Assembly (NCBI GenBank): GCA_022574255.1
Contig: JACZSK010000011.1
Span: 1 to 48,757 of the forward strand
Source of the DNA: Pseudomonadota bacterium
Lineage (GTDB): Bacteria; Pseudomonadota; Alphaproteobacteria; Sphingomonadales; SMXR01
Direction of reading: 5' to 3'
Length of the DNA stretch: 48,757 nt
The position numbers and the translations under genes were made by a program. Positions within the stretch are counted from its first letter, which is position 1. Each line of letters opens with the position of its first letter. The notes under the pieces are model-generated. The model did no database searches and was not told where the DNA came from. It was given only the letters and a program-made list of their open reading frames with translations. Shown piece by piece: positions 1 through 48,757 of this stretch.

Positions 1-50
1 CTGTAAAAGCTATGGTCAGTTGAAACGGCGATTGGCGGCAATAGATATGT

Positions 51-245
51 TCACTGGGCCCTCGCGCTGGCTAGAACCGGCGCCAGAATCTCCGCCCATT
101 CGTCGCCGGTAAGACTGGCCGGATTTTCGACCGTCTCACTTCCTGGCAGATTCTCGGCAATGTCGATTTCGGGGCCGGGTGCCTCCCGCGCTATGGCTAT
201 CCCGGCAACGGCCAGCAGCAAAAAAATTGCCCGGTACGTCCGCAT
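51..245 (-). CDS. small secreted protein of unknown function
   Basis: A 64-residue protein. Residues 1-19 form a signal peptide (basic MRTYR start, hydrophobic core, AIA-R cleavage-like site); the mature part is acidic and Pro/Glu-rich. A GGGAG ribosome site lies about 8 bases before the ATG. I recognise no family. It stands alone at the window edge, with a REP-bearing stretch upstream. The ribosome site and signal sequence argue for a real gene, but the short length leaves doubt. Confidence 0.5.
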   Translation of the reverse strand: MRTYRAIFLLLAVAGIAIAREAPGPEIDIAENLPGSETVENPASLTGDEWAEILAPVLASARAQ

Positions 246-376
246 TTCACGCTCCCTTGCTTTCGCCTATCCGCGCCTTTTTTATCACCGCCAACCTGAA
301 CCGCCCCTGAACGGGGGAAGCGCTCGCCAGCTCTGATGTACCAGAAGATTGCTCGCGGGATATCTTTTTTTGAACA

Positions 377-506
377 CCCTCACCCAACCCTCTCCCTTTA
401 GGGAGAGGGCATGGGATGGAGCACTGAAAAAGCCTGTCCCCTCGCGAAAGGGGATCTCCTCTTTTTCCCTCTCCACCCGTTGGGGGAGAGGGTCAGGGTG
501 AGGGGG
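377..506. repeat. REP-like palindromic repeat pair (CCCTCACCC / GAGAGGG type)
   Basis: The gap between the small secreted gene and yhhQ holds two inverted-repeat blocks. One is CCCTCACCC with CCTCTCCCTTTAGGGAGAGG; the other is CCCTCTCC...GGAGAGGGTCAGGGTGAGG. The same motif recurs at 27115-27213 and 27440-27488. This is a dispersed intergenic palindrome family of the sort common in alphaproteobacteria. No protein is expected here, and I see nothing else in this roughly 310-base gap. Confidence 0.7.
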
Positions 507-559
507 GCGTCGGCTGCCCGAAACTGACATCGAGGGTCATAAGCAAAAATGCTGTGACG

Positions 560-1264
560 TCAGGACTTCACCGAGAACGGCGTGAAATCCGTTTCGGTAT
601 CGTAATAATCCTCCTGCTCGGCCTTCTTGAGGAACCCGACAACGCGGTAGGTGACCGGGGTCAGCAATGCCTCCCAGGCCACTTTCAGGGCGAAGTTGGA
701 GAGCAGTACGGCGAGCAGCTGCTCGTCCGACCAGACGCCCATGAAGGCCAGCGGATAGAAAATGATGCTGTCCACCCCCTGGCCGAAGATGGTTGAGCCG
801 ATGGTGCGGGTCCACAAATAGCGGCCCTGGGTCCAGACTTTCATACGCGCCATAATATAGGCATTGACCAGCTCTCCGGCCCAGAAGGCGATCAGCGAAG
901 CGAAGACGATGCGCGGTGTCTGGCCAAAAACGCTGTCATAGGCCCCCTGCCCTGCCCAGCCCTCGGCCGCCGGCAGCTTGACGATCACGTAGGACATGAA
1001 GCTCATGAATATCATGGCGCCAAAACCGGCCCAGACCACGCGCCGCGCCCGGGCGTAGCCGTAAACCTCGGTCAGCACGTCGCCAATGACGTAGGAAAGC
1101 GGAAAGAACAGCACCCCGGCACCGAAGGTAAAGACACCCAGCAGCGGCAGCTCGATGCTCGAGATTTTCGCCGCCCCGATCAGGTTGGACAGCAAAAGAA
1201 TGGCAACGAACGCCGCCATGACGAAGTCGTAATAGCGATATGAGCGGGGTGTTGTCTCGGTCAC
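560..1264 (-). CDS. yhhQ: queuosine precursor transporter (YhhQ/VUT family)
   Basis: An inner-membrane protein of 234 residues with about six hydrophobic segments, the usual size for the YhhQ/QPTR family that imports the queuosine precursors preQ0/preQ1. Family-like features are the early FVAILLLSNLIGAAK segment, the PLSYVIGDVLTEVYGY motif and the late FGQGVDSIIFYPLAF segment. The start is GTG at 1262-1264 with GGGAG upstream. It follows the methyltransferase by 18 bases and valS lies just before that, so the three may be cotranscribed. The de novo genes queC, queE and queF are also in the window (18.6-21.6 kb), so the cell may both make and salvage the precursor. Function comes from the family; specificity was not tested. 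Confidence 0.88.
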   Translation of the reverse strand: MTETTPRSYRYYDFVMAAFVAILLLSNLIGAAKISSIELPLLGVFTFGAGVLFFPLSYVIGDVLTEVYGYARARRVVWAGFGAMIFMSFMSYVIVKLPAAEGWAGQGAYDSVFGQTPRIVFASLIAFWAGELVNAYIMARMKVWTQGRYLWTRTIGSTIFGQGVDSIIFYPLAFMGVWSDEQLLAVLLSNFALKVAWEALLTPVTYRVVGFLKKAEQEDYYDTETDFTPFSVKS

Positions 1265-1282
1265 GGCGTTGCTCCCATCATG

Positions 1283-2077
1283 TTATTGCCCACCCGGCGC
1301 CAGCCCGCGCACGGCCCATGCACGGCCGCGGAGGGTGAAACTGCCATCCGCTGCTATGGGCAGGGCGTCATGCACACGGGTCTCCAGTGCCGCCTGCCTG
1401 TCCGGGTCGAGCGCCTTCACATAATCGGGAATACCGCCGGCGCCGCGGGTCATCGGCACCCAGAAATCGGCGAAATCCCTGTAGGGCATATCAATCATGA
1501 TTGCCGAAGTCCCGACATTTTCAAAACCCGCTGCCTCGAACAACGCCCCAAGCGGCCCCGGCTTGCACACCGGGAAGCGCTCGCCCTGGTCGGATTTGAC
1601 CGCTTCGGCGTCCAGCGCCCGGGCCGAATCCCAAAACACCCTGAAAAGCTCCATATCACCGGCGAAATCCCAGACATAGGCGGCGACCTGCCCCCCGGGG
1701 CGCAGAACGCGCTTCATTTCGGAGAGCGCTCTCGGTTGGTCCTCGATAAAATTGATCACCAGCCCCGAGACCACAACGTCGAAGATGGCATTGTCGAACG
1801 GCATGTTCTGGGCATTGACGCAGTGAAACGCGGCGCGCGGGTCGCTGTGGGCGGCCTGGGCATCGCGGACTACGTTTTCCTGCGGGTCGATGCCGGCCAG
1901 GCTCCTGGGGTTGCTGCGCTCCAGCACGGCATCGCTCAGCACCCCCGTGCCGCATCCCACATCCAGCCAGTCCAGACCGGGCGCCGGGGCCAGCCAGCCA
2001 AGAAACTGCTGCGCCACCAGCCGGCTCCAGCGGCCAATGCGCAATTCGTAGGCTTCTGCTCGTGTAAGGTCGGCCAT
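1283..2077 (-). CDS. class I SAM-dependent methyltransferase
   Basis: A 264-residue protein with a Methyltransf_11-type Rossmann fold. Motif I is LDVGCGTGVLSDAVLE near residue 37, an acidic residue (GIDPQ) follows motif II, and the post-motif region reads MKRVLRPGGQVAAYVWDF. The substrate cannot be read from sequence; relatives include UbiE-like and small-molecule methyltransferases. The start has GGGAG about 7 bases upstream. It begins 21 bases after the valS stop and ends 18 bases before yhhQ, so it is probably in the valS transcript. Confidence 0.85.
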   Translation of the reverse strand: MADLTRAEAYELRIGRWSRLVAQQFLGWLAPAPGLDWLDVGCGTGVLSDAVLERSNPRSLAGIDPQENVVRDAQAAHSDPRAAFHCVNAQNMPFDNAIFDVVVSGLVINFIEDQPRALSEMKRVLRPGGQVAAYVWDFAGDMELFRVFWDSARALDAEAVKSDQGERFPVCKPGPLGALFEAAGFENVGTSAIMIDMPYRDFADFWVPMTRGAGGIPDYVKALDPDRQAALETRVHDALPIAADGSFTLRGRAWAVRGLAPGGQ

Positions 2078-2098
2078 CGGGCTCCCATGGGGCTGGCG

Positions 2099-4765
2099 CT
2101 AACCCAGCCGCTCCAGCGCCGCGGCATGCTTGGCCTTGGCGGCTTGCTCCTCGGCCAGCCTCGCCTCGGCTTCCTCCACCACATGCGCCGGGGCTTTGTT
2201 GCGATACTGCGGATTCTTCAGCCGCCCGGACAGCGCTTTGATTTCCTTGTCGGCCTTGTCGATAGATTTTTGCAATCGCGCGCGCTCTTCAGCAAAATCG
2301 ACCACCCCTGCCAGTTGCAGCACCACCGTCGCCTCATCGACAACCAGTTGGGCATCGCCCTCGCCGGGCGCCGCGTCGCTTGCTTCCAGGTTTTCCAGAC
2401 GCGCCAACCGCCGCACCAATCCACCGTGGCTTGCCAACCGGGCCAGGGTCGCCTCACCGGCACCGCGCACCACGGCGGGAATTTTTGCGCCGCCCGGCAC
2501 ATTCAATTCCGAGCGTGCCGAGCGTATTTCCGAGACCATGCGGATCACCCATTCGATTTCCGCTGCCGCATCCTTATCCACCAGGCCCTCTGGTAACTCC
2601 GGCCATACGCCGAGAATCAGGTCGCTCGATCGCTGCTCCGCCATGGCGTGCCAGAGTTCTTCGGTGATGAAGGGCATGAAGGGATGCAACAGCGCCAGAA
2701 TCTGGTCCAGAACCCATGCCGTGGTGCGCCGGGTCTCGGTCTTTTCATCCGAATCCTCACCCTGCAATGCCGGCTTTGACAGTTCCAGATACCAGTCGCA
2801 GAAGGTACCCCAGGTGAAATGATAGATGGCGTCGGCGGCCTCGTTGAACTTGAAGGCTTCGAGCGCGGCGGTCACCCGCCCGGCGGCCAGCGCCGTCTCG
2901 CCGACAATCCATTTGTTCAGTGTGGCGTTGGCGGCTGCGGGGTTGAAATCCCCTGCCCCACCCGTGCAATTGTTCATCTCGCAAAAGCGCGCCGCATTCC
3001 ACAGCTTGGTGGCAAAGTTCCGGTAGCCCTCGATGCGCGATTCCGCCAGCTTGATATCGCGGCCCTGGGCCTCCATGGACGCCAGTGTGAAGCGCAGCGC
3101 GTCGGCGCCGTATTTGTCGGAAAATTCCAACGGGTCGATGACATTGCCCTTGGATTTGGACATTTTCTGGCCATGCTCATCGCGGATCAGGGCGTGGATA
3201 TAGACCGTGCGGAAGGGCACCTCCCCCATGAAATGCAGTCCGTCCATCATCATCCGCGCCACCCAGAAGAAGATAATATCGAACGACGTCACCAGCGTTG
3301 AGCCGGGGTAAAAGCGGGCGAGTTCCCCGGTATCTTCGGGCCAGCCCAGCGTGCCGAACGGCCATAATGCCGACGAGAACCAGGTATCCAGCACGTCCTC
3401 ATCCTGCCTGAGCTTCACATCATCGCCCAGCTTGGCGCGGGCCAGTTCATAGGCCTGATCCTCGCTTTCGGCGACAAAAATACTGCCGTCTTCGGCGTAC
3501 CATGCGGGAATGCGATGACCCCACCAGAGCTGGCGTGACACGCACCAGGGCTGGATATTGCGCATCCACTCGAAATAGGTTTTTTCCCAGGTTTTGGGGA
3601 CCAGTTTCGTGCGTCCGTCTTCGACAGCGGCAATGGCCTCTTTGGCCAGCACTTCCGCCGCCACATACCATTGGTCGGTTAGCCAGGGCTCTATTGGCAC
3701 ACCGGAGCGATCACCGGTGGGCACCGTATGGGCGTGCGGCTCGATTTTCTCGACCAGTCCGGCGGCCTCCATGTCGGCGACAACACGCTGGCGCGCCTCG
3801 AACCTGTCCAGCCCCCGATAGGCCTCGGGCACCGCGTCATTCAGCACCGCATGCTGGTCAAAGATATTGACCATCTCCAGGTCATGGCGCTTGCCGACCT
3901 CGAAATCGTTGAAGTCATGGGCGGGGGTAATCTTGACCGCGCCGGAGCCCTGCTCGGGATCGACCCATTGGTCGGCGACAATGGGGATGCGGCGCCCGAC
4001 CAGCGGCAGGATCACATGCTTGCCAACGATATCGGCGTAACGCTTGTCGTCGGGATGCACCGCAACCGCGGTATCGCCCAGCATGGTTTCGGGCCGGGTG
4101 GTCGCGACCACCACGTATCTACCCTCTTTGGCCTCTCCCTCTTCGCCCTCGATCGGATAGCGGAAATGCCAATAGTGGCCGTCGGTCTCCTTCTGCTCGA
4201 CCTCCAGGTCGGACACGGCGGTCAGCAGCCCCGGGTCCCAATTGACCAGCCTCTTATCCCGGTAAATCAGGTCATCGTTGTACAGGTCGACGAATTTCTT
4301 CTGCACCGCCCGGATGAAGCCTTCATCCATGGTAAAGCGCTCGCGCGACCAGTCACAGGAGGCCCCAAGACGGCGCAACTGGCGGGCGATGGCGCCGCCC
4401 GATTCCTCTTTCCATTTCCACACGCGTTCGACGAACGCTTCGCGGCCCATATCGCGCCGGTTCAGGCCCTCGGCGTCGAGCTGGCGCTCGACCACCATCT
4501 GGGTGGCGATGCCGGCGTGGTCCATGCCCGGCTGCCATAAAACGTCCTTGCCGCGCAGGCGTTCAAAGCGGATCAGGATATCCTGGATCGTGCAATCCAG
4601 CGCATGGCCCACATGCAGCGAGCCGGTCACATTTGGCGGCGGCATGACAATGCAATAGGTCTCGGCGTCGGGCCGCTGGCCACAGCGAAAGGCTCCCGAG
4701 GCCTCCCAATGCGCGGACCATTTGGGCTCAATCCCGCCCGGTTCGTATCTTTTGTCCAGCGCCAT
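2099..4765 (-). CDS. valS: valyl-tRNA synthetase
   Basis: Class I aminoacyl-tRNA synthetase that charges tRNA-Val, 888 residues from the chosen start. The ATP-binding HIGH motif is HVGHA at residues 51-55 and the KMSKS loop is at about 534-538. Between them is the CP1 editing domain. An anticodon-binding domain follows, and the C-terminal coiled coil is rich in Glu/Lys/Ala/Arg (from about residue 815), as in bacterial ValS. I chose ATG at 4765 because homologues begin like [10 protein letters not shown] and GGAGAAGG lies upstream. An ATG eight codons earlier (4789) also has GGAG and cannot be excluded. popZ, tolC and pcm lie upstream in the common alphaproteobacterial order, with an M28 gene in between. 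Confidence 0.97.
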
Positions 4766-4820
4766 TTTCAAGCCTTCTCCGGCAGGCATTTATTATCTCC
4801 GCATCCTTACAGAAAAGCAG

Positions 4821-4846
4821 ACAAAAGAAAAACCCCAGAAGGGGCT
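4821..4846 (-). terminator. probable Rho-independent terminator after the M28 peptidase gene
   Basis: Read on the minus strand, a short GC stem (CCCC-TTCT-GGGG) is followed by TTTTTCTTTTG. It lies between the M28 stop and the valS start. The stem is only four strong pairs, so termination may be partial. Confidence 0.45.
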
Positions 4847-4957
4847 AGCTACTGAAGAATTATAGGCAAAGCGCGGTGCTGTGCTCAGGCGTCGAGCACC
4901 TTACGCACCATAGCCGCCACCTGGACCCCGCGAACGGGGAAATCCATTCAACGGTTA

Positions 4958-6616
4958 TCACTCAGATGAGTCTTGTTCGTCTTCGCTTTCGTCCTCGTCC
5001 TCGTCCTCATCATCGCGGCCATTGGTGGGGCGCATGGGCAGCGGTTTCCGCGGCAATTTATCGTCGCGCATGGCGGCGTGATACAGAAAAGACGCCATGA
5101 TGATCGAGGCCTGCCTGAGGTCTTCGGCCTGGACATGGTCAAGGGTATCGATCTGGGTGTGATGCAGGCGGCTGCCGTAGTCCAGCGGATCCTGGATAAA
5201 CTGGAACGCCGGCAGGCCGGCCCATTGGAAGGACAGGTGGTCCGTGCCGCCGGTGCGGCCCAGAATAACGGTTGCCGCGCCCATGTCGTTGAAGGGAGCG
5301 AACCAGCTCTCGAAGATGGGCTGCAGGGCCAGGTTTCCCTCACCAAAAATGCCCCTGATCTTGCCGCTGCCATTGTCCAGATTGAAGTAGGCGGAGAATT
5401 TTGCATGGCCTGGCTTGGTGGTGATCGGCCACTGGTCGGCCATGGTGAAAAATTTGCCCAGACGTTTTTTGTCTTCGTCATCGGTTTCCGGGCGGGTCGC
5501 CAGATGCCGGGTGACATAGTCGATTGAGCCAAACAGCGCCTGTTCCTCTCCGCTCCACAGCGCAAAGCGTATTGTGCGCCTGGGGCGGATATTCAGCGCC
5601 GTCAGTATGCGCGCGGCCTCCATCACCACCGCCGAGCCGGCACCGTTATCGACGGCGCCATCACCGACGATCCAGGAATCAAAATGCGCCCCGGCCATGA
5701 CAATTTCGGGGTTGCGGCCACGCCCGGGAATCTCGGCGATGGTGTTATAGGCTTGCGGGTCGTCGTCGTAGTATGTGACCTCTGTTTCAAGCTCCAGTGT
5801 CACCTCATGGTCGTTCTTGAGCAACCTGACAACGCGCCCATAGTCCTCAGACGCCATGACTACGCCGGGAATGGTCGGCGTATCCCCTATCCTGTGCAGA
5901 TAGTCACTGGCCTCTATAAGATGCGCGTCGCGCGGGCTGATGCGCACCACCGCCAGCGCGCCTTCTTCCGCCAGAAACGTGTACATTTTTTTGCGCAGCA
6001 GAACGATGTCGGCGAAACGCTCGTAATTTACAGGCTTACCGTCGGGAATTTGATAGTCCGTCTTCTTCGCCAGGTCGTCTTCCGTCAATCGGCGGAAAAC
6101 CTTGTTTGATGGCTCCTTGACGCCCCGTGGTTTGCTGATCAGGACTATTTTTCCTTCCAGCTTTCCCTCGTATTTCTCAAAGTCTTCTTTTTTCTTGATG
6201 ACCGCATGTATGGCCGGTCCGCTGATTACGCCACCGGTGCCGGGCATCCATGCCACCGGCAAGGCGTAAAGCTGGCGCAGGCGCGGCGTGGTCATACGCA
6301 CCACGGATTTTTCGAAGGACCAGCCCCGCCCGAAGTCAAACCCCTCCAGATGCGGGTTGGTCAGCCCCCAGCCGCGGAACTTCTCCAGCGCCCAGTCGTT
6401 GGCCGCCCGCATTCCGGGGGAGCCGGTCAGGCGGGGGCCAATTTCGTCGGTCATCTGGCGCAGCGTTTCCATGACCTCGGAATGATTGCTTCCCTGATCC
6501 ATGATCCGGTTGATCATATCCAGGTTAACCGGCTCTTCCGCTGCGCCCGCCGACAAAATTGTGCACGAAAACAACGCACCGGCGAAGGCGCCGACCAATG
6601 GCTTGCTGCTACCCAT
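4958..6616 (-). CDS. secreted M28-family zinc aminopeptidase
   Basis: A 552-residue exported peptidase. An N-terminal signal peptide (about 1-25, ending SAGAAEE) is followed by a PA-like insert at about 110-270, then the M28 catalytic domain. Zinc/catalytic candidates are H311 and D313 (AHFDSW), D323 (VDNGAGSA) and E357/E358 (WSGEEQ). M28 enzymes bind two zinc ions and usually remove N-terminal amino acids. The C-terminus (from about 530) is a strongly acidic Asp/Glu tail, unusual for the family and possibly metal-binding or disordered. It sits between popZ and valS, which are usually close in this class, so it may be an insertion into that order. It has its own terminators on both sides. Confidence 0.9.
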   Translation of the reverse strand: MGSSKPLVGAFAGALFSCTILSAGAAEEPVNLDMINRIMDQGSNHSEVMETLRQMTDEIGPRLTGSPGMRAANDWALEKFRGWGLTNPHLEGFDFGRGWSFEKSVVRMTTPRLRQLYALPVAWMPGTGGVISGPAIHAVIKKKEDFEKYEGKLEGKIVLISKPRGVKEPSNKVFRRLTEDDLAKKTDYQIPDGKPVNYERFADIVLLRKKMYTFLAEEGALAVVRISPRDAHLIEASDYLHRIGDTPTIPGVVMASEDYGRVVRLLKNDHEVTLELETEVTYYDDDPQAYNTIAEIPGRGRNPEIVMAGAHFDSWIVGDGAVDNGAGSAVVMEAARILTALNIRPRRTIRFALWSGEEQALFGSIDYVTRHLATRPETDDEDKKRLGKFFTMADQWPITTKPGHAKFSAYFNLDNGSGKIRGIFGEGNLALQPIFESWFAPFNDMGAATVILGRTGGTDHLSFQWAGLPAFQFIQDPLDYGSRLHHTQIDTLDHVQAEDLRQASIIMASFLYHAAMRDDKLPRKPLPMRPTNGRDDEDEDEDESEDEQDSSE

Positions 6617-6712
6617 GAATGAATTTCCCTCTGGCTGCCGACAACATATCTTTTTTCGAGGCCGCGAACTATGTGCAAAATCTTATTGCCCACTGGAACC
6701 AGGGTCCAGACA

Positions 6713-6741
6713 TAAAAAAGGCGCCCACGGGAGGCGCCTTT
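6713..6741 (-). terminator. Rho-independent terminator after popZ
   Basis: A perfect 9-bp stem, AAAGGCGCC / GGCGCCTTT, with a 7-base loop (6717-6741) is followed on the minus strand by a T run (A6 at 6714-6719). It lies directly downstream of the popZ stop and separates popZ from the M28 gene. Confidence 0.8.
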
Positions 6742-6762
6742 GATTTAGAATTTCTGAACGGG

Positions 6763-7296
6763 TCAGTTTTTTCTCGCTATGCGCGCCACTTCCCGTTCAA
6801 CCGTTTCCTCGACGATGCGCGGCAAGTTTTTGTCCAGGTAGGCCTTTATCATGGGCTTCATCATTTCGCGCACCAGCGCCTCAAGCGTATTTCCCGCGCC
6901 GTCATAACCCGCGACCATCAGCGCCGACAGCTTATCGAAAGATTGCTGTGCCGAATCGGACGCTTCATCAGATGCGATCGGATCGGGATCGGCAACTTCG
7001 GTCAGTTCCAGAATTTCCTCTTTCGGCTCTGGCTCTGGTTCCGGCTCAGGCTCAGGCTCAGGTTCCGGCTCGGGCTCGGGTTCTGGCTCGGGTTCCGGCT
7101 CAGGCTCAGGTTCCGGCTCAGGCTCAGGTTCGGGCTCCGGCTCGGGCTCTGGTTCCGGCTCGGGCTCTGGTTCCGGCTCGGGTTCAGGCGCCGCCTCGGC
7201 AGCTTCACCCTCTTCACCATCCTCGGAAATAATCCGCCGAATGGAGGCAAGAATCTCCTCCATCGTCGGTTCCTGTTGGTCGTCCTGCGCACTCAT
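6763..7296 (-). CDS. popZ: PopZ-type polar organising protein (DUF2497)
   Basis: A 177-residue protein with the PopZ layout. The short N-terminal helix reads [17 protein letters not shown] (residues 10-26). An acidic, proline-rich disordered linker follows, and then the conserved C-terminal oligomerisation helices (about 136-175: [20 protein letters not shown] then [17 protein letters not shown]). In Caulobacter PopZ forms a polar matrix that anchors the ParB/parS centromere and recruits signalling proteins. The linker here is exactly 27 uninterrupted Glu-Pro pairs (residues 38-91), far more regular than the usual mixed acidic/proline linker. Gene order pcm-tolC-popZ with valS nearby agrees with other alphaproteobacteria. 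The start has GGGAAG upstream. Confidence 0.9.
7025..7186. repeat. 27 tandem hexanucleotides encoding (Glu-Pro)27 in popZ
   Basis: Twenty-seven in-frame six-base units (GGCTCN or GGTTCN on the plus strand) with no interruption. Variation is confined to synonymous positions: GAG/GAA for Glu and all four Pro codons. A hexamer array can change copy number by slippage without breaking the frame. Confidence 0.95.
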
Positions 7297-7410
7297 GAAC
7301 GGCTCTTCCCTAACCGGCTCTTAACCAAGAATCACTTCCGGAAACTATAGTCTCCCAATCCTTAATTCTTTGTTTTCAAAGATGCCAGCAGGAATTAACA
7401 ACGGGCGCAC

Positions 7411-8793
7411 CTAATCCCTTGTCCACCAGCCAACAAACTGCCAGCGAACGCCCTTGTAATTCTTCTCCGGGCGATAAAGTTCCACCGGCAAATCCAGCGT
7501 TTTGGCGTTCAGGCGGCCAACCGCCCCGAGCATGGCGAAACCGGCGACATATTCGTTGCGCTCCGCCCGCACCAGATTAACCCGGGAATCCAGCAGTTCC
7601 TGTTCGGCGTCCAGCACGTCCAGCGTGGTACGCGAACCCACCGCGGCTTCCTGGCGCGTACCATCCAGCGCAATCTCGTTTGCCTTCACCTGCGACGAGT
7701 TGGATATGATGGATGATTGGGCGGCGCGGTATTCCTCCCAGGTGATTCGCGTCTGCTCCACCACGAAGCGCTCGGCGGAAAGGATTTCCAGCCGCCGCTG
7801 GCTGCGCGTGTGTTTGGCACGGCGGATATCGGAATATACCGCCCCGCCCTGGTACAGCGGAATGCGAATTTGCACGCCGACGCTTTTAATGTCGCTGCGA
7901 AATTGCACGGTGTTGCCCACATTCGGACTGAAATTCTTGGACTCGTTCCTGGATATGGATGCCAATCCATCAACGGTGGGCAGCAAGGCGCCCTTGCTTT
8001 GAGAGACAGCGATGTTAGCGGCACGTTCGGTCTCGCGCGCGCCGGTTACCGTGGGATTTTCCTGCAGCGCGATTGCCGTGGCGTCGTCCAGATTTGGCGG
8101 CAGGGGCGGCAAAGGCGGTGGTTGATCCAGCGTGCCAGGGGACATGCCAACAACGCGACGATAACCGGCGCGGCTTCCCGCCAGATCGGCCTCGGCGCGA
8201 ATGCGTGACGAAATGGCGCCGGCGAGCCGCGCTTCGGATTGCGCCACGTCTGTGCGGGTAATCTCGCCTACACGGAACCGGTCCTGGCTGGCTTCAAGCT
8301 GGCGCTGCAGCACCTGGACATTGTTGTTATTCAAATTCAGGACGGATACATCCCGGATCGCATTCATATATGCCGTCACGGTATTCAGCAGAACCGTCTG
8401 CTCGGTCACCAATAACTGAGAACGCCCGGCATACATCAGGCTTTTCGCCTGGCGGCGCGCATTCACATCCTGGAAACCGCGGAAAAGATTCTGATCAATC
8501 CGTGCCTGGTAAGACTTCGGCGACTGCGTGAAGTCGCTGGACAACGTCCCGCCGACGAAACTTTTTTGATCCCGGGAACTGAAATTCGCGGTCCCGGCGA
8601 CCGTCGGCAGAAAACCCGCCTGCGCCCGCACCACGCCTTCGTCGGTGGCCCTCAAGCCGGCCCGCGCCGCGCGCAAATCGGGATTGTTGTTATAGGCCGC
8701 CGCCAGTGCGTCGATCAGCGTGTCGGCAGATGCGCTGCCGGCCAAACCGAACGTCAAAGCCACGGCCAGGCCCAGCTTTAAATAGCTCTTCAT
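7411..8793 (-). CDS. tolC: TolC-family outer membrane efflux channel
   Basis: A 460-residue outer membrane factor with a signal peptide (residues 1-23, ending GSASA). Two structural repeats are rich in long helices, for example the TEQTVLLNTVTAYMNAIRDV and SAERFVVEQTRITWEEYRAA regions. TolC trimers form the periplasmic tunnel and outer-membrane exit of type I secretion and RND/MFS pumps. Length and composition match the TIGR01844-type TolC of alphaproteobacteria. GAGGA precedes the ATG. pcm lies 83 bases upstream and popZ 114 bases downstream, the usual order. No pump partner gene is adjacent. Confidence 0.93.
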   Translation of the reverse strand: MKSYLKLGLAVALTFGLAGSASADTLIDALAAAYNNNPDLRAARAGLRATDEGVVRAQAGFLPTVAGTANFSSRDQKSFVGGTLSSDFTQSPKSYQARIDQNLFRGFQDVNARRQAKSLMYAGRSQLLVTEQTVLLNTVTAYMNAIRDVSVLNLNNNNVQVLQRQLEASQDRFRVGEITRTDVAQSEARLAGAISSRIRAEADLAGSRAGYRRVVGMSPGTLDQPPPLPPLPPNLDDATAIALQENPTVTGARETERAANIAVSQSKGALLPTVDGLASISRNESKNFSPNVGNTVQFRSDIKSVGVQIRIPLYQGGAVYSDIRRAKHTRSQRRLEILSAERFVVEQTRITWEEYRAAQSSIISNSSQVKANEIALDGTRQEAAVGSRTTLDVLDAEQELLDSRVNLVRAERNEYVAGFAMLGAVGRLNAKTLDLPVELYRPEKNYKGVRWQFVGWWTRD

Positions 8794-8876
8794 TTTTCAA
8801 TCCTCACTGTCTGTCGATCCGTCTTCCTTGTGATCTGTTGTTGCTCAGGTGTGACTCACTGTCGAAATTTCCCGCT

Positions 8877-9530
8877 CTAGAAGCTGAAGGCGGGTTTTTT
8901 TCCAAATCCTGGCAGCAGGGGCGTGCCGGCATCAAAGAGATCCCGTCTGCCCACGAGACCGCCGGTCTTGGTTATGATATGGCCGTGGCCAACATTATTT
9001 TCCTGACGAACAAAGACCAGCCGGCCTCCTTCGTCCAGTTGATCAATCAGCTCTGCCGGCAGCTCGCTGGCGGCGCCACTCAGGAATATTACCTGATACG
9101 GGCCATGCTTGGGCGCCCCTCCGGTCAAAGAGCCCTCGATGACCGCGACATTGTCTATCTCGACCCGCGCCAGGTTTTCCGTTGCTGTTTTTGCCAGCTC
9201 GCCATCCTCTTCCAGCGCCACGACGGTAGCGGCCAGTTTTGCCAGAATAGCGCTGGAATAACCGGTGGCGCAGCCCACATCCAGCACCACATCGCTGTTC
9301 AGAATTCCGGCGGCCTGAACCAGCCGCGCCATGACCATGGGCTCCATCAGGTAGCGGCCGGGTTTGATCTGCAAATCCTCGTCAAGATAGGCAACGCCCT
9401 TCAGGGCCTTGGGCAGAAATGCCTCACGCGGAACCGTCGCAAAGGCGTCGATCACCCGCTCGTCGGTCACACGGTTAGGCCTGATCTGGCCCGATATCAT
9501 ATGCTGGCGGGCAGCGCTGGCTTCGGTCAC
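8877..9530 (-). CDS. pcm: protein-L-isoaspartate O-methyltransferase-like protein
   Basis: A 217-residue PCMT-family methyltransferase. PCMT enzymes repair isoaspartyl residues in damaged proteins using SAM. Features are RPNRVTDERVIDAF near the N-terminus, VPREAFLP, the motif I stretch VLDVGCATGYSSAILAKL (residues 82-99), and the C-terminal LVGRRDLFDAGTPLLPGF. The start is GTG with AAGGTGG about 9 bases upstream. It sits directly before tolC, a conserved pair in alphaproteobacteria. Many members of this tolC-linked subgroup have not been shown to have repair activity, so the precise substrate is inferred. Confidence 0.88.
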   Translation of the reverse strand: MTEASAARQHMISGQIRPNRVTDERVIDAFATVPREAFLPKALKGVAYLDEDLQIKPGRYLMEPMVMARLVQAAGILNSDVVLDVGCATGYSSAILAKLAATVVALEEDGELAKTATENLARVEIDNVAVIEGSLTGGAPKHGPYQVIFLSGAASELPAELIDQLDEGGRLVFVRQENNVGHGHIITKTGGLVGRRDLFDAGTPLLPGFGKKPAFSF

Positions 9531-9826
9531 TTTGAATTACCACCTTGCATCAAAAGGGTCGCTTCTGCGGGACAACACCCGGACTGGCGACCTTATACGC
9601 GTATTATCGGGTTCTGACAACGAACAGGCGGCCAAAGAAGACGGCGCCGGACGATGCTCTCGATATATATCGGTCGTATATATGTATAAAGAGCATAACC
9701 CGGCGCTTCGCAAGCTATTTTTGGCCCGAACGAAGGGAATTTGCGACAAGCCGAAGCCTGCGGCGGGCAAGAGTATTATAATTCACCGGATGAACCCCGA
9801 GACGCCCCGAAAGCTCGCTTTGCCGA
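9531..9826. other. gene-free stretch with an AT-rich palindrome
   Basis: No convincing gene. It holds a perfect 12-bp palindrome CGATATATATCG (9661-9672) followed by a second AT block, GTATATATGTATAAA. It lies upstream of the divergent pcm gene and of the tRNA-Cys promoter, so it could carry the pcm promoter or an operator. Confidence 0.4.
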
Positions 9827-9855
9827 TTGCAGTGCGCCCAGCCCTTTGCTATATC
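9827..9855 (+). promoter_or_regulatory. predicted promoter of tRNA-Cys
   Basis: TTGCAG (9827-9832), a 17-bp spacer, then TATATC (9850-9855). A small CCCCTTTTGGGG hairpin follows at 9863-9874 in the leader. The tRNA starts 72 bases after the -10 box. Confidence 0.5.
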
Positions 9856-9927
9856 CACGGCTCCCCTTTTGGGGTCGGGCAATCCCGGCAGGTCAGGGAC
9901 CGGATATGGCCCGGTCTGGTCAAATGG

Positions 9928-10001
9928 GGCGCGGTGGCGGAGTGGCTACGCAGAGGATTGCAAATCCTTGCACACCGGTTCGATTCCGGTCCGCGCCTCC
10001 A
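9928..10001 (+). tRNA. tRNA-Cys (GCA)
   Basis: A complete cloverleaf. The acceptor arms GGCGCGG (9928-9934) and CCGCGCC (9991-9997) pair, the anticodon loop is TTGCAAA with anticodon GCA, and the T loop is TTCGATT. The discriminator is T and CCA is encoded (9999-10001). Its last 24 bases are copied three more times immediately downstream. Confidence 0.96.
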
Positions 10002-10198
10002 GACCCTGCCCGGTTATCGAACCGGTGCTTTTCCGTTCCGGGAGTTCGATTCAGGTCCGCCCCTCCAGACCCTGCCCGGTTATCGAACCGGTGCTTTTCC
10101 GTTCCGGGAGTTCGATTCAGGTCCGCGCCTCCAGACCCTGCCCGAAATCGCCCCGGTGCTTTTCTGCCTTGGGAGTTTGATTCAGGTCCGCGCCTCCA
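10002..10198 (+). repeat. three tandem terminator plus tRNA-tail repeats downstream of tRNA-Cys
   Basis: Units lie at 10002-10067 (66 bp), 10068-10133 (66 bp) and 10134-10198 (65 bp). Units 1 and 2 differ at one base; unit 3 is more diverged. Each unit begins GACCCTGCCCG, carries a hairpin followed by TGCTTTT, and ends in a copy of the last 24 bases of tRNA-Cys including CCA. Against the real tail, identity is 22/24, 23/24 and 22/24. The copies lack the acceptor 5' half, D arm and anticodon arm, so they are not tRNA genes. The layout recalls the E. coli tyrT locus, where tandem repeats also end in a tRNA 3' segment. Confidence 0.92.
10010..10032 (+). terminator. Rho-independent terminator after tRNA-Cys, duplicated in the repeat array
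   Basis: The stem CCGGTT-ATCG-AACCGG is followed by TGCTTTT, starting 8 bases after the tRNA CCA. An identical copy is at 10076-10098. The third copy (in 10134-10170) has lost its pairing. Confidence 0.65.
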
Positions 10199-10283
10199 GA
10201 CCCTGCCACGGAACTGCCAGACCCGCTGCGTTCTTGATTTGAGGTTAATACTGAAATTATTGCCCGGACGGCCTATATTATTA

Positions 10284-10313
10284 TTGGCAGTCTGAAAGCA
10301 GCTTTGCTATAAG
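10284..10313 (+). promoter_or_regulatory. predicted promoter of tRNA-Asn
   Basis: TTGGCA (10284-10289, 5/6 match to the -35 consensus), an 18-bp spacer and TATAAG (10308-10313), in an AT-rich patch 75 bases before tRNA-Asn. This suggests separate transcription from tRNA-Cys. Confidence 0.55.
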
Positions 10314-10387
10314 ATGCGCCGGTCGCCAAATAGGCGGCGGACACGAGTTTCTGGGAGCCGGCGGCGTTAGACCACCGGTTCCGTTGA

Positions 10388-10463
10388 TCCCCAGTAGCTC
10401 AGTTGGTAGAGCAAGCGGCTGTTAACCGCTTTGTCGGTGGTTCGAGTCCGCCCTGGGGAGCCA
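10388..10463 (+). tRNA. tRNA-Asn (GTT)
   Basis: Acceptor TCCCCAG / CTGGGGA, D-arm AGCTCAGTTGGTAGAGC, anticodon loop CTGTTAA with anticodon GTT, T-loop TTCGAGT, discriminator G and encoded CCA (10461-10463). An apparent protein reading through the reverse strand is a translation of this tRNA and is not a gene. Confidence 0.97.
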
Positions 10464-10470
10464 ACATAAA

Positions 10471-10505
10471 AAGTCCGGTCCGGTAAAACGGATCGGGCTT
10501 TTTTC
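10471..10505 (+). terminator. Rho-independent terminator after tRNA-Asn
   Basis: AAGTCCGGTCCG pairs with CGGATCGGGCTT (12 pairs with two G-T wobbles) around a short A-rich loop, followed by TTTTTT. It starts 8 bases after the tRNA CCA. Confidence 0.85.
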
Positions 10506-10697
10506 CCTATAGGGTCCATACAGGGTCCATCGAGCCGGGATTTGGCAGGATATTCCGGGATGAAGTGGGTGCCCAATTTCGGAGCGTAAAGCAAGCCTAC
10601 GTGACCAGACTTAATCTGTGGCAACTACTTGCAGGGATACGCCTCGCGAAGGGCTTTCAATACGCCTATGCGCTCACCGAAACGCTTTATGAAGCTC

Positions 10698-11066
10698 TTA
10701 TTCATATCCACCGCAGGCATGGATTGCCTCAGTGGCGTATTTTATTTCCAAACTGAAACCTTCTCGAAGAGTAATGGAGGAGCCGTTCGGCTCAGGTACT
10801 GCAATTAAAATAAAACTAATGGAACCCATTGTTGTATCTGAAATAATTTCAGTGCGGTCTTCGAATTGACGCAAGAAATACTTTGTAGGATGGGTGCCCG
10901 TCTCTTCCTCCATGTAGAGGATAAAGCAACTTGAAAATTGCTCCACCGACATCGCGGTAACCGCAGAAAACACAGGATTCTGGGCCCTAATGTCGCCCAT
11001 CGATTTATGGAAACTACACGCGCCAACACTCAGGGCCAAAACCCATACGACAAATACTCTCCACAT
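10698..11066 (-). CDS. small lipoprotein of unknown function
   Basis: A 122-residue protein from the ATG at 11066. It starts with a lipoprotein signal peptide (MWRVFVVWVLALSVGAC), with the lipobox LSVGAC placing the lipid-bearing Cys at residue 17. The remainder is a soluble periplasmic domain I do not recognise. GGGGGG lies about 7 bases before this ATG; the open frame runs further upstream but lacks a signal sequence from earlier starts. Codons look more AT-rich than in neighbouring genes and it sits just past a tRNA, so it may have been acquired. Confidence 0.65.
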   Translation of the reverse strand: MWRVFVVWVLALSVGACSFHKSMGDIRAQNPVFSAVTAMSVEQFSSCFILYMEEETGTHPTKYFLRQFEDRTEIISDTTMGSISFILIAVPEPNGSSITLREGFSLEIKYATEAIHACGGYE

Positions 11067-11276
11067 AATTGAACCCCCCATTCGTCTACTACCACTAGAA
11101 CACTTAGCGGTGTCCAGCCGTCGAGTCGAGGGTGGTTTGGCGCCGGCGGCGCGCCTGCCCATTGGCCATCTTGACGCGGTATCAACTTCGATCCACCGTA
11201 CGAGACCCTGAGAACAAGCCCATCCTGGCCTCTGTCGCAATAATCGACCTGCCCTTTCTCGTTGCCGGGAACTCGC

Positions 11277-12863
11277 CTACCCGAACTTTATCGGCTCGAT
11301 TTTCGCTTCTATGAGGAATGGCCCGCGTTTTTTCATCGCCGCCGCCAGCAGGTCGTGGAAGGCCTCGGCGGTGTCCGCCCGGGCGGCCTCAACCCCCATG
11401 CCTTCAGCCATGCGCACGAAATCGAGTTCGGGATTGCCGATGGACAGCATTTCCTGTGCGTTTCGCCCCGGTGCGCCGGCGCCGACCCGCACATGTTCGA
11501 TATTCAGGATCGAATAGGTGCTGTTGGCGAAAATGATGGTCAGAACGTCAAGATTCTCGCGCGCCTGTGTCCACAGGCTTTGAATGGTATACATCGCGGA
11601 GCCATCGCCCTCGAGGCTGATGACCTTGCGCCCCGGGCAGGCAATGGCGGCGCCGGTGGCCACCGGCAGGCCCTGGCCAATGGACCCGCCGGTGACCTCC
11701 AGCCAGTCGTGCGGGGGGGCGCCCGCGGTCAGCGGCCCCAGCGCCATGCCGCTGGTGATCGCCTCGTCGGAGACAATCGCCCCTTCGGGCAACAGGAGGC
11801 CCATCGAGGCGCCGATGGTCGCCGGCGTCAATTCGCCCCTGGGCAGGCCCGGCTTGAAGGTCTTGGCGGAACAATCGGGCTCCGACGGGGCATCCACAGC
11901 GTCCGCAAGTGCCTCCAGCGCCCCGGTGATATCCTCATTAAACCGCGCCAGCAGATCGACAGCGCAATCCTCCGGTGTCAACCAGCTGTCTTCTCCGGGA
12001 TAGCCGAAAAAGGAAACCGGCGCAGCGGCCCCGGCGAGAATCAAATGGCTGGCCCCCTGCATGCTGGCCTTCGCCATATCCGCAAAATAGGGAATTTTCT
12101 CGACCAATGGCCGCCCGGCGCCGCGCTCAATGCGCGCGTTGAAGGTGGGGCACATCAATTTGCAGCCGGTTGCCGCCTGAATACGCCCGGCGGCCTGCAG
12201 ACCACGGCCATTCACGCCCGCGCCCGCCAGGCAAAGTATATTACCAGCGCCGCCGGAAGAAAGGATGCGGGCCATGGAGTCAATGGTATCCGCCCCGGGC
12301 ATTTCCGGCGCCGGCGCCGCTATGGGCTTTGCCGCTGCCGCCCCCACTGTCCAGGCCAGATCGGCAGGCAGCATCAGGGTGGCAATCTGGCCGGGACAGG
12401 TGCAGGCAGCAGTAACCGCGTCGCGCGCGTCCCTGGCAACCTGGTCTATGGTTTCAGAGGTCCTGACCCAGGCCGAGACGGTCCCGGCGATGCCCTCGAT
12501 ATCAGAGGCAAGCGGCGCGTCATGCTGGCGGTGGAAAATAGCATGATCGCCGATGATATTGACGATCGGCGAATGGGCGCGCCGGGCGTTATGCAGGTTG
12601 GCCAGGCCGTTGCCGAGGCCTGGGCCGAGATGCAGCAGCGTAACTGCGGGTTTGCCGGTCATGCGGGCGTAGCCATCGGCGGCGCCGGTCACCACACCCT
12701 CGAACAGACCCAGCACCGGGCGCAATCCGGGAACCTTGTCCAGAGCGGCGACGAAATGCATTTCCGACGTTCCGGGATTGGTGAAACAGGTATCCACACC
12801 GGCCGCCACCAGGGTTGCGACCACCGCTTCCGCCCCGTTCATATCGGCACCTGTATCGGCCAT
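11277..12863 (-). CDS. ThDP-dependent acetolactate-synthase-like enzyme
   Basis: A 528-residue enzyme with the three-domain fold of the acetolactate synthase / benzoylformate decarboxylase group. The N-terminal Pyr domain has the catalytic Glu (E55 in GLFEGVVTGAADGYAR). A central domain follows, and the C-terminal domain has the ThDP-Mg motif starting EGDGSAMY near residue 417 and ending IIFANSTYS. The family acts on 2-keto acids by decarboxylation or carboligation. No small regulatory subunit (ilvH) is adjacent, and the sequence is shorter than IlvB, so it is probably not the branched-chain enzyme. MdlC-like or other 2-ketoacid decarboxylases are alternatives. It is monocistronic. Confidence 0.85.
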   Translation of the reverse strand: MADTGADMNGAEAVVATLVAAGVDTCFTNPGTSEMHFVAALDKVPGLRPVLGLFEGVVTGAADGYARMTGKPAVTLLHLGPGLGNGLANLHNARRAHSPIVNIIGDHAIFHRQHDAPLASDIEGIAGTVSAWVRTSETIDQVARDARDAVTAACTCPGQIATLMLPADLAWTVGAAAAKPIAAPAPEMPGADTIDSMARILSSGGAGNILCLAGAGVNGRGLQAAGRIQAATGCKLMCPTFNARIERGAGRPLVEKIPYFADMAKASMQGASHLILAGAAAPVSFFGYPGEDSWLTPEDCAVDLLARFNEDITGALEALADAVDAPSEPDCSAKTFKPGLPRGELTPATIGASMGLLLPEGAIVSDEAITSGMALGPLTAGAPPHDWLEVTGGSIGQGLPVATGAAIACPGRKVISLEGDGSAMYTIQSLWTQARENLDVLTIIFANSTYSILNIEHVRVGAGAPGRNAQEMLSIGNPELDFVRMAEGMGVEAARADTAEAFHDLLAAAMKKRGPFLIEAKIEPIKFG

Positions 12864-12965
12864 ACGTCCTGTCCCTTCTGTCGCCGCAATGCAGTTATCG
12901 AGCGATGTGGGCTATAGCCATATGCGCCGGGACCGCCAAGCACAAGGGGACAAAATCGCGCAGGA

Positions 12966-12998
12966 ATAAAAAAGCCGGGCCCCGCGAGGGGTCCGGCT
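12966..12998 (-). terminator. Rho-independent terminator downstream of the chemoreceptor gene
   Basis: On the minus strand AGCCGGACCCC-TCGC-GGGGCCCGGCT forms an 11-bp stem with one mismatch, followed by TTTTTT. It ends transcription of the chemoreceptor before the ThDP enzyme gene. Confidence 0.85.
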
Positions 12999-13065
12999 CA
13001 TTACAACTTTTTACTATAGAGAGGAACTAGGGAGGTATGCCCGGCCCGGTGCGGAGCCGGTGAAC

Positions 13066-13090
13066 GGCGGGGCGCATTCAGCGCCCCGCC
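13066..13090. other. perfect 10-bp inverted repeat after the chemoreceptor stop
   Basis: GGCGGGGCGC and GCGCCCCGCC surround ATTCA. There is no T run on the minus strand, so it is more likely an mRNA 3' hairpin protecting against decay than a second terminator. Confidence 0.5.
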
Positions 13091-13098
13091 CGCATTTT

Positions 13099-15081
13099 CT
13101 AATCGTCCTTGATACCGAGCTGAGACAGGAATTCCTTGATTTCACTGCTCAGGGTCTCGGACTGGACCGACAGCTCCGCGGTGGCCTCGTTGACCTCATT
13201 GACGCCCTGGGACGCTTGATCGGCGGCTTCGTTCACCGTCTGGATCGCCGTGGTCACCTCTTCGGTACCGGAGGCGGCCTGCTGGGTGTTGCGGGCGATC
13301 TCCTGGGTCGCGGCGCTCTGCTCTTCAACCGCTGCTGAAATACCCTGCGAGGTCTCGTTGACCTTTGCGATGGTCGAGGAGATGCCCTCGATCGCAGTCA
13401 CCACCTGGCTGGTCGCAGACTGCATACCGTCGATCTGCTTGGTGATGTCCTCGGTGGCCTTGGCGGTCTGTTGCGCCAGCGCCTTGACCTCGGATGCGAC
13501 AACCGCGAAGCCCTTGCCGGCCTCACCGGCGCGTGCTGCCTCGATCGTGGCGTTCAGGGCCAGGAGGTTGGTCTGCGATGCGATGTCGTTGATCAGATTG
13601 ACGACTTCGCCAATCTTCTGGCCCGCTTCATCCAGCGACTTTACCAGCTCGCTGGTGGAAGCAGCTTCCTCCATGGCCTCGCTGGAGACCTCGGAGGCCT
13701 GCTGCACCTGACGGCTGATCTCGTCGGTCGAGGTCGCCAGCTCCTCGGCAGCGGAAGCAACCGCGCTGACATTGCCGGAAGTCTGCTCGGCCACCGCCGC
13801 AACGGCGGCTGACTGGGTCTTGACCTGCTCGACAGCGGTAGCCATCGTTTCAGACGTTGCTTTCAGCTCGGTAGCGGCGGCTGCGACCGCAGTCGCAACG
13901 CCATCCACCTTACCGGCGATGTTGACCTGATCGGTGATGACGCTCCAGGCCAACAGTGCCTGGACATAGTCGCCGGCCTGACTGTAGACAGCGGAGACCT
14001 TCAGCGACAGGGTATGCTCGCCAAGACTGATATTGGATTCCCACGGCAAATTCGTAGGATCAGCGAGAATCTTCCGCTGATGCGCCGGGTTCTTGTGGAA
14101 AATATCAATGCACTGGCCAACGATATCTTCGGCCCTGCAGGGCAGAAGACTCTCGATCGTCTTCAAGGTGTCGACGCTGGTCTTGTTGGCATATGTGATA
14201 ACCAAAGTTGCGGGATCACAGGTCAGAACATTGATCGGAAGCTGATCGATCATCTGCAGCATCTGCTCGGTTTGTTCTTCCTTCTCAACCCGGTCTGTTA
14301 CGACGCTCCACGCCAGAAGCGCCAGTTCATACTCGCCTTCATCGTTGAAGACCGCGGAAACCTTAAGTTCCAACTTGTGCTCGCCAAGCGTGATGATCGT
14401 CTCGAAAGGCAGATTCGCCGGATCACCAAGTATTTTCCGCTGCGCGGCGGGGTTTTTGTGGAACACGTCAACGCACTGGCCAACGACTTCGTCTGCCCTG
14501 CAAGGCAGAAGATCCTCAATACTCTTCAGGGTCTCGAGGCTGGTCTTGTTGGCGTAGTTGATGACGACTTCCTTGGGATCGCAGGTCAGAACATTGACCG
14601 GAAGCTGGTCGAGAATCTGAAGAAGCTGCTTGGTCTCGGCTTCCTGCTTCTTTTCCTTTGTAATCACGCTCCAGGCGACCATGGCGGCGACATACTCGCC
14701 ATCGCTGTTACGCAGAGCCGAAACCTGAAGTCTCAGGGTCTCTTCACCAAGCTGAATCTCCGCTTCATGCGGCAGATTACTGGGGTCGGCTAGCATGCGG
14801 CGCTGGAATTCCGGATTCTTGTGGAACACATCGATGCAGCAGCCCAGTATCTCATCGGCCTTGATCGGCAGCAAATGTTCGATTGTTTTCAGGGTTTCAA
14901 TGGTGCCAGCGTTCACATAGCGAACCTTGAATTCCTTGATATCGCAGACAATCACATTGACGGGCAGCTGGCCCACCATCTCGGCGTACAGATCATTCGA
15001 AAAAAGGGATTTCTTCGGTTCGGCTGAGCCGTTGGTTACAGCCTCACCTGATGGTTGTTCTTGAGCGGATGCTTCAAGCAT
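13099..15081 (-). CDS. soluble methyl-accepting chemotaxis protein with three PAS repeats
   Basis: A 660-residue chemoreceptor with no membrane segment, so cytoplasmic. Three PAS-like repeats, each about 121 residues, span roughly 29-140, 150-262 and 271-385. Each carries an LP-[VI]-NV start, a Y-[AV]-N segment, FHKNP (His 87, 208 and 329), a following Q-R-[RK]-[MI]-L, and a closing AWSV. The rest is a coiled-coil signalling domain with the canonical CheA/CheW-binding tip at about 492-532 (region around [20 protein letters not shown]). It should sense an internal ligand or redox state and control CheA. The ribosome site AGGAGGT lies just before the ATG. No other che genes are nearby. Confidence 0.93.
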
Positions 15082-15441
15082 ATTGACCTCCTAGATCCTA
15101 GTCCCGGGCATACTCCTGTATGCGCCTGACCCCCAGCGAGCGGAATTTGGATGCGACAGTTAGACAATAACTTCGTAAATTCTTCGTTAAGGTTATTTAA
15201 GAAGTTCATTAATCGGACCAATTTACTCCTGAGTCGCTTCCAGACACACTTTCAGAGAGTGCATTCAATGATAAATTTTTCTCCGGACGCCAATACAGGC
15301 ATTGCGGACGAAATTTCGCCGCCGGACGTTAACCTTACGGGCTGGCTCACGGCGGAGTCGTTACGGGCCCGGGCACCAATGATTCGTTTGGAAATTACCT
15401 AGATTTGCGCTACCGGCGAAGATGACAGGACGTCCCGGCCT
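15082..15441. other. gene-free stretch upstream of the chemoreceptor
   Basis: About 360 bases that are AT-richer near 15160-15260. It should hold the chemoreceptor promoter (minus strand). I see no gene, strong hairpin or known operator. Confidence 0.4.
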
Positions 15442-16074
15442 CTATTCGGAATCGCTCTCGCCGATGGTATCGTTATTGCCCAGCAGTTCAGCGGCCTCGC
15501 GGCGTTCTTCCGGCGTCAGGGCTTCGAATGTCCGGTCGCGGGCTGTTTCGGCCAGATCGCGAAACTCGCCTTCGATCGTTCCCTCCGCCGCTCTGGAAAA
15601 CCAGACATGTGCCTGCACCCAGTCACTGTTGGTAATCTCGCCGTCCAGGTAAAGAATGCCGGTTTGCAATTGCGCGCGCGGGTCGCCCTGTTCGGCGGCG
15701 GAAAAATACCATTCAAAGGCCTGATGGGCGTCTTCTTCAACGCCATTACCGGCGGCATACATTTCGCCCAGCATGTAGCTGGCGCGCGCGAGGCCTGCCC
15801 CGCCGGCCAATTGAAACCAGTGCGCCGCTTCAGCGCTGTCCGCCGCAACACCTCTGCCATTCAGATACATCAGCCCGGCCCGAAACTGAGCTTCGCTGTC
15901 ACCGGCGTTAGCCAGCGGCAGCCAGATTGCCAGAGCCCCGGCGTAATCCTGCAAGCTGTAGGCGGCAACGCCATCACCAAAGCTTTGGCCGGACGCAGGC
16001 GCGGCCCACAGGTTGGCGGACCAGACGCTTGCGGGAAAGATCAGAGCCGCTAATATGGTCGCGGTTTTTCGCAT
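15442..16074 (-). CDS. exported Sel1-repeat (TPR-like) protein
   Basis: A 210-residue protein with a signal peptide (MRKTATILAALIFPASVWSA...). Helical Sel1-like repeats cover about residues 30-175; recognisable units include FRAGLMYLNGRGVAADSAEA, ASYMLGEMYAAGNGVEED and LQTGILYLDGE. Such repeats form protein-binding solenoids, often in the periplasm and linked to envelope upkeep or signalling. The partner is unknown. The C-terminus is acidic. The ribosome site is weak. It diverges from the YceI cluster to its right. Confidence 0.8.
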   Translation of the reverse strand: MRKTATILAALIFPASVWSANLWAAPASGQSFGDGVAAYSLQDYAGALAIWLPLANAGDSEAQFRAGLMYLNGRGVAADSAEAAHWFQLAGGAGLARASYMLGEMYAAGNGVEEDAHQAFEWYFSAAEQGDPRAQLQTGILYLDGEITNSDWVQAHVWFSRAAEGTIEGEFRDLAETARDRTFEALTPEERREAAELLGNNDTIGESDSE

Positions 16075-16152
16075 ATGTGCGATTTTCGGCCTTCAGGGTT
16101 AACGATTGGTTGCCAAGGCGGGAGATCTGCCATTTTCACAGGAGGGCAGCCC

Positions 16153-16824
16153 ATGCTGCACGCGCCAGGTAAATCCACTGGAAAATCCACTGGCAACTTC
16201 TTAGGAACCGCGACCGTCCTGGCCGCCATCCTGGCCGTCGGTGGCTGTTCTGTGCTGTTGGCAAAGATTGTCCCCAGTCATAACCAGACCGTCGATATGT
16301 CAGCCCTTCCGTCTGGCCGCTATGTGATGGATCCGGCCCATGGTTCGCTGCATTTCAAGGTGGATCACATGGGCTATTCGATTTATGTGGCGCGCTTCAA
16401 CGATATTGAAGCCACCTTCCAGTTTGACAATGCGAAACCCGAGGAAAGCGCGCTGGCCGTTGTCATCGCCGCCGACAGCGTCGATACCGGCAATGCGCGC
16501 ATGGACGATTTGTTAAAAGGCACTGACTTCCTGCACGCCAGGCGCTTTCCGCGCATCACCATCGAAGCGAGCGGGATTACCATCCTCGACGAGAAATCCG
16601 GCGTCATCGACAGTACCCTCACCTTTCACGGCGTGACAAAGCAGATACCGCTATACATCACCTTCAACGGTGGCGCCAAAAACCTGCTGACCGGCAAATA
16701 TACCCTGGGCTTTTCCGCAACAGCGACGCTGCAACGCTCGGATTTCAATATGAAAGCCTATATCCCACTGGTGGGCGACGAGGTAACGATAGAAATAGAA
16801 GCGGAATTCCAGAAGAAGAAATAG
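16153..16824 (+). CDS. YceI-family periplasmic lipoprotein
   Basis: A 223-residue protein from the ATG preceded by GGAGGG. An N-terminal signal ends in a lipobox-like AVGGC, then a YceI domain runs to the end: DPAHGSLHFKVDHMGYSIYVARF, later RFPRITIEASGI and the FSATATLQRSDFNM strand. YceI proteins are lipocalin-like barrels that bind isoprenoid lipids. It is followed after 22 bases by a cytochrome b561 and a second YceI gene, a recurrent trio that suggests quinone-linked periplasmic redox work. An upstream in-frame start (16075) lacks a good ribosome site. Confidence 0.87.
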   Translation: MLHAPGKSTGKSTGNFLGTATVLAAILAVGGCSVLLAKIVPSHNQTVDMSALPSGRYVMDPAHGSLHFKVDHMGYSIYVARFNDIEATFQFDNAKPEESALAVVIAADSVDTGNARMDDLLKGTDFLHARRFPRITIEASGITILDEKSGVIDSTLTFHGVTKQIPLYITFNGGAKNLLTGKYTLGFSATATLQRSDFNMKAYIPLVGDEVTIEIEAEFQKKK

Positions 16825-16846
16825 CGACCGGGAAAGGAGCCATGCC

Positions 16847-17476
16847 ATGTCGTTTCGTAACCGAAATGACAACCGGGGAAACGGGAATGCGCGATACGGG
16901 ATGGTCGCCATCCTTTTGCATTGGCTGATCGCGGGCATTATTTTCGGCCAGTTGTGGATCGGCTTCTGGATGGAAGACCTGGCAAAGGGATCCTTCGACC
17001 GGTTCCAGGCATTGCAGTGGCATAAATCCGTGGGGCTGACCATCCTGATCCTGTCGGTGGGGCGTCTGGTCTGGCGCCTGATGAACCCGGCGCCACCCGC
17101 GCCGCCGCAGATGAAACCCGCGGAACGGCGGCTGGCGGGCGCGGCGCATGCTGGCCTTTATTTCCTGATGATCGCCGTGCCCCTGGCCGGATGGGCAACG
17201 GTATCCGCCTCGCCATTGGGGCTGCCAACAACGTTGTACGGGGTCATCGACTGGCCACATATTCCGATGCTGGCCAACGCCGCCGACAAGAAAGCGGCGG
17301 AGCAACTGATGCATGAAATTCATGGGGTTCTGGTTTTTTCCCTGATCGGGCTTTTTCTGCTCCATATTCTGGCCGCACTTCGCCATCAGTATCTGCTGAA
17401 GGACAACGTGATCGCGCGCATGGTACCGTGGCTTGGCGCAGGGGGCGGGCAAGACGCGTCGCCGAACCAGGATTGA
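16847..17476 (+). CDS. cytochrome b561
   Basis: A 209-residue inner-membrane di-heme cytochrome with four hydrophobic segments. Likely heme ligands are H25 (LLHW), H59 (WHKS), H159 (MHEIHG) and H173 or H180 (LLHILAALRH). The protein is thought to move electrons between the quinone pool and periplasmic acceptors. AGGAG stands 8 bases before the ATG. It lies between two YceI genes and is probably cotranscribed with both. The tail after residue 195 is Gly/Asp-rich and not conserved. Confidence 0.9.
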   Translation: MSFRNRNDNRGNGNARYGMVAILLHWLIAGIIFGQLWIGFWMEDLAKGSFDRFQALQWHKSVGLTILILSVGRLVWRLMNPAPPAPPQMKPAERRLAGAAHAGLYFLMIAVPLAGWATVSASPLGLPTTLYGVIDWPHIPMLANAADKKAAEQLMHEIHGVLVFSLIGLFLLHILAALRHQYLLKDNVIARMVPWLGAGGGQDASPNQD

Positions 17477-17486
17477 GGCACAGAAA

Positions 17487-18050
17487 TTGCCCAGGATATT
17501 CATTGCCGCCCTGCTTTACGCGCTGCTCTCGCAATCGGCGGCAGCCGCGGAATGGCGCGTTGCGAATGCCGACAGTCATATCGCCTTTCATGGCAGCATG
17601 CTTGGCGTTCCTGTCACCGGCTATTTCACGAAGTTCGAAAGCCAGATCGACTTTGACCCCGATGATCTGGAAGGCGCGCATCTGTCCATCCTCATCGACA
17701 TGACGGCGGTGAACACCGCCCATGAAGAGCGGGATACCGCCCTGAAGCTGCCGGAATGGTTTGCGGTGCAATCATACGCCCAGGCCAAATTTACCGCCAC
17801 CCGGTTCCGGCGCACCGGCGACGGCGCCTTTGAAGCGATTGGGTCGCTGACCGTCAAGGGCATGGAAAAGGATATAACCCTGCCCTTCTCCCTGGCGATT
17901 GATGGTGACACCGCTGTTGTTTCGGGCTCGATTGACCTCAACCGGCGCGACTTTAATATCGGCGATGGTGATTGGGCGAACGACCGGCTGGTGGCGTTCG
18001 ATGTGCGGGTTGAATTCAAAATTGTCGCGGCGCGGGTTTGCCCGCAATAG
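17487..18050 (+). CDS. second YceI-family periplasmic protein
   Basis: A 187-residue protein if started at TTG 17487, which gives a clean signal peptide (MPRIFIAALLYALLSQSAAA) with GAGG 8 bases upstream. An ATG at 17433 in the same frame would overlap the cytochrome gene by 44 bases and add 18 basic residues. The YceI domain is visible in ADSHIAFHGSMLGVPVTGYF, the mid-domain LTVKGMEKDITLPFSL and the final SIDLNRRDFNIGDGDW. It differs from the upstream YceI in having a normal signal peptide, not a lipobox, so the pair may place the same fold in two locations. Confidence 0.85.
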   Translation: MPRIFIAALLYALLSQSAAAAEWRVANADSHIAFHGSMLGVPVTGYFTKFESQIDFDPDDLEGAHLSILIDMTAVNTAHEERDTALKLPEWFAVQSYAQAKFTATRFRRTGDGAFEAIGSLTVKGMEKDITLPFSLAIDGDTAVVSGSIDLNRRDFNIGDGDWANDRLVAFDVRVEFKIVAARVCPQ

Positions 18051-18125
18051 ATTTTTCAGCGCGACAGCCGATAAAGTTTCTCTATAGTGGTTCCGGCAAG
18101 GGATTTAAGGACCGCGGGGCGCGAA

Positions 18126-18533
18126 ATGGCGTTAAGAGATACTCTCACCAAATGGGGCCAGCGGGCCCCTGATCTGTTTTACGCCGTGCTGCATGTCATT
18201 ACCTGGCTGATCGTGTTTGTCGTCGGGGTTGAGGTGGCGCGCCAACTGGACCAGCCGACGGGGTATGGGACCATCGCCGCCTGGTTCGCGGCCCTGTACC
18301 TGACAGCGCATTACGATGTTGGATGGGGAGCCTGGATGATACTGCTGATCGGCTATACGGGTTTCGGCCTCGTCTATAACAATTTTGCCGATACCGGATA
18401 TAATCTGTTCTTCAACGAATATAGCTATGCGCGGGGCGTCTATGGAGCCATCACCTTGCATGCTCTGGTTTTCGCCGGCCCGGTTATGGTCAACAAGTTA
18501 TTTGGCGGCGCTTTGGAAGGAAAGAAGCAATAA
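18126..18533 (+). CDS. integral membrane protein of unknown function
   Basis: A 135-residue protein from the ATG at 18126, with about four hydrophobic helices (near LFYAVLHVITWLIVFVVGVE, AAWFAALYLTAHY, WMILLIGYTGFGLVY and ITLHALVFAGPVMVNKLF). No family recognised. A GTG at 18087 would extend it by 13 residues but has no ribosome site. It lies between the YceI trio and queC with modest gaps. Confidence 0.65.
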   Translation: MALRDTLTKWGQRAPDLFYAVLHVITWLIVFVVGVEVARQLDQPTGYGTIAAWFAALYLTAHYDVGWGAWMILLIGYTGFGLVYNNFADTGYNLFFNEYSYARGVYGAITLHALVFAGPVMVNKLFGGALEGKKQ

Positions 18534-18584
18534 TTTCGCCCGGGCCGCCAAGTCCCGCTGGAATTCACCGCAGCTCAAAATTCC

Positions 18585-19289
18585 ATGACAGATCAAAAAA
18601 AAGCCGTGGTTCTGCTCTCCGGTGGGCTTGACAGCGCCACCGTGCTGGCTTTGGTCCGCGACGCGGGCTATACGGCCCATGCCCTGTCTTTCCGCTATGG
18701 CCAGCGCCATGTAGTGGAACTGGAGGCAGCGGCAAGGGTCGCCGAAGCCCTGGAAGCAGCAGAGCACAAAATTATCGACATTGACCTTGCCGCCTTTGGT
18801 GGCAGCGCGCTGACCAGCGACATTCCGGTGCCCAAGGGCCGCGACACGAAGGCCATGGAGGCGGAAATTCCCATCACCTATGTGCCGGCGCGGAATACGG
18901 TTTTTCTGTCGCTCGCGCTGGCCTATGCCGAAGTGCTGGAGGCGCGGGATATTTTCATCGGCGTCAATGCGCTGGACTATTCAGGCTATCCCGATTGCCG
19001 GCCAGACTTTATCGCGGCCTTCGAGGTAATGGCCAATCTGGCAACCAGGGCGGGGGTCGAGGGCCAGGCTGCCGGCGCCGCGCCGATCAGGATTCATGTG
19101 CCGCTGATCGACATGAACAAAGCCCAGATTATCGCCCGCGGCAGTGATCTCGGCGTCGACTATGGCATGACCATTTCCTGCTATGACCCCGGCCCGGCGG
19201 GCGCCGCCTGTGGCGCCTGCGATTCCTGCCTGTTGCGCAAGAAGGGCTTTACCGAGGCGGGACTTCCCGACCCCACGCGGTATCAATGA
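18585..19289 (+). CDS. queC: 7-cyano-7-deazaguanine synthase
   Basis: QueC converts 7-carboxy-7-deazaguanine to preQ0 using ATP and ammonia, in queuosine synthesis. The 234-residue length is normal. The PP-loop motif is SGGLDS (12-17). The zinc site is Cys199, Cys209, Cys212 and Cys215 (C-x9-C-x2-C-x2-C). The stop overlaps the queE start by four bases (ATGA), so the two are translationally coupled. The 6-carboxytetrahydropterin synthase gene queD is not in the window. Confidence 0.96.
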
Positions 19290-19927
19290 CTTACGCCGTA
19301 AAAGAAATTTTTTTCACCCTGCAGGGCGAGGGCGCCAATACCGGCCGCGCCGCCGTTTTCATGCGTTTCGCGGGCTGTAACCTGTGGTCAGGGCTCGAGC
19401 GCGATCGGGCCGGCGCGGTGTGCAGTTTTTGCGATACCGAATTCGTCGGCACCAACGGCCCCGGCGGCGGCAAATTCGCTGACCCCCGGGAATTGACCAG
19501 AAAGGCGCTGGAGACCTGGCCGGCAGATATGGCGGTGCGACCCAGGCCGCTGATCGTGGCCACCGGCGGCGAGCCCCTTTTGCAACTTGATGAGGCGCTC
19601 ATTGATGCCTTTCATGAAGCCGGATTTGAAGTGGCGGTGGAGACCAACGGCACCCTGCCCGCCCCGCCCGGGCTTGACTGGATCTGTGTCAGCCCCAAGG
19701 CGGACGCGGTGTTGCGCCAACGTTGCGGCAATGAGCTGAAGCTGGTTTATCCGCAGGAAAATGTCGATCCGGAAACTTTCCGGGCGCTGGAATTCGATCA
19801 CTTTTTCCTGCAGCCCATGGATGGGCCAAAGCGGGCGGAAAACACCGACGCGGCAATCCGTTATATTCAGGCGCACCCGGAATGGCGTTTATCCATTCAA
19901 ACCCATAAGCTTATCGGAATACCTTAA
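19286..19927 (+). CDS. queE: 7-carboxy-7-deazaguanine synthase, CX14CX2C type
   Basis: A radical-SAM enzyme that forms the deazaguanine ring from carboxytetrahydropterin. The cluster ligands are C31, C46 and C49, giving CX14CX2C in place of the classic CX3CX2C. This matches the known Burkholderia-type QueE subgroup with an enlarged cluster loop. The N-terminal [11 protein letters not shown] and the TGGEPLLQ motif are present. At 213 residues it is typical of that subgroup. Coupled to queC by ATGA overlap. Confidence 0.95.
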
Positions 19928-19952
19928 AGCGAGGCCTGATGCGATTCCTGCG

Positions 19953-21113
19953 TCAGCGCACGCGGCGGATATGCTGGCGCGTGATCTCGCCCACGTTGCG
20001 GCAACCGAGCAGGGCCATGGCGCGCTCGACCTCGGCTTTCAACAGGAAAAATGCGCGGGCAACCCCGGCCTCTCCACCGGCGCCAAGACCATACAGATAG
20101 GCGCGGCCCACGGAGCAGGCCGTGGCGCCCATGGCCAGCGCCTTCAGCACATGTTTGCCGCGGCGCACACCACCGTCGCAGATGATCTCGACGCGGTCGC
20201 CAACCGCGTCGGCGATTTCGGCAATCTGGTCAAAGGGCGCTGGCACGCCATCAAGCTGACGGCCGCCGTGGTTCGAGACCATGATCGCGCTGGCTCCTAT
20301 GTCGGCGGCGCGGCGCGCGTCATCGACCGACATGATACCCTTGATGACAAAAGGCCCACCCCATTCCTGGATCATCCATTCGGCATCCTTCCAGGTAACC
20401 GAACGGTCAAACATTTTGGACACATATTTTGCCAGGGAGGCCAGACCGTCATCGTCCCTGGCCTTCAGGTGATCCAGATTCGCCAACCGGAATGGCGGTT
20501 TGAAAAGGTAATTCCAGCACCAGTGTGGATGCCGCAGCACATCAAGCATGCTCATCAGCGTCAGTTGCGGCGGTATGGTCATGCCGGTGTACAGATCGCG
20601 CTCGCGATTGCCGTGAACGGGCAAATCGACGGTCAGGCACAGCGCGTCGTAACCGGCCGCCTTGCAGCGGGAAATAAGCTCTCTGACCGGCGCGCGCTCC
20701 CGCTGGACGTAAATCTGAAACATCTTCGGCCCATCGCTGGCGGCAGCCACTTCTTCAATGGAATAGGTCGACAGCGTCGATAATGAAAAGAGCGTGCCGG
20801 CATCGGCCGCCGCCCGCGCCACCGCCAGCTCACCGTCGTGGTGGAAAAGCCGGCCCATTCCCGTGGGCGCGGCAAAAACAGGCCAGTCGATATCCACGCC
20901 CAGCACCCGGGTTTTCATGTCGATATGTTCGACATCCACCAGGATGCGCGGAATCAGCTCATAATCGCTGAAAGCCCCAATATTGCGCTGCAGGGTTTCC
21001 TCGTCGTCAGAGCCACCGTCCATGTAGGAGAATATGGGCAACGGCAACCGCCGCCTGGCCAGCTCGCGCAGGTCGTAGATGTTAAAACAGCGCTGCAGTC
21101 CCCGTGCGGCCAT
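19953..21113 (-). CDS. lldD: FMN-dependent 2-hydroxyacid dehydrogenase (LldD-like)
   Basis: A flavoenzyme of the glycolate oxidase / L-lactate dehydrogenase family, 386 residues from the ATG at 21113. The fold is an FMN-binding TIM barrel. Family features are YMDGGSDDEETLQRN near the N-terminus, the FAAPTGMGRLFHHDGE strand, LTVDLPVHGNRERD, and the catalytic His/Arg motif SNHGGRQLDG followed by the FMN phosphate stretch ICDGGVRRGKHVLKAL. The open frame extends into queF; I chose the ATG with AGGAAG six bases upstream. The next ATG up (21119) is also possible. It starts ten bases after the queF stop, so the two are cotranscribed. Confidence 0.9.
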   Translation of the reverse strand: MAARGLQRCFNIYDLRELARRRLPLPIFSYMDGGSDDEETLQRNIGAFSDYELIPRILVDVEHIDMKTRVLGVDIDWPVFAAPTGMGRLFHHDGELAVARAAADAGTLFSLSTLSTYSIEEVAAASDGPKMFQIYVQRERAPVRELISRCKAAGYDALCLTVDLPVHGNRERDLYTGMTIPPQLTLMSMLDVLRHPHWCWNYLFKPPFRLANLDHLKARDDDGLASLAKYVSKMFDRSVTWKDAEWMIQEWGGPFVIKGIMSVDDARRAADIGASAIMVSNHGGRQLDGVPAPFDQIAEIADAVGDRVEIICDGGVRRGKHVLKALAMGATACSVGRAYLYGLGAGGEAGVARAFFLLKAEVERAMALLGCRNVGEITRQHIRRVR

Positions 21114-21123
21114 GCCCATCTTC

Positions 21124-21591
21124 CTATCCCCTGCCCCGGTAAGGCGCAATGCCAGTATCGGGGAGGTAAATGTCCGCGGGCGCCGGACCGGTTTGATAGA
21201 AGACATCGATGGGAATTCCGCCACGGGGATACCAGTAGCCCGATATCCTCAGCCAAACCGGCGAAACCGCATCGACGATGCGACCGGCTATGGCCAGCGT
21301 GCAATCCTCGTGAAAGGCCGCGTGGTTACGAAAGGACTGCAGAAACAGCTTCAGCGATTTGGATTCCAGAATCGTGCCATCCGGCACATAATCGATAACG
21401 AAATGGGCGAAATCCGGCTGGCCGGTGACCGGACACAGGGAAGTAAATTCGGGGCAGGTGAAGCGCACCAGATAAATCTTGTCCGGGTGAGGATTTGCCA
21501 CAGCCTCAAGATGCGCCTGATCGGGATTGGCGGGTATTTCCACCTTCTTTCCCAACTGCGAGAGCTCTTCGGTATTGCGATTTTCGGCCAC
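21124..21591 (-). CDS. queF: NADPH-dependent preQ0 reductase, short (type I) form
   Basis: QueF reduces the nitrile of preQ0 to preQ1, the base inserted into tRNA. At 155 residues it is the unimodular form. The catalytic Cys is C53 in [12 protein letters not shown], and the family motif is ESKSLKL (76-82). [10 protein letters not shown] carries the conserved His/Glu. It lies convergent to queC-queE across lldD. Together with yhhQ at 0.6-1.3 kb, most of the preQ1 route is present. Confidence 0.95.
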
Positions 21592-21758
21592 GGGCTGCCC
21601 CTCTGGAGAACAGCTGGTATGGCGGCTTGAGGGCGCATTGTCAAAGCCAAACGGCGCTGAACCCGGCGCGCAGGGTGCCTGTGGCGGGGAGTCGGATTCG
21701 GGGATTAAAGAGACTCGCCAGCTTGCCTGTCAGGCCCAACCTTTGTCAGGCTGACTTG

Positions 21759-21908
21759 TCAGGCTGCTGGGCGATGGCGCTGCGCAACGCGCTTCCGCTG
21801 CTTGGCGGCGGCGGCTGCGTGGCGCTCGACCTTACGGGCTTTTTCCACATCCGAGAGTGCATCCTCGTATTTGCGGATCGGCCGTTTCAAATAGGAACTG
21901 GTGGTCAT
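21759..21908 (-). CDS. 49-residue basic small protein
   Basis: A short frame with AAGGA about 9 bases before its ATG. It encodes a Lys/Arg/Ala-rich helix (starts MTTSSYLKRPIRKYEDAL and continues SDVEKARKVERHAAAAAKQR). The composition suggests one long amphipathic helix. No family recognised. A TTGTCAGGCTG direct repeat lies just past its stop. It was found by reading the gap upstream of queF and was too short for ordinary ORF lists. Confidence 0.5.
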   Translation of the reverse strand: MTTSSYLKRPIRKYEDALSDVEKARKVERHAAAAAKQRKRVAQRHRPAA

Positions 21909-22006
21909 CGCAGTGCGTCCTTTCAAACACCAGATACAGGCCCTGTTTCCTCACCAACCACAAGATGTGCCAGAATTCTTAATGAATCGTAAAAATTGAT
22001 GGTTAA

Positions 22007-22036
22007 TATCCACAGGCTTTTCCCAACTTATCCACA
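22007..22036. promoter_or_regulatory. DnaA-box-like pair beside an AT-rich tract
   Basis: A perfect TTATCCACA lies at 22028-22036 and a near match ATATCCACA at 22007-22015, both followed by GGCT. An AT-rich tract (about 21974-22006) lies next to them. A weaker TTATCCGCA is at 22492-22500. Confidence 0.4.
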
Positions 22037-22773
22037 GGCTGACCGCAAACTGGCATTGGAGATTGCCGCGACAATATGTCGTCTGGCGAAAACCGCCACT
22101 TCGTGATCCATTCAGAGCGTTAAGTTTTCTCTCTGGCAACTGGTGCCATCGGCATCAAGACAGGGGGTCCGTGGACCGGCAGGCAATCGCCCCCAGCAGG
22201 CCGACCCGAGTTGAAGGGATAACGAAGCACGCCTCCCGTTCTTCCCCTTCGCGGGCCCCCCGTTTTTGCCGCCCCGACACAGCAGACGCGACACTTTGCC
22301 ACGTTTCATGGACCGCACCCCCGTGCTATTGCTGCAAATGCAACACACCATCCTGGCAGAACCTGGCGGGGTCTCGCTAAGGTGCCAGAGGGAGCCTCCC
22401 GGATCGGCAATTCGATGCCCCGGACACCCCGGCCCCCGAAAGCGCCAACCTAACCAAGCGGGCCCCGCCTTTCTTTGCCAACAGCTTCCCTTATCCGCAG
22501 CGCCGGCCGGCAGCGCCGGATTCGCATTTTTTGCGATAACGCAATTGTGACGGGCGCTTGAATTCCCACGGGACTACAACTAGTGTGACAACGCGCGGAT
22601 GATTCTCCGCGCAAAGCATGTCGCCTCCTTATGCGAGGCCTTGTCTGCTGTGCTAGCCCGCGCCAACACAGCAGTGCAACAGGAAGCGACAGATGAAGTC
22701 CGATCCTTTCGGGGGCACCGTAAAAGGGCGGAATTCAGGTAAAGGTACCAGGCGCCTAAGGAGGAAAACGAGA
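22037..22773. other. gene-free stretch with operator-like palindromes upstream of the Cys-repeat gene
   Basis: No convincing gene in about 740 bases. It holds the palindrome TTGCG-ATAA-CGCAA (22531-22544), a GCCTC...GAGGC repeat (22623-22639), and CTGCTGTG...CACAGCAG (22645-22652 and 22667-22674), the last about 100 bases before the Cys-repeat start. These are candidate operators or leader hairpins. Confidence 0.4.
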
Positions 22774-23036
22774 ATGATGAAGAAAACGCTTAAGACACTT
22801 AGCCTTGCGGCTATTGCCAGCACGGCTGCTCTTGTAGCCCTGCCGGCTGCCCAGGCAGCAATCGACGCACCCACATCTATTGCGGGCTGCAGCGGTGCAA
22901 AGGCTGCAAAGGCTGCAAAGGCTGCAAAGGTTGTCATGGCTGTAAAGGCTGTGGCGGCTGTGGCGGTTGTGGCGGCTGCAAAGGTTGTGGCGGCTGCGGT
23001 GGCTGCGGTGGCTGCAAAGGTTGTGGAGGCGCGTAA
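22774..23036 (+). CDS. exported (Cys-x-Gly) repeat peptide, interrupted by a one-base frameshift
   Basis: TAAGGAGG (22757-22764) precedes the ATG. Residues 1-28 are a signal peptide ([20 protein letters not shown] then VALPAAQA). After IAGCSG (residue 41) the annotated frame turns into Ala/Lys/Val low complexity to a TGA at 23049. The -1 frame, from TGC at 22896 to TAA at 23034-23036, reads 15 perfect Cys-x-Gly triplets (x = Lys, His or Gly) plus a final Ala. TGC/TGT and GGC/GGT alternate at third positions only in this Cys frame, so it is the selected one. Adding one base in the Gly codon at 22894-22896 would give an 87-residue preprotein with 16 Cys. I recognise no named family; a metal-binding or modified peptide is inferred. 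A terminator follows at 23082. Confidence 0.72.
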
Positions 23037-23081
23037 AACGCCTTCCTGAGGCATACCTTCGGGATTGTCTCAATTGAAATT

Positions 23082-23121
23082 CCAGCCCGTGACGTGTTAA
23101 GCGTTGCGGGCTGGTTTTTTT
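23082..23121 (+). terminator. Rho-independent terminator after the Cys-repeat gene
   Basis: A perfect 8-bp stem CCAGCCCG / CGGGCTGG with a 17-base loop is followed by TTTTTTT (23115-23121). It separates the Cys-repeat gene from the His-rich gene, so readthrough or a second promoter is needed for the latter. Confidence 0.85.
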
Positions 23122-23155
23122 GTGCTTGGCGGTATAGCGCCGCAGGATCAGGGCT

Positions 23156-23887
23156 ATGGAAATTTCACTGCAATCACTGAGTGACGATCGCATCCGATCC
23201 ATGCTGGAAGCGGGCCAGATGGTGTTGAACTGCCATCGCGTGCTGGCGAAAACCGGCGACACCATCGTCGGCGAATTGCTCAAGGATTATGAAGGTTTTT
23301 ACGAGTGGAAGCATTATCCGCGCGGCGACATCTACGATCCGGAAAGCCACTGCCAGTACTATTATCACACCCATTCCATCGGCGATCGCGAAGCTGAACA
23401 CGGTCATTTCCACTGTTTTCTTGACTATGACGCCCGCCCCGACGGTTTAATGCCGATCCTGATGCCGCCGCCCGATTGTGATGGCGACACCGAAACGCTG
23501 ACCCACCTTGCGGGAATTTCAATGGACGAAATGTCGATTCCCATACGTCTTTTCACGGTCAACCGCTGGGTTACCGACGAAGTGCTATACAACGCCCCGG
23601 ACATGATCGGAATGGTCGACAGTTTCGAGATTGATACCGCCAAACCCTCCTGGCCGGTGAATATATGGGTCAGCGGAATGCTGCAATTGTACTACCCGCA
23701 TGTTTGCGAATTACTGACCCGGCGCGACCAGACTTTCGACAAGTGGCTGGCCGATCACCCGGAGCAAAAACCGGAAGAAATGTGGGAAAACCACGACCTG
23801 GAAGTGACCAGTGTGATCGATATATCTGTGGACGACCATATCCAGGCGTTGGTGGCTGAAGCGGAGCGCCGCGGTATTCCGGTCTGA
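23156..23887 (+). CDS. His-rich cytoplasmic protein of unknown function (possibly DUF6969)
   Basis: A 243-residue soluble protein without signal peptide. A conserved-looking N-terminal block reads LEAGQMVLNCHRVLAKTGD, then EWKHYPRGDIYDPESHCQ, then a dense motif YYYHTHSIGDREAEHGHFHCF with five His and one Cys, which looks like a metal site or active site. A later part (about 115-175) has RLFTVNRWVTDEVLYN. I have a tentative memory of this as DUF6969; no function is known to me. It stands 120 bases after the exported Cys-x-Gly peptide gene, same strand. The pairing suggests a shared metal or peptide-modification role, which is inference. The ribosome site is weak. Confidence 0.75.
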   Translation: MEISLQSLSDDRIRSMLEAGQMVLNCHRVLAKTGDTIVGELLKDYEGFYEWKHYPRGDIYDPESHCQYYYHTHSIGDREAEHGHFHCFLDYDARPDGLMPILMPPPDCDGDTETLTHLAGISMDEMSIPIRLFTVNRWVTDEVLYNAPDMIGMVDSFEIDTAKPSWPVNIWVSGMLQLYYPHVCELLTRRDQTFDKWLADHPEQKPEEMWENHDLEVTSVIDISVDDHIQALVAEAERRGIPV

Positions 23888-23977
23888 CTGGGCCGGTCTG
23901 ACCGGGTCGCTCTGATTGAGCCGGTCTGATTGAGGCGCCGCCAAATATGAGAGAGACAGAGACAAGGACTTCATGAC

Positions 23978-25177
23978 GTGGGCAGCAAGAACAGCGGATC
24001 TGAGCGTGGCTTCGAGACCAGAATTGTTCAGGCCGGTCGCCGAAAGGCGCTGACCGGGCGATACGTCAACCCGCCGGTTCACCGCGCTTCAACCATTCTG
24101 TTCGACAGCTACGCCGAACTGCGCGAGGGCGTGGCGAATATCTTTGATACGCTTTTTTATGGCCGGTTGGGCACACCCACCCAATGGTCCCTTGGCGAAG
24201 CGATGGCGGAGCTGGAGGGAGGCGCGGGCGCCTGGCTTTATCCTTCGGGAATGGGCGCCATTACCTCCTCTCTCTTGTCGCTGCTGAAGACCGGCGATCA
24301 TCTGTTGATGGTTGATACGGTTTATGAGCCGACGCGAAAATTCTGCCAGGGCCTGCTTCAGCGCATGGGGATTGAGACGACCTTTTACGATCCGGCGCTG
24401 GGCGGCGATATTGATGAACTGTTTGGTGAAAATACCCGCCTGGTGTTCGTTGAATCGCCGGGTTCACTGACCATGGAAATTCAGGACATGCCTGCCATAG
24501 CCGAGGTTGCCCATGCTAGGGGTGCCTATGTTATTGCCGATAATACCTGGGCAACTCCCTTGTTTTTCAATCCCTTGGCACATGGCGCTGATATTTCGGT
24601 TCATGCGGCAACCAAGTATATTGTCGGTCATTCCGATGCCATGCTGGGCGTCGCAATTGCCAACGAGCGCTGCTGGAACAAGCTGCGGGCGGCCTCCTTG
24701 TCCCTCGGCCAGATCGCCGGGCCGGACGACGCCTATCTGGGACAGCGGGGCCTTCGCACCCTGGCGCCACGCCTGAAAACCCACCAGAAAAGCGGCCTTA
24801 AAGTGGCGCGTTGGCTGGTCGGGCATCCACTGGTTCACCGGGTTTTACACCCGGCTCTTGAAGACGCACCGGGACACAAAATATGGCGGCGCGATTTTTC
24901 CGGCGCCAGCGGGCTGTTCTCCGTTGTGCTGTCGGGCGGTAAACTTGAGAATATAGGCTCCATGGTCGATCACATGGAGCATTTCGCCATGGGGTTTTCC
25001 TGGGGCGGCTATGAAAGCCTGATCTTGCCCGTCGATCCGGCGGAGACCCGGACGGCGGTGCCGTGGGTCGCCCCGGGGCCGCTGCTGCGCCTGCAGATCG
25101 GACTGGAAGACACCGATGACCTGATTGCCGATCTCGACGCCGGGCTGGCACGCTTTCAGAAAACAACTGGGCGATGA
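23978..25177 (+). CDS. metC: cystathionine beta-lyase
   Basis: A PLP enzyme of the Cys/Met metabolism family, 399 residues. It should cleave cystathionine to homocysteine, pyruvate and ammonia in methionine synthesis. The PLP lysine is K213 in HAATKYIVGHSD. Other family marks are YPSGMGAITSSLL (PLP phosphate contact), the ADNTWATPLFFNPL strand and the C-terminal SWGGYESL. The start is GTG with AAGGA about 9 bases upstream. The stop overlaps modB by four bases (ATGA), putting a sulfur-amino-acid enzyme in one operon with a molybdate transporter. Confidence 0.92.
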   Translation: MGSKNSGSERGFETRIVQAGRRKALTGRYVNPPVHRASTILFDSYAELREGVANIFDTLFYGRLGTPTQWSLGEAMAELEGGAGAWLYPSGMGAITSSLLSLLKTGDHLLMVDTVYEPTRKFCQGLLQRMGIETTFYDPALGGDIDELFGENTRLVFVESPGSLTMEIQDMPAIAEVAHARGAYVIADNTWATPLFFNPLAHGADISVHAATKYIVGHSDAMLGVAIANERCWNKLRAASLSLGQIAGPDDAYLGQRGLRTLAPRLKTHQKSGLKVARWLVGHPLVHRVLHPALEDAPGHKIWRRDFSGASGLFSVVLSGGKLENIGSMVDHMEHFAMGFSWGGYESLILPVDPAETRTAVPWVAPGPLLRLQIGLEDTDDLIADLDAGLARFQKTTGR

Positions 25178-25878
25178 CGGCGCCGTTCCTGCAGCCGCCG
25201 GAAATAGACGCTCTGCTGTTGTCGCTCCGGGTCGCGGGCGTAGCCATGTTGGCCAGCCTGCCGGTTGCGATCCTCACCGCCCAACTCATGGCGCGGCATG
25301 ATTTTCGCGGCAAATCCTTCCTCGACGGGCTGATCCACGCGCCCCTGGTGTTGCCCCCCGTGGTGGTCGGCTACCTGCTGCTGGTGACCTTCGCACCCAC
25401 CGGGGTGGTGGGCGGCTGGCTGCTGGAAACTTTCGGCATATCGCTGGCCTTTAACTGGAAAGGCGCGGCGCTGGCCGCGGCGGTCATGGCCTTTCCGCTG
25501 GTGGTGCGCGCCATACGGCTGTCCATAGAGGCCATCGACCCCCGCCTTGAGCGCGCGGCGCGCACATTGGGCGCCGGGCCGGGCCGGGTTTTCCTGACCA
25601 TCACCCTGCCCCTGGCGCTGCCCGGATTGCTGACCGGCGCGCTGTTGGGTTTCGCCCGGGCGCTGGGCGAATTTGGCGCCACCGTGACCTTTGTCTCCAA
25701 CATTCCCGGCTATACGCAAACCTTGCCGCTGGCTCTTTACAGCGCCGCCGAGCGCCCCGGGGGCGAGGCCTCTGCCCTCAGGCTGATGCTGCTGTCGCTG
25801 GCCATCGCCATACTGGCGCTGATCCTCTCGGAATGGTCGGCACGCCGGCTGAAACGCCGCATGGAGCACGGCTCATGA
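25174..25878 (+). CDS. modB: molybdate ABC transporter permease
   Basis: A 234-residue inner-membrane permease with five to six helices. The EAA loop that contacts the ATPase is in ERAARTLGAGPGRVFLTITL, and FARALGEFGATVTF is characteristic of ModB/CysT-type permeases. It overlaps metC at its start and modC at its end, each by ATGA. No modA (binding protein) is present in the window. Confidence 0.92.
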   Translation: MTAPFLQPPEIDALLLSLRVAGVAMLASLPVAILTAQLMARHDFRGKSFLDGLIHAPLVLPPVVVGYLLLVTFAPTGVVGGWLLETFGISLAFNWKGAALAAAVMAFPLVVRAIRLSIEAIDPRLERAARTLGAGPGRVFLTITLPLALPGLLTGALLGFARALGEFGATVTFVSNIPGYTQTLPLALYSAAERPGGEASALRLMLLSLAIAILALILSEWSARRLKRRMEHGS

Positions 25879-26972
25879 GCGGCTCGCTGTCCCTGCAAGT
25901 GAGAAAGAGCTATCCCGGCTTCACCCTGGATGCCACGCTGGAAGCGGCGCCCGGCATAACCGGACTGTTCGGCCCTTCAGGCGGCGGCAAGACCACGCTG
26001 ATCGACCTGGTGGCGGGCATTCGCACACCCGACAGCGGCCGCATCCTGCTGGACGGCGAGCCTTTGTTTGATTCCCGGGCGGGTGTGGACCTACCCCCTG
26101 AGAAGCGCCGCATCGGCTATGTTTTTCAGGATGGATTGCTGTTTCCCCATATGACCGTGCGCCAGAACTTGCTCTATGGCGTGCGCGGCTCATCAGGCAC
26201 AGCGTTCGGTGATATCTGCGCCTTGCTGGGTCTGGAAGACCTGGTGACGCGCTACCCGGCGACCCTCTCCGGCGGCGAAAAACAGCGCACCGCCATTGGC
26301 CGCGCCCTTTTGTCCAATCCCCGGATACTGCTGATGGACGAGCCGCTCTCCAATATCGATCCGGCGCGGCGCGAGGCATTCTTTCCCTATCTGGAGCGGG
26401 TGCGCGATGAAATGCGCCTGCCGATACTTTATGTCTCACACCAACTGGACGAGATTGTGCGGCTGGCCGACCGGGCTGCCCTGATAAGCGACGGCAGAAT
26501 CCGCGCTTCTGGGCCCATCGAACAACTCTTCCGGGCGGCGGAAATGAAGCCTTATCTGGGCTATTTTGACGCCGGCGTGGTGCTGAACGGGACCGCGGGT
26601 GCGCCCGAACATGGCCTGGTCCCGCTTGAAGTTGCGGGCGGACGCTTTCTGGCCAATGACCCCGCACTCGCCACCGGTGCAAATGTGCGGCTGCGCATAT
26701 TGGCGCGGGACGTAGCCATCGCGCGAAAGAAGCCCGAGGATATCAGCGTCCTGAATGTGCTGGAATGCCGCATTGCCGGCATGGAGACCCTGGAGAACGG
26801 CGAGGTCGATATCGACCTGGTCCTGAAGGCAGCCGCCGCCGAGACCCCCGATCATATTACCGCCAGAATTACTGCCTGGTCGGCCGAGCGGCTTGGGCTC
26901 AAGGATGGCGACAGGGTGTTTGCGCTGATCAAGGCGGTGGCCATCACCCGGGGCCATGGGCCGGGGGTCTAG
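25875..26972 (+). CDS. modC: molybdate ABC transporter ATP-binding protein
   Basis: A 365-residue ATPase. The Walker A motif is GPSGGGKTT (33-41), the signature LSGGEKQR, the Walker B LLMDEPLSN, and the switch His is in YVSHQLDE. A C-terminal TOBE/Mop-like domain (about 290-360) binds oxyanion, as in ModC. I chose the ATG overlapping the modB stop; the open frame runs 14 codons further up but inside modB. It uses ATP to drive uptake through ModB. Confidence 0.93.
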   Translation: MSGSLSLQVRKSYPGFTLDATLEAAPGITGLFGPSGGGKTTLIDLVAGIRTPDSGRILLDGEPLFDSRAGVDLPPEKRRIGYVFQDGLLFPHMTVRQNLLYGVRGSSGTAFGDICALLGLEDLVTRYPATLSGGEKQRTAIGRALLSNPRILLMDEPLSNIDPARREAFFPYLERVRDEMRLPILYVSHQLDEIVRLADRAALISDGRIRASGPIEQLFRAAEMKPYLGYFDAGVVLNGTAGAPEHGLVPLEVAGGRFLANDPALATGANVRLRILARDVAIARKKPEDISVLNVLECRIAGMETLENGEVDIDLVLKAAAAETPDHITARITAWSAERLGLKDGDRVFALIKAVAITRGHGPGV

Positions 26973-26992
26973 GCGCAAAGAAAAAAGACTCT

Positions 26993-27079
26993 GTCACTCC
27001 GGACCTGATCCGGAGTCTATTGCCATCCCCTGCACCACCAGCGTTTCCAATGGACCCCGGGTCAAGCCCGGGGTGACGA
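26993..27079. repeat. dispersed double-palindrome REP, copy 1
   Basis: Two palindromes separated by about 30 bases: ACTCCGG-ACCTGAT-CCGGAGT and ACCCCGGGTCAAGCCCGGGGT. A related copy is at 46480-46586. GTCACTCC and GGTGACGA edges are shared. Confidence 0.8.
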
Positions 27080-27114
27080 ATGAAAGCGCCGGCGAGTGAC
27101 GAAAGAATATTTGA

Positions 27115-27213
27115 CCCCTCACCTTCCCGCTTTGCGGGCCCCTTCCTCTCCCGCAAGGGGAGAGGTAAAAAAAGGAAGCCCTCTCCCTGAGGGAGAGGGT
27201 CAGGGTGAGGGTG
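27115..27213. repeat. REP-like block of the GAGAGGG type
   Basis: CCCCTCACC, CTCTCCCGCAAGGGGAGAGG and CCCTCTCCCTGAGGGAGAGGG followed by TCAGGGTGAGG. It is the same family as 377-506. Open frames across it are artefacts. Confidence 0.8.
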
Positions 27214-27295
27214 ACCAAAGAAAAGATTCCGTCGCTCCGGCCATAGCGCATTACGCAGGAAGTATCCGGAGAACGTTTCGGTTCCCACTTCACAT

Positions 27296-27490
27296 CGTCA
27301 TTCGCCGACTTGATCGGCGAATCCAGTTTTATCTTTCAGCAGGTAGTTCGCACCGAGATGGACTCGCCGATCAAGTCGGCGAGTGACGAAGAAAAGGAGG
27401 GTCGGCGAGTGACCAAAATTGGGCCCGGGGTGACGAAGGAAGAAAGCCCTCTCCCTGAGGGAGAGTGCCAAGGCTGGAAAGGGTGAGGAT
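27296..27490. repeat. third REP-like cluster (TCGCCGA-CTTGA-TCGGCGA type)
   Basis: ATTCGCCGACTTGATCGGCGAAT at about 27301-27323, then CTCGCCGATCAAGTCGGCGAG at about 27362-27382, a partial GGCGAGTGACC, then another GAGAGGG fragment (27440-27488). Together with the two blocks before it this fills the roughly 630-base gap after modC. Confidence 0.75.
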
Positions 27491-27603
27491 GGCCAAAGAA
27501 TAACTGGCGCGGCAGGAAGGACTCGTCCGGCTTTTCATCTTTTCACCTTGCTTGTGAACAACTATATCGCCGACTATGCCAGCATTCGGCAGAAGGACGC
27601 ATC

Positions 27604-28350
27604 TTGGCCATTCTGGATTTTATCGCTGTATTTTTGTTCGCGCTGGCGCTTCCGCTGGCCGGCTATATCACGCAGAAGCGTAATTTCCTGCGTCTCGCGG
27701 AAGGCGGCGGGAAGCTCAGGATCAGGGCCTACCTGAGCAACGTCGCCATCCTCTGGGCATTGCTGGCGTTGCTGGCATTTGCCTGGCTGAGCGCCGAGCG
27801 CGACTTTGCACTGATGGGCTTCGCGCTACCGGAAACGCTCAGGTTCTGGGGCGGCAGCGCCTTGGCGGGAATAGCTATTCTGCCGCTGATGTACCAGGTG
27901 CGGTTGGCGCGCAAGAGCGCCGATTACCGGCACCAGCTGATCGAGGAAATGGGACGCCTTGAGCATCTCCTGCCGCGCGCGCCGCGGGAGCTGGGTTATT
28001 TCTCGGGTCTGGCGGTAACCGCCGGTATCGTGGAAGAGATTTTGTACCGTGGCGCGCTGATCTGGTATTTGAGCCTGTGGATGGATACCCTCTGGGCGGC
28101 GGCAATCGCGCTCTTGGTCTTCACCCTGGCGCATGCTTACCAGGGGCCAAAAAACACGCTGCGGGCCGGGCTGGCCGGGCTGGCGCTGACCGTCGTCTAT
28201 CTGTTATCGGGTTCCATTCTGCCGGCGATAATGCTGCATGCGGCAATCGACCTTTTGGGCGGCGCCATGGGCTATTACGCACTGTCGATGGACAACGATG
28301 AACATGGCGCTGGCGCTGCCACGGAAGCCGAAGCCGAAACCGAATCCTGA
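27604..28350 (+). CDS. CPBP-family intramembrane metalloprotease
   Basis: A 248-residue membrane protein with six or more helices and the CPBP (Rce1-like) motifs. E144/E145 lie in VEEILYRG, H177 in FTLAHAYQG, and H212 in HAAIDL. These form the intramembrane metal/catalytic site; substrates are unknown. The start is TTG with AAGGA upstream. The acidic Ala/Glu tail after residue 230 is not conserved. It converges on the amidohydrolase gene with only three bases between the two stops. Confidence 0.87.
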   Translation: MAILDFIAVFLFALALPLAGYITQKRNFLRLAEGGGKLRIRAYLSNVAILWALLALLAFAWLSAERDFALMGFALPETLRFWGGSALAGIAILPLMYQVRLARKSADYRHQLIEEMGRLEHLLPRAPRELGYFSGLAVTAGIVEEILYRGALIWYLSLWMDTLWAAAIALLVFTLAHAYQGPKNTLRAGLAGLALTVVYLLSGSILPAIMLHAAIDLLGGAMGYYALSMDNDEHGAGAATEAEAETES

Positions 28351-28353
28351 GTG

Positions 28354-29964
28354 CTACTCGGCCCCACCCTCGCCAGAAGCCGCGGCGACCATGTCCTTCA
28401 CGTCGGCCAGCAATTGCCTGGCGTCAAAGACAACACCGTCCTTGATGGTCCAGACGATGCCGCCGGCGAATTCCGCCTCGCCCCGTTCCTCGTTCAGCCG
28501 GAAGGCGCCGGTGCCATAAAGCGTCTTGAAATTATGCAGCGGATTCTCGCCCACGATCACCAGGTCGGCCAGCTTACCCTTGGCCACCGTGCCCAGGTCT
28601 TGCTGGCGGCCAATCAGCTCGGCGCCATGGAGCGTCGCCGCCCGCACCACCTCCAGCGGATGGAAGCCCGCCTCCTGCAGCATTTCGAACTCGCGGATAT
28701 AGCCGAAGCCGTAAAGCTTGTAGATGAAACCCGCGTCGTCGCCCAAAGTCACCCTGCCGCCACGGTTCTTGAACTCGTTCAGGAAAACCATCCACAGGCG
28801 GAAATTCTCTTTCCAGATAATTTCGTCGGCTGTGGTCCAGTCGTACCAGAAGGAGGCGTGCGACTCGCGGTTCGGCTTGAAAAACTGCCACAACGCCGGC
28901 CAAGTATAATCCGGTAGCCATTCGGTGGTCCGCGCTGCCGCCAGGTCGCGGGTCGCATCATAAATGGTCAGGGTGGGGTCAATGGTGAAATCCAGCGCGA
29001 TCAGCTCGTCCATCACCGCGTTCCACTTGTCGCTCCAGGGCGCGGCCGCCTGTTTCCACAGGCGCCCTGCCTCGCGAAAGCGGTCGCCTTCGTCGAGGTA
29101 ATTATAATCCGCCGGATAATCCTGAACCGCGCGGTCCTCGAACAACGCCTCGGGCAGGCCATACCAATGTTCCATGCTGTCCAGCCCGGCGCGCGCCGAA
29201 TCCAGTGCGTTCCACTGTGTAACGGCCAGTTGCGCATGATGCATGGCGGTTCTCAGGCCGCGCTTGCCCGCTTCGTCCAGCGCCGCCCGCATAACGTCAG
29301 GCGGGGCGCCGAAAAACTTGATGCCGTCGCCGCCGTCGCGGGCCAGCTCACGCACCCATTTACGCGCCTCGCCGGCATTCATGTCCCCGGGAAAGGCAAG
29401 ATAGACAAGGATGCGCGGCGCCGTAATCTCGTTACGGCGGCTGCGCTCGCGCTCATTCAGGGTCCATTCCAGCCCGTTACCGGCGCTTACGTCGCGGATG
29501 GTGGTAATGCCGTGCGCCAGCCACAGCTTGTAGACATATTCCGCCGGTGCCGCGTCGCCGAAGTGATACTGGTAGGGGTTGGAGATATGCGCGTGGGCGT
29601 TAATGAACCCCGGCATGATGTACATGCCGCTGGCATCAATCTCGCGGGTGCCGGGTTCCGGCCGGCCTTCCGGGTCGATCTTGACCTTGGGCGCCCCCAC
29701 CACACGCACCTCGGTGATGCGGTTGCCTTCGATGACAATATCCACCGGGCCAAAGGGCGGCGCGCCGGTGCCGTCGATCAGGGTTCCGCCCCGAATGACC
29801 AGCCGCTCGTGGGGGCCGTCACCGCGCTGCCGGTCAGGCGCCGCGCGCACCGATTCCGGATATTCCTCCTGCGCTGTTGATTTCGGTCCAAAGCCGAAGG
29901 CGGTCAGCGCCAAGCCAAGCGTAACCAAGAAAGATACAGGCAGCAGTCTGATCAGAGAATTCAC
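28354..29964 (-). CDS. secreted amidohydrolase
   Basis: A 536-residue metal-dependent hydrolase from the GTG at 29964, where GGGAGG lies 7 bases upstream and a signal peptide begins (MNSLIRLLPVSFLVTLGLAL). The composite domain starts RLVIRGGTLIDGTGAPPF. The metal motif is NAHAH (in MPGFINAHAHISNP), later TAMHHAQ, SMEHWYG and LGDDAGF, with the closing ATLHGAELIGRQQDLGTVAKGKL typical of imidazolonepropionase/prolidase-like amidohydrolases. The substrate is unknown. A REP palindrome lies just upstream. Confidence 0.87.
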   Translation of the reverse strand: MNSLIRLLPVSFLVTLGLALTAFGFGPKSTAQEEYPESVRAAPDRQRGDGPHERLVIRGGTLIDGTGAPPFGPVDIVIEGNRITEVRVVGAPKVKIDPEGRPEPGTREIDASGMYIMPGFINAHAHISNPYQYHFGDAAPAEYVYKLWLAHGITTIRDVSAGNGLEWTLNERERSRRNEITAPRILVYLAFPGDMNAGEARKWVRELARDGGDGIKFFGAPPDVMRAALDEAGKRGLRTAMHHAQLAVTQWNALDSARAGLDSMEHWYGLPEALFEDRAVQDYPADYNYLDEGDRFREAGRLWKQAAAPWSDKWNAVMDELIALDFTIDPTLTIYDATRDLAAARTTEWLPDYTWPALWQFFKPNRESHASFWYDWTTADEIIWKENFRLWMVFLNEFKNRGGRVTLGDDAGFIYKLYGFGYIREFEMLQEAGFHPLEVVRAATLHGAELIGRQQDLGTVAKGKLADLVIVGENPLHNFKTLYGTGAFRLNEERGEAEFAGGIVWTIKDGVVFDARQLLADVKDMVAAASGEGGAE

Positions 29965-30040
29965 GGACGGGCCTCCCTTTGTGAACCGAGACCAGACCCT
30001 AGGCAGAAAGCCGGCGACGCGCAAAGATATTTGCCCGCAT

Positions 30041-30056
30041 TAGGGTCCGGACCCTA
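30041..30056. repeat. perfect 16-bp palindrome TAGGGTCCGGACCCTA providing the rimK stop
   Basis: The palindrome is exact, and its right arm (CTA at 30054-30056) is the TAG stop of rimK on the minus strand. Related palindromes are at 41302-41317 and in the termini of the element at 44980-45268. Confidence 0.8.
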
Positions 30057-30959
30057 GCCTTTCCAGCGCGAACGCGTCGGTTTCGGCCGGGCATTTTCCT
30101 CGATATATTTTATGATCTTGCCCGCCACATCCACACCGGTTGCTTTCTCCACGCCTTGCAGACCGGGGGAGGAATTGACTTCCAGCACCAGCGGTCCACG
30201 ATTCGAGCGCAGCAAATCGACACCGCAGACCTTCAGGCCCATGGCCCGAGCCGCCTTGACCGCCGTTTTCCGCTCTTGCGGCGTAATTTTCACAGCCAAC
30301 GCGGTGCCACCGCGATGCAGGTTGGAACGGAAATCTCCCTTCGCGCCCTTGCGCATCATGGCCGCCACAACCCTGTCGCCCACCACCAAGCAGCGGATAT
30401 CGCTGTTGCCTGCTTCCTTGATGAACTCCTGCACCAGGAAATTGGCCTTGAGCTGGCCGAAGGCGTTCATGACGCTGGACACCGCCTTGCGCGTTTCGCC
30501 CAGCACCACCCCCATGCCCTGGGTGCCCTCGATCAGTTTGATCACCAGCGGCGCGCCACCCAGCATGTCCAGCATATCGTCGGTCTGGCGGGTGCCATGG
30601 GCAAAACCGGTATCGGGGATGCCAATGCCCCGGCGCGCCAGGACCTGAATACTCCTGAGCTTGTCGCGTGAGCGCGCGATGGCCTGGCTGTCATTCACCG
30701 AATAGACCCCCATGACCTCGAATTGACGCACCACCGCCGCGCCAAAAAAAGTAATCGAGGCTCCAATGCGCGGGATAATCGCGTCAAAGCCCTCCAGAAG
30801 CGCACCCTTGTATCTTATCTGCGGCGCCGAGGCAGAGACATTGAAATAGATTTTCAACGTATCGATGGCATGGATTTCATGCCCCCGTTCCTCGGCGGCC
30901 TCGATCAGACGCCGGTGCGAATAGAGTTTGGCGTTGCGGGTGAGAAGCGCAATTTTCGT
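30054..30959 (-). CDS. rimK: RimK-type ATP-grasp ligase with a non-canonical start
   Basis: RimK adds glutamates to the C-terminus of ribosomal protein S6. The conserved N-terminus reads [21 protein letters not shown] at 30959 and downward, in frame with the rest. There is no ATG, GTG or TTG between the upstream stop (31011) and the TTG at 30857. The position of the usual Met is ACG (30957-30959), and ATT follows two codons on. Starting at ACG gives 301 residues, the normal length; the TTG would delete about 34 residues of the pre-ATP-grasp domain. The ATP-grasp core is clear: [55 protein letters not shown]. It overlaps rimB by 55 bases. Either a rare start codon or a base change. Confidence 0.85.
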
Positions 30960-31474
30960 TTGTTTCGGGTCCGTATCTTTTTCCCGGGCTGGCTTTCTGA
31001 CGTCATGCCGTCACTGCTGCCGGGCTGGCTTAGCTGATAAGATGAGCCGGGGTCGACCACGAAGCGCCGGCGCAGGGCCTGGCGCCCCAGCAACATGCGA
31101 AATCCCATATCGTCGCGGTTGGTCAGGCTCAACTCGATGGGCCATGTCGCACCGGCCAGGGTAAGGCGCGTTTTCACAATAATGCGCTTTTCGCTCTTGC
31201 CGTTGGAACTGGTGATCCAGCGCTCTTCCAATACCTGGGCTTCGCAGGCGACCTCCGGCTGGCGGCGATGCTGCACGGGATGCAGATAAAACTCCACGAA
31301 CGCGCGGCCGTCGCGCTGGAAGGGCTTGATGCGATAGGCGTGGATGGCGGAGGTGCGCGCGCCGGTATCGATTTTCGCCTTCATCCGGATGATGCCGAAA
31401 TCCGGCAGCCCAACCCATTCGCGCCAACCGATTATCGGCCTGCTTCTCGTTGATTTTATTGCCTTTGACGACAC
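30905..31474 (-). CDS. RimB-like retropepsin-fold protein (COG4067)
   Basis: A 189-residue protein of the group named ATP-dependent zinc protease or RimB, found beside rimK. RimB proteases act with RimK in Pseudomonas on glutamylated S6. Visible is the aspartic-protease-like [13 protein letters not shown], then [10 protein letters not shown]. The domain should end near here; the last about 45 residues ([20 protein letters not shown] and beyond) are read from a different frame over the rimK 5' end and are not family-like. The GTG start at 31474 has GAGG six bases upstream; TTG at 31486 is an alternative. A 12-bp direct repeat (30984-30995 and 31020-31031) lies in the odd tail. Confidence 0.82.
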
Positions 31475-31644
31475 CGGATGCCTCAATATTTGCGCGGCGG
31501 AAGCTGCCGCGGGATTCTCGCCTCCTTATCAGGCAGAGCCCTGCTTTTTGCAAGTCCGCCAAATCGCGCAGGAAAAAATTGCGGCCCTGCCCTGCTGTGA
31601 TAATAAGGCGGCTCTGGCAACGCGCGGAACAACAGGAGACCCAA

Positions 31645-32250
31645 TTGCCCATTATCGGCGTGATCCTGGCCGGAGGCCGCAGCCGGCGCATGGCCGGCCC
31701 CGGGAAAAGTGGCGACAAGGCGCTGGCGAAACTCGCCGGCAAGAGCCTGTTCGATCACGTTCTCAACCGCCTGGCGCCACAGGTCGATCGCGTCATGGTC
31801 AGTGGAAGGTCGGATTACGGGTCCGGGTTGGCGGTGATGGCGGATATTCCCGGCGGTGCGGAAGGCCCGGTGGCCGGTATCCGCGCCGCTTATGACAGGT
31901 TGGCGGGGGATGGTGAAACCGCCACAGCCATCGTCACCACCCCGGTGGATTGCCCTTTCTTGCCCGGTGACCTGGTGGCGCGCCTGTCGGGCCTGGGCGC
32001 TGCCGCCATAGCCGAGGGCGACGATCACCTCCAGCCGGCCTTCGGCTACTGGCCAATGGCCGTGGTCGCCGCCCATATCGAGGCACTTGAGCGGCCCGGC
32101 TGGTTGTCATTGCAACGCTGGGCAAAAATATGCGACGCCGAGACAGTGGTCTTTGACCAGCCTGGCGCTTTCTTCAATATCAACAGTCCGGATGATCTGG
32201 CGGCGGCGGAACTGCTGGTCGCCGGGCAGCGGAAAAACGCCTCGGGTTAG
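31645..32250 (+). CDS. mobA: molybdenum cofactor guanylyltransferase
   Basis: MobA joins GMP to molybdopterin to form the bis-MGD cofactor. 201 residues from TTG 31645, with AGGAG six bases upstream. The nucleotide-binding signature is VILAGGRSRRM (6-16) with the later Lys in GDKALAKLAGKSL. Further marks are VMVSGR, GPVAGIRAAY and TPVDCPFLPGDL, with the closing FFNINSPDDLAAAE. It is divergent from rimB. modB and modC lie about 5 kb to the left. Confidence 0.9.
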   Translation: MPIIGVILAGGRSRRMAGPGKSGDKALAKLAGKSLFDHVLNRLAPQVDRVMVSGRSDYGSGLAVMADIPGGAEGPVAGIRAAYDRLAGDGETATAIVTTPVDCPFLPGDLVARLSGLGAAAIAEGDDHLQPAFGYWPMAVVAAHIEALERPGWLSLQRWAKICDAETVVFDQPGAFFNINSPDDLAAAELLVAGQRKNASG

Positions 32251-32279
32251 ACAGAGGCGGCGGCAACCCTCAATCACCG

Positions 32280-32768
32280 TCACGCTGCCGGGCCACCATC
32301 GACCCAACTGACCGCGCCGACGATATGGTCGATGTCCTGGTCGTTTTCGCTGACCGGAGCGAGAATTCCACGGTAGCGCCGCATGACGCCGTCCTGGGTG
32401 GTGTATTCGCCTTCGACGCCTATGGGCGTGCGGTTGGAAATCACCTCCAGGTGATGGTCGGCGATATGAAAGAAAATGGTATGCCCGGCATGGCTGGTGG
32501 ATATTGTCCCCTCCATGCGGCCACCACAAGCCAGGTCGATGAGCTGACCGGAATAGCTGATCAACGGCGCATTCAGGCTTTCCCCCACGTCCAGAACAAA
32601 GCTGCAGTCGCGCATGAAGTCGATTGTCCGGGGGTGAAAGTCCACCAGCCTGGGAAACTGCCGGCCCCGGCAACCACCGCGCCAGCGCGCCAGCGTGCGT
32701 AAAGGCAGGCGCCTGTCCGCGCCACCCTTTCCTTCGTCCGGCTGTTCTTCGGCCAATTCCGGTTGCAA
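32280..32768 (-). CDS. PAS-domain protein (PAS_5-like)
   Basis: A 162-residue single-domain protein. TTG 32768 has AAGGGGAA upstream; an earlier TTG (32807) is possible. The body shows the alphaproteobacterial PAS_5 pattern: a basic start LPLRTLARWRGGCRGRQFPR, then VDFHPRTIDFMRDCSFVLDV, SYSGQLIDLACGG and the final DIDHIVGAVSWVDGG. Such proteins are thought to be sensors or regulators, but members are mostly uncharacterised. It converges on mobA with about 29 bases between stops. Confidence 0.78.
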   Translation of the reverse strand: MQPELAEEQPDEGKGGADRRLPLRTLARWRGGCRGRQFPRLVDFHPRTIDFMRDCSFVLDVGESLNAPLISYSGQLIDLACGGRMEGTISTSHAGHTIFFHIADHHLEVISNRTPIGVEGEYTTQDGVMRRYRGILAPVSENDQDIDHIVGAVSWVDGGPAA

Positions 32769-33046
32769 GATCGTTCCCCTTAATTCCACAGGCGCCGCCA
32801 GACGCAATATTGCCCAGCATCCCGCCGTGGAGTCCTTTCAGCAGTCTGTAAAAATAACCGGCGATATCTCACCAATTCCTTAATTTCGGCCCTGAATGAT
32901 ATCAGTGCTGGCTCTCGTTACAGGCAGGCAGGGTTAAATTTCTGTTTATAATACAATGGGTTGCACCAAAATAGGACAGCCGGCCCCATTGTTCTGGCCT
33001 GAATATTCTGGTATAATAAGCCCCTCAGGGGGGCGTGGAGACCGAT

Positions 33047-33268
33047 ATGGGTATTCTGCGCTTTATATTTCAGGCAACCGGGTTTTTGACCTTTTTTGCT
33101 GCGCTTTTGGTTCTGATTTCCCACTCCGTCCCGGGGATGGATTTCCTGCACGCGGGCGGCGGGCAGCTAAACCAGCCTCTCTCGACCGGCTTCCTCGAGC
33201 ATCTGGGCGCCGCCATTCTGCTGGGCGGTGTCGGGTATCTGTTTTTCTCCTGGGGCAGGAACGGCTGA
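33047..33268 (+). CDS. small two-helix membrane protein
   Basis: A 73-residue protein starting MGILRFIFQATGF, with GGAG about 9 bases upstream. Two hydrophobic helices (LTFFAALLVLISHSV and HLGAAILLGGVGYLFFSWG) flank a short polar stretch. No family recognised. It precedes the ceramidase-like gene by about 105 bases. Confidence 0.65.
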   Translation: MGILRFIFQATGFLTFFAALLVLISHSVPGMDFLHAGGGQLNQPLSTGFLEHLGAAILLGGVGYLFFSWGRNG

Positions 33269-33373
33269 GAGATTTCCCCCTCGCGAATAAGGTCATCGCA
33301 AGAGCGCGTCGCACCCTTTAGGGTGACCCTTCAGGATGGCGGAAGAACGACGCCTTCAGGAAAGGGGAAATCG

Positions 33374-34153
33374 ATGACATTGGAGGGTAAGGCGAGGGCA
33401 CTGGCCGGGATAAGCCTTCTGGGCATCGTCGTGACCTTTGCTTTTTTCGCACCAATCGAACAACCAGCCGCTTACCACGATTTTGCCGACGGAAACCGCC
33501 ATTTCGGCATCCCGAATTTCGCCAATGTCGCTTCCAACCTGGCCTACCTGATCCCGGGCCTGATGGGGCTTTATCTGGTGCATGGCGCGTTCATGGAAAA
33601 ACAGAAATTCCTCGACCCCCGAGAGGCGCTGCCATTTTATCTGGTGTTTCTGGGCAGTGTAGCGCTCGCCTTTGGCTCGGGCTATTATCACCTGATCCCG
33701 AACAACGAGACCCTGGTCGCCGACCGCCTGACCATGACAGTGGGCTTCATGGGCGTGCTCAGCTTCGTGATCGCCGAGCGCATAAGCGTCAAATGGGGAT
33801 TAAGGCTGCTTCCCGCCCTCCTGACCGTTGGGCTTTTCAGCGTTATCTACTGGATTTACACGGAGCTGCAATCCGCCGGCGACTTGAGACTCTACGGCCT
33901 GGTGCAGTTTTTGCCGCTGATTGCGGTTCCGGCCATGTTGCTGGCCTTCCCGGCCCGCTATAGCGGGGTCAAATACATCTGGCTGGCCTTGGGCTCTTAT
34001 GCCGCCGCCAAGCTGTTCGAACAGCTGGATGGGGCGATCTGGGAGCTAACGCAGCATTTGCTGAGCGGCCACACCCTGAAGCATCTGGTCTCTGGCCTGG
34101 GGATCTATTTCCTGCTGCTCTATGTCAGGAAGCGTCAGGTGCTGCCCGGCTAG
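33374..34153 (+). CDS. alkaline-ceramidase-like integral membrane protein
   Basis: A 259-residue protein from the ATG at 33374, with about seven hydrophobic helices. Motifs of the alkaline phytoceramidase (CREST) superfamily are GSGYYHLIPNNETLVADRL and SGHTLKHLVSGLGIY, carrying the Ser/His/Asp/His zinc-site pattern. CREST hydrolases cleave amide or ester bonds in the membrane; the bacterial substrate is unknown, and ceramide is not assured. The open frame runs 17 codons upstream without a ribosome site. Confidence 0.75.
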   Translation: MTLEGKARALAGISLLGIVVTFAFFAPIEQPAAYHDFADGNRHFGIPNFANVASNLAYLIPGLMGLYLVHGAFMEKQKFLDPREALPFYLVFLGSVALAFGSGYYHLIPNNETLVADRLTMTVGFMGVLSFVIAERISVKWGLRLLPALLTVGLFSVIYWIYTELQSAGDLRLYGLVQFLPLIAVPAMLLAFPARYSGVKYIWLALGSYAAAKLFEQLDGAIWELTQHLLSGHTLKHLVSGLGIYFLLLYVRKRQVLPG

Positions 34154-34225
34154 CCTTGTAAAGATTGGCCCGCCCTTACTGCATTCCAACCCGGCGGCTA
34201 ACCTCAAAATCGTCATAACTGTATC

Positions 34226-34969
34226 TCAGTTAGCACCCTCGAGTTCGGACTGTGTTCGCGCAAAAATCTCCTGTATCCCCTCGTTTTTCTTGAGCGCTTG
34301 GCATATTGCCACTATTTCACCCAAGAGCGGGTCAATGTGATCTTCGCTAATCACGAAATCTTTGCACCAATTATCCCCTGCCCATTCTCCACTTAGCTTC
34401 TTGACCCTAAGTATGTAGGTCAAGTTAATTACCCCTTCCTTATTCTCTAACCGAAGCGCCAACTGATCTCTCATCACATCCAAGGCCTCATAGCCGCGTC
34501 GATTCAGGTCCAAATGCACTCCTCCAATTTTATTTGCCAGGTACTTCAGGATCTGCAAGCGGCTGATTGGCGTGCCAAAGTAGATAATTTTTTGACGCAA
34601 ATAGGCGTCCACATTTACACGGCCTGTGGGCTGCTCCCAAGGCATGTTGGGTGGATTATCAGTCTTGAAGATCATCATATTCTTTGAGTGGAGTCCAGAA
34701 ATGGTCAGATGACTTGAGCTTGCAAAATAGCATTTGTTCTGGCGCAGGAACGAGGCAGGTGGCAGGTCATCCGAAGGCTCAAGGCGGATGCGTATCCTGT
34801 ATCTCGAAGCTATCCGAACGAGCAATTGCTCTGCTAGCAGGCGCCGCAGATCAATTACGACCTGCCGCACCTGGCTTTTGGAAGCAAAAGGATTGTCAGC
34901 TAATACGAAGAGGCGCGCCAAATCCCTATTTGCGGTGCTTACTTGATCGAATTCAGAAATGCTTTTCAT
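34226..34969 (-). CDS. unrecognised protein, atypical composition, beside tRNA-Arg
   Basis: A 247-residue soluble protein from ATG 34969, or 265 from TTG 35023; the ribosome site is weak for both. I recognise no domain. It begins MKSISEFDQVSTANRDLARL, and later shows SSHLTISGLHSKNMMIFK and KIIYFGTPISRLQILKYLA. Codons are clearly more AT-rich than in flanking genes. It converges on the ceramidase-like gene and lies about 120 bases from tRNA-Arg. Recent acquisition, perhaps a remnant of a tRNA-linked island, is likely; no integrase is seen. Confidence 0.6.
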   Translation of the reverse strand: MKSISEFDQVSTANRDLARLFVLADNPFASKSQVRQVVIDLRRLLAEQLLVRIASRYRIRIRLEPSDDLPPASFLRQNKCYFASSSHLTISGLHSKNMMIFKTDNPPNMPWEQPTGRVNVDAYLRQKIIYFGTPISRLQILKYLANKIGGVHLDLNRRGYEALDVMRDQLALRLENKEGVINLTYILRVKKLSGEWAGDNWCKDFVISEDHIDPLLGEIVAICQALKKNEGIQEIFARTQSELEGAN

Positions 34970-35091
34970 TCTTAGCTTTTTTTGTTGATCAGAAGTATCT
35001 GCGGGATTGCAACAAATATTCAACCCGCCGGTCGCTCTTCTCTTGGCGCTACGGTGGCGTTTAAGAGACCTGCCATGGCAGCGGCAGAAAT

Positions 35092-35168
<77 letters not shown>

Positions 35169-35238
35169 GCAATGCCGGCCAGATCGTATGCCAGACTATA
35201 TAAGCTAATCACATAAAATCAGGTCGGGAATTTTGCCG

Positions 35239-35520
35239 CTATCTGAAATTCGCGGCGTAGGATCTGGGTCTTGATCGGCGCGGCTGGTCCTTGACGACCC
35301 GATAGTCCAGGCTCTGGCGGTCGGCATAGGCGGTCGCCTCTTCGAGGCTGGCAAAGCTGAGCCGCAACTGGTCGCGCGTACTGCCCTGGCCTGCCCAGCC
35401 CATCAGCGCGTCGGGCCTGAGCGCCGCCTCCGGCGCGTATTCCAGAACCCAGTGGCTGGTGTTCGCCCTGCCCGACTGCATGGCATTCCTCGCCGGGCGG
35501 TATATGCGCGCTTCGCTCAT
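35239..35520 (-). CDS. NDUFS4-like complex I accessory subunit
   Basis: A 93-residue protein from the ATG at 35520 (MSEARIYRPARNAMQSGRAN). The family is the ETC complex I subunit conserved region, homologous to mitochondrial NDUFS4. Marks are IYRPARNAMQSG, HWVLEYAPE, LRPDALMGWAGQGST and LSFASLEEATAYADR. It is a peripheral accessory subunit of NADH:quinone oxidoreductase and is confined mainly to alphaproteobacteria and mitochondria. The nuo operon is not in the window. The ribosome site (GGAG) is 11 bases away, slightly long. Confidence 0.88.
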   Translation of the reverse strand: MSEARIYRPARNAMQSGRANTSHWVLEYAPEAALRPDALMGWAGQGSTRDQLRLSFASLEEATAYADRQSLDYRVVKDQPRRSRPRSYAANFR

Positions 35521-35901
35521 CGGGGGAATTCTCCGCAATGCTGCCTGATGCTGCTTCGGCGGCCTTCAGGGTCTGCCGCGGCGCTAAAATGCGGCGCTTT
35601 CCGCCCCCGGTCAAGCTCTTCTCAAGTTCCGCCCGCCGCCCGGATTGCGCCAGGGCAAAATTCAGGCGACCGGAAGGCCAACAAACCGGAAGCCCAAGAA
35701 AAATGGCGACCCTTGCGAGCCGCCAAATGGCTATTCCGATTATTATTATTGAGCTCGTTGGCCCGGTCGGACAAGCTGTGACGCGCGCCGACCGGGAAGC
35801 TTTCGGCAATGCTGATTTACTGGCATCGCCACGCTTCTGAGACTCTGATACCACGGATCAGCATCATTCCGCAAGTCTCGGATATAAAAAGGAAAACGAC
35901 C
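35521..35901. other. gene-free stretch with a strong hairpin
   Basis: No convincing gene in about 380 bases. It holds a perfect 9-bp inverted repeat CCCGGTCGG / CCGACCGGG (35762-35770 and 35788-35796, 17-base loop) without a T run. Confidence 0.4.
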
Positions 35902-36015
35902 ATGGCAGTGAGAGCAATTCTCGTGGCGCGCCGGTCCTTTGCCCTGGCCCTGACAACCAATTCGTATTTGATATCCGCAGACCACCGGGTCATCGGGCCG
36001 ATTGCCGCGGGCTGA
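35902..36015 (+). CDS. possible 37-residue small protein
   Basis: A short frame, MAVRAILVARRSFALALTTN then SYLISADHRVIGPIAAG, with AAGGA eight bases before the ATG. It could be a short membrane-associated peptide. Support is the ribosome site alone. It converges on ggt. Confidence 0.3.
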   Translation: MAVRAILVARRSFALALTTNSYLISADHRVIGPIAAG

Positions 36016-36021
36016 TTCCTA

Positions 36022-37884
36022 TTAATCGTCAGCCGCCGGAGCCCCGGCACCGATGGCGCCAGCGTTGCCCCTGCGCGGATCGGTGGCGCCAAAGAAATAG
36101 CCATCCAGCATTATCGCCGACTGGACGCTGCCAGAGAGACCGATGGGTTTAATCTGGTGGCCCATGCCAGCAAGGATGGCCAGCGTGTCCGGGCTGAAGC
36201 CGCTCTCCATATACAATATGTCCGGATACCATTGGTGATGCTGGCGCGGCGCGTGAGTGGCGTCGGCAATATTCATATCGAAGTCGATAACGTTGATTAT
36301 GGTCTGTAATACTGCGGTGATGATGCGCGAGCCGCCGCGCCCGCCGGTCGCCAAAAAGGGTTTGCCATCCCGGAAAACTATGGTCGGGCTCATGGAACTC
36401 AACGGACGCTTGCCCGGCGCGACAGCGTTGGCCTCTTTCCCCAGCAGGCCGTAGGCATTCGGCGCACCCGGCTTTGCCGAAAAATCATCCATCTCGTCGT
36501 TGAGCAGGAACCCCGCCCCGCTGACAGTGATGCCGGAGCCGAAGGACAGATTTATGGAGTAATTGTTGACGACCACATTTCCCGCCGCATCCATCACGAC
36601 AAAGTTGGTCGTATCCGGGCTTTCCGGGGCGGGTACAACGCCCGGGCGCACTTCATCCGAGGGACGCGCCGCATCCAGCGGTATGGTGGCGGCCAACGCA
36701 CGGCCATATTCCTTGCTGGTCAACCACTCCACAGGAACGTCATGGAAATCAGGGTCGCCAAGATGCTCGCTGCGGTCGGCAAAGGCCAGGCGCATGGCCT
36801 CGGCGATGAGATGGACGGACCGGGCGCTGCCCGCGCCCGCCGCCTTCAGGTCAAAATTCTCCAGGATATTGAGCATCTGGATAATATGAAGTCCGCCAGA
36901 ACTGGGAGGGGGCATGGAGATGATGCGGTAGCCGCGATAGGTACCCTCCACCGGCTGTCGCTCGATCACGCGGTAATTTGCCAGGTCTTCCAACGAAATC
37001 AGGCCGCCGCCCCTATCCATCTCGGCGACGATCTTGCGCGCGACGGCGCCCTGGTAAAACCCATCCCGCCCATGCGCCGCGATCTCGCCCAGCGTCCAGG
37101 CCAGGTCGGGCTGGCGAAAGATTTCGCCGACCTCGTAGGCGGTGCCGCCGGGCTTGTAAAACGCCTGACGCGAAGCGGGGTTTTTCAACAGGCGGTCACT
37201 GTAACGTTTGAAATTTTCCGACATGCGGCGATAAACCGGAAAACCCTCCGCGGCCAGTTTGATTGCGGGGGCGATGACCTCTGCCCAACTCATTGTGCCG
37301 TAGTTGGTCAACGCATGATGAAAGCCGGCAACGGTTCCGGGAACGCCCGACGCCAGATGGCTAAAACGGATTACATCCTTCTGCACCTCGCCGTCAGCGT
37401 CCAGATACATGTCGCGGCTGGCCGCCGCAGGCGCCGTCTCGCGGTAATCAATGGCGATGACACGGTCCTCTTCCGCCAAATAAACCAGCATGAAGCCGCC
37501 GCCGCCGATATTGCCCGCCACAGGAAGAGTTACGGCGAGCGCAAACCCCACGGCAACAGCGGCATCGACCGCGTTGCCGCCGCGCGCCAGAATATCAGCG
37601 CCAATCCGGTTGGCAATTTCCACCCGGCTGACCACCATGCCGTGACGGCTGATTACCGGGTTGTGCACAGCGCCGCGCTGCAGCATCCGCGGTTCCTGGG
37701 CGGCGACAGGTGAAACCCCAGGGTTTGAGAGCAGCATCGCGGCAACGGCGCTTGCGGAGAGCGCGCAGCGGGCAAAGCGCGCCAGCACCGCTGTTGCGGA
37801 GCGCAAGTTTGCCGTTATCGCCCTGAAACCTTCCACATTTACGCAATGGCGCATGTCTTGATGGGGCATGTTTTGATGGGGCAT
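36022..37884 (-). CDS. ggt: gamma-glutamyltransferase
   Basis: A periplasmic Ntn-hydrolase that cleaves glutathione and gamma-glutamyl amides; 620 residues from ATG 37884. The precursor cuts itself before the nucleophile, which here is T425 in DTTNF. The large subunit has NAVDAAVAVGFALAV and GNIGGGGFMLVY. The small subunit has NYSINLSFGSG, GFLLNDEMDDF and PLSSMSPTIV. The N-terminus carries MPHQN-MPHQD, a short duplication, before the hydrophobic segment that should be the signal (about residues 35-60). AGGAG is 11 bases before this ATG; the frame continues another 40 codons upstream without a good site. Confidence 0.92.
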   Translation of the reverse strand: MPHQNMPHQDMRHCVNVEGFRAITANLRSATAVLARFARCALSASAVAAMLLSNPGVSPVAAQEPRMLQRGAVHNPVISRHGMVVSRVEIANRIGADILARGGNAVDAAVAVGFALAVTLPVAGNIGGGGFMLVYLAEEDRVIAIDYRETAPAAASRDMYLDADGEVQKDVIRFSHLASGVPGTVAGFHHALTNYGTMSWAEVIAPAIKLAAEGFPVYRRMSENFKRYSDRLLKNPASRQAFYKPGGTAYEVGEIFRQPDLAWTLGEIAAHGRDGFYQGAVARKIVAEMDRGGGLISLEDLANYRVIERQPVEGTYRGYRIISMPPPSSGGLHIIQMLNILENFDLKAAGAGSARSVHLIAEAMRLAFADRSEHLGDPDFHDVPVEWLTSKEYGRALAATIPLDAARPSDEVRPGVVPAPESPDTTNFVVMDAAGNVVVNNYSINLSFGSGITVSGAGFLLNDEMDDFSAKPGAPNAYGLLGKEANAVAPGKRPLSSMSPTIVFRDGKPFLATGGRGGSRIITAVLQTIINVIDFDMNIADATHAPRQHHQWYPDILYMESGFSPDTLAILAGMGHQIKPIGLSGSVQSAIMLDGYFFGATDPRRGNAGAIGAGAPAADD

Positions 37885-38804
<920 letters not shown>

Positions 38805-38995
38805 ACGGGTCTCGATGTTGTCCGGCCTTCTACGCCTTTGCGGCAGCGCAGGCAACATGTAAACCGGGCCGCTAATTGGCTCGCGAATTACACTGCTATT
38901 TACACCGGCGGGCCAAGCCCCCATAAACCCGGTTCCGTCTATATGATTGCCGGGCCGGGGCCCGGTTATGGCCCGGTGGAGGGGTGAGCAGCGCA

Positions 38996-39958
38996 ATGCC
39001 CGGAAAGACAAATGCTTTCGATCGCGTGGCGATCCTTGGACTTGGCCTGATCGGCGGGTCCATCGCCCTTGGCCTGCGCCGCAAGGGGCATGCCGGACTG
39101 GTCGTTGTGGGGTATGACTCCGACGACGCCGCACGCGCCACAGCGGGCGAGATCGGCCTGGTCGACGAGATGGCGGCCAGCGCGTCGGCCGCGGTCGCAG
39201 GCGCTGATCTGGTTATCCTCTGCGCACCGGTGCGGGCCATGGGCGGCCTGGCCGAGGAAATATCGGCCGCGCTTTCGCCCGGTCAGGTGGTAACCGATGT
39301 CGGTTCGGTCAAGGGGTCCGTGCTGGCCCAGGTGGCGCCGCATATTCCCGGCGGCGTGCATTTCATTCCCGGCCACCCGGTGGCGGGTACCGAGCAGTCG
39401 GGCCCCAGGGCGGGTTTTGCAGAGTTGTTCGAAGACCGCTGGACAATTTTAACGCCGCCCGGGGACACCGACGACGAGGCGCTGGCGCGGCTTACTGATT
39501 TCTGGCAGGGGCTGGGAAGCCGGGTCACCTGCATGGACGCGGATCACCATGACATGGTGCTGTCCATCACCAGCCACATCCCGCATCTGATCGCCTATAA
39601 CCTGGTGGCCACCGCCCACGACCTTGAGCAGGTAAGCGAAAAAGAGGTTATCAAATTCTCCGCCGGCGGCTTCCGCGATTTCACCCGCATCGCTTCGTCC
39701 GACCCCACCATGTGGCGCGACGTGTTTCTCGCCAACCGCGATGCCGTGCTGGAAACTCTTGGCGCCTTTATCGAGGAAATGACCATCCTGCGCCGCGCCA
39801 TCCGCCAAGGCGACGGCGATTTGCTGTTCGACCTGTTCAACCGCGCGCGCGACATTCGCAGAGGCATCATAGAGGCCGGCCAGGAAAGCGCCGCACCTGA
39901 TTTTGGCCGCCACCCGGAACTCGGCGAAGACGGCGAGAACAAGAAGGAATCCTCATGA
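38996..39958 (+). CDS. tyrA: prephenate/arogenate dehydrogenase
   Basis: An NAD(P)-dependent dehydrogenase of tyrosine synthesis. 320 residues from ATG 38996; GTG 38984 is also open. The nucleotide site is ILGLGLIGGS near residue 13. The catalytic region is VTDVGSVKGSV and HFIPGHPVAGTEQSGP, with His in DHHDMVLSITSHIPHLIAY. No ACT domain is fused. Its stop overlaps the M20 peptidase start by ATGA. hisC, a frequent neighbour, is not present. Confidence 0.93.
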   Translation: MPGKTNAFDRVAILGLGLIGGSIALGLRRKGHAGLVVVGYDSDDAARATAGEIGLVDEMAASASAAVAGADLVILCAPVRAMGGLAEEISAALSPGQVVTDVGSVKGSVLAQVAPHIPGGVHFIPGHPVAGTEQSGPRAGFAELFEDRWTILTPPGDTDDEALARLTDFWQGLGSRVTCMDADHHDMVLSITSHIPHLIAYNLVATAHDLEQVSEKEVIKFSAGGFRDFTRIASSDPTMWRDVFLANRDAVLETLGAFIEEMTILRRAIRQGDGDLLFDLFNRARDIRRGIIEAGQESAAPDFGRHPELGEDGENKKESS

Positions 39959-41304
39959 CGACCGCAAGACCAATATTCGTAACTGCATTCATTCTCCTTG
40001 CCGCCGCCGCCCTGCCCGGCAGCGCCTGGGCCGAGGATATTTCTGCCAACGAAGAGGCAATAATCCGCAATGTTGACGAGACAACAGAGGCGCAGATTGC
40101 CTTCATCGAGCGCGTCGTCAATATTAATTCAGGCACCATGAATCTTGCCGGCGTGCGCGCCGTGGGCGACGCCTTTGCCGCCGGGTTCCGGGCACTGGGC
40201 ATGACCACCGAATGGCTGGACATGCCGCAAGAAATGAACCGCGCCGGCCATCTGGTGGCCCGAACGCGCGGCACCAGGGGCGAAGAAGGTGGGCAGGGCG
40301 GCGGCAGCGGCAAGCGCCTGCTGTTGCTAGGGCATCTGGATACGGTTTTTCCCAAGGACAGCCCGTTCCAGAAATTCGAGCGCGCAGCCGGCGGCGATGG
40401 CAACACGGCCACCGGGCCGGGCGTCGAGGACATGAAAGCGGGCAATGCAACGATCCTCTACGCGCTGCGGGCGCTGCACGCCGTTGGCGCCCTGGAGAGC
40501 AGCCGTATTACGGTCATGCTGACCGGCGACGAGGAGCTCGCCGGAGCGCCATTGTCGCTTAGCCGCCAGGCCATGATCGCGCTGGGCAAGGAAGCCGATG
40601 CTGCCCTCTCTTTCGAGTCCGGTACCATCGACACGGCCGTAGTGGCGCGGCGCGGTTCCTCGAACTGGCAGCTTTATGTCAAAGGCAAACGCGCCCATTC
40701 GAGCGGCATATTCAATGAAGACAACGGCGCCGGTGCGGTATTCGAGGCGGCGCGCATCCTCAACGCCTTTTACGAGGAGCTGCGGGGCGAAGAATATCTG
40801 ACCTTCAATCCAGGGGTTATTGCCGGCGGCACTGAGGTTACCCTGGATATTGAAGCCTCATCCGGAACCGCCTTCGGCAAAACCAATGTCATCGCGCAGG
40901 ATGTGATGATTTCGGGCGGCCTGAGGTTCCTGACACAAGAGCAACTGGAACGGGCGCGCGGCAAAATGCGCGAGATTGTGGCCCGCAGCCTGCCCCACAC
41001 TTCGGCGCGGATTGATTTTCAGGACCGTTATCCCGGCATGGCGCCGACGGCGGGTAACCTGGCGCTGTTTGAAGTGCTGAAGGGCGTCAATGCCGACCTG
41101 GACATGCCCGTACCGACCGCATGGGATCCGGGAAAGCGCGGCGCCGGTGACATCTCTTTCGTGGCGCCGTTTGTCGCCTCTATCGACGGCCTCGGCCCCA
41201 CCGGCGAGGGTGGCCACACTCCCGGGGAATCCCTCGATCTTACCTCTGTCGCACCGATGACCAAGCGTGCCGCGCTGCTGATCTATCGCCTGACGCGGGA
41301 ATAG
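39955..41304 (+). CDS. secreted M20-family metallopeptidase (CPG2-like)
   Basis: A 449-residue exported carboxypeptidase-like enzyme. The signal peptide runs to about residue 26 (ends PGSAWA-E). Metal ligands are H127 (GHLDTVF), the bridging D159 (GVEDMKAG), the catalytic E193/E194 (TGDEELAG), and the C-terminal His in GGHTPGESL. The dimerisation domain is about 210-325. It resembles carboxypeptidase G2, which releases C-terminal glutamate from folates and peptides; the substrate here is not certain. Coupled to tyrA by a four-base overlap. Its TAG stop lies in a REP palindrome. Confidence 0.88.
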   Translation: MTTARPIFVTAFILLAAAALPGSAWAEDISANEEAIIRNVDETTEAQIAFIERVVNINSGTMNLAGVRAVGDAFAAGFRALGMTTEWLDMPQEMNRAGHLVARTRGTRGEEGGQGGGSGKRLLLLGHLDTVFPKDSPFQKFERAAGGDGNTATGPGVEDMKAGNATILYALRALHAVGALESSRITVMLTGDEELAGAPLSLSRQAMIALGKEADAALSFESGTIDTAVVARRGSSNWQLYVKGKRAHSSGIFNEDNGAGAVFEAARILNAFYEELRGEEYLTFNPGVIAGGTEVTLDIEASSGTAFGKTNVIAQDVMISGGLRFLTQEQLERARGKMREIVARSLPHTSARIDFQDRYPGMAPTAGNLALFEVLKGVNADLDMPVPTAWDPGKRGAGDISFVAPFVASIDGLGPTGEGGHTPGESLDLTSVAPMTKRAALLIYRLTRE

Positions 41305-41317
41305 GGTTCAGACCCTA
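41302..41317. repeat. palindrome TAGGGT-TCAG-ACCCTA supplying both convergent stop codons
   Basis: The left arm's TAG (41302-41304) ends the M20 gene on plus. The right arm's CTA (41315-41317) is the TAG that ends the thioesterase gene on minus. The same motif is in the termini at 44980-45268 and as a variant at 30041-30056. Confidence 0.85.
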
Positions 41318-41743
41318 ACCCTTTCTCGGTCTCAAAAGCTTGAACTGGCCGGTGACGTTCATCACCGTCTTGTCGCGGCTGGTAATCTGTCCTTCCAGGA
41401 ATATGATCTCGCGGCCGCGCTTGGTGACTTGCGCCCTGCCCTCAATCCAGCAGCCGTTGAACGCCGGGCTGACGAAATCACAGCCCATGCGCAGGGTCAC
41501 AAAAGGCGGGTCGGCCACTTCCATCACAGCGCGGCTGAGAAATATATCGGCGAATGTCATGAGCATGCCCCCGTGAACAATGCCCGCGGCATTACAATGT
41601 TTGTCTTCCGCCAGGAACCCGCGCACCCAGCCATCGTCTTCACCGGCCAGGGTTTTTTCATAGACAGGCCCGTTGCGCCCGCCAAACTGGCTGGACGATT
41701 TGATCGGCTTAAAACCTTCGGGGATCGACTTGAAGTCATTCAC
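41315..41743 (-). CDS. PaaI-family hotdog thioesterase
   Basis: A 142-residue single hotdog-fold protein. The active-site helix is HCNAAGIVHGGMLMTFAD (GG-M turn), followed by TLRMGCDFVSPAFNG and the EGRAQVTKRGREIIFLEGQI strand. Members hydrolyse acyl-CoA thioesters; the acyl group is unknown. It precedes the DUF192 gene in coordinates and lies 13 bases beyond that gene's start region on the same strand, but is downstream of it. Confidence 0.85.
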   Translation of the reverse strand: MNDFKSIPEGFKPIKSSSQFGGRNGPVYEKTLAGEDDGWVRGFLAEDKHCNAAGIVHGGMLMTFADIFLSRAVMEVADPPFVTLRMGCDFVSPAFNGCWIEGRAQVTKRGREIIFLEGQITSRDKTVMNVTGQFKLLRPRKG

Positions 41744-41755
41744 CGTGAAAAGACC

Positions 41756-42286
41756 TCAGTCGATTTTGGGCGCGCTGCCAAAGATAGCGTGCAAAACCTG
41801 GTCTCCGGGCTTTATGCCCAGGCGTTCACTGGTGCCCGCATTGAGTTCCAGCACGCCTAGCACACGGCCTTTCGAGGCGATCTGCGACAGTGATCCGGGC
41901 TCTGTATCGCGCGCGATATTGACGATAACGCCGTCCTGCTGGATGAACAGGATATCCAGCGAAATATAAGTGTTCTTCATCCACATCGACGAGCGCTGGG
42001 GCCGGTCGTGGCGAAACAGCATGCCGTGGTCCGCTTCCATTGAACGGCGGAACATCAGGCCCCGGCGCCTCTCCTCGGGTTCGTCCGCCAGTTCAACGGT
42101 GAAGTTGAGGGCATCCGCGCCGCTTAGAATCACCAGGGATGACACCTCCAGTAATTCCTGCGCCGCAGCGGACCCGCCGTTACTGGGAATGCTCTCCTGG
42201 GCTGATACCGCTCCAGCCTGCAGGGCCAGGGCAGCCAGAAAACTCACCAGAAATATTCTCGGCAGACGACAAACGGGTGGGCGCAT
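41756..42286 (-). CDS. exported DUF192-family protein
   Basis: A 176-residue protein from ATG 42286, with a signal peptide (MRPPVCRLPRIFLVSFLAAL...). The DUF192 domain shows ELADEPEERRRGLMFRRSM, DHGMLFRHDRPQRSSMWMKN, ISLDILFIQQDG and VLELNAGTSERLGIKPGDQV. The function is unknown; the domain lies next to cold-shock genes throughout alphaproteobacteria, as here. The open frame continues into the cold-shock gene, but upstream starts lack a signal sequence. Confidence 0.88.
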   Translation of the reverse strand: MRPPVCRLPRIFLVSFLAALALQAGAVSAQESIPSNGGSAAAQELLEVSSLVILSGADALNFTVELADEPEERRRGLMFRRSMEADHGMLFRHDRPQRSSMWMKNTYISLDILFIQQDGVIVNIARDTEPGSLSQIASKGRVLGVLELNAGTSERLGIKPGDQVLHAIFGSAPKID

Positions 42287-42428
42287 TGGAGATCCAGCCT
42301 CAATGGCGCGCGCCAAGGAATGGCGCTCAAACAGGCTGCAATAAGCGCCGATCGCGATGCGGAAAGCAAGGATTTTCAGGCAGTGATTCGCCCGCGCCGC
42401 GCCAGACCAGAGACAGATCAGCACCAGA

Positions 42429-42989
42429 TCAGGTAAGCGCTTCTTCCAGCGAGATTTGCGAGACAAGCGGGCCGCGTTCCCCTTCGCCCACTTTTACCCT
42501 GACCTTCTGGCCGGGAAAAATTTCCTCGATACCGGCGCGGCGCAAGGTCTCCATATGGACGAAAATGTCCTGGCTCTCTTCGCTCTTGGAAACAAAACCA
42601 TAACCGCGCATGCGATTAAACCATTTGACGGTCACATCAACATAGTCACCGGTCGGCTCGGGCAGATCAAACGCCTTATGGGCTCCGGCTTCGGCGCCTT
42701 CCTCAACGCTTTCCGCCACCGCGGTCGATATATCCAGTTCAATGATGCGTATAGCCTGCCTGCCCTTGGGACCGTCCACTACCTGGCACGTCAGGGTTGT
42801 TCCTTCGGGGACCGAGCGACGGCCCATTTCCCTGAGAACCGAGAAATGGATCAGAATGTCGCCTTTGTCGTCTTCGGGAATAACAAATCCGTACCCTTTG
42901 AGCGAATCAAACCATTTGACGGTACCGGCGACCTCGGTCGCCCCAGCCCTTAGCTTGGCTTCTTCACTGATTTCACCACGCTGACTCAT
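42429..42989 (-). CDS. double cold-shock-domain protein
   Basis: A 186-residue protein with two complete cold-shock domains. Domain 1 covers about 20-86 (KGYGFV, DILIHF) and domain 2 about 118-182 (RGYGFV, DIFVHM), joined by an acidic linker of about 30 residues. CSDs bind single-stranded RNA and DNA, melting mRNA structure. Two-domain forms are typical of alphaproteobacteria. The upstream 218-base gap may carry a structured leader. The DUF192 gene follows about 140 bases on. Confidence 0.92.
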
Positions 42990-43165
42990 TGCCTGACTCC
43001 TACCAGGCGCCGCGAACGGGTCTAAGGCGATGGCTACTGCAACAATTGACCGATACGTCGCTGCTTGCCGTTATCCAGACGTCTCATGTCAACCATACCA
43101 CTCGCCCATACGGGCGCAATATAACCCCCCAACACGGCAGAATTGTATCACAGGAAATTAGCAAA

Positions 43166-43190
43166 AGCAAAAGAAGACTTTATTGGTCTT
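43166..43190 (-). terminator. possible terminator after nhaB
   Basis: On the minus strand AAGAC-CAATAAA-GTCTT is followed by CTTTTGCTTTT. The stem is short, so weak. Confidence 0.35.
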
Positions 43191-43207
43191 ATTTTTCTGC
43201 CGCCAGA

Positions 43208-44821
43208 TCAGTGGCCAGCCCTCTCCTCGCCCCCGCCTTCGCCTTTGCCTTCGCCTTCCGTGGCCTGCGCCGACACCGTGTGGTGGGTGATCAGACCGGC
43301 CTCGTACATCTTATCCGTGAGCGGCGCCAGCCAGAAATAGACAGCGACCAGACCGGTCAGGGTCATGGTCACTGTGTAAGGAAAAGCCATGATCACCATG
43401 CGCCCGTAGGACAGGCGAATCAGCGGCGCCAGCGCCGATGTCAGCAGAAACAGGAAAGCCGCCTGACCGTTCGGCGTCGCCACGCTGGGTATATTGGTAC
43501 CGGTGTTGATGGCGACCGCCAGCAGATCATAGGTATCGCGGTCGATGGTGCCATCTGCCAGCGCTTTCACTATCTCGTTTATATATATGGTCGCCACGAA
43601 TACGTTATCGCTCATCGCCGATAACAGGCCGTTCGCCAGATAGAGCGCCGTGACCTGATTGGTTCCATCCATCGCCAGCACATAATCGGTTACGGGCTGG
43701 AAAAGAGCCTGGTCATGGATCACCGCAACAATGGCGAAAAAGACCGCCAGCAGGGCGGTAAAGGGCAGAGCTTCCTGGAAGGCCTTGCCAATGGAATGTT
43801 CGTCGATAATGCCCGAGAAAGATGTCGCCAGCACAATCACCGTCAGGCCAATCAGGCCCACTGCCGCCAGGTGCATACTCAGGGCGACGATCAGCCAGAT
43901 ACCCACCAGGGCCTGAACAACCAGCGCGGCGTTTTCGTCGGGGGTCCGCTTCTCATCCTCATAGGCGTCGTAATCGACCAGAATGTGGAATACTTTTTCC
44001 GGCAGCTTGGTCCCGTAACCGAACGTTCTGGTGGTCTCGACGGCAATCACGGTCAGCAGGCCAACCACGAAAACAGGCGCCGTCACCGGCAACATGCGCA
44101 TGAAAAACTCAATGAAATCCCAGCCCGACTTGGTGGCGATAATGATATTTTGCGGCTCGCCGACCAGCGTCATTACACCGCCCAGCGCGGTGCCCACTGC
44201 CGCATGCATCATCAGGCTGCGGAAAAACGCGCGAAACTGATCCAGGTCTTCGCGGTTCAGGTTGTCAACCTGATCGTCGTCCAGATGGTCGTGCTCATGG
44301 TGAAAATCCTTGCCGGACGCTACCTTGTGGTAGATTGAGTAGAAGCCGACGCCAATGGCGATCACCACGGCGATTACCGTCAACGCATCGAGAAAAGCCG
44401 AGAGAAACGCGGCAATCACGGAAAAAAGCAAAGACAGCGCCAGTTTTGAGCGTACCTTGACCAGTATCTTGGTGAAGATAAACAGCAGCAGATCTTTCAT
44501 GAAGAAAATACCCGCCACCATGAAAATCAACAGCAGGATCACTTCGATGGCGCCCTGTATTTCGTGAAATACCGACTCCGCCGAGGTCATGCCGATAAAT
44601 ACAGCCTCGATTGCCAACAGGCCACCCGGCTGTAGCGGATAGCATTTCAGCGCCATCACCAGCGTGAAAATGAATTCCGCAATCAGGACCCAGCCCGCCA
44701 GATAGGGGTCGGCGTAAAAGATGAACGGGTTTATCAGCAAAAAAGCGAAGATCGATAATTTATACCATTCGGGCGCATGGCCCAGGAAGTTCCGGCCATA
44801 GGGATTGGAGAAGAAGAGCAT
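43208..44821 (-). CDS. nhaB: Na+/H+ antiporter NhaB
   Basis: A 537-residue membrane antiporter matching E. coli NhaB from its first residues ([14 protein letters not shown]), then [40 protein letters not shown] and the highly conserved [18 protein letters not shown]. It exports Na+ in exchange for H+, for pH and salt homeostasis. The His/Asp-rich cytoplasmic loop ([11 protein letters not shown], about residue 175) is a local feature. The C-terminus carries a Gly/Glu-rich tail. The ribosome site is only moderate. Confidence 0.93.
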
Positions 44822-44979
44822 TTGTTGACTCTCGTACGATTACCGGGAATAGCCCCAAACAAGTGAACAGACATTAGGTCGGCACCGAAAAAAAACAAGC
44901 GAAACCGGACTGCGCCTTGCTCGATCACCGGCGCGCTGTGATGCTTGCCCGAAGCGCCGCGCCCGGCTAGGGTTTGAGC

Positions 44980-45268
44980 AGGGTCTGGACTCAATTACCG
45001 GTGAGGGCTGTGCCCCCATTTCTTACGGGCTAAGGCCCGGGGCAAAAATTGACCGGAACAAGGAAAAACGGTGAAATGTAGTGATCTACATGAAGTGGTT
45101 TTGACGCTGTCCCGGTCAATTTGGGCGCGGTCCAATTGGATTGGCCCGAAAGGCCCGGCAAATGCGTCGAATATCCTCGTCGATACGCTGTATCGCCTGC
45201 GGTGTTCTCCTTTTTTCCGGGCCTTTCGGAGCCAACACAGCGCCACCCGGTAATTGGGTTCAGACCCT
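44980..45268. mobile_element. MITE-like element with 22-bp terminal inverted repeats
   Basis: Left end 44980-45001 and right end 45247-45268 match at 20 of 22 bases when inverted (AGGGTCTG-[GA]-AC-[TC]-CAATTACCGG). Internal inverted blocks include AAATTGACCGG/CCGGTCAATTT and a TGTAG-TGAT-CTACA apex at about 45078-45091, so the whole could fold as one branched hairpin. No open frame is credible. It fills most of the 555-base gap between nhaB and the receiver gene. Confidence 0.68.
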
Positions 45269-45376
45269 AGTGCATCACTTGCCTTCTTGACGGCGCAGCA
45301 TATTTGCCGGAGAAGGATGAAGGGCTGTGCGAGCAGTTCCCCGGGGTTGTGGCGTACTGCTGTAGTTGGAGGCTAT

Positions 45377-45928
45377 ATGGCGAAGTTTGATTTTGATCGT
45401 TTGGCGATTTTGCTGGTCGAGGACAGCCCCTTCATCCGCTCACTGCTGATTAATTCACTGAAAATTCTGGGCGTTGGTACGGTGATCACAAAAGATCATG
45501 GCGGGCAGGCTATTTCTTTTCTCAAGCAGGTCAAGGAAGACCCGATGAAGGCGGGAGTCATGTCTGTCGATCTGATTATTTCCAACTGGATGATGTCGCC
45601 GGTCGATGGCATGATGCTGCTGCGGTGGGTGCGCCGTCACAAGGACAGCCCCGATCGTTTCATCCCCTTTATCATGATTTCCGGATATTCGTCGAAGCGC
45701 CGGGTGAACGAGGCGCGTGAGATGGGCCTGACCGAGTTTCTGACCAAGCCTTTCACAATCCAGGCCATCTGCGACAAGTTGACCCTGCTGATCCAGCATC
45801 CACGCCAGTTTGTCCATACCAAGGACTATTTTGGCCCCGACCGGCGGCGTCAGAAGGTGGACTTCCCGGGTGAAGAACGGCGTCTGCTGAACGACAAGAG
45901 CGATTGCGTGGAGATTATCCGTGGCTGA
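45377..45928 (+). CDS. receiver-domain protein lacking the phospho-acceptor Asp
   Basis: A 183-residue CheY-like protein from the ATG preceded by GGAGG. Acidic pair E15/D16 (LVEDSPFIR), Ser/Thr position in IMISGYS and Lys in FLTKPF are present. The site of the phosphorylated Asp, expected in DLIISDW, reads DLIISNW: N70 (codon AAC). The C-terminus has YFGPDRRRQ, a tail shared by many alphaproteobacterial receivers near Hpt proteins. The protein should bind partners without Asp phosphorylation, unless the base is wrong. It overlaps the Hpt gene by 8 bases. Confidence 0.87.
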   Translation: MAKFDFDRLAILLVEDSPFIRSLLINSLKILGVGTVITKDHGGQAISFLKQVKEDPMKAGVMSVDLIISNWMMSPVDGMMLLRWVRRHKDSPDRFIPFIMISGYSSKRRVNEAREMGLTEFLTKPFTIQAICDKLTLLIQHPRQFVHTKDYFGPDRRRQKVDFPGEERRLLNDKSDCVEIIRG

Positions 45929-46424
45929 CAAGAAAAAAATTTCCGTCCGTTTTTATCGCTTCAAGAACAAGCTGAAGGAAAAGACAGCCGGGCTGGGCGG
46001 CGACGAGAATGTGGAAATTTCGCCGGAGGCTCTGGCTGAGGCGGAGGCAGCTTTGGCGGACATGTCGGAGGATTATCCAGACTGGGTTTCCGGGACCATT
46101 GATAAACTGTCGGAGCAGCACAGGAATTGCGTCGAGAATGCGGATAAGCGGAAGGAATATTTCCAGGAAATCCGGGAAATTGCCCACGACATGAAGGGGC
46201 AGGGGGGCACTTTTGGTTACCCGCTGATTTCCGCCTTTTCCGACGGGTTGTATGGTTTTGCCGATTCCCGGGGCAAATTGACAGACGATCATGTGGAAAT
46301 CATCAAGGCCCATGTTGATGCCATGCGTGCGGTAATCTCCAACCGGGTGAAGGGCGACGGCGGCGAAATTGGCGCCGAGCTGACCAAGGGCCTGGAGATG
46401 GCGATCGCTAAATACAAGGTTTAG
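45921..46424 (+). CDS. Hpt-domain phosphotransfer protein
   Basis: A 167-residue protein starting GTG inside the end of the receiver gene. The phosphorylatable His is H89 in EIAHDMKGQGGTFGY, the Hpt signature. The N-terminal 30 residues are strongly basic. Hpt proteins pass phosphate between receivers; with its receiver partner lacking the acceptor Asp, the true partner may be encoded elsewhere. Translationally coupled to the receiver. Confidence 0.85.
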   Translation: MADKKKISVRFYRFKNKLKEKTAGLGGDENVEISPEALAEAEAALADMSEDYPDWVSGTIDKLSEQHRNCVENADKRKEYFQEIREIAHDMKGQGGTFGYPLISAFSDGLYGFADSRGKLTDDHVEIIKAHVDAMRAVISNRVKGDGGEIGAELTKGLEMAIAKYKV

Positions 46425-46479
46425 AATCTATAACCTAGAACACGCGGGCCAACGTCGACAAATGACAATAAAAGAACCC

Positions 46480-46586
46480 GTCACTCCGGGCCAATGTGCG
46501 TCAACGCAAGAGGGGCCCGGAGTCTATTACCCTGTCCTGCAGCACCGAGTTTTCAATGGACCCCGGATCAAGTCCGGGGTGACGAA
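46480..46586. repeat. dispersed double-palindrome REP, copy 2
   Basis: TCACTCCGGGCC...GGCCCGGAGTCTATT and GGACCCCGGATCAAGTCCGGGGTGACGA. The same architecture and edge sequences occur at 26993-27079, with a longer first loop here. Confidence 0.8.
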
Positions 46587-46624
46587 AGGATAATTAAGTC
46601 AGGCGAATATCGTCGGAACAGCGC

Positions 46625-46664
46625 TTGACTTCACTGCGTTCCGACGCTAGAACAAAACAAGAAC
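46625..46664 (+). promoter_or_regulatory. imuA promoter with LexA (SOS) box
   Basis: GAAC-N7-GAAC at 46650-46664, the reverse complement of the alphaproteobacterial LexA box GTTC-N7-GTTC. It overlaps a -10-like TAGAAC (46648-46653) that lies 17 bp from TTGACT (46625-46630). LexA bound here would block the promoter. Confidence 0.82.
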
Positions 46665-46700
46665 GTATAGGGTTTATAACAGGAAAGCGCGGAAAACACC

Positions 46701-47612
46701 GTGTCCCGGCAAGCAAATATACCCTCCGGCGATGTCGTCGCTTCCCTGAAGCGGCGCATTGCTCATATCGAAGGCCGTGAAGTCCATTTCAGGACTTCCC
46801 CGGTCGTTTCGGAAGGATGGCCGGACGGCTTTTCCGGGGCTTCCGCCAAGGTTCCCGCCAAGGAACTCTCCGGGGCCCTGCCACGCTGGCATCTGGGCCT
46901 CGGGGCGGTGGACCGCATGTTGCCCAACGGGGCGCTGGTTCATGCCGGCCTGCATGAGGTGGTGGCTGCCAGCCATGGCGATGGCCCGGCGGCGGGCGGT
47001 TTCGCGGTGGCGCTGATGGCGCGCCTTTTGCTGAGCTTGAAACGCAGTAACCGAAGCCTGGTTCTGTGGTGCGCCCGGGGGCTGGAGACCCGCGAATTTG
47101 GCCGCCTCTATGGGCCCGGACTGATGGCCATGGGGCTTGATCCCACGCATCTGGTTGTGGCCGCGGCAGAGCGCAAGGAGGATTTGCTATGGGCCATGGA
47201 GGAAGGGGTGAAAACCCCGGCACTGGCCGGTGTTGTGGGCGAGGTGGGCGCCGCCGGGCTGGTGGCCATGCGGCGGCTGCAACTGGCGGCCCGGGCCAGC
47301 GGCGTGCCCGCCGTGGTGCTGCGCTCGGCCCGTGATGCCCGGCCCAGTGTTGCCAGAACCCAGTGGCGGGTCAGCGCCCTGCCGCCGGTATTTGCCGATG
47401 ACGGCGGGCAAGCCTTTCCGGCACGCTCTCGTTGGCGGGTGACGCTGGAGCGCTGCCGGGGGCCTGTGACAGGGGCATGGCCCCGCAGCTGGGATATGGA
47501 ATGGGATCATGAGACACATTGTTTCCATATGGCTGCCCCGCTGGCCGGTCGATCGGCTGCGCAAGCGCCCGGAGATGCCGGCCGGACCGGGCACCTCCGT
47601 CAAACCGGCTGA
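46701..47612 (+). CDS. imuA: ImuA SOS mutagenesis accessory protein
   Basis: ImuA is a RecA-like accessory factor of the ImuABC (DnaE2) translesion synthesis system. 303 residues, GTG start. Visible: LPRWHLGLGAVDRMLPNGAL, LHEVVAASHGDGPAAGGFAV (degenerate P-loop region), RSLVLWCARGLETREFGRLY, GLDPTHLVVAAAERKEDLLW and the end motif MEWDHETHCFHMAAPLAGR. It overlaps imuB by 104 bases, usual for this pair, and stands behind the LexA box. Confidence 0.92.
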   Translation: MSRQANIPSGDVVASLKRRIAHIEGREVHFRTSPVVSEGWPDGFSGASAKVPAKELSGALPRWHLGLGAVDRMLPNGALVHAGLHEVVAASHGDGPAAGGFAVALMARLLLSLKRSNRSLVLWCARGLETREFGRLYGPGLMAMGLDPTHLVVAAAERKEDLLWAMEEGVKTPALAGVVGEVGAAGLVAMRRLQLAARASGVPAVVLRSARDARPSVARTQWRVSALPPVFADDGGQAFPARSRWRVTLERCRGPVTGAWPRSWDMEWDHETHCFHMAAPLAGRSAAQAPGDAGRTGHLRQTG

Positions 47613-48690
47613 TGGCGTCCTGCCTTTTGCTCTCACCGAGGCGGGAGGGGGTGCGGGGGCGGGCACGCGTCTTTATGCCATCAATTGCCGGGCTGCGGAG
47701 GAGGGGCTTGCCGCCGGCATGACGCTGGCCGACGCCCGGGCGCTGTTGCCCGGTCTGAAAACGCGCAGGGCCGCTCCCGCCGCCGATCACAAGGCACTCT
47801 TGCGGCTGGCGCGCTGGTGCGGGCGCTATACGCCTTGGGTGTCATGCGGGGGGGTATCCTGCGGCGAAGCCGGAAATGGCGAAGACAGCACACTTACCCT
47901 TGATATCAGCGGCTGCGGCCATCTTTTTGGCGGTGAAGAGAACCTGCTCCGCGACCTTTCAATGCGGCTTTCCGCCTTCGGCATCACCCATCGCCTGGGT
48001 TGCGCCGGCACCCTGGGCGCCGCCTGGGCGATCGCCCGCTTTGGCGCCTGCCATGACCTCGCCAAAAATACATTTGACGTCGTGACGCCAGGGGAAGTCT
48101 TTGAGAAGATTAAAGAACTTCCCGTGGCGGCGTTGCGGCTGGAGGAAGACACCGTGGCGCTCCTGAGCCGGCTGGGCCTCAAAACCATTGCCAGTCTGAA
48201 CGCGCTCCCACGCCTGTCGCTGATGCGCCGCTTTCCTTCCAATGGCTCTGGCCGTGCGGCCAGCTTATCCGTTCTGTTGCGGCTGGACCAGGCCCTGGGC
48301 GAATCCATGGCCCCGTGGAAAGTCGTGTACGGCCACAATCCCATCTACAGCAACGTCATGTTCCGCGACGGCCGCTCAGGGTACGTCAACGGAGAATCTG
48401 TGGAAGCACTGCTGCCTCTGTTGTGCGAGCAGGCAGATCTCTATCTGGCCGGCAGCTCCCACCACGGCGAAGTGCTGCTCACCGATTGCGGCCTGCACCT
48501 GGTGGTTCAGGGCGGTGGCGGAGCGGGGCTGCTCGACATAGATGCCGAGGGCGAACGCAGCCTGTTTGGAGCAAAGACCTTCGGATTTACGGTGCTGGCG
48601 TTCAGCGAGGATGAGATGGAAATCCGGATGCACAACGACAACAACGAGATACTCTACACGATGTCGCTAACCGCAAGGAGCACTCGGTGA
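47509..48690 (+). CDS. imuB: ImuB N-terminal half fused to a metallophosphatase C-terminal fragment
   Basis: Residues 1 to about 264 are ImuB, the Y-family polymerase-like hub that links DnaE2 to the clamp: MRHIVSIWLPRWPVDRLR, LDISGCGHLFGGEENLL, TLGAAWAIARFG and LLRLDQALG. ImuB is usually about 500 residues and continues R-R-x-x-P-I-S-P. Here, from about 268 (nt 48298-48312), the sequence becomes APWKVVYGHNPIYSNVMF, CEQADLYLAGSSHHGEV and the end KTFGFTVLAFSEDEMEIRM. That is the C-terminus of a purple-acid-phosphatase-like metallophosphoesterase, with the GHxHH motif altered to GSSHH. The clamp-binding and C-terminal ImuB parts are missing, and dnaE2 does not follow. A recombination product or an assembly join are both possible. 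Confidence 0.82.
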   Translation: MRHIVSIWLPRWPVDRLRKRPEMPAGPGTSVKPADGVLPFALTEAGGGAGAGTRLYAINCRAAEEGLAAGMTLADARALLPGLKTRRAAPAADHKALLRLARWCGRYTPWVSCGGVSCGEAGNGEDSTLTLDISGCGHLFGGEENLLRDLSMRLSAFGITHRLGCAGTLGAAWAIARFGACHDLAKNTFDVVTPGEVFEKIKELPVAALRLEEDTVALLSRLGLKTIASLNALPRLSLMRRFPSNGSGRAASLSVLLRLDQALGESMAPWKVVYGHNPIYSNVMFRDGRSGYVNGESVEALLPLLCEQADLYLAGSSHHGEVLLTDCGLHLVVQGGGGAGLLDIDAEGERSLFGAKTFGFTVLAFSEDEMEIRMHNDNNEILYTMSLTARSTR

Positions 48691-48704
48691 GGCAGGACCC
48701 TCCA

Positions 48705-48757
48705 ATGGAACGCCGGTCGATTCTGAGGGCCTCGACTGCTACAGGCATGCTCTGCAT
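48705..48757 (+). CDS. 5' end of a gene with a possible Tat signal (partial)
   Basis: An ATG with AGGA seven bases upstream, open to the window end: MERRSILRASTATGMLC. The RRSILRA start resembles a twin-arginine signal peptide. The product cannot be told. Confidence 0.4.
   Translation, partial: MERRSILRASTATGMLC

Follow-up and report, generated by a model that had tools for sequence, protein, structure and literature searches.

Arrays in which the 3′ end of a tRNA is repeated directly behind its gene are known from Escherichia coli, and they are shown here to be scattered through many bacterial groups. The closest described system is the tyrT locus (tyrV-rttR-tpr), whose repeats are usually treated as a curiosity; in strain K-12, taken here as the yardstick, three units of 178 nt lie behind tyrV, and the last 19 nt of the tRNA recur without change at the end of each. 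Each of these units also has GGGGAAGGAT, an antisense of the tail stretch ATCCTTCCCC, and the two are paired in the predicted fold (L106). As for the RNAs of the RtT type, one paper reports them on northern blots in Actinobacillus (PMC4986893), and another reports an RtT small RNA up-regulated in the cold in Thioalkalivibrio (PMC8092127). Direct repeats of tRNA 3′ ends also arise as attachment-site (att) duplications of tyrosine integrases, in which two distant copies are found.

The locus described here is carried by a stretch of 48,757 nt, hereafter the window, from a Sphingomonadales genome (contig JACZSK010000011.1), and it consists of a tRNA-Cys(GCA) gene followed by three tandem units and the start of a fourth (Table 1). 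Tandem Repeats Finder (TRF) placed the array at 9978-10207, with a period of 66, 3.5 copies and a score of 369; the copies of the 24-nt tail start at 10044, 10110 and 10175, and across the 48.7 kb of the window no further match to this tail exceeds 17/24, so that the array is far beyond chance. It is thus real, and the sequence-only reading was accurate in describing three units of 65-66 bp that end in 22-23/24 copies of the tRNA 3′ end with CCA, the first two differing by one base and retaining a stem with TTTT: units 1 and 2 are a single base apart (C/G at 10061/10127), and only these two keep the stem. Unit 3 has a spacer with 76% identity to that of unit 1; it retains CCGGTGCTTTTC and has lost the stem. 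A C to A change at the first T-stem 3′ base is common to 3/3 tail copies, so that a single unit was the source of all of them, rather than the tRNA being copied anew for each. Behind the last tail the start of a unit appears again; when the tail and this GACCCTGCC block are compared between units 2 and 3, 1/33 positions differ, against 10/35 in the remainder (Fisher 0.006, with a boundary chosen afterwards).

Table 1. Features of the tRNA-Cys locus and of the repeats behind it (window coordinates).
Feature	Position	Strand	Basis
tRNA-Cys(GCA) gene, CCA encoded	9928-10001	+	ARAGORN; Rfam RF00005, 60.4 bits
Copied tRNA 3′ segment, 24 nt, T loop to CCA	9978-10001	+	
Repeat unit 1, 66 nt: 42-nt spacer and 24-nt tail (22/24)	10002-10067	+	
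Terminator-like stem-loop CCGGTT-ATCG-AACCGG, then TGCTTTT, unit 1	10010-10032 (stem-loop 10010-10025)	+	consensus match only
ATCGAACCGGTG, 12 nt, perfectly antisense to the tRNA-Cys T arm (9973-9984)	10016-10027; again in unit 2 at 10082-10093	+	shuffle p 0.0008
Repeat unit 2, 66 nt, tail 23/24	10068-10133	+	
Terminator-like stem-loop and TTTT, unit 2	10076-10098 (stem-loop 10076-10091)	+	consensus match only
Repeat unit 3, 65 nt, diverged spacer without stem, tail 22/24	10134-10198	+	
Partial fourth unit, start GACCCTGCC, 9 nt	10199-10207	+	TRF array end 10207
tRNA-Asn(GTT), next gene, bounding an interval of variable length in relatives	10388-10463	+	ARAGORN; synteny

Regarding the comparison with tyrT, made already in the sequence-only reading, it is right in anatomy: at both loci a tRNA is immediately followed by tandem units that close with its 3′ end, CCA included, copied exactly or almost so, both have a non-integer copy number (3.1 in E. 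coli, 3.5 in the window), and in both the 5′ strand of the T stem is not copied. The differences are in the unit, which measures 178 nt in E. coli and 66 nt in the window, in the tail (19 and 24 nt, respectively), in the identity of the tRNA (Tyr and Cys), and in the stem with TTTT that each of units 1 and 2 has in the window. No protamine-like reading frame is kept here, unlike at tyrT; frames are open across the array, but they are open through the tRNA too, and the 65-nt third unit breaks them, so that a repeat peptide was discarded. Finally, the RtT covariance model RF00391 had no match at gathering in the window, none around the array at E ≤ 10, and none in a search of the whole genome, the E. 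coli control being positive; the locus is laid out like tyrT and, by the model, is not an RtT RNA.

The two predicted terminators each comprise a 6-bp stem followed by TGCTTTT, hence four T in a row; 2 such sites were found in the region against 0.6 expected, by consensus match only, and they are the only ones between tRNA-Cys and tRNA-Asn. In most relatives a T-run lies within a few bases of the CCA, and the window lacks it, so that units 1 and 2 may serve as tandem weak terminators, although a TTTT is short for an intrinsic terminator.

Among the genomes of the same family (n = 8, the array genome included), a tRNA-Cys match occurs in 7, and only the array genome, the sole representative of its genus, has repeats behind it. 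The gene order methyltransferase, tRNA-Cys, tRNA-Asn can be traced in this family, and where both ends fall on one contig the interval between the two tRNAs is 1.1 to about 9 kb in the relatives versus 0.39 kb in the window. At a wider scale, two tRNA 3′ ends 49-73 nt apart were present in 3/196 genomes of the order, namely the array genome and G117 and G149, in which a tRNA-Gln is duplicated, while a reversed control pattern gave 1 match in the same 196 genomes; in the phylum, the two-tail pattern was found in 3/397 genomes: the array genome, a genome whose two tails are unlike each other, and an apparent chance match. No second copy of the unit or of the tail was found elsewhere in the array genome; a match on contig C98 (78% over 47 nt) falls in an apparent coding region and was taken as chance. 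The sequence-only reading had held that an array absent from close relatives would be a random duplication: the absence stands at the family level, but a "random one-off" event is not the whole story, because comparable arrays are seen again behind other tRNAs, across many phyla.

This recurrence emerged when 84,980 genomes were scanned for three tRNA 3′ ends 44-73 nt apart, with an encoded CCA demanded. The scan yielded 63 stretches, 42 of which are arrays of at least three tails that stand immediately after a tRNA ending in the same sequence, the one of the window not being counted; the demand for an encoded CCA and short units makes the scan miss the E. coli tyrT locus, and the count is therefore a lower bound. 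The 42 arrays are spread over many phyla and 16 tRNA identities: 13 are behind the tRNA-Ser(GGA) of Microbacteriaceae, 5 behind tRNA-Gln, 4 each behind tRNA-Val and tRNA-Lys, two each behind the tRNAs for Phe, Arg, Tyr and Asn, and one each behind those for Thr, Cys, Ala, Glu, Met, Gly, His and Pro; in two of them (L072, L092) the tails resemble each other rather little, and a small number of genomes are represented by more than one locus. The number of extra units ranges from 2 to 10 across species. The longest array, in Vreelandella boliviensis, has 11 tails and 72-nt units that are all identical, and Cryobacterium sp. HLT2-28, with 70-nt units that are perfectly identical, and Terriglobus roseus have 9 tails each. 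In V. boliviensis LC1 (L103:2652-3251), the tRNA-Gly(GCC) gene is followed by ten identical 72-nt units of a 5′-truncated tRNA-Gly(GCC).

The spacer is a recognisable 5′-truncated tRNA in many of the other arrays, with a readable anticodon or variable arm, and for this reason a duplication with a joint within the tRNA is the probable origin of the unit. A corresponding search for a decayed tRNA body in the spacer of the window was negative (p 0.94, body against spacer), only the 24-nt end being recognisable. In 19/43 arrays, the window among them with its 9 nt, the beginning of the spacer reappears after the final tail, which is what a plain tandem duplication would leave; a decayed fourth spacer beyond this point of the window was rejected, its similarity being not significant (p 0.12). 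Tails were less variable than spacers in 23 arrays, with 9 showing the opposite (41 comparable arrays, Wilcoxon p 0.018). As for folding, the mean z was -1.0 across 44 units (the 42 arrays, the window and E. coli; Wilcoxon 4e-7), a value due in part to the longer copies, which hold an intact T stem.

The tRNA-Ser(GGA) arrays of Microbacteriaceae (Cryobacterium, Agromyces, Leifsonia, Subtercola) resemble that of the window in that the tRNA is followed by extra units, 2 to 8 of them and 50-73 nt long, which all close with its 3′ end. They differ from it in having no T-run and in their spacers, which in 12/13 arrays resemble the tRNA variable arm and align across genera, a feature suggesting that these arrays are probably inherited. 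The aligned spacers have GGGTG..GCGCACAGCGCCCAC before the tail (L043, L051, L052, L054, L055, L069, L071, L083, L091, L095, L098, L100). The pairs predicted in the tRNA-Ser arrays do not covary.

The array behind tRNA-Cys is best read, with a probability of about 0.6, as a minisatellite that arose through local tandem duplication and whose role, if any, would be in termination. Of the two joints of the duplication, the first would fall within the tRNA T loop and the second some 42 nt further downstream, every unit thus combining the tRNA 3′ end with the stretch behind it; the first copy would then have gained the C to A change and have been copied again, making units 1 and 2 the youngest and unit 3 the oldest. 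The head-to-tail arrangement and a divergence that rises away from the tRNA, from the near identity of units 1 and 2 to the diverged spacer of unit 3, are consistent with this route; likewise, the change shared by all copies points to the copying of one unit, the family members that carry a tRNA-Cys have no array behind it, and the recurrence in 42 arrays, several with perfectly identical units, is as would be expected of slippage or unequal exchange. The end of the array only 9 nt into a unit implies, for a plain duplication of tail plus spacer, a later loss of the remainder of the last spacer. The lower change of tails compared to spacers is not predicted by pure drift and argues against duplication alone; conversion between copies might account for it, and either selection or conversion could cause it. 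The tails are probably no more than inert remnants that the duplication left behind, and the likeliest effect of the array, if it has any, would be transcriptional, with the stems and TTTT of units 1 and 2 acting as weak terminators in series; ordinary tRNA 3′ processing would remove the trailer. This role would fit with the confinement of terminator-like sites to these two units and with the missing T-run near the CCA; the loss of the stem in unit 3 and the shortness of the TTTT speak against it.

A doubtful alternative is that the locus works like tyrT, with read-through of tRNA-Cys and processing that would free unit-length small RNAs acting in trans, for example in the stringent response as reported for RtT. 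Its layout is the same as that of tyrV-rttR, RtT-type RNAs are reported in the papers cited above for Actinobacillus and Thioalkalivibrio, and both the lower variation of the tails and the mean folding over the 44 units would agree with it, the latter partly through the intact T stems. The units of the window, instead, fold no better than their shuffles (z of -0.24, 0.06 and 0.29), the model search retrieved no RtT, two terminator-like sites precede most of the array, and the array is absent from the other family genomes compared. The specific form given to this idea by the sequence-only reading, in which RNAs ending in CCA mimic the acceptor and T arms, lost ground: every tail copy of the window forms 2/5 T-stem pairs versus 5/5 in the tRNA, and the units have no 5′ acceptor strand, so that such a mimic is unlikely to come from this array. 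A small hairpin (CAGGTC/GACCCTG) presenting CCTCC was also considered and set aside, its folding being no better than that of shuffles.

It is unlikely, too, that arrays of tRNA 3′ ends form a recurrent, convergent class of loci whose tails are under selection and whose unit-length trailer RNAs would act on tRNA processing or translation, with the window as a tRNA-Cys case. If dozens of unrelated tRNAs share this layout, as the scan indicates, then the choice between neutral minisatellites and sources of small RNA becomes testable across species; the material would be arrays with 2 to 10 extra units, and Microbacteriaceae would offer one lineage with a seemingly inherited array.

Very little weight is given to repeated site-specific integration at the tRNA-Cys 3′ end, the second proposal of the sequence-only reading, according to which each tail would be the attachment-site copy of a lost element. 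The short tRNA-Cys to tRNA-Asn interval, compared with up to about 9 kb in relatives, would suit this origin, as would a conserved block that runs 9 nt past the CCA, as an att core might; moreover, tRNA-Cys is a contig start or a fork in two relatives (contigs C33 and C47 of G004, L035 and L036; contigs C45 and C90 of G006, L037 and L038), which hints at strain variation behind this gene. On the contrary, the window contig carries no integrase, none was found on the contigs with tRNA-Cys from six relatives or on the contigs of G004 and G006 named above, and no remnants of an element lie beside the repeats; the tRNA-Cys to tRNA-Asn intervals of the relatives hold no tail copy that could represent a far-end att site (best 16/24), nor does the rest of the array genome hold one. 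The spacers repeat each other and contain no mobile genes, and in place of two distant copies the window has several near-identical 66-nt units. The unit had no match in plasmids, and in phages only ordinary tRNA-Cys genes matched it; a single viral match with three tails looks like a coding repeat and not a tRNA tail, and a mobile origin was rejected.

Local tandem duplication remains preferable also to a folding switch, which is most improbable: here the T arm of a misfolded tRNA-Cys would pair with the 12-nt antisense of the spacer and open the terminator stem, so that read-through would report on tRNA folding. The pairing of CACCGGTTCGAT with ATCGAACCGGTG is perfect over 12 nt and is used in the minimum-energy fold of the whole transcript, and a 13-nt T-arm antisense is also present in an independent tRNA-Val array (L053); across the survey, though, an antisense at p < 0.05 occurs in only 4/43 arrays, about twice chance. 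Because the T arm comes close to being a palindrome, the antisense stretch may also derive from a sense copy that has decayed (15/20 positions match in the sense orientation, p 0.018); it is lost in unit 3, and no downstream gene needs control. Finally, an artefact of the draft assembly (192 contigs), in which the copy number of tandem repeats may be wrong when they exceed the read length, is scarcely credible, given that the units can be told apart by one base (units 1 and 2) and by 24% of the third spacer, that unique sequence anchors both sides, and that the same type of array also occurs where the genome is complete, as in Terriglobus roseus DSM 18391 (L078).

As for the surroundings, a PCMT-type methyltransferase and an outer-membrane efflux protein are encoded upstream of tRNA-Cys on the opposite strand, and tRNA-Asn is followed by unrelated genes, a TPP enzyme and a methyl-accepting chemotaxis protein (MCP) being among the neighbours of the locus. 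Two further tandem repeats occur in the window, both within genes: an 18-nt repeat at 7024-7199, inside the gene of a DUF2497 protein (6763-7296, minus strand), which gives a run of Pro-Glu repeats, and a 363-nt duplication at 14045-14731 in a methyl-accepting chemotaxis gene, which gives repeated PAS-like domains.

Follow-up and report, generated by a model that had tools for sequence, protein, structure and literature searches.

The window, a stretch of 48,757 nucleotides from an alphaproteobacterium of the order Sphingomonadales, contains a gene for a Sec-exported peptide built from a cysteine array, followed by a gene of the DUF6969 family. Across genomes, array genes and DUF6969 genes are functionally linked, both by their adjacency and by their co-occurrence at the genome level. 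By analogy with the bufferins, we propose that they form an exported Cys-array system that would be bufferin-like yet non-homologous, with DUF6969 as the cytosolic partner or maturase, a reading to which we give an even chance. The exported part would be a protein whose mature portion carries regularly spaced Cys among Gly, Ala, Asn, Pro, and Lys, and would occur either as a short peptide of about 85–120 amino acids or with a longer array to which a haem domain is fused. The second part would be a cytosolic DUF6969 protein. In the window, the two genes are laid out as follows.

22758–22764, forward strand: Shine-Dalgarno sequence AAGGAGG, 9 bases upstream of the ATG at 22774, read from the sequence
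22774–22857, forward strand: Sec signal peptide of 28 residues (profile E 3e-9), with the cleavage site placed by eye
22858–22896, forward strand: start of the mature peptide, 13 residues including the in-frame Cys-Ser-Gly, read from the sequence; relatives are single-frame here
22896–23030, forward strand: (Cys-x-Gly)15 array in the −1 frame, x being Lys, His, or Gly, with silent-only variation of the Cys and Gly codons
23031–23036, forward strand: final Ala codon and TAA stop (23034–23036) of the array frame, read from the sequence
23082–23121, forward strand: intrinsic terminator or attenuator with a 14 bp stem and T7, between the peptide gene and DUF6969
23156–23887, forward strand: DUF6969 protein (PF22308), 243 amino acids, intact and full length (Pfam E 2e-73)
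23366–23374, forward strand: HxH of DUF6969 (H71, H73), invariant in 59 sequences
23396–23419, forward strand: EHGHFHxF of DUF6969 (E81–F88), invariant in 59 sequences

The initial annotation had described a ribosome-binding site and a signal peptide leading into 15 Cys-x-Gly triplets in the −1 frame and then a stop, and each of these elements was recovered at the positions above. The start codon is doubled (ATGATG). A profile built from the N-terminal regions of eight short Cys peptides that adjoin DUF6969 in other genomes had the window ORF as its sole significant match among 1240 ORFs of the window, and at E 3e-9 this match confirms the start and the signal peptide of the gene. The signal peptide belongs to the same family as those of the short peptides beside DUF6969 elsewhere. 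The reading frame breaks at the end of the mature-peptide start, at about 22891–22896 and near the first Cys. Past the break, frame 0 reads as an Ala/Lys/Val repeat, the −1 frame carries the array, and the third frame contains a stop. The 15 Cys of the array and the one of the in-frame Cys-Ser-Gly give the 16 that had been counted in the reframed peptide. The genome has no other array of the Cys-x-Gly kind.

Codon variation was compared between the frames over the 15 nine-base units of the array. In the Cys-x-Gly frame, the 15 Cys codons comprised eight TGC and seven TGT, and the third-column Gly codons 11 GGC and four GGT, with no replacements in either column. Pairwise codon differences in this frame were 114 silent versus 63 replacing, all of the latter at the x position, compared with 21 silent versus 151 replacing in the Ala/Lys/Val frame. 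The silent-only variation of the Cys and Gly codons indicates that the Cys-x-Gly frame was under selection until recently, which bears out the frame choice of the initial annotation. The contrary reading, in which the real product would be the Ala/Lys/Val repeat and the neighboring DUF6969 gene would be unrelated, has in its favor that this frame is open from the ATG. It is contradicted by the frame test, by the co-occurrence of the two genes, and by the homologues, which conserve the Cys array and not the Ala/Lys/Val frame that the initial annotation had named as the outcome that would overturn its view. We consequently ruled this reading out as hardly credible. The Cys peptides of relatives are encoded in one continuous frame with their signal peptides, whereas the window gene is not in the present assembly. 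Given intact relatives, an intact DUF6969 partner, and an array that still bears the signature of purifying selection, the break is either a recent loss or an error of the assembly. A programmed −1 shift near the first Cys, by which the Cys-x-Gly product would be made from the same mRNA, might draw on the −1 frame being open 5' of the array and on the A-AAG steps that recur in frame 0. However, related peptides are single-frame without any shift, and the junction by eye lacks a standard slippery heptamer, which makes programmed frameshifting very unlikely here. In two array-P460 genes elsewhere (L162 in genome G086 and L165 in G184), a frame change or a TGA interrupts the reading frame much as in the window gene, so such repeats may occasionally be misassembled or lost.

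Neither reading of the window peptide matched a Pfam family, those for metallothionein, copper storage protein, and Buf1/DUF2282 included. No NCBIfam model scored above its cut-off; the best was HxsA4 with 17.6 bits against a cut-off of 55, and on this sub-threshold score, membership in HxsA was ruled out. A P460 label given to the window by automatic labelling was an artefact of CKGCHG. The gap between the array gene and DUF6969 is about 120 bases and holds the terminator, which would favor the peptide over its partner and thus suggests that more peptide than DUF6969 is made. One and the same scan detected a hairpin with a T-run in this intergenic position at loci L034, L032, L104, L107, and L122, and none at L036, L046, L056, L065, and L105. 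A search against Rfam showed no structured RNA near the two window genes.

The neighboring 243-residue protein, noted initially for its His-rich stretches, proved to be an intact DUF6969 protein, matching PF22308 with 246.5 bits against a cut-off of 27 over profile positions 2–201 of 201. It has no visible signal peptide at its start and is probably the cytosolic partner or maturase of the array. An alignment of 59 DUF6969 sequences contained 23 invariant residues, seven of which are His. The invariant residues include H53, H71, H73, E81, H82, H84, H86, and H117, all of them present in the window protein, as well as R190. Structures were predicted for the window protein (pLDDT 89.8) and a relative (pLDDT 94.0), and a fold search with both models against the PDB gave no match at E 0.001 or better. 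A sequence search of the PDB likewise found no relative of DUF6969, and PHROGs gave no match. An enzyme role for DUF6969 is weakened by this lack of a fold or catalytic homologue. Among the open-access papers searched, none named DUF6969, PF22308, or the strings CNPC/NPCAAK, and related work on RiPPs or P460 contained nothing on a DUF6969-array system. In a tree of the family, the nearest sequences to that of the window were from L031 and from L036/L048, the latter having a KCNPCAAK peptide 95 bases upstream of DUF6969. Two further sequences, from Phormidium willei (L047) and a Mesoflavibacter MAG (L110), are filed under Cyanobacteriota and Bacteroidota, yet group with alphaproteobacteria in the tree, and their contigs are probably contamination or misnamed.

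The presence of arrays and DUF6969 was surveyed in 190 alphaproteobacterial genomes, and gene neighborhoods were examined at 80 DUF6969 loci from species genomes, a set later enlarged to 97 loci with relatives from the same order. The initial annotation had proposed co-occurrence of peptide and partner in related genomes as a check, and the two do occur together. DUF6969 was present in 39 of the 190 genomes. Cys arrays of the NPCAA type were found in 12 genomes from 12 families, and all 12 contained DUF6969 (P 1.2e-9, a value that overstates independence as the sampled genomes share descent, though the families differ). Arrays detected by either search occurred in 20 genomes, 18 with DUF6969 (P 1.3e-12), and unusual repeat types in DUF6969-negative genomes may have escaped these searches. 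Around the 80 loci, 36 Cys-array genes lay within 3 kb of DUF6969 versus one at 3–6 kb. In the enlarged set, an array gene stood beside DUF6969 at about 40 of 97 loci, after discounting one spurious call (L071) that the automatic Cys-gene filter had labelled positive through a shadow ORF. The array and DUF6969 can also be on different contigs, as in the window's own genome (array on contig C8) and in genomes G141, G184, and G185. When sequences beside DUF6969 were inspected, the share of DUF6969-positive genomes with an array came to 26 of 39, and the extra cases found in this way were kept out of the statistics. In the other 13, including Azospirillum, neither the searches nor the sequences around DUF6969 revealed an array, and DUF6969 may therefore have a different or broader role. 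In Azospirillum, the DUF6969 gene lies downstream of an MCE/Mla transporter operon. A single genus outside the class contributed three small genomes with DUF6969 (L220, L221, and L222), none of which had an array within 1.5 kb of the gene. A DUF2336 protein was encoded downstream of DUF6969 at 37 of the 97 loci (among L044–L117).

The layout common to relatives consists of a signal peptide, a Cys array, often a terminator, and then DUF6969. Short array peptides are often encoded directly upstream of DUF6969 on the same strand, 95–295 bases away, and their repeats include CNPCAAK, KCGAK, and CAAEGC. In Thalassospira, the array peptide gene is divergent and about 1.4 kb from DUF6969, with an FGE-like gene in between. 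The repeat sequence varies freely (NPCAAK, KCGAK, CGAC, CAAEG, CxG), while the Cys spacing and the signal peptide persist. The longer arrays occur as fusions with either of two unrelated haem domains, P460 or SoxA/TsdA. P460-like proteins with arrays were found in 16 genomes, of which 14 had DUF6969, compared with none of the five genomes that had only array-free P460-like proteins (Fisher 0.001). By this comparison, the presence of DUF6969 goes with the array rather than with the haem domain. Array-P460 proteins without DUF6969 were present in genomes G067 and G183, whose assemblies consist of 810 and 410 contigs. In three genomes of other classes, DUF6969 adjoins arrays fused to a SoxA/TsdA-type cytochrome c. 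Such fusions beside DUF6969 were observed at four loci (L210, L212, L214, and L215), one of the genomes being alphaproteobacterial.

The genome from which the window derives is 3.07 Mb in 192 contigs and 94.6% complete, with the window being contig C152. A second array protein in this genome, on contig C8 (L125:4942–5478), has 19 Cys in NPCAA/GGC repeats and is cut by the contig end ahead of any haem domain. No P460 protein was found in the genome by Pfam, and a P460-like match on contig C25 was set aside as marginal (E 8e-4). Contig C74 carries two more DUF6969 genes in tandem (L004:4419–6019), flanked by a NarK-like transporter gene on one side and a desaturase-like gene on the other, and no Cys array lies close to them. 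Elsewhere in the window, genes for queuosine synthesis (queC, a queE-like ORF, and queF, at 18585–19927 and 21127–21591) surround an FMN-dependent dehydrogenase (19956–21224), and a cytochrome b561-like ORF lies between two YceI proteins (16075–18050).

A protein of the FGE-sulfatase family (PF03781) is encoded upstream of DUF6969 at 46 of the 97 loci, including L027, L043, and L061. Many of these proteins have hydrophobic, signal-like starts. All 38 that were aligned carry GGSWDDxGCGxCR with two invariant Cys, and in the class survey this motif was found in seven genomes, each time beside DUF6969. This invariant GCGxC is unlike the Cys pair of classical FGE, and the FGE-like neighbors may represent a new FGE subfamily with a CxxC pair. 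No FGE-like protein of the CGxC type is encoded in the window's own genome, where the sole FGE match is EgtB-like and lies beside an EgtD-like ORF.

The mechanism that we consider most likely is that DUF6969 acts on the Cys array before Sec export, as a metal-dependent enzyme or a loading factor. By analogy, it would take the part of the MNIO enzyme in the bufferin system, either modifying the array or loading it with metal ahead of export. The exported array would then bind a soft or redox-active metal in the periplasm, with copper as the first candidate. A more specific form of this proposal, which we hold tentatively and as somewhat short of an even chance, is that the DUF6969 proteins are metalloenzymes of a new family which modify cysteines or insert metal and whose fold is not yet represented in the PDB, defining a new class of Sec-exported Cys-array peptides and proteins. 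Together with the FGE-like CGxC protein and the array-haem fusions, these would make up an unrecognised periplasmic metal or redox system of Alphaproteobacteria and other Pseudomonadota.

Two other functions were weighed against this proposal. The arrays could act as unmodified, metallothionein-like metal sponges of the periplasm, with DUF6969 as a cytosolic metal- or thiol-handling factor or a regulator that keeps nascent arrays reduced or metal-free until export. The same co-occurrence data agree with this possibility, the terminator between the genes suggests a peptide in excess of its partner, and a freely varying repeat sequence would suit a sponge. However, the 23 invariant residues, with HxH and EHGHFHxF among them, resemble an active site more than a buffering chaperone, and unmodified exported arrays have no obvious need for a dedicated and conserved cytosolic partner; we therefore regard sponges as unlikely, though as the most serious competitor. 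More doubtful still is a role of the arrays as thiol, persulfide, or electron relays serving P460-like and SoxA/TsdA-like haem enzymes in the metabolism of nitrogen or sulfur compounds, with DUF6969 and the FGE-like protein maturing them. Fusion of arrays to two different haem domains, one from a sulfur-handling family, and the FGE-like CGxC protein next door are consistent with relays. Against this, many arrays are stand-alone short peptides without a haem domain, including that of the window, and the window's own genome has no Pfam P460, although its long array protein on C8 is truncated.

The linkage described here provides a first functional context for a Pfam family of unknown function in which no fold relative could be detected, and connects this family with exported Cys arrays carrying two kinds of haem domain. 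As cultured hosts exist (several Thalassospira species), Cys modification or metal loading by DUF6969 is directly testable.

Small Cys-dense proteins such as bacterial metallothioneins and copper storage proteins are thought to hold soft metals. The window peptide is similarly dense in Cys; however, its array is exported and has a dedicated DUF6969 partner. It also differs from the long array proteins, which have cytochrome P460 or SoxA/TsdA cytochrome c as C-terminal domains, in having no haem domain. Formylglycine-generating enzyme family members (PF03781), encoded directly upstream of many DUF6969 genes, are absent at the window locus. In overall plan, the bufferins come closest: a cytosolic MNIO modifies Cys of their Sec-exported precursor, which then holds periplasmic copper (PMC12452194). 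Bufferins and oxazolins (BufA/HvfA), which are encoded with an MNIO enzyme and a DUF2063 partner, are widespread in Pseudomonadota, and some of their precursors are long; rare Buf1/cytochrome c/FGE-sulfatase fusions are also on record (PMC12452194). Like the DUF6969 system, they combine a Sec signal peptide on a Cys-motif precursor with an adjacent cytosolic partner and a wide occurrence in Pseudomonadota. The initial annotation had argued that known HvfA/BufA systems do not fit, as no MNIO-type enzyme was adjacent, and this argument extends to the whole genome: a search for MNIO (PF05114) was negative in the 94.6% complete assembly and positive in two control genomes. Neither DUF2063 nor DoxX was found among the scanned neighbors in the window. 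In place of MNIO, the window system has DUF6969, which is unrelated by Pfam and without a PDB fold match, and its precursor repeats are not those of Buf1, Buf2, or EGKCG. With no MNIO, no Buf signature, and an unrelated partner, a bufferin identity was ruled out. Bufferins thus already exemplify the plan, in which an exported Cys precursor has a cytosolic partner of its own, while sharing no homologous part with the system described here. Should DUF6969 prove to modify Cys or to load metal, evolution would have arrived at a bufferin-like strategy on at least two occasions, using unrelated enzymes.
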